A DNA stretch of 35,583 nt, from the IMG/VR virus record IMGVR_UViG_3300042261_001220, positions 1 to 35,583 of that record, one strand, 5' to 3'. Every line of letters starts with the position of its first letter. The stretch's first letter is position 1. The DNA is from a virus. Positions 1 to 35,583 of this stretch are shown here, in pieces. The translations under genes were made by a program, and so were the position numbers. The notes under the pieces were generated by a model. The model was not told the DNA's origin, searched no databases, and worked only from the letters and a program-made list of their open reading frames with translations.

Positions 1-246
1 GGTAAATATTTCAAGGAAACTGCAGTTGCCTATAAGGTGACCACATTCCTATTTGCCAACGAAAACCCACAGATCCGTATCACAGATGCAGTAAGACGGA
101 TTAAACCAGCTATTGAGTATCATGCAAAAATGACAGCGCACCTTCAGAATAAGAAGGAAGTAGCTGAAGCGGCAAAGAATGCTGCAGTTACAAATCCTGA
201 TCCCGCAGCGCCAGAAGTATTGGATGAAAACGGGAACAAAATCTAA
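1..246 (+). CDS. 3' end of an unknown gene (5' truncated)
   Basis: The reading frame is open from base 1 to the TAA at 244-246, so only the last 81 residues of a gene that begins outside the window are seen. The GTG at 37 is in frame but there is no reason to take it as the start. The visible part has a basic helical stretch and an alanine-rich tail (KEVAEAAKNAAVTNPDPAAP) ending DENGNKI. Its codons are visibly richer in G and C than those of most later genes, which may mean it belongs to a different, perhaps structural, gene block upstream. It is followed by a strong terminator, so it ends a transcription unit. No family recognised. Confidence 0.7.
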   Translation, partial: GKYFKETAVAYKVTTFLFANENPQIRITDAVRRIKPAIEYHAKMTAHLQNKKEVAEAAKNAAVTNPDPAAPEVLDENGNKI

Positions 247-280
247 ACCTTGAGTTTGCTAAGTCTCAGGGTACAGACCC

Positions 281-323
281 ATAGGGCTGGTTGAAAAACA
301 CCAAGCCCTATTGGGTTCTTTTT
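281..323 (+). terminator. Rho-independent terminator
   Basis: ATAGGGCTGGT (281-291) pairs with ACCAAGCCCTAT (300-311), with one bulged A, and is followed by a T-rich run (317-323). It closes the upstream gene block. Confidence 0.8.
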
Positions 324-324
324 C

Positions 325-396
325 ATTACCGGAATAACAACATGATTACATAACCACAGTACACAATGCTCACTTATCACTCGTGTTGCCGGTAAT
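325..396 (+). other. Stem-closed structured element
   Basis: ATTACCGG (325-332) is perfectly complementary to CCGGTAAT (389-396), and CAACA (338-342) to TGTTG (384-388), giving a 13-pair arm around about 40 nt. The size is tRNA-like, but there is no T-arm or D-arm, so it is not a tRNA. It lies in the 377-base gene-free leader between the first terminator and the gene at 624. It could be part of a non-coding RNA or a leader structure. Confidence 0.45.
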
Positions 397-443
397 GTTA
401 AGCTTACAACGAATTTATTATATTTTAGGGTTGGTTGATTATT

Positions 444-499
444 AAAACAAGGCTAAGCGTACAGTCGCATCGAGAGCTTAGAGCCACTAGCTTTGTTTT
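444..499 (+). other. Long hairpin with alternative pairing
   Basis: AAAACAAGGCTA (444-455) pairs with TAGCTTTGTTTT (488-499) over 12 positions with one G-T pair. An alternative, mutually exclusive stem GGCTAAGC / GCTTAG-A-GCC sits inside the same segment. The 3' arm is itself T-rich, so this may act as a weak terminator or attenuator ahead of the gene at 624. Confidence 0.45.
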
Positions 500-520
500 A
501 TTTATTTGATATAATACAAA

Positions 521-572
521 CCTATCATAATTACAATCTAAATGATAGGGGTGGCATCGCCTGTATTACAGG
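521..572 (+). other. Leader hairpins upstream of the gene at 624
   Basis: CCTATCAT (521-528) pairs with ATGATAGG (542-549), and CCTGTA/TACAGG-type pairing forms a second small hairpin near 560-572. With the elements at 325-396 and 444-499, nearly the whole interval 324-623 can fold. No ORF worth calling lies here. Confidence 0.35.
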
Positions 573-623
573 TATTGTGCGTCGAGTTGATGACTTCGAG
601 GTATTAATCAAAACCATACTCAA

Positions 624-830
624 ATGAACAAGGTCGACCGTTCACGCCGAGTTTCACCTACGAGTGAACTCAAAAAGAAAACAAAGGCAGATTTGCTGGA
701 AATTGCAAGAAACTTGCCTAAAGCAAAGGTAACCGAAGAAATGACCAAAGATGAGCTAATCCTTGAAATACAAGCTGCTCAGGGTCGTTATCTGAAAAGG
801 GGTGGAACCCTAAATCGTTACGAATATTAA
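624..830 (+). CDS. Small basic protein with SAP/Rho-N-like helix-turn-helix
   Basis: 68 residues. Residues about 14-50 have the pattern of a short two-helix DNA- or RNA-binding fold of the SAP / Rho N-terminal type: a KKKTKADLLEIA helix, a loop, then MTKDELILEIQ, where the recurring 'T-K-x-[ED]-L' helix start is typical. The ends are basic or aromatic (RYLKRGGTLNRYEY). Such small proteins are common in phage genomes, often near nucleic-acid-binding genes, but the exact role is unknown. It is the first gene after a highly structured leader and is followed 8 bases later by the gene at 839, suggesting co-transcription. Family resemblance is an inference from pattern only. Confidence 0.65.
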   Translation: MNKVDRSRRVSPTSELKKKTKADLLEIARNLPKAKVTEEMTKDELILEIQAAQGRYLKRGGTLNRYEY

Positions 831-838
831 TTCGTAGT

Positions 839-1597
839 ATGAAAGATTTGAGAAGTAAGGTTAGGGCAGCAGTATTACGCTACCCTACCTTATTACCTAA
901 ATACATTGTTACATTGAAAAAATGTAATAATTTGGCTGGTGTTGCTATGGTTCATAAAGAGTGTAATAAGCTCTTACCATATCGGTTTGCATTTGAGTTT
1001 GAAGCAATGGGTTGTAGTTTTATTCAGTCGTATTATAATAAAGGTTATTTTAAACATTTAAGAAACACATGTAGAATAAATACTAAGTTAGACACATGTG
1101 CAGATAATAAAAAAGACCAAAAATATCAGACAACCTATAACAATGAAGAGCGTATAGATTTATACCGTAAACCACATCTTAATTTAGTAGCATTATTTAC
1201 GTATTTACAATATGCTAAAAAACACAGGCAAATACACAAAGATCAAAAAGGCAGTACTCACATAAATATAGATGGGTCAGCTTTTTTTAATACTACTGAA
1301 ACATATTTGTGGAGATGTAATTTTGTTACATGGTTACAATCTTGCGGTGAAAACCAATTTCTTAAGGATGTTGAAAAAATCACTGGGGAAAAATATACAG
1401 GTGAGTATAACCAAAGACAAATAAGTGATTCTAAACTATCATGGGTACGATTACATGTTGATAGATTTGAATTTCGTATATTCCCATTTACAACTGATTA
1501 CATTACACTAATATCTTGGGTAGTGCAACTTGAAGCATTACTTAAAGCATATTACAGAGCCTATTTAACTAAGGCAACATCTGTTACTAAACCATAG
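839..1597 (+). CDS. Probable glutamine-synthetase-fold amidoligase-like protein
   Basis: 252 residues, ending in TAG. Three patches occur in the order expected for the amidoligase (COOH-NH2 ligase) branch of the glutamine synthetase fold: an early strand with alternating acids (F-E-F-E, residues 52-55), a central H-I-N-I strand (141-144) preceded by Gly-Ser, and a late F-E-F-R-I-F strand (210-215) followed by a long helix. In known members these supply the metal and ATP ligands for ligating an amine to a carboxylate, and some phage copies are proposed to modify peptides or cell-wall material. The second His of the usual H-x-H is Asn here, so activity is uncertain. Six cysteines lie scattered in the first 90 residues. 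An unrelated fold remains possible. Confidence 0.4.
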   Translation: MKDLRSKVRAAVLRYPTLLPKYIVTLKKCNNLAGVAMVHKECNKLLPYRFAFEFEAMGCSFIQSYYNKGYFKHLRNTCRINTKLDTCADNKKDQKYQTTYNNEERIDLYRKPHLNLVALFTYLQYAKKHRQIHKDQKGSTHINIDGSAFFNTTETYLWRCNFVTWLQSCGENQFLKDVEKITGEKYTGEYNQRQISDSKLSWVRLHVDRFEFRIFPFTTDYITLISWVVQLEALLKAYYRAYLTKATSVTKP

Positions 1598-1606
1598 GTG
1601 TGTATA

Positions 1607-1702
1607 ATGAAAACATTAACAATTAGTTACCTAGTATTATTTATGTTTATCATTATTCATCCAGACGATAAGAAAGTGATGAATAATCTAATCGTTATTT
1701 AA
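1607..1702 (+). CDS. Possible 31-residue membrane peptide
   Basis: ATG at 1607 opens a 31-codon frame ending in TAA. The first 17 residues (MKTLTISYLVLFMFIII) are a compact hydrophobic segment, followed by HPDDKK and a short polar end. It follows the amidoligase-like gene by 9 bases. A single-span membrane peptide or leader peptide is plausible; no family recognised. Confidence 0.4.
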   Translation: MKTLTISYLVLFMFIIIHPDDKKVMNNLIVI

Positions 1703-1716
1703 TACCCTAGTTATTA

Positions 1717-1857
1717 ATGTTGGATTTATATTGGTTTCCTATAAATTACAGTATTATTGCAGATATTTGTAGTTTATTTGATATTTTAATTAGTATAGCA
1801 AACAATGTTACACTATCTGGTATAACAAATATAGGTAAAGGATACAAATATCATTAA
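1717..1857 (+). CDS. Possible 46-residue hydrophobic small protein
   Basis: ATG at 1717 to TAA at 1855-1857 gives a 46-residue frame starting MLDLYWFPINYSIIADIC and rich in Ile and Leu, with a basic end (GKGYKYH). It lies 14 bases after the 31-residue frame. The spacing is right for a gene in this region but there is no homology evidence. The segment after it (1858-2000) shows no gene. Confidence 0.35.
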   Translation: MLDLYWFPINYSIIADICSLFDILISIANNVTLSGITNIGKGYKYH

Positions 1858-1999
1858 CTAAGTCCTAGTTTGATAATATCTTTGAATTTAAAAAAAACAG
1901 AAATTAACTACTAAGACAGACTTCAATATGCAAGTTGAAGCTATATGTTGATACCTATTTAGCATGGTTAAGCACTGATCATGTATTATCATGTTTGAG

Positions 2000-2040
2000 A
2001 TCAAATATTAGCGGGTAACTAGTATTTGATTTTTCCTTTT
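2000..2040 (+). terminator. Probable terminator
   Basis: ATCAAATA (2000-2007) pairs perfectly with TATTTGAT (2023-2030), followed by TTTTTCCTTTTT. The stem is AT-only, so it may be weak. Confidence 0.5.
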
Positions 2041-2067
2041 TCATTTGAAACCAATAAAACTCAATAT

Positions 2068-2238
2068 ATGAAAAAGAAAATCTGGAATGACCACTTATCC
2101 CCGATATCAGTACAGGGGTTTAATGCTCTTCTATTAGAGCTAGATGGGCCTATTCAGCCTGTAGAGGAAACAGATTCTGAACATTCAAACAATCAACAGT
2201 TTGATATGTCTGCATTGTTGGATTTTCAATTAAGTTAA
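2068..2238 (+). CDS. Small unknown protein
   Basis: 56 residues from the ATG at 2068. The frame extends upstream to a TTG at 2026, but that lies inside the T-run of the preceding terminator hairpin, so the ATG with its A-rich leader (CAATAAAACTCAATAT) is preferred. The start is basic (MKKKIWND), the middle hydrophobic (GFNALLLELDG) and the end acidic and polar. It is followed after one base by the next small gene. Function unknown. Confidence 0.6.
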   Translation: MKKKIWNDHLSPISVQGFNALLLELDGPIQPVEETDSEHSNNQQFDMSALLDFQLS

Positions 2239-2239
2239 C

Positions 2240-2386
2240 ATGAAAGCAAAACGTAGTAAGTTATTAGATGAAGTACTAAAAGATGAATCTTTAAGTAGAC
2301 AAATACTTAAAAATTTAACTAAAATGTATCAATCAACTACTTTTGTCTTCAAAGATAAAAAATATAACCTTAAAAAACTAACTTAA
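2240..2386 (+). CDS. Small basic protein
   Basis: 48 residues from ATG 2240 to TAA 2384-2386. It fits exactly between the gene ending at 2238 and the one starting at 2388, which supports it as a real gene despite its size. The sequence (MKAKRSKLLDEVLKDESLSR ...) is helical and strongly basic toward the C-terminus (FKDKKYNLKKLT), compatible with nucleic-acid binding. No family recognised. Confidence 0.55.
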   Translation: MKAKRSKLLDEVLKDESLSRQILKNLTKMYQSTTFVFKDKKYNLKKLT

Positions 2387-2387
2387 T

Positions 2388-2633
2388 ATGAAACTAAAAG
2401 ACTATCCTAATCAACAAATTTCAATACGAAAACTGGTATTACAAATACCGGATAATGTATTTGAAGATGAAAAATACACAGGATTACCTTCAAAAGAAGT
2501 TATTCCTTGGGCACCCTTTTCTGGTCCTGATGGTTTTTGGGTTAAAACGCCAACAACTAAAAACCGTATGTTTCCATTATCAGGTAGAATGTTTAATGAA
2601 GTACTTGAATGGGAAGTATTGAGAGAAATTTAA
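2388..2633 (+). CDS. Unknown small protein
   Basis: 81 residues. The start follows the previous stop by one base (TAATATG). The N-terminal half has alternating hydrophobic residues (ISIRKLVLQIPDNVF). The middle is rich in Pro, Gly and Trp (IPWAPFSGPDGFWVKTP), suggesting a small beta-rich soluble domain. The C-terminus is helical. It is part of the 2068-2856 run of small genes. No function can be assigned. Confidence 0.6.
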   Translation: MKLKDYPNQQISIRKLVLQIPDNVFEDEKYTGLPSKEVIPWAPFSGPDGFWVKTPTTKNRMFPLSGRMFNEVLEWEVLREI

Positions 2634-2643
2634 AAATAAAACC

Positions 2644-2856
2644 ATGAAAGAAGGTTGGAAATACGTACTATTAACATACAACTTTAAGTACGATTGTCAA
2701 GGAACTGAAGAATGGAGTAGCGCAGTAGCATTAATTCATTGCCCAGAAGATTGTTCTTTTGCAAACATTAGGAGCACATTATTTAGTCAAAAGAATGTTC
2801 CACATGAGCATGAGATTGATATTAATAGCGTAATAGACTCTACAATTGAATGGTGA
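2644..2856 (+). CDS. Unknown small protein
   Basis: 70 residues beginning MKEGWKYVLLTYNFKYDCQG. The pattern of short beta strands around aromatic residues suggests a small soluble alpha/beta protein. Three cysteines and several histidines (HCPEDC, PHEHE) could bind metal but do not form a standard finger. It is the last gene before the tmRNA-like locus. Function unknown. Confidence 0.6.
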   Translation: MKEGWKYVLLTYNFKYDCQGTEEWSSAVALIHCPEDCSFANIRSTLFSQKNVPHEHEIDINSVIDSTIEW

Positions 2857-2870
2857 AAATATTAAAATAT

Positions 2871-3180
2871 ACCAGCAGCACTTGGGGCTAGGCCTTATCT
2901 TTTAAGATACAAGGGTTAATAGTATACTCACTGCTGGTTCCTTAATGCCGATTCGTTGATCTTGAGATGAATTTCGTAAGACGAGGGTTCGAGCCCCTCT
3001 ACCTCCACTAATTTTACCACTTAATAGCTAACCAGCCGCTTTAGTGCTGTCCGTATGGGGGTAACTGGTTTTGATTGCGATTAGTAATGCAAAGGGAGAA
3101 GAAGCAGTTTTGATTAAATGGCAATAACAATGTAATTGTTCTTCATCAGCAGGTTAGACTTGCTGCATAAGACGTGCCTT
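2871..3180 (+). ncRNA. ssrA: Circularly permuted tmRNA (ssrA-like)
   Basis: Both halves of a tmRNA tRNA-like domain are present in reversed order. Upstream half: P2 3' strand (2970-2979), GAC, a perfect T-arm (GAGGG 2983-2987, loop TTCGAGC, CCCTC 2995-2999), acceptor 3' strand TACCTCC (3000-3006) and A3007, followed by CTA rather than CCA. After a 49-nt spacer (3008-3056) comes the 5' half: acceptor GGGGGTA (3057-3063), pairing with all seven upstream bases including a G-U third pair (the alanine identity element), then ACTGGTTTTGA, the tmRNA D-analogue, and TTGCGATT, which pairs with the P2 strand through a two-base bulge. A tag frame follows at 3120-3170 with a P5-like hairpin (3147-3165) around its end. 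The helix ACCAGCAG / CTGCTGGT (2871-2878 / 2931-2938) may be a pseudoknot domain or processing element. Outer ends are not certain. Confidence 0.85.
3120..3170 (+). other. tmRNA degradation-tag reading frame
   Basis: From the probable resume codon GGC the frame reads GNNNVIVLHQQVRLAA then TAA. The C-terminal LAA is the signature recognised by ClpXP-type proteases in known ssrA tags, and a Gly-Asn-rich start is seen in Bacteroidota tags. The exact resume codon is inferred from the frame and position, not proven. Confidence 0.75.
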
Positions 3181-3182
3181 AC

Positions 3183-3211
3183 AGGGCCCCACGAAAGAGG
3201 GCCCTATTTTT
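3183..3211 (+). terminator. Strong rho-independent terminator after the tmRNA
   Basis: AGGGCCC (3183-3189) pairs with GGGCCCT (3199-3205) around CACGAAAGA, followed by ATTTTT. It defines the 3' end of the permuted tmRNA transcript. Confidence 0.9.
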
Positions 3212-3240
3212 CATTTATAACACTTTAATTCAAATCAAAC

Positions 3241-3630
3241 ATGAAAAAAGAACCATTGTCTGTCCCTGCTAAGAAAAGTAAGCAGACGCTTTCCAAACGC
3301 TTAAAAAAGGTATATCATTTCCTTTTCAAGCAACGTACCCCTTACAGTAAATTAGGGGATATACGTAACCCTAAAAACATTAAGGAACAAGAAAAACAAA
3401 CATTCTACTTTTACATTAAAAACGTGATTGTAGATGGTTGTGGCCCACGTGTAGAAATACATATTGAAAAAAACGATTTTCCTCATATTAAAGGTACTTA
3501 TAAAAGTAACCTTAAAGCTTCTTCACCTGGTTCTGCTGAAAGTAGAGTTAAAGGTATTGCAAGAAGGAGATTAATTCAGGAAAAGAATTTTCCAATACAT
3601 GCTTCAAACATTCAATTTTATATTATATGA
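3241..3630 (+). CDS. Unknown basic protein
   Basis: 129 residues. The N-terminal 35 residues are highly basic and poorly structured (many Lys, Arg and Ser). From about residue 50 the protein looks folded: QTFYFYIKNVIVDG, VEIHIEKNDFPHIKGTY, then a basic helix (SRVKGIARRRLIQEKNF). A small DNA- or RNA-binding protein is possible. It has an A-rich leader (TTCAAATCAAAC) and no Shine-Dalgarno. Its stop overlaps the next start (ATGA), so translation is probably coupled. No family recognised. Confidence 0.6.
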   Translation: MKKEPLSVPAKKSKQTLSKRLKKVYHFLFKQRTPYSKLGDIRNPKNIKEQEKQTFYFYIKNVIVDGCGPRVEIHIEKNDFPHIKGTYKSNLKASSPGSAESRVKGIARRRLIQEKNFPIHASNIQFYII

Positions 3631-4004
3631 TTGTTGAAATCATAGACTATCAAAGTTGGATGACTAACTTGATTGTAGTAATTGTAGTTTTATTTTTTGG
3701 AATTTTTTATTTATTATTACAATATAATGAGGATGAAAAACACAGCATACTAAAATTACATGAACTAACAGGTCATGATATTAATATGTGTGCTTGGTAT
3801 TTAAAATCATTTGATTTTGATTTTGATAAAACAGCTCATTATTTATTACATAAACCAAATGTATTAAGTGTTTATATTTTTAAAGTAGCACTTATTAATT
3901 GGGTTAAAAAAAGTAATAGTATTAAAAACCAAAAAAAGTTAGCTAAAGCATATGATCCACGAAAAAAGTATACATTCTATGATAACCCTTCAAAAAAGAG
4001 GTAG
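3627..4004 (+). CDS. Single-span membrane protein with UBA/TS-N-like domain
   Basis: 125 residues. A strong membrane segment spans about residues 13-31 (LIVVIVVLFFGIFYLLL). It is followed by a compact three-helix stretch (41-74) whose pattern, LxELTGxDINMCAWYLKxFDFDFDKTAHYLL, resembles the UBA-like TS-N domain of elongation factor Ts ('TG...C..AL...DxxxA..YL'). The C-terminus is strongly basic. A membrane-anchored protein-binding adapter would fit, but that is inference. The start overlaps the preceding stop by 4 bases. Confidence 0.6.
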   Translation: MIVEIIDYQSWMTNLIVVIVVLFFGIFYLLLQYNEDEKHSILKLHELTGHDINMCAWYLKSFDFDFDKTAHYLLHKPNVLSVYIFKVALINWVKKSNSIKNQKKLAKAYDPRKKYTFYDNPSKKR

Positions 4005-4011
4005 TGGATGG

Positions 4012-4236
4012 ATGGAATTAAAAGATGATGGGGAATTATTAAAAACTTCCCCATTTCTTTTTCATTTGGATAACTCTGACGAAGTCATAGCTACATTAGA
4101 AAAAGCAGCTATAGATGTTGAAAAAAGACGTAGAACAACAACAGATTACATGCAAAATTGTGATAATGTTAAGTTAATACGTCAGACAATTGCAAAGATA
4201 TTAATTGCTTGTGAAACCAATAATCAAATCAACTAA
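4012..4236 (+). CDS. Unknown small protein
   Basis: 74 residues from the ATG at 4012, which lies just after the previous stop. The frame is open back to an ATG at 3952, but that would overlap the previous gene by 53 bases and encode an unlikely basic leader, so the later start is chosen. Sequence is MELKDDGELLKTSPFLFHLD followed by a long charged helix. Function unknown. Confidence 0.55.
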   Translation: MELKDDGELLKTSPFLFHLDNSDEVIATLEKAAIDVEKRRRTTTDYMQNCDNVKLIRQTIAKILIACETNNQIN

Positions 4237-4238
4237 TC

Positions 4239-4586
4239 ATGGAAAAACTTGAAAAAGCAATAAGTGATAACATCATGCTAGCAATTCGTGAAGCAGATAT
4301 TAAAAAAGCACATACTCTTACTAAGTTAGCAAGAGCAATAGCTTTTAACAAAAAACATAACAACATTATTTCTGAAATTGCTTTATTAGAAGCACAGGAA
4401 CAGGTTGTAAATGAATGTAAAGCTCTTTATGTTATCATAAGGAACGATGTAATTCAGAAAGAAGAATGGAAGGACGAGGCTGAATATTTAAAACTTGTTC
4501 ATGCTGAAAAAGCAACAGCAACTCTTGAAGACGAGTGTGACTTCGAATTACTTTTAATCGATGAACTACTCGATAAAATAAAGTAA
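4239..4586 (+). CDS. Unknown helical protein
   Basis: 115 residues, almost entirely predicted helix with heptad-like spacing of Leu, Ile and Ala, ending in an acidic segment (LEDECDFELLLIDELLDKIK). Probably coiled coil or a helical bundle. It starts 2 bases after the previous stop and is the last gene before a probable promoter at 4600. Function unknown. Confidence 0.6.
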   Translation: MEKLEKAISDNIMLAIREADIKKAHTLTKLARAIAFNKKHNNIISEIALLEAQEQVVNECKALYVIIRNDVIQKEEWKDEAEYLKLVHAEKATATLEDECDFELLLIDELLDKIK

Positions 4587-4599
4587 CATCTTCGTTTAT

Positions 4600-4607
4600 T
4601 ATATTTG
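4600..4607 (+). promoter_or_regulatory. Possible Bacteroidota-type promoter -7 box
   Basis: TATATTTG matches TAnnTTTG, the known Bacteroidota -7 element, 62 bases before the start of the 790-residue protein gene. A convincing TTTG at about -33 is not visible, so this is tentative. Confidence 0.35.
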
Positions 4608-4668
4608 CATTATGGTCGAAATAAACAACTAATAATAGACAATTGTCTCACTTTAATTGTTTATCAAA

Positions 4669-7041
4669 ATGCAAACACCTTTAATCAAAACAAAGAATGA
4701 AATTATTGAAAATTCCTTAAAAAGGGATTCATCTTTAATCTCTTCTTTAACTATTACATCATCTCAGGAAATTGCTTCGACATTAAATCTTTTAGAAATA
4801 ATGTTGAAAACAGCCAAAGATGCAGAGACGAAGAAAAACATTCAAACACGTATAAATGATCTTCACAATATCACTTTAATGCGTGTTGATTTAACAAAAG
4901 CAGTATTAAAGCAAGCTGATATTAAGGAAGTTATATTTGATGCTAATACACAGCTTGAATTAAACTTCGTTAAGACTGAGGAAGAGGAAATAAGTGATCG
5001 TCAAATAAATACGGAACTTAAACCTGGTCCTAAAGTTATTAAGCATGACTTTAAGAAAAGTTCCAAACCTAGCTTTCCTCCTATCGGAGCGGGAAAAGTT
5101 TCCTTTCAACTCAGAGAAAGAGAAGGTAAGCCAAACGAAGTCACGATCAACAGGTTTAAGGTATACGGCACAGAATATCGCATACCTGAAACGGCCCAAC
5201 GGATCCTTGCTAATAACGTTAACACGCAATCTAAGATAAGAGAATTAATACTTGAAATACATAGGTGGGGGTTAACATCAACAGAACCATTTATAAGTAC
5301 AGATCCGCAAAAAATGCGAGATGAACTTATGACCTATGCAAACAATGTTGCGATTAATTTATATCTTGATATTGTATGTGAACGTGGTATTGACGAAAGA
5401 AAAAATACCATTGAATACAAGGATGTTTTAACACCTGAAATTGCTTTGGAACAGTATCTTGATGAAATCATGCCTTGGGTAAATAAAACTCTTGAAGAAG
5501 AGTTAAACCCAAATAATCAAGAAGCTTTAGAACTTGAAAGAGCAAAAAAGGCTGAAGAAGTAAAAGATATAGCTGATGTTTTATTTGCTGATTATAACGA
5601 AATAGGTTATATATCAAAAGCAATGAAAATAAAGCTTGAAAACAGTCCATGCAAACGTTGGGCAGATCCAACATTAAAGTATGAAGGTGGGGTATTCCCT
5701 ATCAATGCCAGAGTAAGGTTAACTAGCCTATTAAAAGATGCTAAAATTAATCCTACTGACTTTATCGTTGAAGACGCTGCAAGTGGTGATTTTATAAGAA
5801 TCTATCATTGGGTAAACCACATCAAAAATGCTGAAGGTTATTTTGTTGATCGAGACAAAAATGTTTTAGTTGAGTTGCCTAAACTTTCCTATTTACAAGT
5901 TGAGGAAATGGTAAAACAACTAATACGTGAAGGTCAAAAAGAAAACGCATTTTTAGTTGCAGTTAAATATCTTGAACACGCTCAGTATAACACAACTGAT
6001 CAAACTGGTGGATTTGGGGTTGATGGTTTAACTCAAGTATTTAATATTTGGGTACAACAGGTCAATAAAGAAATTGAAAACCCAAATAATAACTCAGCCA
6101 ATACCCCAGAACATGTGCAAACTCCTGAAGTAATTGAAACAAAAATCAATGAAAACGAAAAACAGGGGCTTGATAAACTTACTGAATTTATTCGTGAACG
6201 TGTGCTTAAACAAAGTTTAAGTGTTGTAAACGAAGCCAGGCAGTTTATTAAAAAAGCAGGTGAAAATGGTAAACGTTTAAGATTACCTGAAGGTATAAAA
6301 ATTGAAAAAATATACCGAGAAGTAAAAAACGAACTTGCTGATCAATATTCTACAGATCCTTCAATGCCTTCTGAAGATCAGCGTATCTTTAAAAGATACT
6401 CTGTAAAAGAAACAAACCCAGAACTTTGGGCTGAAGCCCAGGCATTAAAAGACGGACCATTTAAGTTGTTAATGAACTTAGCAACAAGTGTAACTTTTGA
6501 TCGAAACAACTATCTTGATGCTATTAACTTAGTAATGGATATGGTTGCTGAAAACGAAAGTAAATCATGGTCATTCTGTAAAGGTTGGGATGAAGATCGT
6601 TGGAAACAATGGTTTAAAGAAGCAATATATAAGGTTGAAAAGGTTAAAGAAGAACCGATTAAGCCTAATGTTGAGTTTGAAAACCAGAAACAAGAAACAA
6701 AAGAGGAAGTTAAAACTGAACCTGTTACAACCGAAGAAATAAAAACAGAGGTAAAAAAGACAGAATCAGAAGAGAAAGTATATGTTATTGATGAAAAGAT
6801 TGATAAGGTATACAATTGTATTTCTGGAGAAAAAGATTCAAAAGTATTAAAAGGTGCTATTTCGAAATTCCTTTCACTTGATTATCTTACACCTAAAGAA
6901 CGTTTTGACATCATTGTTAACCATTATTTGAATAAAAACAAAAGGTGGTTACGTCAACCTGTTTCTGAAAGGGAAAGATTTGTGAATGGGATAATCGATT
7001 CAAGTAAAACACTTGAAGAAATGTTCAAAACTCCCTTTTAA
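4669..7041 (+). CDS. Large unknown protein (790 residues)
   Basis: Start chosen at the ATG at 4669 (leader TTTATCAAA); the frame also opens at a TTG at 4657, which is less likely. No catalytic motif is recognised. Most of the protein is helical and charged. A folded part with strands around residues 130-185 (FKVYGTEYRIPETAQRILA) is followed by long helical regions, then an extremely Glu/Lys/Thr-rich linker at about 660-704 and a final helical domain with repeated YLTPKERF / NHYLNKNKRWLRQP-type text. The organisation (folded parts joined by a charged linker) resembles a scaffold or injected or internal virion protein, but this is a guess. It sits alone between a possible promoter and a terminator, so it is probably a monocistronic unit. 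Confidence 0.65.
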   Translation: MQTPLIKTKNEIIENSLKRDSSLISSLTITSSQEIASTLNLLEIMLKTAKDAETKKNIQTRINDLHNITLMRVDLTKAVLKQADIKEVIFDANTQLELNFVKTEEEEISDRQINTELKPGPKVIKHDFKKSSKPSFPPIGAGKVSFQLREREGKPNEVTINRFKVYGTEYRIPETAQRILANNVNTQSKIRELILEIHRWGLTSTEPFISTDPQKMRDELMTYANNVAINLYLDIVCERGIDERKNTIEYKDVLTPEIALEQYLDEIMPWVNKTLEEELNPNNQEALELERAKKAEEVKDIADVLFADYNEIGYISKAMKIKLENSPCKRWADPTLKYEGGVFPINARVRLTSLLKDAKINPTDFIVEDAASGDFIRIYHWVNHIKNAEGYFVDRDKNVLVELPKLSYLQVEEMVKQLIREGQKENAFLVAVKYLEHAQYNTTDQTGGFGVDGLTQVFNIWVQQVNKEIENPNNNSANTPEHVQTPEVIETKINENEKQGLDKLTEFIRERVLKQSLSVVNEARQFIKKAGENGKRLRLPEGIKIEKIYREVKNELADQYSTDPSMPSEDQRIFKRYSVKETNPELWAEAQALKDGPFKLLMNLATSVTFDRNNYLDAINLVMDMVAENESKSWSFCKGWDEDRWKQWFKEAIYKVEKVKEEPIKPNVEFENQKQETKEEVKTEPVTTEEIKTEVKKTESEEKVYVIDEKIDKVYNCISGEKDSKVLKGAISKFLSLDYLTPKERFDIIVNHYLNKNKRWLRQPVSERERFVNGIIDSSKTLEEMFKTPF

Positions 7042-7059
7042 TTTCTTTTTAATTAATTT

Positions 7060-7093
7060 ATAGGTGGGGGCATTAAAATCCCCACCTATTTTA
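7060..7093 (+). terminator. Rho-independent terminator
   Basis: ATAGGTGGGG (7060-7069) pairs with CCCCACCTAT (7080-7089), then TTTTA. It closes the gene of the 790-residue protein. Confidence 0.85.
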
Positions 7094-7112
7094 ATTATTA
7101 ATAATCAACACT

Positions 7113-7688
7113 ATGAAACCTAAAAATCAAAAAGAAGAAACTGCAATTGAAAGAATAATCAAATATTCACAATTGATTATCGAGATAAAAATAATAATTG
7201 GAACGATCCTTAACTTAAAAGGACTTCTAAATCATCTCGGATTTTCTGTAATAAACGGATTGTCTTCACTTGATATGATCATCGAAGATCTTGAAAGACG
7301 ACGCAACGAAATTGAAATGGCTATTCGTCAATACTTAATTGTACTATTCTTAGGACGAGATTTTGGGTATAAAGAAGTATGGGCATTAAGCGCTGATGAT
7401 TTAAATAGTGGTTATATACTACTAATGGAAAATCTAAAAAATAGTGATGGTATTATAGTAGGAAAAGGTAAAGAATGGGCTATTCCTTTATCTGATGTAC
7501 CAGATGCAAGAATAAGAGCAGGAGAATTAGTAGAATTTGTAAAGTTACAACCATATTTAAATAGGTTAGTATCCCATACAAAAAAACTTACATCTACTTA
7601 TGATCTCTTATTAAAAAGAAAACATAGTATTATAATCAAAAACATACAATCAAATGTTGAAACGTTTTGCCGTAGCAGGCCCTATTAA
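7113..7688 (+). CDS. Unknown helical protein
   Basis: 191 residues. The N-terminal part is hydrophobic-helical (IIKYSQLIIEIKIIIGTILNLKGLLNHLGFSV) and could associate with membrane or pack as a bundle. It is followed by a charged helix and an alpha/beta C-terminal part (GKGKEWAIPLSDVPDARIRAG). The leader is A-rich (AATAATCAACACT). The last 35 bases overlap the next gene in another frame. No family recognised. Confidence 0.6.
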   Translation: MKPKNQKEETAIERIIKYSQLIIEIKIIIGTILNLKGLLNHLGFSVINGLSSLDMIIEDLERRRNEIEMAIRQYLIVLFLGRDFGYKEVWALSADDLNSGYILLMENLKNSDGIIVGKGKEWAIPLSDVPDARIRAGELVEFVKLQPYLNRLVSHTKKLTSTYDLLLKRKHSIIIKNIQSNVETFCRSRPY

Positions 7689-8037
7689 CCAGCATGTTAA
7701 GAAACTAATCACATTCTTCTTTGATTTACTTTTAGCTGATTTCATGGCTCTAGCTGAAGAAGGTGGTTACACCTTATCAAAACAAAGTGCTATTATAAAG
7801 GTAAGAGATGAAATAGTAAATTTCATTATCACCAGGCCTAAAGCACAGTTTACAATCTTATCTGACTACAGTAATATGGGTATCACAGTTGTTCCTGAAT
7901 CTACAGAACAAGTGTATAAACATTATACTATTATTGTAGCAAGTTCTGCTGAAACCTTTCAAATACTAGAAGAAACAGTAGTTGAAAAGGATAAGTTAAT
8001 GATTCTAGTTAAAGACTTTGATAATACAAAAACATGA
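7654..8037 (+). CDS. Unknown protein
   Basis: 127 residues; the start overlaps the previous gene by 35 bases and the end overlaps the next start by 4 (ATGA), so three genes look translationally linked. The N-terminal half is helical (LITFFFDLLLADFMALAEEGGY), then an alpha/beta region (AQFTILSDYSNMGITVVPEST, YTIIVASSAETFQILEE). No motif is recognised. Its tight link to the ANL-like gene downstream suggests a shared function. Confidence 0.55.
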   Translation: MLKRFAVAGPINQHVKKLITFFFDLLLADFMALAEEGGYTLSKQSAIIKVRDEIVNFIITRPKAQFTILSDYSNMGITVVPESTEQVYKHYTIIVASSAETFQILEETVVEKDKLMILVKDFDNTKT

Positions 8038-9575
8038 AAAATCATCTTCAATCAAGCAACTCGTTAAACTTACCAGTGTATTTTACATCTATTTTAGAGT
8101 TTATAACGAGTATTTTCAATAATATAACTGCAAAAAATTGGTTTATTATTGAAAAGAAATATGTTTTTGATAATTTATCCGATCCAAAAATTGAAGTTCG
8201 AGTGAACGGACACGAACTTTCAAATAAAATAACAACAATGATGTATCATATCATATATGATATAAATGCTACAGGTGGAAGAAGAATAGCAATACAAATG
8301 TCAAATTCCATTGATTTTATTGTAGTATTTTTTGCTACTATTTTAACCGGTAATTATCCTATATTAGTATCAAAAAAATTAAGTTTTATCAATTTGAAAT
8401 TTATACTTCAAAAAATAAAACCATGTTTTTTTATTACTGATTATGAATTAAAAGAAAAACAAATTATAGAGGATTTAGCATTTATCCCTAACTATAGTTG
8501 TTACAGTTGTATTTATTTTCGAAAAGAAGTACATGATTTTCCAATTAATCTTAAGGAACCAACAATAGGTGTTGTTACTGACGATTTACAGTTAATTTAC
8601 TATGAAAACACGCAATTATTACATTCAATAAATGTTGGATTATATTTGGCTAATTCAAAAGGAAATGAAATAGATACAACGAATGTATTTACAACCGATC
8701 TACCCTTTTATTGTTTGCCTATTTATAGTATGTTAATACCTCTTGCAACAAAGAGAGTAATAATATGTAGACCAAACGATGCTAAGGAATATCAGGCTAC
8801 TCATCGAATTGTTACCGCAGAATATTTTGATGAAATAGTAACAAATACTATTTCAAATCCTTGGTTATTTGACATGTCAATTTTTGGTTATTTCTACAGA
8901 AAATTAATTAAAAAAAGACTTATTAAAATATTTAGCACATCAATTAAAGAAATATCTGTATTAAATAAGGGAATTATTTCTTTAATAGTGAAAAAAAGAT
9001 TAGCAAAACTGCAAATTCCATATAAATTAGTTGTTGCTTCTGATCATATAGGGGTAATTGTTGCTAATACAGAATTAAATAACAAAAAATCCAATGAAAA
9101 TATGTTTGTTTTAAACACGTATTTTCAGAATTTGTCTTTTAATTCAGCTAATTTAGATGAATTGTTTGAATTGTTTTATACAACAGAATTAAACACTACC
9201 AAATCAACAAATTTGTTGTTTAAAATAAACAAAAAGAACAAATTAACATATTTTGGAACAGCCGATAATTTTATTGTAACACCGGTTGGTTTTAAGATAT
9301 ACCCAGAAGTAATTGAAGGTTACCTACTGAATACTTTACCATATGTAAAAGATTGTATGCTAATTAAACAAAGCAATAGGTTTTATTTATTAGTAACTAT
9401 CGATCACACAGTAGAAATTACACGTGATATTACATATGATGAAATTGAGAATGTGTTAAACTATCATATTAAGAACACGATAAGTACGAAGTTTGCTAAC
9501 ATTCTTGATTTCAAAGGAGTTATTATGCATGTAGGACAAATTGATAAATCAAAACGACATTTATATCTCGATTAG
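8034..9575 (+). CDS. Divergent acyl-adenylate-forming (ANL) superfamily protein
   Basis: 513 residues, the usual length of AMP-binding enzymes (acyl-CoA synthetases, peptide-synthetase A domains). Residues 84-110 (RIAIQMSNSIDF...ATILTGNYPI) match the 'vAi.m.Ns.ef...f.a.l..G..pv' region, and 124-136 the following 'kp...itd'. Near the C-terminus, LTYFGTADNFI and VGFKIYPEVIEGYLL (404-432) match motif A8 ('GR.DD.Ik..Gf.IyP.eIE'), then V-K-D and, at the end, VGQIDKSKR in the place of the catalytic-lysine motif. The glycine-rich ATP loop (SGTTG.PK), expected near 186-200, is missing: LIYYENTQLLHSIN runs on instead. So it may have lost adenylation or evolved a binding role. Family assignment is from several aligned landmarks; substrate unknown. 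Confidence 0.6.
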   Translation: MKNHLQSSNSLNLPVYFTSILEFITSIFNNITAKNWFIIEKKYVFDNLSDPKIEVRVNGHELSNKITTMMYHIIYDINATGGRRIAIQMSNSIDFIVVFFATILTGNYPILVSKKLSFINLKFILQKIKPCFFITDYELKEKQIIEDLAFIPNYSCYSCIYFRKEVHDFPINLKEPTIGVVTDDLQLIYYENTQLLHSINVGLYLANSKGNEIDTTNVFTTDLPFYCLPIYSMLIPLATKRVIICRPNDAKEYQATHRIVTAEYFDEIVTNTISNPWLFDMSIFGYFYRKLIKKRLIKIFSTSIKEISVLNKGIISLIVKKRLAKLQIPYKLVVASDHIGVIVANTELNNKKSNENMFVLNTYFQNLSFNSANLDELFELFYTTELNTTKSTNLLFKINKKNKLTYFGTADNFIVTPVGFKIYPEVIEGYLLNTLPYVKDCMLIKQSNRFYLLVTIDHTVEITRDITYDEIENVLNYHIKNTISTKFANILDFKGVIMHVGQIDKSKRHLYLD

Positions 9576-9587
9576 AGTGTAAATGTA

Positions 9588-10690
9588 AGGCTCAGTAAAT
9601 TTTATCCCTTAATATCTGAGCGCGGCATACGTGACGCCTAAGCCACACGATAGGTAAGTAATCTGAGGTCAGATGTCAATTATATTTGTTTTTAATTATC
9701 AGAGATATACCATTTGTCGATGAAGATAAGAGAACAAATTATAAGCGATAAACCCGATGCGCTAAGCGATGTTGTACTACCAGTATACATTTTAATTTTA
9801 TTCCTTTGACGAGTCCAAATCGTTATATGAGTCATTGAGACATGAATAAAATCTGTGTATACCATTGTACATCTAACTATAAGCCTTTTTACTTTTAACA
9901 TTTATGAACTGGACAAAGGGTGAAATTCCCTGGGTAAACAAAGTCCTATTAAGCCAGTCGAAGAAAAACACCATCAACACGGTGCTTATTACATGACAAT
10001 GTAATAATGTCGGTACTACTGCGTAGATCAGTAGGTTTGCTACTATTAAATGCTCAATTATTTAATAGGTTGAAAAAAAGTTTAACCACAACAGTATTAT
10101 AGGCGAATATTCCCTTGAAGAGTATAAACCTTGAATGTTGTCATGTTAAACAATAATGCAATTAAAGCTAAACTTGTAGCGCCAAATAAAAAAGGCGGCC
10201 TATGGTGAATAGGATGTCTGTATTGACTTTGTGAGTATAAGTCTCACCGGTTTAATTAGCTAAGTACATATCGGTAAAACAATTAATAGGTATACTACTA
10301 ACCCGACTAGCGTTTGTTATTTGAGGTCGTCAATAATAGCAAACAAACGGTATTTATCATATCTTTCAGATAAATCCATAATATCCGTGCGATACTCTTT
10401 GAGGATGGTAAGGTTTCTTATATTCTATTAATAAAGATGGAAGGACCATCTTAAACGTTTTGAAAAATAAACAAACAGTTAACAGAAGCCAGCCTATCTA
10501 GTTTGAACTGGGGGCTTCAACCAAAACAAACAATTAAAATAACAACTAATAAACAGCGAGCGAATATCCCTAGCTATAAAATATATCCTATTTTACAGAT
10601 GTGTTCGTAAGCAAAAGCATTAAGAGACAAAGTAGCGGTTTACGACTTCAATTTAAGTCATGCTCTCTTAGCGCTCGCTGATTCTTTTTT
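9588..10690 (+). ncRNA. Large gene-free, hairpin-rich region; probable large structured RNA(s)
   Basis: About 1.1 kb without a + strand gene (the only longer frame is a 69-codon reverse one). It contains many stable stems in series: GCTCAG/CTGAGC (9590/9616), GTATACA/TGTATAC with inner TTTTATTC/GAATAAAA (9783-9862), TTATTACA/TGTAATAA (9986/10000), CTATTAAAT/ATTTAATAG (10043/10060), AAGATGG/CCATCTT near 10434-10452, GAAGCC/GGCTTC (10485/10513), and a multi-stem 3' module ending in a T-run (10554-10690). A TATATTTG box at 9681-9688 is a possible promoter. Large ornate phage RNAs such as GOLLD and ROOL are known to look like this, but no class-specific motif could be confirmed here. It may be one RNA or several. 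Confidence 0.6.
10554..10690 (+). terminator. 3' stem-closed module with terminator
   Basis: CAGCGAGCG (10554-10562) pairs perfectly with CGCTCGCTG (10672-10680). Inside are TAAGAGA/TCTCTTA (10621/10664) and GACTT/AAGTC (10644/10655). The outer stem is followed by ATTCTTTTTT, so the module both folds and terminates. Confidence 0.65.
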
Positions 10691-10705
10691 AATACGCAAC
10701 TTCAA

Positions 10706-11233
10706 ATGGTTACAAATATTCAAAAATTTAAGCTAATCAAAGTTGAAAAACCAGTAACTGACAAAAGTGTTATTTTAAAAGACACTAAAGTTGGTGGGTT
10801 ACGTTTGTGTTACGAGGTATCTGAAGTTGAACTTATACCTAAAAAATACTTTTTTGGATTAATTACAATAAAATCTAAAAAAGTAAAACACAAAGAAAAT
10901 ATTTATTTTCTTAAACCTTATAAACATATATGGTTTGGAAAAGACATGAAAAAAGTACCAAAACATGAAAGGGGAAATCCAAATTCTCCTTTTGCTGGTG
11001 TTTGGTTAGAAATCAACCCCTCATCTGAATATAACGATTGGTATTTAGATAAAGCATTTATAACTTTAAAATTTGAAAAAGTTACAAACCATCCTTTAAT
11101 TGCAAGATTGAATAATACCGATATAAAATTCGTATTACCAATCATTTCCCTGGATGCTAATAAAAATGCTATTGTTAACAATAAAAGACCATCGTTAATA
11201 TTATTTTTATTAAGTTTAATCTTCACAAGATAA
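10706..11233 (+). CDS. Unknown protein with C-terminal hydrophobic helix
   Basis: 175 residues. Mostly beta-strand pattern (GGLRLCYEVSEVELIPKKYFFGLITIKSKKVKHKENIYFL in short pieces, then a Trp- and Pro-rich centre with SPFAGVWLEINPSSEYNDWYLDKAFITLKFE). It ends in a hydrophobic stretch (LILFLLSLIFTR) that could be a tail anchor. Function unknown. It starts 16 bases after the T-run of the large RNA region. Confidence 0.6.
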   Translation: MVTNIQKFKLIKVEKPVTDKSVILKDTKVGGLRLCYEVSEVELIPKKYFFGLITIKSKKVKHKENIYFLKPYKHIWFGKDMKKVPKHERGNPNSPFAGVWLEINPSSEYNDWYLDKAFITLKFEKVTNHPLIARLNNTDIKFVLPIISLDANKNAIVNNKRPSLILFLLSLIFTR

Positions 11234-11257
11234 TACTAACAATCAAAAAAAGTAATT

Positions 11258-11692
11258 ATGTCACGTACAAAAGTAAATATCAATGAAGAAAACAACGAAC
11301 TGAGATCGTTAAAAAATGATTTTCTTCGTGCACTTAGCAATTCCGATAGCATGGTTTATCAAATCCGTGAGTTCGAAATAAAAGATAACCTTGGCGACAA
11401 ACCATCGACGAATAAAGTCGACTACAACGCCTATGCCCTGGACGAAGTTGAAGTATTCAAAACTGACTTCCAAACAAAAACCGGCTATTGCGTAGTTAAT
11501 GGTAGTATTGATATTCCCCTTCGTAATGTTGGGAAATCTGATATCAACACAACATTCTGGAACAGAGAAGATTGTGTGGCCGTCATCAGATCTCTTAATG
11601 ATGCTGTTTTGAGTAAAATCGAATCAGATATGGAGGAAATAGCAGCTGCTAAAAACTTCTTGTCAAGAGTAATGGATAACAACCATAACTAA
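11258..11692 (+). CDS. Unknown soluble protein
   Basis: 144 residues. N-terminal charged helix (ENNELRSLKNDFLRALSNSD), a central beta-rich part (ALDEVEVFKTDFQTKTGYCVVNGSIDIPLRNVG), then a C-terminal helix (DAVLSKIESDMEEIAAAKNFLSRVM). Its codon use is a little more GC-rich than its neighbours. It is followed directly by a strong terminator, and a high-expression soluble protein is plausible. Not assigned to a family. Confidence 0.65.
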   Translation: MSRTKVNINEENNELRSLKNDFLRALSNSDSMVYQIREFEIKDNLGDKPSTNKVDYNAYALDEVEVFKTDFQTKTGYCVVNGSIDIPLRNVGKSDINTTFWNREDCVAVIRSLNDAVLSKIESDMEEIAAAKNFLSRVMDNNHN

Positions 11693-11707
11693 CAACACAC
11701 CTATTAA

Positions 11708-11734
11708 TTAGGGGGAGAAATCCCCCTAATTTTT
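11708..11734 (+). terminator. Rho-independent terminator
   Basis: TTAGGGGG (11708-11715) pairs with CCCCCTAA (11722-11729), then TTTTT. Confidence 0.92.
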
Positions 11735-11770
11735 ATAAAAACATTTTAATCAAACAATAATTCAATCAAC

Positions 11771-12322
11771 ATGAAAAACATTTTAATGGTATTAATGTTA
11801 CTCATAGTTGGTTTCATTGCAACTTCGTTTAGCAATAAACCTGTATATGAACGTAAAAGTGCAAAGGATTCTGTCCTTATTGCTGTTGATGTACGGAGTT
11901 CAAGTCTTAATCAGACTGAAAAGAAACTAAATGGGTTGTATAAAGATTTAATTACCAGCATTCAAGATAATAACTCTAAACAAGTTAAAGATATTTTGAA
12001 TGTAATTACGTTATTAAATCAAACTGAACCAACTAAATTGGAAACAGCTTGTAATTCTTTAGACATAAGTCTAACAGAAGGTAAACAAATAATAAGAAAT
12101 AACATGATAATACAAAAAATATGTTATATAATAACATTGTTTATTATCGTAGGATCTGTTATCTATATTACCTTTAATTACAATTATAAACTTGATTTTC
12201 GACGATTAATAACGTCTCTTGTTTACATAGCTATATTTTCAGTAATATTTAGTTTTATTATTCCTCGTGTTGCCACTTCTATAAAATATACCACATTGAT
12301 GGATCTTATCAAGTTAATGTAA
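11771..12322 (+). CDS. Membrane protein with signal peptide and two C-terminal spans
   Basis: 183 residues. Residues 1-20 (MKNILMVLMLLIVGFIATSF) are a signal peptide or first membrane span. A charged soluble helix-rich part follows (about 25-115), then two membrane spans at about 117-137 and 146-167. The predicted topology puts the soluble domain outside the inner membrane. Roles such as holin, spanin-like or superinfection protein are possible but unsupported. The next gene follows after 3 bases. Confidence 0.6.
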   Translation: MKNILMVLMLLIVGFIATSFSNKPVYERKSAKDSVLIAVDVRSSSLNQTEKKLNGLYKDLITSIQDNNSKQVKDILNVITLLNQTEPTKLETACNSLDISLTEGKQIIRNNMIIQKICYIITLFIIVGSVIYITFNYNYKLDFRRLITSLVYIAIFSVIFSFIIPRVATSIKYTTLMDLIKLM

Positions 12323-12325
12323 AAA

Positions 12326-13561
12326 ATGGCAAAACAAAAGGAATTTAATCAAGATATATGGCATGAGCTATTGATTTTAGAGCAATCATGTAAAAAGAAA
12401 GGTACACCCTTAACTTTAGCAATGATTGAGGAGAAATTCGAACTAGAAAATTGGGTAGCTCGTGCCTATCGTTTTGCTTTACTTAATAGAGAATTTATAA
12501 CATCTTCGTTACTTGAACATAAAAAAATGTCTAAGTTACAAGTTGGTGTAAAAGAAACTAATAAGAAAGTAGCAAAACTTGAAGAACAACTTTTACTTGA
12601 AGAAGATAGAGCAAATTTTGCTATTGGTTTAACTGAAACTGAACCAGTAATAATTCCCATTAAAATAAGCAACTATAACCCAAATCAATCGGAATGTGTT
12701 GCCGCTACTATTTTTAGTGATTTACATTATGAAGAAAAAGTAGAACTTGATGCTGTAGGTGGGTTAAACGAATATAACCTCGAAATAGCAAATGAACGAG
12801 CTCAACGTTACTTTTCAAGATTACTTTGGAAAATAAATTCAAGTAGATTAGCCGGGTACAAAATTAAAAAATTATTTTTACAAGTACTTGGTGATTTGAT
12901 TACTGGTCATATTCACAAAGAAAACATATCAGCAAATCTTAGTACTCCTACAGAAGCAATTTTAGATGTAGAATCTATTCTTCTTAGCGGTATTAAATAT
13001 TTGTTAGATAATGGTGACTTTGAAGAAATTGTTGTCGTTATGATTCCTGGTAATCATGGACGAAACACAGAAAAACTTTATCATGTTGATGCTTATAAGT
13101 ATTCTTATGAGTATATGATGTATAAACGCATTGAAAGATTAATTAATGATGGTTTTTTAGGTTCAAAAGAAACTATCAAAATCATTGTTCCTAAATCTGT
13201 ATATGCATATACTGAAATATATAATAAAATATATCGAAGCTCACATGGAAACCATTTCAAGTATGTTGGTGGTGTTGGTGGTTTATATATACCCTTAATG
13301 AGACATATATTAAAATCATCACAACAAAAGCGTTTTGATCGTGCTTATTTTGGTCATTGGCATACTTGCTTCTCTCTTCCTGAATGTGGTTCAAATGGAT
13401 CTGTAATTGGTTTAAATCCATATAGTTTTGATCTTGGATTCTCTGCACAAGAACCACAACAATTGTATGAATTAATAGATAGTGAAAAAGGAATAATTGA
13501 ATTTTCACCTATTTTATTAAACGACAAAAAAAGTATATCTTCTCCGGTTGTAAAGGGATAA
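12326..13561 (+). CDS. Calcineurin-like metallophosphoesterase
   Basis: 411 residues. The metallophosphoesterase motifs occur in order: FSDLH (D132, H134), LGD (D190), PGNH (N243, H244), a later SSHGNH (H307) and FGHWH (H344, H346). These bind the two metal ions that hydrolyse phosphodiester or phosphomonoester bonds. The first about 110 residues are a separate helical part with a predicted helix-turn-helix (TLAMIEEKFELENWVARAYRF) and a coiled coil (residues 70-95), which may place the enzyme on DNA. Phage members of this superfamily include SbcD-like nucleases and nucleotide phosphatases; there is no SbcC partner nearby, so the substrate is open. Confidence 0.85.
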   Translation: MAKQKEFNQDIWHELLILEQSCKKKGTPLTLAMIEEKFELENWVARAYRFALLNREFITSSLLEHKKMSKLQVGVKETNKKVAKLEEQLLLEEDRANFAIGLTETEPVIIPIKISNYNPNQSECVAATIFSDLHYEEKVELDAVGGLNEYNLEIANERAQRYFSRLLWKINSSRLAGYKIKKLFLQVLGDLITGHIHKENISANLSTPTEAILDVESILLSGIKYLLDNGDFEEIVVVMIPGNHGRNTEKLYHVDAYKYSYEYMMYKRIERLINDGFLGSKETIKIIVPKSVYAYTEIYNKIYRSSHGNHFKYVGGVGGLYIPLMRHILKSSQQKRFDRAYFGHWHTCFSLPECGSNGSVIGLNPYSFDLGFSAQEPQQLYELIDSEKGIIEFSPILLNDKKSISSPVVKG

Positions 13562-13692
13562 ACGGGATTAGGTGTATTACTACACTTTAGCACTTAAGTA
13601 CCTTTCTGATTTTACAGAGCATTTCAATAACAGACGTTGGAGTTAATATGTGATTAAGGCTGTGTCTTCTGTGTGGTTATCTTATTATTATT

Positions 13693-14034
13693 ATGAAAAT
13701 CAAATTATTATTATTATTTGTTTTCTTACTTTTAACAATCAAGTTAGAAGAAGATAACAACAAGAAAAAAGTAATAGATAAGGTACAAATAGAAAATATT
13801 TGTGATTATCATACTGATTATCTTGTAAATGATTTTCCGGTAAATCATTTGTGTTATACAAACATAAAGATATTTATTCCGGATTTCATGGAAATCTACT
13901 TTGGTGTAAAAGCCACTTGTTCTAAGTTAATTACAACTGTTTTTAACTATAAACTAAAACCTAAGGATGTTCCATTGCTATTTGTGCGGATTAATAGAAA
14001 TACCCCTGTAAGATTTACTACGGGGTTTATTTGA
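13693..14034 (+). CDS. Secreted or membrane-anchored unknown protein
   Basis: 113 residues. The start MKIKLLLLFVFLLLTIKLEE is a classic signal peptide or anchor with no lipobox cysteine. The rest is a compact soluble part with four cysteines (NICDYH, HLCY, ATCSK) that could form disulfides outside the cytoplasm, and beta-strand text near the end. It is followed by a terminator. The 131-base gap before it holds small hairpins (GTGTA/TACAC near 13572) but no gene. Function unknown. Confidence 0.55.
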   Translation: MKIKLLLLFVFLLLTIKLEEDNNKKKVIDKVQIENICDYHTDYLVNDFPVNHLCYTNIKIFIPDFMEIYFGVKATCSKLITTVFNYKLKPKDVPLLFVRINRNTPVRFTTGFI

Positions 14035-14062
14035 CATTAGTACTAGTAATAATATTATTAAT

Positions 14063-14105
14063 AATAGTTTCCTTTTAAGCTGATTTTAGAAGGAAACTAT
14101 TTTAT
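14063..14105 (+). terminator. Rho-independent terminator
   Basis: AATAGTTTCCTT (14063-14074) pairs perfectly with AAGGAAACTATT (14090-14101), followed by TTAT. Confidence 0.75.
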
Positions 14106-14114
14106 ACCATCAAT

Positions 14115-14561
14115 ATGAATTTATTACAACTCAACAAAAACAGGCGAAATAAGCTTAGTTTAATGTTATCAATACTTTTCCAAGAGTTTAGCTTTATAAG
14201 AGTTAAAAAATCAGGACTAGTAGTAATGAAGAAGAAATGGTATTCATTAAGATCTACAAAAGTACAAAGTTTAGATCTTTGTTTGACCGAACTTCCTGAA
14301 AGAATGGCTGCTTATAGGTTAGAAAGTGATGTGTACTATAAAAGGTACCTCATGTATCTTACCTTTCTATTAAGATCAAACCATAAAAATATCGTTGAAT
14401 ACTTGTTTGAAGAGTTTATGCGACTCAATATAGTAAAACCAGTTAAACAACGAAAAGACATCCCAGTACGGTACTATAATCAAGGTAATAAAATCCAAAA
14501 ATTGTCTAATCACATGGATTTGTACCTAAAGCAACATATTTGCTACGTACCAACCTATTAA
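14115..14561 (+). CDS. Unknown basic protein
   Basis: 148 residues, basic throughout (NKNRRNKLSL, RVKKSGLVVMKKKWYSLR), rich in Leu and Tyr, mainly helical. No motif recognised. It starts 10 bases after a terminator, and its promoter is not obvious. It could be a nucleic-acid-binding or small structural protein. Confidence 0.5.
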   Translation: MNLLQLNKNRRNKLSLMLSILFQEFSFIRVKKSGLVVMKKKWYSLRSTKVQSLDLCLTELPERMAAYRLESDVYYKRYLMYLTFLLRSNHKNIVEYLFEEFMRLNIVKPVKQRKDIPVRYYNQGNKIQKLSNHMDLYLKQHICYVPTY

Positions 14562-14597
14562 AAAATTAATGTTTATTATTGAATTATTTCGACCATA

Positions 14598-14797
14598 GGC
14601 TACAGTGTCAAAACTGTAGTCTGAAGATAAAATTTAGCTACCTTCAAGCGGTTATCTTCGTAATTTCTTAATCAAATAAAGAAAAAGTACACTATCAACG
14701 GTGGAAACTAAAAGCTAATATAGAATATCAATTGTAACCACTCAATGGTTGTTGCGTATACATGATTGTGTATACATGTTTAACTTAAACCATTGGT
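14598..14797 (+). other. Structured leader before the transglycosylase gene
   Basis: Three stems in a row: GGCTACAGT/ACTGTAGTC (14598/14613), GAAGATAA/TTATCTTC (14623/14652), and CAATGGTT (14743-14750) / AACCATTG (14788-14795), which encloses GTATACA/TGTATAC (14756/14769). The last stem ends two bases before the start codon at 14798, so it could hide the start and control translation of the lytic enzyme. Confidence 0.5.
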
Positions 14798-15436
14798 ATG
14801 AAAACTATTTTCCTTACATGGTGTTTGTTATTTATTGAGCTAACATTTCCGATAAAAAGTTCGAATGTATCAATAGCCTCATCTTTAGATACAAACATTA
14901 ATGTAATACAGGTTAATACAATAGAAATCGATGAAAAAACTAAAATCGATTCACTGTTGGTTGATCTTGATATGTATCACCTTTTTTCAAAGCAAAATAA
15001 AAAAACGGTGAAAACGATAGCTAGTAAATTGAATTTTAATCAAGAATGGCTTTACAAAATAATATATTTAGAATCCAGAGGATTAACACATAAACAGAAT
15101 CCTGGAAGTAAAGCAACAGGTTTAATTCAATTTTTACCATCTACAGCTGAGTATTTAGGTACATCAACAGATGAACTTAAAACAATGACCACAGAAGAAC
15201 AACTTTTCTACGTTGACAAATATCTCACATTCTTCTGTAAAGATAAACACATAAGATCGTTTGACGACCTATATTTATCTGTATTTCATCCAGCAGCTAT
15301 CGGTCAAAAAGAAGCATATATAATCGCATCTTATCCGAGTAAAAGATACAAACTTAACTCAAATATAGATGTTGATAAAGATGGATCTATTACTGTAAAA
15401 GATCTATCAGTATATGTTTCAAATAGAATTAATTAA
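14798..15436 (+). CDS. Secreted lytic transglycosylase (SLT domain) with Ca-binding loop
   Basis: 212 residues. A signal peptide at about 1-20 leads the protein to the periplasm. Residues 82-170 are a lysozyme-like SLT domain: catalytic E92 in YLESRG, then ATGLIQFLPSTAEYLG and a late SVFHPAAIG, the usual order of goose-lysozyme or soluble lytic transglycosylase folds that cleave the peptidoglycan glycan chain. A C-terminal EF-hand or dockerin-like loop (DVDKDGSITVKDL, from residue 191) probably binds calcium. It could be the endolysin or a virion entry lysin; the signal peptide and single-gene unit (structured leader plus terminator) favour lysis. Confidence 0.85.
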   Translation: MKTIFLTWCLLFIELTFPIKSSNVSIASSLDTNINVIQVNTIEIDEKTKIDSLLVDLDMYHLFSKQNKKTVKTIASKLNFNQEWLYKIIYLESRGLTHKQNPGSKATGLIQFLPSTAEYLGTSTDELKTMTTEEQLFYVDKYLTFFCKDKHIRSFDDLYLSVFHPAAIGQKEAYIIASYPSKRYKLNSNIDVDKDGSITVKDLSVYVSNRIN

Positions 15437-15444
15437 TTAAAGTT

Positions 15445-15484
15445 GTGATTGGGGTATGATTACTTATACCCCACTCACTTTTTA
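15445..15484 (+). terminator. Rho-independent terminator
   Basis: GGGGTAT (15451-15457) pairs with ATACCCC (15466-15472), extended outward by GTGA/TCAC, then TTTTT at 15479-15483. Confidence 0.85.
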
Positions 15485-15521
15485 TAAAAAACAGGCCAAC
15501 TAATTTAAAACATTTTCAAAA

Positions 15522-16022
15522 ATGCAAAAAATCAAATTAATACAAGCAGTTGCCCTTAAAATGAGTTTAGAGAAAAGATTACATACTATAGATCTTTTAT
15601 TATCAAAAAACAATTCAATTGTAGCTGGTAATAAAAGAGATGTAGACATGAATAAATTATTAGTAGAAAAAAACTTATTGTCTGATTTACTAATAAATTT
15701 ACATGTAGCAATTACCAAAACTAATTTACTTAAGGGTAAAGATGAGGAACATTGTAATACTTACTATATTAAGAAATTATCTGAATTAGAAAAGTCATTG
15801 TCATTTTTCCTCAAATTAAATACTAAGTCGGGAACACAAATTATTAACAAAGAATCTGGTAAAACATTACAGTTTGATGCTTTTATTAATGGTTCACAAG
15901 TTAATGAGTCTATTGAGACTTTACAGACTGAAATAGCAACAATTAAAAACAAATTAACAGATTTTAACAATAATATGTTTGTTGAGGTTGAAATAGCCCC
16001 AAGTTTAAACATAGTAATTTAA
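15522..16022 (+). CDS. Unknown coiled-coil protein
   Basis: 166 residues, largely helical. The first half (LIQAVALKMSLEKRLHTIDLLL ... LHVAITKTNLL) has the heptad spacing and the 'I-x-x-T-N' turn seen in the DIP1984/septicolysin-like family, a weak similarity only. The second half has a short folded part (ESGKTLQFDAFINGSQVN), then another coiled coil. No enzyme motif. It ends a short unit with a hairpin behind it. Confidence 0.5.
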   Translation: MQKIKLIQAVALKMSLEKRLHTIDLLLSKNNSIVAGNKRDVDMNKLLVEKNLLSDLLINLHVAITKTNLLKGKDEEHCNTYYIKKLSELEKSLSFFLKLNTKSGTQIINKESGKTLQFDAFINGSQVNESIETLQTEIATIKNKLTDFNNNMFVEVEIAPSLNIVI

Positions 16023-16025
16023 TGT

Positions 16026-16045
16026 TTGGGGGTTAATACCCCCAA
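16026..16045 (+). terminator. Terminator-like hairpin (no T-run)
   Basis: TTGGGGG (16026-16032) pairs with CCCCCAA (16039-16045). The following bases, CTTATAATTG, are only moderately T-rich, so the hairpin may attenuate or protect RNA ends rather than fully terminate before RNR. Confidence 0.6.
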
Positions 16046-16060
16046 CTTATAATTGTTAAA

Positions 16061-16438
16061 ATGAACGAAAAATTAAAAAAAGTAATAGATTATTTTAACG
16101 GAGACGAACTAGCTGCTAATGTTTGGTTAGATAAATATTGTCTGAAAGACAGAAATGGAAACCATTTAGAGGAAACTCCAGATGATATGCATAAACGTTT
16201 AGCCAAAGAATTTGCTAGAATTGAGCTGAAATACCCAAATCCAATGAGTTATGAAGAAATCTATTTTTTACTTCGCAACTTCAGATATATTTTACCTGGC
16301 GGTTCTATTCTTTATGGACTCGGTAACTCATTTTCTTACAGTACTCTTGGTAACTGTTTTGTTATTGGGAATAACTCGGATTCTTATGGGGGTATATTAT
16401 CACTTGATGAAGAGCAGGCGCAGCTAATGAAAAGACGT
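16061..16438 (+). CDS. nrdJ: Class II (B12-dependent) ribonucleotide reductase, exon 1
   Basis: 126 residues up to the intron. Contains LGNCFVIG with the active-site cysteine C99 and DEEQAQLMKRR, which in intact enzymes continues directly into [AG]GVGFDLS. Reading on into the intron gives nonsense (KHRCAS stop), which shows the break. The 5' splice site is set after CGT (T16438): GACGT pairs with GCGTC in the intron with a T-G pair at the cut, as in group I introns. Spliced to 17332-19500 the enzyme is 848 residues. It reduces ribonucleotides to deoxyribonucleotides with adenosylcobalamin as radical source and needs no NrdB subunit or oxygen. Confidence 0.88.
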
Positions 16439-17331
16439 AAACACCGCTGTGCGTCATAAATTTGTGAATTGCTGGAAAGCCTTAAAGTCTAATAAACTAC
16501 AACATAATCTGTAAAGATAGGTGTGAAAGTTTAAAAATTATTAGAATGAAACGCAACTAATTAATCCTAGTTACGTATAAATAGGTAATCAGCAGCCAAG
16601 TTTCTTTAAATACAAATTTATGATTTATAAAAATATAATAGGATATGAAGGACTTTATAAAATCTCTGAATATGGGGATATTATAAGACTTCCTAAAAAA
16701 GTAAAATCAGCCAGAAGTTCTAAAGGATTTAGAATTTTAACTGAAAAACAACTAACAACACAAACAAATAAATACGGTTATAATTATATCCAATTAACAG
16801 ATAATAATTATAAACGCAAACATTTTTTTATACATCAGTTAGTTGCTAAAACTTTTTTAGATAATTATAACAATCATATTTCAATAAATCATAAAGACGA
16901 AAACAAAACTAATAATCATTATTCTAATTTAGAATGGTGTACTATTAAACACAACAATCTTTATAATAACAGACAAAGTAAAATTAATATAGTTTTACAA
17001 AATACTGTTAAATCTAGAAAACCAATACAACAATTTGATACAGAAAATAATTTAATACAAGAATTTCAATCTATAAACGAAGCGTGTAGAAAACTAGGTA
17101 TATTTAAATATCCTATATCTCAGTGTTGTAAGAGTAAAAAGAAAAATTATAAGGGTTTTATTTGGAAATTTAAAGAAAAAGGCTCAACGACTATCTCGAA
17201 AGAGAGTACTCCGAAGTCGGAGGAAGCACAAATATCCTAATTAGGATAAGATATAGTCTAATCTCATATGAAAGTATGAGCAGTTCATAAGAGAACGTAT
17301 ACAGATTAACGAACTGTATAGAATATAATTG
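16439..17331 (+). mobile_element. Group I intron in the RNR gene
   Basis: 893 nt, ending in G17331. Core elements are seen in order: P (GAATTGCTGGAAAGCC from 16466), Q (AATCAGCAGCCAAG from 16587), R (CAACGACTATC from about 17184) and S (AAGATATAGTC, 17248-17258). R and S share GACTAT/ATAGTC for P7. P1 is GACGT/GCGTC, and P10 pairs CCGC in the intron with GCGG of exon 2. A homing endonuclease gene lies between Q and R. Confidence 0.9.
16620..17240 (+). CDS. HNH homing endonuclease (NUMOD4-HNH-NUMOD1) inside the intron
   Basis: 206 residues. NUMOD4 at the N-terminus (IIGYEGLYKISEYGDI), an HNH_3 core (HFFIHQLVAKTFL ... ISINHKDENKTNNHYSNLEWCT, about residues 62-108) and a NUMOD1 DNA-contact helix (PIQQFDTENNLIQEF, SINEACRKLGI). 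It would cut intron-less RNR alleles to spread the intron. The last about 20 residues (GSTTISKESTPKSEEAQIS) are read from the intron's R-element region, so the coding frame overlaps the ribozyme core. Confidence 0.88.
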   Translation: MIYKNIIGYEGLYKISEYGDIIRLPKKVKSARSSKGFRILTEKQLTTQTNKYGYNYIQLTDNNYKRKHFFIHQLVAKTFLDNYNNHISINHKDENKTNNHYSNLEWCTIKHNNLYNNRQSKINIVLQNTVKSRKPIQQFDTENNLIQEFQSINEACRKLGIFKYPISQCCKSKKKNYKGFIWKFKEKGSTTISKESTPKSEEAQIS

Positions 17332-19500
17332 GCGGGTGTGGGTTTTGATTTATCACATATAAGACCAAACAACGCATCAGTAACAAATTCTGCTGGTACA
17401 TCTACTGGTGCTATATCTTTCATGCATAGATTTTCACATACTGCAAGAGAGGTAGGACAAGATGGTAGACGAGGTGCATTAATGTTAAGTATCAACATTA
17501 ATCACCCAGATATAGAAGAATTTATCACTTCTAAATCTGATTTAACAAAAATAACTGGTGCTAATATATCAGTTAAAGTAGATGATAAATTTATGAAAGC
17601 TGTTGAAAACGATGAAAATTATATTCTATATTTTAGAAAAGAAGAGTGTTTTTCATCTAATCCAAGTAAAGCAATATCTATTAAAGCTAAAACTTTATGG
17701 AATAAATTAATTCATCAAGCTACTAAAACAGCAGAACCTGGTATTTTATATTGGGATACAATAGAAAGGGAATCCATCCCATCTTGTTATAGAGAAGAAT
17801 GGAAAGAAACGAGTACTAATCCGTGTGGTGAGATCCCACTCTGTCCATACGACAGTTGTCGTTTGATGAGTGTGAACTTGTACTCGTTTGTAGAGAAGCC
17901 CTTTACAGACAAAGCATACTTCAACTATGATAAATTCAAAGAGGTGGTGTATAAAGCACAACGACTAATGGATGATATAGTTGATTTAGAAGAAGAAAAG
18001 ATTAATTTAATATTAAATAAAATTGAAAATGATCCAGAACCTGAAGAAATTAAAATTCGTGAAAAGGATCTTTGGATTAAGATTAAAAATAAACTTATTT
18101 CCGGTCGTAGAACAGGATTGTCAGCGATTGGCCTTGCTGACTGTTTTGCTGCTATGCATATTCAGTATGGGTCTGATATATCTATTGATTTAGCAGAAGA
18201 AATATATAAACAATTTGCTATAGCTGCTTATAAGAGTAGTATAGATATGGCTGAAGAAAGGGGTGCTTTTCCTATTTGGGATTGGTCAAAAGAAGGCGAT
18301 AATCCTTTTATTGAAAGAATTATTCTCGAATTTAACGATCATCAAGAAGGAGCATATAGTTCTTTAGATTTGAAATATAGAACACATGGTCGTAGAAATA
18401 TTGCTTTATTAACCATACCGCCTTCGGGCACAATTTCACTTTTAGCAAATTTATCATCTGGAATTGAACCAGCTTATCAGTTATATTACAAACGTAGACG
18501 TAAAATTAATCCAGAAGATAAAGGTAAGAAAGTAGATTTTGTAGATCAGAATGGTGATAGTTGGGAAGAATATACTATATTACATCCTAAATTTAAAGAA
18601 TGGTTAGATAGTTACTTATCTACTAAAACAGAAGATCAGATTAGAAGGGTTAATGTTGGTGTATATGATGTGAATAAACTTAAACCAGTAATAACTGAAA
18701 TAGATTATACATATTATGCTTCAATTTCACCTTATAGGAATTCTACTTCATACGAAATAGACCCATTACAAAGAGTTAAATTACAGGCTATTATTCAGAA
18801 ATGGATTGATCATAGCATAAGCTCTACTATTAATCTTAAGAAAGGTACAACTGAAGAAGAAGTATCTAATTTATACTTTCAAGCATGGAAATTAGGTTGT
18901 AAAGGCTTAACTATCTATGTAGATGAAAGTAGAACTGGTGTGTTAGTATCACACGATACAAATACAACAGATTTTAAACAACATAATGCTCCTAAAAGAC
19001 CTAAAGAATTAGTATGTAATATACATTCTACTAAAGTAAGGGGAGAATCATTTTTAGTTGTTGTTGGTTTATTAGACAATAAACCATATGAAGTGTTCGT
19101 TTTAAGACCCAACGGTATAAATCCATCTGCCAAACAACACAAAATTATCAAACTTAACAAAGGAAATTATATTTTAACTACAATTGATTGGAACAATAAA
19201 GATGAAGGTTATAACTTTGGTAACATAGTTGAAACTTTATCAGATGAAGAGAAATTAATTACACGATTGATATCTACTTCATTAAGACATGGTTCTAGTA
19301 TTCAATTTGTAGTTGAACAATTAAATAAATCTACTGGTGATATTACATCATTCGGTAAAGCAATTGCAAGGGTATTAAAGACCTATATACCAGATCAAGT
19401 AATTACAGGTAAAGAGTGTGATGAATGTAAGTCTACTGATTTAAGGTATGAAAGTGGTTGTGTTATATGCAACAACTGTGGGTTTTCAAAATGTGGTTAA
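17332..19500 (+). CDS. nrdJ: Class II ribonucleotide reductase, exon 2
   Basis: 722 residues after the intron. Starts AGVGFDLSHIRP and carries NSAGTSTG, TNPCGEIPL (catalytic Asn, Cys and Glu, about 289-293 in the spliced protein), GRRTGLSAIGLAD, PPSGTISLLA and LGCKGLTIY, the barrel motifs of NrdJ. The last about 27 residues are a cysteine cluster (ECDECK ... CVICNNCG ... KC) typical of the C-terminal redox or zinc tail of class II enzymes. Exon 2 is taken to begin at GCG (17332) because the intron ends in G and the frame restores RR-AGVGFD. ThyX follows 18 bases later. Confidence 0.9.
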   Translation, partial: AGVGFDLSHIRPNNASVTNSAGTSTGAISFMHRFSHTAREVGQDGRRGALMLSININHPDIEEFITSKSDLTKITGANISVKVDDKFMKAVENDENYILYFRKEECFSSNPSKAISIKAKTLWNKLIHQATKTAEPGILYWDTIERESIPSCYREEWKETSTNPCGEIPLCPYDSCRLMSVNLYSFVEKPFTDKAYFNYDKFKEVVYKAQRLMDDIVDLEEEKINLILNKIENDPEPEEIKIREKDLWIKIKNKLISGRRTGLSAIGLADCFAAMHIQYGSDISIDLAEEIYKQFAIAAYKSSIDMAEERGAFPIWDWSKEGDNPFIERIILEFNDHQEGAYSSLDLKYRTHGRRNIALLTIPPSGTISLLANLSSGIEPAYQLYYKRRRKINPEDKGKKVDFVDQNGDSWEEYTILHPKFKEWLDSYLSTKTEDQIRRVNVGVYDVNKLKPVITEIDYTYYASISPYRNSTSYEIDPLQRVKLQAIIQKWIDHSISSTINLKKGTTEEEVSNLYFQAWKLGCKGLTIYVDESRTGVLVSHDTNTTDFKQHNAPKRPKELVCNIHSTKVRGESFLVVVGLLDNKPYEVFVLRPNGINPSAKQHKIIKLNKGNYILTTIDWNNKDEGYNFGNIVETLSDEEKLITRLISTSLRHGSSIQFVVEQLNKSTGDITSFGKAIARVLKTYIPDQVITGKECDECKSTDLRYESGCVICNNCGFSKCG

Positions 19501-19518
19501 TAATCAAATATATCAACA

Positions 19519-20205
19519 ATGAAAATAATTAGACCTTCGTATGAAATTTTAACACCTATTAATGGTATTGAAATTTTAAAAGCCATAGAAGTTGCTGGTA
19601 GAACCTGTTACAAATCAGAAGATCTTATAACAGAAGATTCTGTTATTCCATTTTGCAACAAATTAGTACACCAATTACATCACGAATCAGTTATAGAACA
19701 TCAGAGTATTACTGTTCGTTTTATAAATGATCGTGGAGTATCACATGAAGAGGTGCGACACAGATTGGCATCATTTTCACAAGAATCTACAAGATATTGT
19801 AATTATGTAAAAGATAAGTTTGGAAATGAAATAACTGTTATTGATATCCAACCTGTTATGGAAGCAAATATAGGAAAGACATTTTATCATCCTATTACCA
19901 ACGAACCTGTTTTAATTACAACTGAAATTGTGATGAAATGGTTAGATATCTGGATGCATGCTATGATAGAAGCTGAAAAATGTTATTTAGGGTTAGTTGA
20001 TTCATGTTGTCCTGCTCAATTAGCACGATCAGTATTGCCAAATTCTTTAAAAACTGAAATTGTTATTACAGCTAACTTACGTGAATGGAGAACAATTCTA
20101 AAACAACGTACAAGTCCTGCTGCTCATCCACAAATGAGAGAATTAATGATTCCGTTGCTTAAAGAATTTCAAGAAAAGATTCCTGTAATTTTTGATGATA
20201 TTTAA
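19519..20205 (+). CDS. thyX: Flavin-dependent thymidylate synthase ThyX
   Basis: 228 residues, typical ThyX length. The signature RHR-x7-S is present at R80-H81-R82 to S90 (RHRLASFSQES), with the upstream H-E-S-x-x-E-H (HHESVIEH) and downstream SVLPNSLKTEI and NLREWRTILKQR substrate-binding segments. It methylates dUMP to dTMP using FAD, NADPH and methylene-tetrahydrofolate. Its position directly behind RNR makes a two-gene dNTP supply unit. Confidence 0.95.
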   Translation: MKIIRPSYEILTPINGIEILKAIEVAGRTCYKSEDLITEDSVIPFCNKLVHQLHHESVIEHQSITVRFINDRGVSHEEVRHRLASFSQESTRYCNYVKDKFGNEITVIDIQPVMEANIGKTFYHPITNEPVLITTEIVMKWLDIWMHAMIEAEKCYLGLVDSCCPAQLARSVLPNSLKTEIVITANLREWRTILKQRTSPAAHPQMRELMIPLLKEFQEKIPVIFDDI

Positions 20206-20215
20206 TAACTGTTAT

Positions 20216-20346
20216 AAAACACAGAGTTACAAAACTCGATAAGTTCAGCTGTTAGGCTTAGTTAGTATCTGTAAGAATAAAAGGTTTGTAGTAGTACAGG
20301 GTAGTAAAATTAAGTAAACCAGAAACCTTGCGTAACTCTATGTTTT
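20216..20346 (+). ncRNA. Stem-closed structured RNA element
   Basis: AAAACACAGAGTTAC (20216-20230) pairs with GTAACTCTATGTTTT (20332-20346) at 14 of 15 positions. Inside, AAGGTTT (20281-20287) pairs with AAACCTT (20323-20329), and a small GAGTT/AACTC hairpin can compete with the outer stem. There is no ORF. It resembles the closed module at 10554-10680 in design but not in sequence. It may be a small RNA, a processing structure between thyX and the next gene, or a leader. Confidence 0.5.
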
Positions 20347-20363
20347 ATTTAAATTAAAAAGTT

Positions 20364-20684
20364 ATGGAATTAAATATAACTGAAATACCAGAAAAATGGG
20401 TAATAATTCAATTTCCAAATAATATCTTTAAAGTATTTGCCAGCTGGTCTGGTGGGTATTTAGATGGTAGTAGGTGGAAATTAAATTCTGGTATAGTTGT
20501 GGATGAAATTTCTACAGACGAAGAATTTTACTACTTTGTTGGATTTAGTGGGTCTGTATACAAATGTCATAAAAAGGCATATGGAGTAGCAGATTCATTT
20601 AGTAAAGGTATTTTAACAGATATTGTAGCTAAAACAGGTGGTAAAGTATTAGATGAATTGGAATGGTACCGGATGGGTCCATAA
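20364..20684 (+). CDS. Unknown protein
   Basis: 106 residues, strongly beta-patterned and Trp-rich: KWVIIQFPNNIFKVFASWSG, GSRWKLNSGIV, EEFYYFVGFSGSVYKCHKKAYG, then a helix (DSFSKGILTDIVAKTG). A small conserved-looking phage protein that may bind nucleic acid or act as an inhibitor; no family recognised. It starts 17 bases after the structured element at 20216. Confidence 0.6.
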   Translation: MELNITEIPEKWVIIQFPNNIFKVFASWSGGYLDGSRWKLNSGIVVDEISTDEEFYYFVGFSGSVYKCHKKAYGVADSFSKGILTDIVAKTGGKVLDELEWYRMGP

Positions 20685-20746
20685 TCACAATGAAATTAGA
20701 TATTGGGTAAAGATTAACACACCTTGTTATTAAAATAAAATTTAAA

Positions 20747-20980
20747 ATGTCAATACATAATAAAAACTGTAACTGTTTAAATACCCACGTTGCGTGGGAT
20801 GGTAAAAACATACGATGTTGTTCTTGTGGTAAACTTTGGGAATCAGTTGATTCAGATACACAAATTAGTAACAGTAAAGTTGTAGTTTGTCCAAAATGCA
20901 AAACTTCAGATTATGTAAAAACTTCAGTATTGACGTTTAATTGGCATTGTTTGAGGTGTGATAATGTTTGGCCAAAATAA
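20747..20980 (+). CDS. Small double zinc-ribbon protein
   Basis: 77 residues with two zinc-binding halves: HNKNCNC ... CCSCGK, and VCPKCK ... WHCLRC. Each has the CxxC knuckles of a zinc ribbon. Such small proteins usually bind DNA, RNA or polymerases. The stop overlaps the in-frame upstream extension of the next gene, showing tight packing. Role unknown. Confidence 0.65.
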   Translation: MSIHNKNCNCLNTHVAWDGKNIRCCSCGKLWESVDSDTQISNSKVVVCPKCKTSDYVKTSVLTFNWHCLRCDNVWPK

Positions 20981-21006
20981 CCATAAATAATTTAACGGAT
21001 TATAAA

Positions 21007-21390
21007 ATGAATTATTTTTTATCAAATCCATTTAGGGCGCCACACAAAGTATGGAATCCTAACAAAATAGAATTAAAATATAAAAGCATGCCATCATTAG
21101 AAGAAATACGTATTTCACAAAACCCACCTGAATTTGATGAAATTGATCAATTTGCTAAAAATCGAATGGTATTCGGAAGTTTTAGGTATGGACTAATGGA
21201 AAAACAAAGTTTAGATGGTTATGATCATGTAAATGAAATACATAAAAGAGTAAATCTATATGAAAAAGATCATAATTTAGAACATTTAGTTGATGCTTTA
21301 AATATGGTTAAAATGTCATATAGAAAAGGTAAATTACGTGGAGAAAGTATGAATCCTACTGATGATGGTTATCATGCAACACCAAAATAA
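21007..21390 (+). CDS. Unknown protein
   Basis: 127 residues from the ATG at 21007; a TTG at 20968 lies in frame but overlaps the zinc-ribbon gene. The C-terminal half, YDHVNEIHKRVNLYEKDHNLEHLVDALNMVKMSYRKG in pieces, has the pattern of small all-helical phage proteins in which 'E-x-L-V-D-A/V-N' follows a helix. The N-terminal half is Pro-rich. Function not assigned. Confidence 0.55.
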   Translation: MNYFLSNPFRAPHKVWNPNKIELKYKSMPSLEEIRISQNPPEFDEIDQFAKNRMVFGSFRYGLMEKQSLDGYDHVNEIHKRVNLYEKDHNLEHLVDALNMVKMSYRKGKLRGESMNPTDDGYHATPK

Positions 21391-21408
21391 TAATTAATTC
21401 TTACTAAT

Positions 21409-21678
21409 ATGATCAAAGAAAATCAACAAGTTAAAAATGGAGAATTACAACTTACTTCTATAATTGTGTGTGATGTATGTAAAACACTTATTACTGCTAA
21501 ACCAGACATTAAACAATTACAAGAAAGAATTCATATTTGTAATAATCCAAATTGTATCTATACTGATGCTAGTATTAGAAATGATGAACTTATGCTTGCT
21601 ATAAAACATATACGTGATGAGTATTATTACAAAAGACAAGAAGGGTTAATAAGTAAAATCAAAAATACCCTTAGTTAA
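21409..21678 (+). CDS. Small zinc-finger protein
   Basis: 89 residues. One zinc finger is visible: CDVC (residues 21-24) and C-NNPN-C (44-49), followed by a helical tail (RNDELMLAIKHIRDEYYYKRQEG). Probably a DNA-, RNA- or protein-binding adapter. It lies between the unknown gene at 21007 and the Shine-Dalgarno-bearing gene at 21709. Confidence 0.6.
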   Translation: MIKENQQVKNGELQLTSIIVCDVCKTLITAKPDIKQLQERIHICNNPNCIYTDASIRNDELMLAIKHIRDEYYYKRQEGLISKIKNTLS

Positions 21679-21696
21679 TCAATTTTAAACAAACTT

Positions 21697-21702
21697 GGAG
21701 GG
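21697..21702 (+). promoter_or_regulatory. Shine-Dalgarno sequence
   Basis: GGAGGG, 6 bases before the ATG at 21709. It is the only strong Shine-Dalgarno noticed in this window; other genes have A-rich leaders. Confidence 0.7.
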
Positions 21703-21708
21703 AAACCA

Positions 21709-22905
21709 ATGAAGAGTGAAAACATATTTTCCTTATTATTAGATATGAGGAAATATTTAAAAGATCCAACAATTAAATCTTTACTTTATACCTCAGATAA
21801 AGATGATGCTGGAACAGAAGTTGTATCTTTTACTTATAAAGATAAAACAGAAGAAAACAAACAAATAGAAGTTAAACTTGTAAAAGCAAGAAGTACAATA
21901 GTTAAAGATTATTATTATGCACATTATCACCCAGTTATTTATATTAATGGTGTTAATATAAGTAAAGGTAAAATATGGTCTGATACTTATGATTTGTTAA
22001 AGAAACACATAGGACAAGAAAACCTAAGATGTTTATGTAATATCAAATCAATAGCTTATAACACACCAAATACTTTGGATATAGATTGGTTAGCTGAACT
22101 TAATTCAAAAAGCTTCTATTTCGATGATGAGGCTTTGAAAAATGTTGATTTTACAACAAATTGGTTAGTATCTATACCTAAGGATGATGTAAAACTAAAC
22201 GAAACTGTTTACTATTATGGTATTCCATCAGAAATTATTGAACAAAAGTGGGAAAAATACCAAACTGGTTATACATCAAAGAATGGTAAAGCTCATAAAC
22301 CAGGGCAACTTTCAAAAGAAGACTGGTTAAAACAATTACTTACTTCTTGGCGAATAAACACAAGTACTACTAAAGGTAAATTAAAAAAAACAACAAAAGC
22401 AATACAAAGATCAAAACTCGAAAGAGAAAGAAAATTGTATTGGGATAATGTTAGGGTATGGAAAACAGAATTTAAAAAATCTGATAAAATACCATCTGAA
22501 CAAGGTAACAAAGATCCGGAAAATAAACTTGTTTTTATTTATAACAATAATAAAGATTTACTTTTACGCATACCTAAAAAAGAAGCAAATCAATATGTTC
22601 AACAATCTGGTTATAAATTTATTTCAAAACAGGATGGAAAAAGAATCAGAGAAGAAAAAAATCTCGGATTCCTTATCCAAAGAAATAATTCAGGAAAAGA
22701 ACAACCTGTTTCAAGAAAACTTCGTAGATATTCCTTACAAAGTAAGAGTTCTTCAAAGAAGGGAGCAAGCGGTACAGGTAAATACTTTAAACAAAAAGTA
22801 AAAGCGAGGAAATATGACGATTTTGTGTATATAAAACATAAGAAGTTTGAACCACACGGTAAACGTTATTCAAGATTTAAAGAAAAAGAAAAAAAATTAG
22901 AATGA
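21709..22905 (+). CDS. Unknown basic protein upstream of DNA polymerase
   Basis: 398 residues. The N-terminal about 150 residues look folded (alpha/beta, with YYYAHYHPVIYINGV). The middle has KNGKAHKPGQLSKEDWLKQLL. The C-terminal 150 residues are very basic and low in complexity (SRKLRRYSLQSKSSSKKGASG, KKFEPHGKRYSRFKEKEKK), a likely nucleic-acid-binding tail. The stop overlaps the polymerase start (ATGA), so the two are translationally coupled and this is probably a replication accessory protein. No known family is recognised. Confidence 0.6.
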   Translation: MKSENIFSLLLDMRKYLKDPTIKSLLYTSDKDDAGTEVVSFTYKDKTEENKQIEVKLVKARSTIVKDYYYAHYHPVIYINGVNISKGKIWSDTYDLLKKHIGQENLRCLCNIKSIAYNTPNTLDIDWLAELNSKSFYFDDEALKNVDFTTNWLVSIPKDDVKLNETVYYYGIPSEIIEQKWEKYQTGYTSKNGKAHKPGQLSKEDWLKQLLTSWRINTSTTKGKLKKTTKAIQRSKLERERKLYWDNVRVWKTEFKKSDKIPSEQGNKDPENKLVFIYNNNKDLLLRIPKKEANQYVQQSGYKFISKQDGKRIREEKNLGFLIQRNNSGKEQPVSRKLRRYSLQSKSSSKKGASGTGKYFKQKVKARKYDDFVYIKHKKFEPHGKRYSRFKEKEKKLE

Positions 22906-24020
22906 TATACTTTCTAAGCAAAAAGAAATTACTGTTTAAACTTTCAAACGAAGTAACAGAAATTTCTAATGTAGAAGAAGTTTTATCAAATCTTTCAAAT
23001 GAAACAGAAATATGTCTGGATACTGAAACTACAGGCATAAACCCACACGAAGATGTTATTATAATGCTTCAATTAGGAACAGTCACTGGTGATCAGTATG
23101 TTATAGATACTCGTGACTTTCCTATTGAGCATTTTAAAAATTTTATCGAATCTAGAGAATTAATCGTTGGGCATAATTTAAAATTTGATTACAACATGTT
23201 AAAAAGATATGGTGTTTTACTAAACAATATCTATGATACAATGTTAGCAGATCAGGTTTTATATAATGGAAAATATAGCATGCAGGATATTATAAAAAAT
23301 AAAAGGTATTCATTAGCAGGTGTATATAGGTTCTATTATAAAAAAAATATTGATAAAGAAGTAAGGGAAGAATTTCATACTATAAGTGATTCAGCTTTTA
23401 CTTTAAGACAAGTAACATATGGAGCAAATGATGTTAAATATCCTTTATTAATTAAGAAAAAACAATTGAAAGAAATAGAGGAATGGCAATTAACTAAATG
23501 TGTAAATTTAGAAAATAAAGTATCATTAGCTTTAGGTGATATTGAATACAATGGTTTTTATCTTAACTCTGAAAAATGGAATAAAATAACAGATATTTAC
23601 AAAGAAAGAATAAAAACCACAGTTAAAAAATTAGATACTCTCGTATTAAATCAAGGATATAAATCCTTAAAGTATAAAAAAATAGGATTTCAATTAGATT
23701 TATTTACTGGAGATATAGTAGAAGACAGATTAACAACTATAAATTGGAGTAGTGATCAACAAGTATATGAAATTTTAACATCAATATTTAACTTAAATCC
23801 TGTTGATAAACATGGTAAAGCCTCATCTGGAGCAAAAGCTATAGAATTGATGACTGAAAAACATGATATACTTGATTTAATACTTCAATATAGGGAAGAA
23901 GATAAAGTAATAAGTTCTTTTGGAGAAAAATTTGTTAAAAAATATTTAGATAAAGATAACAGATTACATACAACTTATAACCAAATTATAGAAACAGGCA
24001 GAGTTAGTAGTCGTAAACCT
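22902..24020 (+). CDS. polA: Family A DNA polymerase, exon 1 (3'-5' exonuclease domain)
   Basis: 373 residues. ExoI DTETTG (D40, E42), ExoII VGHNLKFDYNML (D96) and ExoIII YGANDVKYP (Y173, D177) give a complete proofreading domain. The exon ends within the conserved TGRVSSRKP-NLQ(N/Q)IP strand of the polymerase domain: after RKP the frame runs into intron sequence and stops. The splice site after CCT (T24020) follows from P1 pairing CCTAA/TTGGG with a T-G at the cut. There is no 5'-3' exonuclease domain. The spliced enzyme is 658 residues. Confidence 0.9.
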
Positions 24021-24352
24021 AAAAAATTGGGCCTGTACGTAGTGATATGTACTTGAATTGGTTAAATTGCTGGAAGACTGAAACGCCAATCAGCAGCTAA
24101 GCCTAGCTTAGGTTAAAAGAGCTAGGAAAGTTCAGAGACTAGGAAAGTGAGCCTAACAATAAACTTTCCCACGAAAAACCAATATCTCTATGTAACTTTT
24201 TAAACACTTGTTCTACACAGGTTTTGAAGAATGTCGTTTAAATTGTAAACATTATAAATACACGTCAGTTAGAGATAATGATATAGTCCGAACTACAGAG
24301 AATAATAAATCTGTAGAGCTACAAGATAAAGAGCTTGTAGGATAACAAATTG
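24021..24352 (+). mobile_element. Group I intron in the DNA polymerase gene
   Basis: 332 nt with no endonuclease gene, ending in G24352. P (AATTGCTGGAAG) and Q (AATCAGCAGCTAAG) match those of the RNR intron. R is GTTCAGAGACTAG (from 24130) and S is AATGATATAGTCC (24277-24289), with GACTA/TAGTC for P7. The similarity of P and Q to the RNR intron suggests common descent. Confidence 0.9.
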
Positions 24353-25210
24353 AATTTACAACAAATTCCAAACGATGCGTTATTTAGAGAGGCATTCACT
24401 TCTCCAGAAAATAAATTATTATCTACTGCAGATTACTCTTCACAAGAAGCCAGAATAATGGCTGATAAAGCTGAAGATCCAAACTATATAAATTTCTTTT
24501 TAAATGGAGACGGAGACATTCATAGTTTCGTCAGTAGTGTTATGTTTAGTGCTGCTTTTGGTAGACCGTTTACAGTCTCAAAAACAGAAAACAAAGAATA
24601 CAGACAAAAAGGAAAAATATTAAACTTTTTTGTTTCATTTGGTGGTTCTGCATACACACTATCAAAAACTTTAAAAGTGGAAATGGTAGAAGCACAACAA
24701 TTAATAGATGCGTTCTATCAAGGATTTCCATTATTAAAAACTATGTTTACTAAAGATAAAGAATTTGCTTTAAAACATGGTTATATAAGAACTAATAACG
24801 TAACAAATAGAATTAGATTTTTTCCAGGTCATTCTGAGTATAAAAAACTAATTGCAAAAGGTTATTGGAATCTTAATACAGAAGATTTAAGTAAACTTGG
24901 AAGTATAAAAGGTGCTATCGAAAGAAGAGCCCAAAATAGTCCTATTCAGGGCACAGCTGGTGACGTTACAAAAACAGCACTTGTTCTACTAAGAAATGAA
25001 TTATTAAATAACAATATATTACCATTTAAAGATGCGTCTGTTAAAATGGTAAATGTTATTCACGATGAACTTGTAATTGAAGCAGACATTGATAAAATCA
25101 ATTTATGGTCAAAAAAACAAAAAGAATGTATGGAAAAAGCAGCTAGTTTTTATTTAACTAAGTTACCTATTCCAGCAGAACCTAATATTCAAAACCATTG
25201 GGCACATTAA
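24353..25210 (+). CDS. polA: Family A DNA polymerase, exon 2 (polymerase domain)
   Basis: 285 residues starting NLQQIPNDALFREAF. Motif A STADYSSQEARIMA (catalytic Asp), motif B RQKGKILNFFVSFGG (O-helix Arg, Lys and Phe) and motif C VIHDELVIEAD (catalytic Asp and Glu) are all present, so the polymerase should be active. The residue matching E. coli Pol I Tyr766 appears to be Phe (VSFGG in place of ..IYG), a possible change in fidelity or nucleotide choice. RRAQNSPIQGTAGDV precedes motif C as usual. Confidence 0.92.
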   Translation, partial: NLQQIPNDALFREAFTSPENKLLSTADYSSQEARIMADKAEDPNYINFFLNGDGDIHSFVSSVMFSAAFGRPFTVSKTENKEYRQKGKILNFFVSFGGSAYTLSKTLKVEMVEAQQLIDAFYQGFPLLKTMFTKDKEFALKHGYIRTNNVTNRIRFFPGHSEYKKLIAKGYWNLNTEDLSKLGSIKGAIERRAQNSPIQGTAGDVTKTALVLLRNELLNNNILPFKDASVKMVNVIHDELVIEADIDKINLWSKKQKECMEKAASFYLTKLPIPAEPNIQNHWAH

Positions 25211-25225
25211 TATAAAACATGTATT

Positions 25226-25363
25226 ATGAATGAAATTATTTGTATAATTGGAGCATTATTATGTCCTATATTTACACTTGGTTGTGTGTTAATTCATTAT
25301 AATCACACATTATTAGGACTTTTAATAATATGTATTTCCATTATTAGTTTTTTTAAAAAATAA
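25226..25363 (+). CDS. Small hydrophobic membrane protein
   Basis: 45 residues: MNEIICIIGALLCPIFTLGC, a short turn (HYNHT), then LLGLLIICISIISFF and KK. Two membrane spans in a hairpin are predicted. It fits neatly between polymerase (15 bases after) and the next gene (GTG 4 bases later), which supports it as real. It could be a holin-like or signalling peptide; no family recognised. Confidence 0.5.
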   Translation: MNEIICIIGALLCPIFTLGCVLIHYNHTLLGLLIICISIISFFKK

Positions 25364-25367
25364 GATT

Positions 25368-25802
25368 GTGAAACATATTACGTTAGAAAACATTGAAAAA
25401 ATCATACCAACTTTACCAGACGAACGTATTATATATACAGGTGATTCATTTATATCTTTTGAAAACGGAGATGTTTCAATTCATATACATGAACAACCAA
25501 CAAACCAAGAATTGACTCTTTTATTAGATATAGTAAGAGATTTAAGGCGTGGTAAAACTGGGTATGATAAAATAGGTAGATATATTCAAGAATTACCAGA
25601 TTTAGTTGCATATGAAGTATCTGATTTATTGTTACATATAGCACCTATTTCAACTGAACAAATAATCAGTTGGAAACACCCTTTAAAAAATAAAATTAAA
25701 CTTGATAAATTTTCTACAAAATTAATTAAAAAGTACGGTTTAAGTGAAGATCAGAAAGATTTAATCATTAACAAATCGAAAAACTATGTTTTTCGCCAGT
25801 AA
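25368..25802 (+). CDS. Unknown protein
   Basis: 144 residues starting with GTG. The N-terminal part is alpha/beta (EKIIPTLPDERIIYTGDSFI, ENGDVSIHIHEQPTNQEL), then helical (LLLDIVRDLRRGKTGYDKIG) with a C-terminal basic helix (LDKFSTKLIKKYGLSEDQKD). No motif is recognised. It lies in the replication block between polymerase and helicase. Confidence 0.55.
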   Translation: MKHITLENIEKIIPTLPDERIIYTGDSFISFENGDVSIHIHEQPTNQELTLLLDIVRDLRRGKTGYDKIGRYIQELPDLVAYEVSDLLLHIAPISTEQIISWKHPLKNKIKLDKFSTKLIKKYGLSEDQKDLIINKSKNYVFRQ

Positions 25803-25834
25803 ACAAAATTAAACTTACCGGACCATGAAATACA

Positions 25835-26494
25835 ATGATACAAGTTAACAAAATTATCAGATTTATCAGACTAATTAGCGAGCATTTAATTTATAATATG
25901 TTAGTTAATATTGATTCTGAATTGCTGATAAGCAATGGCATAACGCCAAACCAGTTCATGATTGGTGTACTTATTCTTAATAAAAAGTTTAACGTCTTGA
26001 CTGTGTTACTCGAAGAGTCTCACTTTCCCACAAGCGAATTAAGCCGTGATCTTAAGAAACTAGTCAAAAAAGGTTTTATTAAAAATACCAACCCGGAAGG
26101 TGAGTATGATTTCAGTAAAATAACTGTCGATCCTTCATTCATCAGGTTAGTTATAAAAGACGAAGCTTTTGATGAATTTGTACTAAATTACCCAGAGTAT
26201 ACAGTACGACCAGACGGAACAAAAGATTATTTACGTGTAGACTTACCGGGGTCGAGAAAGATTTATAATTCAATAGTAAAGAAAGATAAATTATTACATA
26301 AGCATATTACAGACTGTTTATTATTTGAAGTTGCATTACGCAGAAAAGAAGGAAAGATGCAATACATGAAACGGTTGCCAAAATGGCTCGCTACTGAAGA
26401 ATGGAAATCATATGAAAATAGACTCGGAGAAATGAGTTCTATTTCTACAAACGCTGAAGTAGACGATTTAGGATATGGAACAAACCTCGAATAA
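25835..26494 (+). CDS. Winged-helix-like replication accessory protein (candidate helicase loader)
   Basis: 219 residues. Residues 36-95 have a winged-helix pattern: GITPNQFMIGVLILNK, then PTSELSRDLKKLVKKGFIKNTN ending in a basic turn and a strand. The second half is helical with KRLPKWLATEEWKSYENRLG. It overlaps the helicase start by 20 bases and precedes it. Replication initiators and helicase loaders are typically found there, but the role is inferred from position and fold pattern only. Confidence 0.55.
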   Translation: MIQVNKIIRFIRLISEHLIYNMLVNIDSELLISNGITPNQFMIGVLILNKKFNVLTVLLEESHFPTSELSRDLKKLVKKGFIKNTNPEGEYDFSKITVDPSFIRLVIKDEAFDEFVLNYPEYTVRPDGTKDYLRVDLPGSRKIYNSIVKKDKLLHKHITDCLLFEVALRRKEGKMQYMKRLPKWLATEEWKSYENRLGEMSSISTNAEVDDLGYGTNLE

Positions 26495-26783
26495 AACTTT
26501 ACCAATAAAGCATATATCACACCCAACTGACGAAATAGTTAACTATATTGACAATAGACGAAAAGGAATTGCCAGATCTTTACGAACTCGTTGGATGAAA
26601 TTTAATGCTACTATGATGGGTGGAATAGAACCCAATACAATAACCACAGTAGCTGGTATTTCAGGTAGTGGTAAAAGTGCATTTGTTAATACACTTGAAA
26701 CTGACTTATTTGATCTAAATCCAAATTTAGATTTTATCGTTTTAAGTTTTAGTTTTGAAATGTTAAGTAGTAAACAAGTCGGT
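26475..26783 (+). CDS. DnaB-like replicative helicase, exon 1
   Basis: 103 residues. Walker A is GISGSGKSAF (61-70), followed by LDFIVLSFSFEMLSSKQVG, the H1a region of DnaB-type helicases. After Gly103 a stop follows at once, and conserved sequence resumes only downstream. The 5' splice site after GGT (T26783) is set by P1 pairing GTCGGT with GCCGAC, with a T-G at the cut. The N-terminal DnaB domain is missing, so this is a RecA-core helicase, 330 residues when spliced. Confidence 0.85.
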
Positions 26784-27237
26784 TAACGAAATGGCCGACG
26801 TTATAAATTCCTGAATATCGGTGAACGCTAAGTTAATTAATTTGATGCGGAGTTGATCATCCTTAGTAATTAATTAATAAGCTAATACCGAGGCATAGGC
26901 TAACAATAAGTTTTCTAACAGGTGTAAAAGTTATAAACCACATTAACAAGCTTAGATGAAATAAGAACGTATTAATTTATATTCTAAGTGACTTATTATT
27001 AGATTCAGCCGTAGAGACTAGATGCAGGAAGATGATTTGCCAGAGTATAACCTTGCTCTTATCATAGTAGATAAGTAACGACAATAAAAAAAGGCTAGGT
27101 TGCATCAAATTATTAAGATATAGTCCAGACCACAAACAATAATTTCAGTTGGGGTAAAGTTCAAGTTTAATATTAACTACGATATAACCCAAGACAAAAA
27201 GAACTTTATTATTGACAGTGAAAACTGTAGTGGTAAG
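26784..27237 (+). mobile_element. Group I intron in the helicase gene
   Basis: 454 nt, no endonuclease gene, ending in G27237. R is GTAGAGACTAGA (around 27011-27022) and S AAGATATAGTCC (27115-27126). P- and Q-like elements lie at 26813 and 26883 but differ from the other two introns. A long P9 region (TAAAGTTC/GAACTTTA and ACAGT-GAAA-ACTGT) lies between S and the 3' splice site. The 3' site is inferred from restoring QVG-RKLSYKL. Confidence 0.8.
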
Positions 27238-27921
27238 CGAAAACTGTCTTACAAACTACGTAAAACAGCATCAGAGTTATACTCTGGTAACTTATCAGAC
27301 GATAAAACTAGTGGATTATCAGATATGGATTATGACACTGTCAGATCTGTAGCTGAGGAAGTAAAAAAATACCCGATATATTATGTTGATACACCGGGTA
27401 GTATAGATGAAATTTATAATACAATTAAAGCGTTCAGGGAATTACCAAATGTTAAAAATAAGTGGTTAGTTATTATGCTTGACCACGTATTATTAACAAA
27501 AGGTAGTGCTACTGATAGAGAGCGTGAGACGATCTATAATCTGCAAAAGATGTTCATAGAAGTCAAGAAGCTTGGGAAGACATCTATCATCCAAGTATCT
27601 CAAATGAATAGAGATATAGAAGATAAAGATAGAATATTGAATTCCGCGCTCCATTTTCCTTTAAGAAAAGATTTGTTTGGAAGTGATAGTATTTTTCAAT
27701 CAAGTGATTATGTTATTGTTTTACATCGTCCTGAAATATTAGGTTTAACAGTATATGGTATCAAAAACTGGCCTGTTAAAGATATGCTATACGCGCATTT
27801 TCTAAAATGTAGAGAAGGTGAACCTAAAATTTTAAGTTTTAAAAACGATTTAAAATATAATAATATTGAAGAGTATAATCCATTTACAGACACACCTAAT
27901 TTATTTAATTCCAAAAAATAA
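27238..27921 (+). CDS. DnaB-like replicative helicase, exon 2
   Basis: 227 residues. Begins RKLSYKLRKTASELYSG, continuing FEML-SKQVG of exon 1. Walker B is LVIMLDHVLL, the following ERETIYNLQKMFIEVKKLGK and the H3/H4 region SIIQVSQMNRDIED are typical. Near the end, FLKCREGEPKILSF is in the place of the arginine-finger and DNA-loop part. It would unwind the fork 5' to 3' as a hexamer. The next gene follows after 5 bases. Confidence 0.85.
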   Translation, partial: RKLSYKLRKTASELYSGNLSDDKTSGLSDMDYDTVRSVAEEVKKYPIYYVDTPGSIDEIYNTIKAFRELPNVKNKWLVIMLDHVLLTKGSATDRERETIYNLQKMFIEVKKLGKTSIIQVSQMNRDIEDKDRILNSALHFPLRKDLFGSDSIFQSSDYVIVLHRPEILGLTVYGIKNWPVKDMLYAHFLKCREGEPKILSFKNDLKYNNIEEYNPFTDTPNLFNSKK

Positions 27922-27926
27922 ATAAC

Positions 27927-28541
27927 ATGACAAATATTTTAATTGATGCATTGAATCTTATGGTAGCTGAAAAAGCTATAAAACCAGTAAAGAAAAACAA
28001 GGATTTTATTATTGACATTAATGACCGTGGTATTGCATATATCCGTGCTTTATCGTATGAAGCAGCAGAACGTGGTTTAAATCCTAACGAAATTAACCGT
28101 TTGGAATATGGTGATCTTCTTGTAGTAAAACGTGAAAATAAAAACGAAGTTTCCCTTGAGTATATTGATCGGAAAAAGTTTGATTCTTCTCCCAAGAATT
28201 TACCGGTTTTTAAACTGGTTGAAGATTGGTTTGAAATTATGAATAAACTTGATGAAGTAGTAAAACAAGAAGTTGTATTACCTAAACCTTTAGTTTGCTG
28301 TGGTTGTCTTTTAAAACAATATATGGACAGTATTGCGTTACCATTTATTGTAAAAGACGGACAAACAGTCAATACCCTTGGTGGTAAAGTATCTATTTTT
28401 ACAACATACGTAAAGATTGGTTATGAGATTTACGATATTTATCGTACTATCAACACTAATTCCAGATTTGTATTTATCAACGACGTGAGATACGAAGTTT
28501 GTAAAGACTTATTTGGTAAGAAATACTTACAGTTGTCATAA
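27927..28541 (+). CDS. Unknown protein
   Basis: 204 residues. Its codon use is a little richer in G and C than its neighbours. Alternating strands and helices: NILIDALNLMVAEKAI, RGIAYIRALSYEAAERGLNP, YGDLLVVKRENKNEVSLEYI, then a cysteine-rich centre LVCCGCLLKQY and a strand-rich end (KVSIFTTYVKIGYEIYDIYR). The cysteines do not form an obvious zinc site. It ends the helicase operon at a strong terminator. Function unknown. Confidence 0.6.
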   Translation: MTNILIDALNLMVAEKAIKPVKKNKDFIIDINDRGIAYIRALSYEAAERGLNPNEINRLEYGDLLVVKRENKNEVSLEYIDRKKFDSSPKNLPVFKLVEDWFEIMNKLDEVVKQEVVLPKPLVCCGCLLKQYMDSIALPFIVKDGQTVNTLGGKVSIFTTYVKIGYEIYDIYRTINTNSRFVFINDVRYEVCKDLFGKKYLQLS

Positions 28542-28552
28542 TATGTAACCTT

Positions 28553-28596
28553 AAAAGGGCTACGTATTAAACAATAGTATGTAGCTCTTTTATTTT
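28553..28596 (+). terminator. Rho-independent terminator
   Basis: AAAAGGGCTACGTA (28553-28566) pairs with TATGTAGCTCTTTT (28578-28591) over 14 positions with two G-T pairs, followed by ATTTT. Confidence 0.88.
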
Positions 28597-28607
28597 AATT
28601 TAAAAAT

Positions 28608-29261
28608 ATGCAGGCGTACCAATTTGCTATAGTAGGTTCTTCTGGTCGTGGTAAAACTATGAGTTTCAGAAATATGAATCCAGAAACATGTGGTTTTATT
28701 AACATGGAAGGAAAACCTTTGCCTTTTATCAATAAGTTTAAGCATTATGCTGCACCTATGATATGGCAAGATGCCTATAATAAGCTAGTTGAGTTTGCAA
28801 AAATTCCAGAGATAACAGAAGTAGTATTTGACAGCTTTTCTGGGTATATTGATAGTGTATTAAAAACAATGAAAGAAACAAAACGAGGATTCGATGTGTG
28901 GACTGATTATAACACAGAAATCGGAAAGTTTTTATTTATTGTTAAACGCTATCCAAAAGATCTGTTTGTAACTGCACATGCAGATATGGTTAATACCGAT
29001 GAGGGTATTGCTGAAAGACGAATAGCAGTAAAAGGAAACGAGTGGAATAAAGTAGGAATTGAAAAAGATTTTACTGTTGTAAATTATGCAGGAGTTAAAA
29101 TAGTAGATGGAAAGAAAGAATATGTACTATATTTAAATTCTGATGGTAAAGATAGTAGTAAAACACCACCGTTTATTGTAGAACAATTAGGTAATGTAGA
29201 ATACATACCTAATGATGCTAATCTGCTGTTATCAGCAGTTAGGCAAGCTTTAAATAATTAA
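28608..29261 (+). CDS. Sak4-like RecA-fold ATPase
   Basis: 217 residues. Walker A is GSSGRGKT (10-17), Walker B EVVFDSF (D75), and a sensor-like LFVTAHAD lies near residue 125. The short size and the 'V.AH' strand are typical of the phage AAA_24 / Sak4 group, RecA-related proteins that anneal single strands together with an SSB. The SSB-like gene lies next to it and a RecE-like nuclease is 2.5 kb downstream, which fits. A general phage nucleotide-binding role is the alternative. Confidence 0.8.
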   Translation: MQAYQFAIVGSSGRGKTMSFRNMNPETCGFINMEGKPLPFINKFKHYAAPMIWQDAYNKLVEFAKIPEITEVVFDSFSGYIDSVLKTMKETKRGFDVWTDYNTEIGKFLFIVKRYPKDLFVTAHADMVNTDEGIAERRIAVKGNEWNKVGIEKDFTVVNYAGVKIVDGKKEYVLYLNSDGKDSSKTPPFIVEQLGNVEYIPNDANLLLSAVRQALNN

Positions 29262-29341
29262 TTATTAACATAGCAATTCTATTTAACAAATATAACAAAT
29301 GTATCAAATCTCTCGGCGAGTTGCATTAACGAGATAGAAAA

Positions 29342-29959
29342 ATGAGTGATTTGATTTATAATGTAACTAAAGAATTACAATCTGAAGGTTCAGAAAGTTC
29401 ATTCATGGATGTTGGTATTCATGAGAATGTAAAAATGACAAATGTTGAATATGGTATTACAGATAAGGGAAATGAATTTCTCGCGTTTTACTTTGTAAAT
29501 GAAACTGGTGAACAGCTTTCACATACAGAGTGGAAACCATCTGCCAACTTAGAAGCTCAAAAGCTTGAGTCTGCTGTAATAAACCAGATGAAGCGAATTA
29601 AACAAATTGTAACTAAGTTTGTTCCTGAAAGTGAATTTGTGTTTGTAGCACGTTCATTTAAAGAATTTGCAGAAAGTGTAGTACGAGTACTTGGTAAACG
29701 TTATGAAGGTAAAAGAGTACGTATAAAAGTTGTTTACTCTGGTAAATATACTTCATTACCTAGTTATACTAAGTTTCAATTTATTGAATCTATGGATATT
29801 CCTAAAGAAAAATCCAAGATTAAAATACTGTCATTAGATAAGATGAGTAGAGAAGTTAAACCAGATGTTGAAACTCCTACTATTGATCCTATCAGTGTTC
29901 TTACTAGTGATTTAAAAAGTCCTAGTAATACAGGCACTACAGAGAATTTACCTTTCTAA
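29342..29959 (+). CDS. Single-stranded DNA-binding-like protein
   Basis: 205 residues. A likely OB-fold occupies about 20-155 (KMTNVEYGITDKGNEFLAFY; GKRVRIKVVYSGKYTSLPSY; FQFIESM). A disordered Pro/Thr/Ser-rich tail ends in ENLPF, matching the acidic-Pro-Phe C-terminal tip by which SSB proteins recruit partners. A small hairpin (ATCTC/GAGAT) sits just before its start. Its position beside the Sak4-like ATPase supports a role in recombination and replication. Confidence 0.75.
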   Translation: MSDLIYNVTKELQSEGSESSFMDVGIHENVKMTNVEYGITDKGNEFLAFYFVNETGEQLSHTEWKPSANLEAQKLESAVINQMKRIKQIVTKFVPESEFVFVARSFKEFAESVVRVLGKRYEGKRVRIKVVYSGKYTSLPSYTKFQFIESMDIPKEKSKIKILSLDKMSREVKPDVETPTIDPISVLTSDLKSPSNTGTTENLPF

Positions 29960-29970
29960 TAAATAAAAAC

Positions 29971-29998
29971 AGGGGCTCAGTAATGGGCCCCTATATTT
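29971..29998 (+). terminator. Terminator directly before the primase start
   Basis: AGGGGC (29971-29976) pairs with GCCCCT (29987-29992), then ATATTT. The ATG of the primase begins at 29999, only 7 bases after the stem, so it may also modulate primase translation. Confidence 0.7.
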
Positions 29999-30997
29999 AT
30001 GTATGATACTAATAAAATATTAGATCCTACCTTGGATAATATTCTTTTATTTACTACTGAATATGATATATATTTACGATATATAGGTAATAAGTTTGAT
30101 ATTGGTAAAATAATGTCTTCACCATTTAGAGAAGATATTCATCCTTCTTTTGGTATTTTTAAAAGTATAAAGAATGGTAAGTTAATGTTTAAAGATTTAG
30201 CAACAGGATGGTCCGGTGATTGTATAATGTTTGTTGCTAAACTATTTAATATTACTTATATTCAAGCACTTCACAAAGTATATGAAGAAGTAATTTCCAA
30301 AAAACAATTAGTAAGTTCTAATAAAGGTAAACTAATTCAAACAGAATACGAAAATAATAGTAAAATAATATCAATAAAAAGAAGATACTTCAGTACAAAA
30401 GATAAAGAATATTGGAGTAAATTTAGAATAAATAAAGAACTTCTGGATAAATATAATGTTTTTCCTATATCACACTATTGGATTAATGATAATATATTTG
30501 AATTAAACAATACTAAAGAAGATTTAACTTATGCATATAAAGTTTATAATAAATTTAAAATTTATAAACCATATGCGGATAAAAAGTATAAATTTATATC
30601 TAATTGTACTTCCTATGATTTATTTGGTATGGAACAATTAGAAGAATCTGGAGAAGAACTTGTAATAACAAAGTCTTTAAAAGATCTGTTGGTATTAAAA
30701 TTATATGGAATTAAGACAATAGCAACACAAGGAGAAACACATATTATACCTGATGTTATTATTTCTAATTTAAAACAACGTTTTAAAACAATTTACGTAT
30801 TATATGATAATGATATACCCGGTTTAGAAGGGGGTAAGAAACTGGCAGATAAACACGATTTTAAGCATGTTTATATACCACAGTATTACAATGTCAAAGA
30901 TATTGCTGAATCTATAGAAAAACATGGATGGGCAATAACATATATAATACTAAATAGTTTAGTAAATGGGGCGACGTTTAAAGAAATCTGTAAATAA
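29999..30997 (+). CDS. DnaG-type primase with TOPRIM domain
   Basis: 332 residues. Residues 41-92 (SPFREDIHPSFGIF ... LMFKDLATGWSGDCIMFVAKLFNITYIQAL) follow the outline of the DnaG N-terminal domain (CPFH..xPSF ... GD.i.F) but the zinc-binding cysteines are missing. The C-terminal half is a TOPRIM fold: ELVITKSLKDLLVLKLYGI, then YVLYDNDIPG (D270, D272 metal ligands) and GGKKLADKH. It would make RNA primers for the family A polymerase at the helicase fork. The end overlaps the next gene by 32 bases. Confidence 0.85.
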   Translation: MYDTNKILDPTLDNILLFTTEYDIYLRYIGNKFDIGKIMSSPFREDIHPSFGIFKSIKNGKLMFKDLATGWSGDCIMFVAKLFNITYIQALHKVYEEVISKKQLVSSNKGKLIQTEYENNSKIISIKRRYFSTKDKEYWSKFRINKELLDKYNVFPISHYWINDNIFELNNTKEDLTYAYKVYNKFKIYKPYADKKYKFISNCTSYDLFGMEQLEESGEELVITKSLKDLLVLKLYGIKTIATQGETHIIPDVIISNLKQRFKTIYVLYDNDIPGLEGGKKLADKHDFKHVYIPQYYNVKDIAESIEKHGWAITYIILNSLVNGATFKEICK

Positions 30998-31409
30998 AAA
31001 AGTACGTAATGCTACTAAAGTAACTTATGATAATATTACTTTTAGGAGTAAATTAGAATTTTATTGTTATAAACAACTAAAAGCTAATCAAATTCCTTTT
31101 AAGTATGAAGAGATAACATTTACTTTATTAGATGCTTTTACATTTGACAATCTTTGTTATGAAGTTGTTAAAAGTAAAAAACAATTTATAGAAGCCTCAA
31201 ATAAAATAAGGCCAATAACATATACACCAGATTTTGTTGGTAATAATTGGATTATAGAAACAAAAGGTAATCCGAATGATAGTTGGCCATTACGATGGAA
31301 ATTATTTAAAAAATACCTGGTAGACAACAATTTCAAATATTCCATATTTGTTCCAAAAAACCAAAAACAGGTTAACGAAACAATTAACATTATAAAAAAT
31401 GGAATTTAA
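30966..31409 (+). CDS. PD-(D/E)XK nuclease, DUF1064-like
   Basis: 147 residues. Conserved acids are in the right order: FRSKLEFYCY (E31), YTPDF (D89) and WIIETKG (E98-x-K100). The pattern 'F.Sk.E...y..L........Y.PDF......viE.KG' is that of small phage endonucleases of the DUF1064 / holiday-junction-like group. A role in resolving or trimming replication intermediates is likely. It overlaps the primase upstream by 32 bases and MazG downstream by 11, indicating one operon. Confidence 0.8.
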   Translation: MGRRLKKSVNKKVRNATKVTYDNITFRSKLEFYCYKQLKANQIPFKYEEITFTLLDAFTFDNLCYEVVKSKKQFIEASNKIRPITYTPDFVGNNWIIETKGNPNDSWPLRWKLFKKYLVDNNFKYSIFVPKNQKQVNETINIIKNGI

Positions 31410-31785
31410 AGACTACCAAGAAAAAGCATTAAGAACAGCAGTTTTTACTAATGATGGTAATGTTGTGTTTGAATCATCTTCAATTGAAGATTCTTCTTTA
31501 TCTTATACTACTAATATGGATTTTATATATCCATTATTAGGTTTAGTTGGAGAAACCGGAGAAGTAGCTGAAAAAATAAAAAAGATTATTCGAGACAAAA
31601 AAGGCATTCTAACATTAGAAGAACGCTTAGAGTTAAAAAAAGAACTTGGTGATGTTCTTTGGTATCTAGCTGTTTTAGCTGCCACTTTAAAATTAGATTT
31701 AAATGGTATAGCTGAAGCTAATTTAGATAAACTAGCAAGTAGAAAAGAACGTGATAAATTACATGGTGAGGGAGATAATAGATAA
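31399..31785 (+). CDS. MazG-like nucleotide pyrophosphohydrolase
   Basis: 128 residues. LVGETGEVAEKIKK (E52, E55) and KELGDVLWYLAVLA (E82, D85) form the ExxE...ExxD magnesium site of the all-alpha NTP pyrophosphatase fold, with the ending NLDKLASRKERDKLHG typical of phage MazG. It hydrolyses (d)NTPs to monophosphates; in phages the proposed targets are non-canonical dNTPs or ppGpp. It starts inside the previous gene and ends one base into the next (TAATGG), so expression is coupled. Confidence 0.9.
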   Translation: MEFKDYQEKALRTAVFTNDGNVVFESSSIEDSSLSYTTNMDFIYPLLGLVGETGEVAEKIKKIIRDKKGILTLEERLELKKELGDVLWYLAVLAATLKLDLNGIAEANLDKLASRKERDKLHGEGDNR

Positions 31786-32759
31786 TGGACGAATTAAACT
31801 ATTATAATATAGATAGGGTTAATTTTTCTTCATTAAAGTGGTTTAATGAATCTCCATTGTATTATCGTAAAATGAAACTTAAAGAAATTGAAGAACCAGA
31901 AAAAGTTTGGCAACAACTTGGTAAACAACTTCATATGTTAATTTTACAACCGGATGAATTTCAAAAGAATTATTTGTATTTGGAATTCGATACACCACAA
32001 AGTCAAAACCAAAGAAAATTCTGTGAAGAATTGATTAAAACAAATGATAAAATAGCCGCTTACAAAGCTAATTATTCTACTGATAAAAAATCAGATAAGA
32101 AAATAGAAGCTGAAGCTACAACATTAGAAGAACAATTAAGTTCTTATATAGAGTATTTGAAGAAACATAAAGTATATAAAAGTATTTTAAGTAAAGATAC
32201 TTTTGAATATCTTCAAAAAGCTAAAGATGCTGTGTTAAATCATAAAGTAGCTAAACAACTTGTTTTGACACCAGATGAAGATCTACTTGATCCAGATAAA
32301 GAGTATCATAATGAATTTCCAATTTATTGGGATTTAACTCGATTAGATTTACAATGTAAATCATTACTTGATCGTATTATTATTGATCATAAAAACAAAA
32401 GTATTACATTAGTAGATTTAAAAACTACAAGTAACTTAAAAGAATTTAAAGACAAACTTAGGGAATATAATTATCATCAACAAATGGCTTTTTATTGGTT
32501 AGCTATTTACTGGTATTTTAGAGAAGTATTAAAGAAAGATAACATTGAAGAATATTCTCACAATACATATTTAATTGCTATATCAAAAGGAGAAGTTGTT
32601 GAATGTAAAGTTTTCGCTTTACATGATAATATAATGTTTGGTGCATTTAAAGAAGTTACTGAAACACTTGAAAAATTATCATATCACATTAAAAACGATT
32701 TGTGGGATTTCCCACAATCTTATTATGAAAATGATGGTATAGAACATATATATACTTAA
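31785..32759 (+). CDS. RecE/RecB-family PD-(D/E)XK exonuclease
   Basis: 324 residues. GKQLHMLILQPDEF (H50), CKSLLDRIII (D196), TLVDLKTTSN (D211-x-K213) and YNYHQQMAFYW are the four motifs of the phage RecE-like / DUF3799 nucleases. The middle (75-160) is a charged helical insertion. It would resect double-strand ends 5' to 3' to give single strands for the Sak4-like annealase. Confidence 0.85.
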   Translation: MDELNYYNIDRVNFSSLKWFNESPLYYRKMKLKEIEEPEKVWQQLGKQLHMLILQPDEFQKNYLYLEFDTPQSQNQRKFCEELIKTNDKIAAYKANYSTDKKSDKKIEAEATTLEEQLSSYIEYLKKHKVYKSILSKDTFEYLQKAKDAVLNHKVAKQLVLTPDEDLLDPDKEYHNEFPIYWDLTRLDLQCKSLLDRIIIDHKNKSITLVDLKTTSNLKEFKDKLREYNYHQQMAFYWLAIYWYFREVLKKDNIEEYSHNTYLIAISKGEVVECKVFALHDNIMFGAFKEVTETLEKLSYHIKNDLWDFPQSYYENDGIEHIYT

Positions 32760-33199
32760 TGGATATTGAAATACTAAATAGGTTATATAGTAAAACAACT
32801 ATATTCTTAATGCCTGTTTTGTATAAAGATGTAAAATATACCGATATTATAACTGATAATTTTTTAAATTGTTATATAAAACAAGAAAAAGAATTAATAA
32901 TAAATACTAAAGCCTCAATAGAGGCTTTTTTTATTTCTAAATCACACTATAATGATTTTAATTTATTTATAGGTGGTAAATATTCAGAATTTAGTTTTAA
33001 ATTGAAAAAGAATATTTTAGATTTTTGGTGTTTAACAAACGAATCTAATTTATTTAGTGTTCTTTTTAAAACAAATAAAATAATTGAAAAGTATTGGGTT
33101 GAAAAATTCGGAAATAAAGTTTATAAATGGTCACCATACGCCGAGAGGTGGCCTAAACCTAATCTTATTTTAGAATTATATAATCCAAATTTAAATTAA
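32759..33199 (+). CDS. Unknown protein (contains an internal terminator)
   Basis: 146 residues beginning at the overlapping TAATGG. Alternating strands and aromatic residues (TTIFLMPVLYKDVKYTDIIT, DFWCLTNESNLFSVLFK) with a Trp/Pro-rich end (YKWSPYAERWPKPNLILELY). No family recognised. Codons 51-58 form a perfect hairpin with a T-run (32909-32932), so transcripts may stop inside the gene. Confidence 0.6.
   Translation: MDIEILNRLYSKTTIFLMPVLYKDVKYTDIITDNFLNCYIKQEKELIINTKASIEAFFISKSHYNDFNLFIGGKYSEFSFKLKKNILDFWCLTNESNLFSVLFKTNKIIEKYWVEKFGNKVYKWSPYAERWPKPNLILELYNPNLN
32909..32932 (+). terminator. Intragenic rho-independent terminator
   Basis: AAAGCCTC (32909-32916), loop AATA, GAGGCTTT (32921-32928), followed by TTTT. 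The stem is perfect, yet it lies inside the coding sequence of the 32759-33199 gene. Confidence 0.7.
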
Positions 33200-33204
33200 T
33201 AGTT

Positions 33205-33765
33205 ATGATGGAAACTTTGAATAAACAACAAATTGAACTAATTTCTAAAGTATTAGTAGATAAAGTTAAAGAAACTTTTAATGGTTTGCAGGATAGTTTT
33301 AAAAAAAGTGAATTTTTTAAAACAACTGTAAATGAATTAAAAGAAACAGAAAAATTTAAACTATTAAAAGAAAAAACCTTAAAGGAAATATCTACGGCAC
33401 AAAGTATTCATAAATTCTTACAGGGGTTACCTACTTATAAAGATTCTGATTTACAGAAGCGTATTTATTATATTGAAAGGGAAGTTAATGAAGAATTTCA
33501 AAAAGAATTAATGGATAGGTTTGAAGAAACTGTTAACAACGAGGCTGCTAAAATAGTAGGGTTAGAATTAAGAGATTTTTTTAAGTGTAGCTCAATTGAT
33601 AAACTTGAGAAATCTTTAATAAAAGAAGCAAATGCTAAACTTTCTTTAGAAATTGAAAGTGAATTAGACGATATTATAGATCGTATAATAAGTTCACTTG
33701 AAATTGAAACAAGGTTTGAAATAGCAAGGTTGGAAACAGCAATGTTAAATACAAACAAAGAATAA
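33205..33765 (+). CDS. Unknown coiled-coil protein
   Basis: 186 residues (start at 33205 or the adjacent ATG at 33208). Almost all charged helix: NKQQIELISKVLVDKVKETF, then many Glu/Lys repeats (ELKETEKFKLLKEKTLKEIS), and a final acidic helix (LSLEIESELDDIIDRIISS). A dimeric or scaffold-like protein is likely. It ends 39 bases before the split tRNA-like region. No family recognised. Confidence 0.6.
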   Translation: MMETLNKQQIELISKVLVDKVKETFNGLQDSFKKSEFFKTTVNELKETEKFKLLKEKTLKEISTAQSIHKFLQGLPTYKDSDLQKRIYYIEREVNEEFQKELMDRFEETVNNEAAKIVGLELRDFFKCSSIDKLEKSLIKEANAKLSLEIESELDDIIDRIISSLEIETRFEIARLETAMLNTNKE

Positions 33766-33803
33766 AAAATTAAATTAACATTACGGTAGTGACAGTACTA
33801 AGA

Positions 33804-34078
33804 GTGGGTATGGCGGATGGATAGACGCATTAATATAATTATAATAACTCCCGATTATTATAAATATATTAAAATAACAACTTTAATATTGAGGCTTAAA
33901 TTTATGGGGGCCACATAATTAAGATTTTAACATCGCTCTTTAATTAAAGTGTAAAAGTAACAACGTAATAAATACAGGTATAAATCAATATTTGGATACC
34001 AGGTTGCATTTATAACCGATGGATTATTGGGAATTTTGTTATACGTTATTATACTAGGTTTGAGTCCTAGTACCCACT
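33804..34078 (+). tRNA. Interrupted tRNA-like gene (acceptor, D and T arms 220 nt apart)
   Basis: 5' part: acceptor GTGGGTA (33804-33810), TG, D-arm GCG-GATGGATAGA-CGC (33813-33828) with the usual GG. 3' part: T-arm CTAGG-TTTGAGT-CCTAG (34054-34070) directly followed by TACCCAC (34071-34077), which pairs perfectly with the 5' acceptor; the discriminator base is T and no CCA is encoded. The D-arm text resembles leucine tRNAs. Between them are about 220 nt. Right after the D-arm, TTAATATAATTATAATAA and TTATTATAAATATATTAA form an 18-position stem (one mismatch) around the 7-nt loop CTCCCGA, which reads as a standard anticodon loop with anticodon CCC. No group I P/Q/R/S elements were seen. It could be an intron-containing tRNA or a tRNA-like RNA. 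Confidence 0.5.
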
Positions 34079-34104
34079 ATTTAACTTTTTAAAATTTAAC
34101 AGAA

Positions 34105-35205
34105 ATGGAAATAACACATTTATTAGAAGAAATCACACACCGACAAAGTTTATCAGAAAAAGTTGAACCTAAAGACATTAATGTTCAAAAATCATTGTTA
34201 AAAAAAGGTTCAAAATTTTATGGTTCTATTATAACCAATAAAAATGGTAAAACAAAACAAATAGAACGTCCTTTTACAGTTGAAGATATTAACTTTGACA
34301 ACAATCGACTTACAGTAAAAGATGTTGAAGGTAATAGTTATAAAACAAGAGTTTCATCTACTACATTAAAACAAATTGAAAAAAGTGCAGAAGACGCACT
34401 TAAAGAAAAAGAAGAAAATGAAAAACTTCCACCAGTTATTGAAACCAACAATATGGAAGCAGATGAAAAACTTGATTTATTAATTTCTGCTGGTTTAAAT
34501 AATATTTGGTTAGTTGGTCCGGCTGGTTGTGGTAAAACAACAATATCAAGATTACAAGCTGAGAAAAGAGGTATGAAATGTTTAGTAATATCGTGTGGTA
34601 TAGGAACAAGCGCAGTAGAATTTTTAGGATATAAATATCCAGAGAGAGAAGAAACAGATTTTGCAAAATACTATGCTGAACCTACCATAATTGTTTTAGA
34701 TGAATTTCCGGCACTAGATCCTGCTGTTGCACAAGTTGTTAATGCTGCTTTAGCTAATGGTTATATTACTACTACAACTGGTGTTGTTAAACGACATGAA
34801 CAATGTGTTATTATAGCTACTTCAAATACATTTGGTACAGGAGCAAGTAGAGAATATGTAGCAAATAATCAATTAGATGCTTCAACTATTGACAGGTTTG
34901 TTGGTGGTATAATCGAAGTAACCTATTCAGCTAAATATGAACAACAATTTGATACTGAAGTTAACACTTTTGTTGATGATTTAAGGTTTATTATTAATGA
35001 AAATACCTTACGTCGTGTTGCTTCAACACGTATGAAAATAGAAGGTACTAAATTAAAAAAAGCAGGTATCAAAGAATGGCGAGATTACTTAATAATAAAT
35101 TGGACAAAAAGTGAAGTACAACTTGTCAAAAGATATTATGAAAGTAAAAATGAAAAGGTCACAAAAACAAAGAAAGATCTACTTGAAGTTAAATTTCTAA
35201 ATTAA
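34105..35205 (+). CDS. MoxR-like AAA+ ATPase
   Basis: 366 residues. Walker A is GPAGCGKTTI (138-147), Walker B TIIVLDEFPALD (D199, E200), sensor 1 VIIATSNTFG (N241) and arginine finger region STIDRFVGG (R264), the order of the MoxR/CbbQ group. The first 110 residues are a separate charged N-terminal domain, and the end is a basic helix. MoxR proteins act as metal- or partner-dependent remodelling chaperones, often with a VWA-domain protein encoded next to them; the downstream gene is a candidate partner. Confidence 0.82.
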   Translation: MEITHLLEEITHRQSLSEKVEPKDINVQKSLLKKGSKFYGSIITNKNGKTKQIERPFTVEDINFDNNRLTVKDVEGNSYKTRVSSTTLKQIEKSAEDALKEKEENEKLPPVIETNNMEADEKLDLLISAGLNNIWLVGPAGCGKTTISRLQAEKRGMKCLVISCGIGTSAVEFLGYKYPEREETDFAKYYAEPTIIVLDEFPALDPAVAQVVNAALANGYITTTTGVVKRHEQCVIIATSNTFGTGASREYVANNQLDASTIDRFVGGIIEVTYSAKYEQQFDTEVNTFVDDLRFIINENTLRRVASTRMKIEGTKLKKAGIKEWRDYLIINWTKSEVQLVKRYYESKNEKVTKTKKDLLEVKFLN

Positions 35206-35211
35206 AATAAA

Positions 35212-35583
35212 ATGTTTACAAAAGATTTAAAATTAAATATTAAATTCTCAAATATAGATGATTTTTATACTGAGTGTAGAAATTTAACTGACCAAGGAAA
35301 TAAAGGTGATTTTAATAAACGTTTAGAAGAAGAAGAACCAGCTTTTTATGGGGCTGGTTTAGAAGAAATTCTAAATTCAAAGTATTCTTCTAAAAGGGGA
35401 AATGAACTTTTTGACAATATTATTATTAATGATATAGATTTAGGAAGTTCAAGGTTAAAAAAAAAATGGGATGAAACAGATGGTGATGATATGTCACTTG
35501 AACGATTACATGATGGGTTACCTTTCTTAGATAAACGAACAAAAACAGAAGGTGATAAACGTGGAAAATTCATAGAATTGAAA
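35212..35583 (+). CDS. N-terminal part of unknown gene (3' truncated)
   Basis: 124 codons from the ATG at 35212 to the end of the window, no stop reached. It begins MFTKDLKLNIKFSNIDDFYT, is acidic (KRLEEEEPAFYGAGLEEILN), and has NIIINDIDLG followed by a charged tail. It starts 6 bases after the MoxR-like stop, so it is in the same operon. MoxR neighbours are often VWA or CobT-like proteins, but no such domain is visible in this part. Confidence 0.6.
   Translation, partial: MFTKDLKLNIKFSNIDDFYTECRNLTDQGNKGDFNKRLEEEEPAFYGAGLEEILNSKYSSKRGNELFDNIIINDIDLGSSRLKKKWDETDGDDMSLERLHDGLPFLDKRTKTEGDKRGKFIELK

Follow-up and report, generated by a model that had tools for sequence, protein, structure and literature searches.

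Two-piece tmRNA has so far been described from three bacterial lineages and from marine phages whose hosts belong to these lineages or are related to them. The Rfam family of the permuted gene, RF04321 (tmRNA_permuted), was built from alphaproteobacterial, betaproteobacterial and cyanobacterial sequences; RefSeq viruses were included in the screen behind the tmRNA database (PMC11915505). Two-piece tmRNA is cleaved by tRNA-processing enzymes, alanylated via a G3-U70 pair and used with SmpB (PMC11915505, PMC9004378). Phage versions are known and made up 53 of the 133 unique phage tmRNA structures by 2021, nearly all marine or aquatic (PMC9004378). The tmRNAs of the marine Methylophilales phage Melnitz and Pelagibacter phage Mosig are permuted, need the SmpB of the host and fall with two-piece bacterial lineages, and these phages infect Proteobacteria (PMC9004378). 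The locus described here is likewise phage-borne and permuted, whereas its inferred hosts are one-piece Bacteroidota.

The window, that is, the whole 35,583-nucleotide stretch of viral DNA, carries a circularly permuted tmRNA (ssrA) gene of a phage at 2954-3170 on the + strand. RF04321 matches there end to end with 52.9 bits against a curated cut-off of 47 (E 9.6e-8 in a search that covered the full window and all of Rfam), and this is the sole Rfam match in the 35.6 kb. R1, a covariance model for which 12 related phage loci were used and the window was omitted, finds the same locus with 81.1 bits and an E value of 2.2e-17, and nothing else in the window. R1 also gives 77-79 bits to alpha-type permuted tmRNAs and as many as ~40 bits to one-piece tmRNAs of Bacteroidota, so its match shows homology to permuted tmRNA and not to a subgroup. 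The beta-tmRNA model RF01850 reaches 28.1 bits, under its cut-off of 84, which does not place the locus in that subfamily. Neither alpha-tmRNA RF01849 nor cyano-tmRNA RF01851 reported a match in 2700-3400 at E up to 10, and one-piece tmRNA RF00023 gave no above-cut-off match in the window, in output where overlapping matches of one clan are represented by the best-scoring one; the gene order in the window is permuted.

The preliminary description of this DNA had proposed a permuted tmRNA in a phage genome, spanning 2871-3211, and had named the Rfam permuted-tmRNA models as a check. The RF04321 match above cut-off and the hold-out result bear the proposal out, and the outcome in which no tmRNA model matches is excluded. 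Its details on the T-arm, the acceptor strands, the 49-nt gap, P2, GGTTTTGA, the tag frame and the terminator are all correct. Its span stands in part, as 2954-3170 lies within the RF04321 match but 2871-2940 is a separate hairpin that no Rfam tmRNA model covers. The elements of the locus are as follows (L numbers are related loci, listed further below).

2871-2938, + strand: hairpin domain ACCAGCAG...CTGCTGGT, directly upstream of the acceptor piece (dG -23 kcal/mol, z -2.2)
2952-2961, + strand: recurrent motif TTCGTTGATC near the 5' end of the acceptor piece, like GTTCRTTGA in L003, L004, L005, L008, L017 and others
2974-2979, + strand: P2 strand of the acceptor piece, TCGTAA, 6/6 pairs with 3075-3080
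2983-2999, + strand: T-arm GAGGG-TTCGAGC-CCCTC, from the RF04321 and R1 alignments; the T-stem covaries
3000-3010, + strand: acceptor 3' strand TACCTCC (3000-3006), discriminator A73 (3007), then CTA in the place of CCA
3008-3056, + strand: intervening sequence (IVS), 49 nt, expected to be removed; 41 to 231 nt in relatives
3057-3063, + strand: acceptor 5' strand GGGGGTA, G1 at 3057, 7/7 pairs with G3-U70
3064-3074, + strand: D-loop analogue ACTGGTTTTGA, the same letters as in the one-piece tmRNA of 37/395 Bacteroidota genomes
3075-3080, + strand: P2 strand of the coding piece, TTGCGA, pairing with its own partner
3115-3119, + strand: resume context TAAAT, directly 5' of the first tag codon; most of the group, like Bacteroidota one-piece tmRNAs, has TAANN here
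3120-3170, + strand: tag reading frame GNNNVIVLHQQVRLAA, from GGC at 3120 to the stop TAA at 3168-3170; related tags in L040, L009 and L005
3183-3211, + strand: intrinsic terminator AGGGCCC-CACGAAAGA-GGGCCCT-ATTTTT, from sequence and fold

The tRNA-like 3' part precedes the 5' part and the IVS joins them, which is the order of the permuted form. The two parts form a 7-bp acceptor with the alanine identity pair G3-U70, an acceptor-adjacent P2 connects the pieces with 6/6 pairs including one G-U (TTGCGA/TCGTAA), the tag frame has an alanine-rich end, and the terminator is a 7-bp G+C hairpin followed by TATTTTT. This order, G3-U70, the T-arm, the cross-gap P2, the IVS and an alanine-ending tag are common to the window and the bacterial permuted tmRNAs (RF04321, RF01849-RF01851; PMC11915505). 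The window differs from the RF04321 seed, which holds alpha-, betaproteobacteria and cyanobacteria only, in its D-loop analogue TTTTGA and in a tRNA-like domain that is nearer to the Bacteroidota one-piece form. Folding of the window prefers a local hairpin in the acceptor piece, and the distal pairing between acceptor and coding pieces is not recovered.

Pattern scans and blastn yielded 21 further loci, which were assembled with the window to give 22 in total.

IMG/VR contigs, L002-L009 and L017-L019: permuted tmRNA
crAss-like phages cr125_1, cr272_1, cr114_1, cr53_1, cr60_1, cr10_1 and cr50_1: L011, L012, L035-L039
Chryseobacterium phage MA9V-3: L014
Dulem virus 42: L015
Bacteroidota genome copy: L040

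The crAss-like phage cr273_1 (L013, a near-copy of cr272_1) and Maribacter phage Panino (L061) are also carriers. Four other pattern matches in genome contigs (L020-L023) were set aside as chance, because neither Rfam nor ARAGORN finds a tmRNA there. At the level of the whole window, megablast against phages gave no match, and searches with its 794-aa protein and with its exonuclease found no relatives; with no close phage relative found, conservation rests on distant homologues.

A reading of the locus as a chance resemblance, or as a broken tRNA gene taken for tmRNA, would fit the short T-arm and acceptor strands and the fact that ARAGORN with default settings reports no tmRNA in the window. 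The hold-out E value of 2e-17, the Rfam cut-off passed and the same layout in 21 other assembled loci refute it, and we give it practically no probability.

Compensatory changes support the pairing. In the alignment of 12 loci, 98.9% of cells pair against 85.2% when shuffled, the covariation score of 0.413 compares with 0.131 for shuffled data (0/500) and with no more than 0.116 for slid partners, and two-sided changes are found in P2, the T-stem and the acceptor. Over the 22 loci, P2 strands reach a mean of -5.9 kcal/mol with their own partners and -2.7 with those of other loci, a difference that 0/5000 permutations equalled; the P2 duplex of the window has -5.0 kcal/mol against a cross mean of -2.1. 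G3-U70 is present in 22/22 loci and the acceptor is paired 7/7 in 21/22, where L003/L004 and L011/L035 are close relatives and the counts are thus not independent events. Across the group, pairs 4-7 of the acceptor show compensatory changes: pair 5 occurs as G-C, C-G, A-U or U-A, and pairs 6 and 7 swap as well.

The preliminary description had regarded a permuted tmRNA in a probable Bacteroidota phage as unexpected. The window is not a sole case, since crAss-like and flavobacterial phages carry the permuted gene too, some of them with an SsrA annotation. The records of cr10_1, cr50_1, cr60_1, cr114_1, cr125_1, cr272_1, cr273_1, MA9V-3 and Panino annotate 'SsrA' and leave the permuted form unstated, and ARAGORN calls these relatives permuted. 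They have the layout of the window, Gly-starting tags and the resume context TAANN, while their tags and IVS differ from those of the window. The permuted tmRNAs of cr53_1 (L036) and Dulem virus 42 (L015) lie in records without a tmRNA annotation at the site. Because related gut and marine phages carry it as well, the permuted tmRNA of Bacteroidota phages is a real, largely unremarked gene family. In the papers searched, permuted tmRNA is not discussed for crAss-like phages or for other phages of Bacteroidota, and its presence in this phage group seems unremarked; as RefSeq viruses have been screened, the RefSeq crAss-like copies may already be in the tmRNA database.

The IVS of L014 and L019, from distant phages, have CAAGAAGTT and ACTGAGCATGGTCAGT in common, and a conserved hairpin in the IVS may guide processing. 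In cr114_1 a tRNA-His(gtg) gene lies inside the IVS (L035:1565-1637), and the related cr125_1 has no tRNA there; the literature describes one tRNA-Ala within an IVS, from a nominally archaeal MAG, as unique (PMC11915505). Just after the coding piece, L011 and L035 (both at ~1850-1980) and L036 (downstream of the tag) have a tRNA-like element with a T-arm (GGAGGGTTCGATTCCCTCC) and short acceptor pairing, which possibly sets the 3' end of the coding piece. Outside the group, ARAGORN reports a permuted tmRNA with the tag VAANDDSYTVRIAA in the gammaproteobacterial Stenotrophomonas phage Marzo (L062, 1449-1823), between tRNA genes.

The host phylum of the window phage is probably Bacteroidota, judging from protein matches, the Bacteroidota-type tRNA-like domain and the resume context. 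The ribonucleotide reductase has its best matches in crAss-like and Bacteroides phages, and those of the exonuclease are mostly Phocaeicola phages among the best matches listed. The ribonucleotide reductase region (16061-19500) is split by a NUMOD4/HNH endonuclease ORF (16620-17240), which may be intron-like or a free-standing homing gene. The DNA polymerase is also split (22902-24056/24350-25210), and possibly the DnaB-like helicase gene too (26475-26786/27325-27921). A 513-aa protein at 8034-9575 weakly resembles AMP-binding enzymes (PF00501, E 5e-5, below cut-off), which would be unusual in a phage.

Bacteroidota tmRNA is generally one-piece, as had been stated beforehand: RF00023 scores over its cut-off in 60/61 Bacteroidota genomes and RF04321 in 1/395, the one being a phage-like copy beside phage genes. 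This copy, L040, is in a 1.6-Mb contig, where genes for a phage-type DNA polymerase, a DnaB-like helicase and Sak4 lie no more than ~10 kb away. The region looks like a prophage, an assembly error being the alternative, and the same genome also holds an ordinary one-piece tmRNA. A decaying, functionless copy of a host gene gained by recombination might be expected from hosts whose one-piece tmRNA has a similar tRNA-like domain, and phages can carry ssrA fragments. In the window, however, all elements are intact, compensatory changes run across distant phages, related tags are kept, and the permuted order is missing from the sampled hosts except in that one phage-like region. We therefore regard decay as very improbable.

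The one-piece tmRNA of Bacteroidota (RF00023) resembles the window in GACTGGTTTTGACAG and TTGTTTGGACGAGGGTTCGA, which part of the phylum has, in the resume sequence TAANN-GGC and in some Gly-starting tags. It is unlike the window in not being permuted, in consisting of a single RNA that continues for long beyond the tag, and in having a tag of 9-10 residues that usually ends in YALAA or YAMAA. A tRNA-like domain with GGGGNNGACTGGTTTTGACNGC is found in 37/395 Bacteroidota genomes, and extracted examples have TGTTTGGAC before the T-arm. Over 56 positions of this domain the window is 80% identical to Bacteroidota one-piece tmRNA and 71% to alpha-type phage tmRNA, and for 21/22 phage loci the nearest comparison sequence is a Bacteroidota one-piece tmRNA or a tie with one, in a comparison set that is unbalanced (41 vs 8). 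The exception is L006, whose tRNA-like domain is closer to the alpha-type. A tree of the 56 tRNA-domain columns with the RF04321 consensus row rejects a single clade of all permuted rows (p 0.006); the same test on a reduced set without that consensus and without L062 gives p 0.44. The Bacteroidota-like tRNA-like domain suggests, short of proof, a separate permutation in Bacteroidota or their phages, which is the origin we favour.

The tags of the group are 10-23 residues long, and the majority have small residues at the end, often AA. In most loci the tag opens with GGC or GAC, preceded by TAANN, as in many Bacteroidota one-piece tmRNAs. Related to the tag of the window are GKVIQMNNAPVRLAA (L040), GKVIQMFAQPVRLAA (L009) and GKLISLNNAPLRAVA (L005), the first of which shares the end VRLAA with it. 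In most group tags an Arg or Lys stands a little ahead of the small residues at the end (VRLAA, LRAVA, TRIAA, MRAAA), and nearly all sampled Bacteroidota host tags end in YALAA or YAMAA; one host tag ends in YRLAA (L049). In our reading, host proteases may handle the phage tags differently.

This difference could be taken further. The two-piece tmRNA would be functional, and its main use would be to displace or retune host trans-translation, through competition for SmpB and through changed proteolysis, since proteins whose tag lacks the host YALAA/YAMAA end could escape proteolysis or undergo it differently. The Arg or Lys near the end of most group tags favours such a use. Against it, most of the tags still have small residues, often AA, at their end, which are possible degrons, and a host tag also has the YRLAA end. 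We consider it unlikely that retuning is the main use.

We consider it very likely that the phage encodes a permuted ssrA whose two RNAs are charged by the host, rescue ribosomes and add a tag of their own. One transcript would run from the acceptor piece (~2950-3007) through the IVS (3008-3056) into the coding piece, which starts at 3057 and extends to the terminator at 3183-3211. Host RNase P would cut at 3056/3057, and RNase Z or exonucleases together with the CCA-adding enzyme would act near 3007; as CTA follows A73, the CCA is presumably completed by a host enzyme. The two RNAs would be held together by the acceptor stem and P2, and the host alanyl-tRNA synthetase would read G3-U70 and charge the molecule with alanine. 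During infection, host SmpB and EF-Tu would deliver it to ribosomes that have stalled on broken mRNA. Translation would resume at GGC 3120, add alanine plus GNNNVIVLHQQVRLAA and end at TAA 3168. The phage would in this way keep ribosomes in use and mark broken products with its own tag. Searches for SmpB in the window and in 13 group records were negative, with control genomes positive, so the host must supply it. From these elements we infer expression, processing to two pieces with ends near 3007 and 3057, charging, function and a fate of proteins altered by the tag.

On the 5' side of the gene, the hairpin at 2871-2938 matches no known ribozyme or riboswitch in Rfam at E up to 10, and neither ARAGORN nor Rfam finds a tRNA there. 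In relatives this place is taken by a promoter-like site, a tRNA or a different structured domain. L003, L004, L008, L009 and L017 have a promoter element of the Bacteroidota type, TAnnTTTG, a few bases 5' of the acceptor piece, and a tRNA gene is directly upstream in L005, L007, L040 and L061; unlike in several relatives, no TAnnTTTG promoter was found just upstream of the window gene. Our guess is that the hairpin may be a 5'-processing or regulatory element that sets or protects the 5' end. In a constrained fold its 3' strand could pair with the coding piece, so the hairpin may belong to a distal P2. In cr125_1, a RAGATH-9 RNA (RF03146, 154 bits; L011:1282-1450) ends shortly before the acceptor piece and could share in processing.

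Two-piece tmRNA is found here in phages with inferred one-piece hosts, including human-gut crAss-like and cultured flavobacterial phages. Standard annotation can miss the permuted gene, as ARAGORN did in the window and as the records of cr53_1 and Dulem virus 42 did at their sites. As a plausible though tentative proposal, Bacteroidota phages may themselves have permuted a Bacteroidota one-piece ssrA, a further origin outside alpha-, betaproteobacteria and cyanobacteria, and the gene, with a retuned tag, may have spread among crAss-like and flavobacterial phages; two tmRNA architectures would then operate next to each other in infected cells. The group offers a natural system for studying why a phage brings a rescue RNA of its own, whether a different tag affects the fate of tagged proteins, and whether ssrA was permuted once more in viruses.
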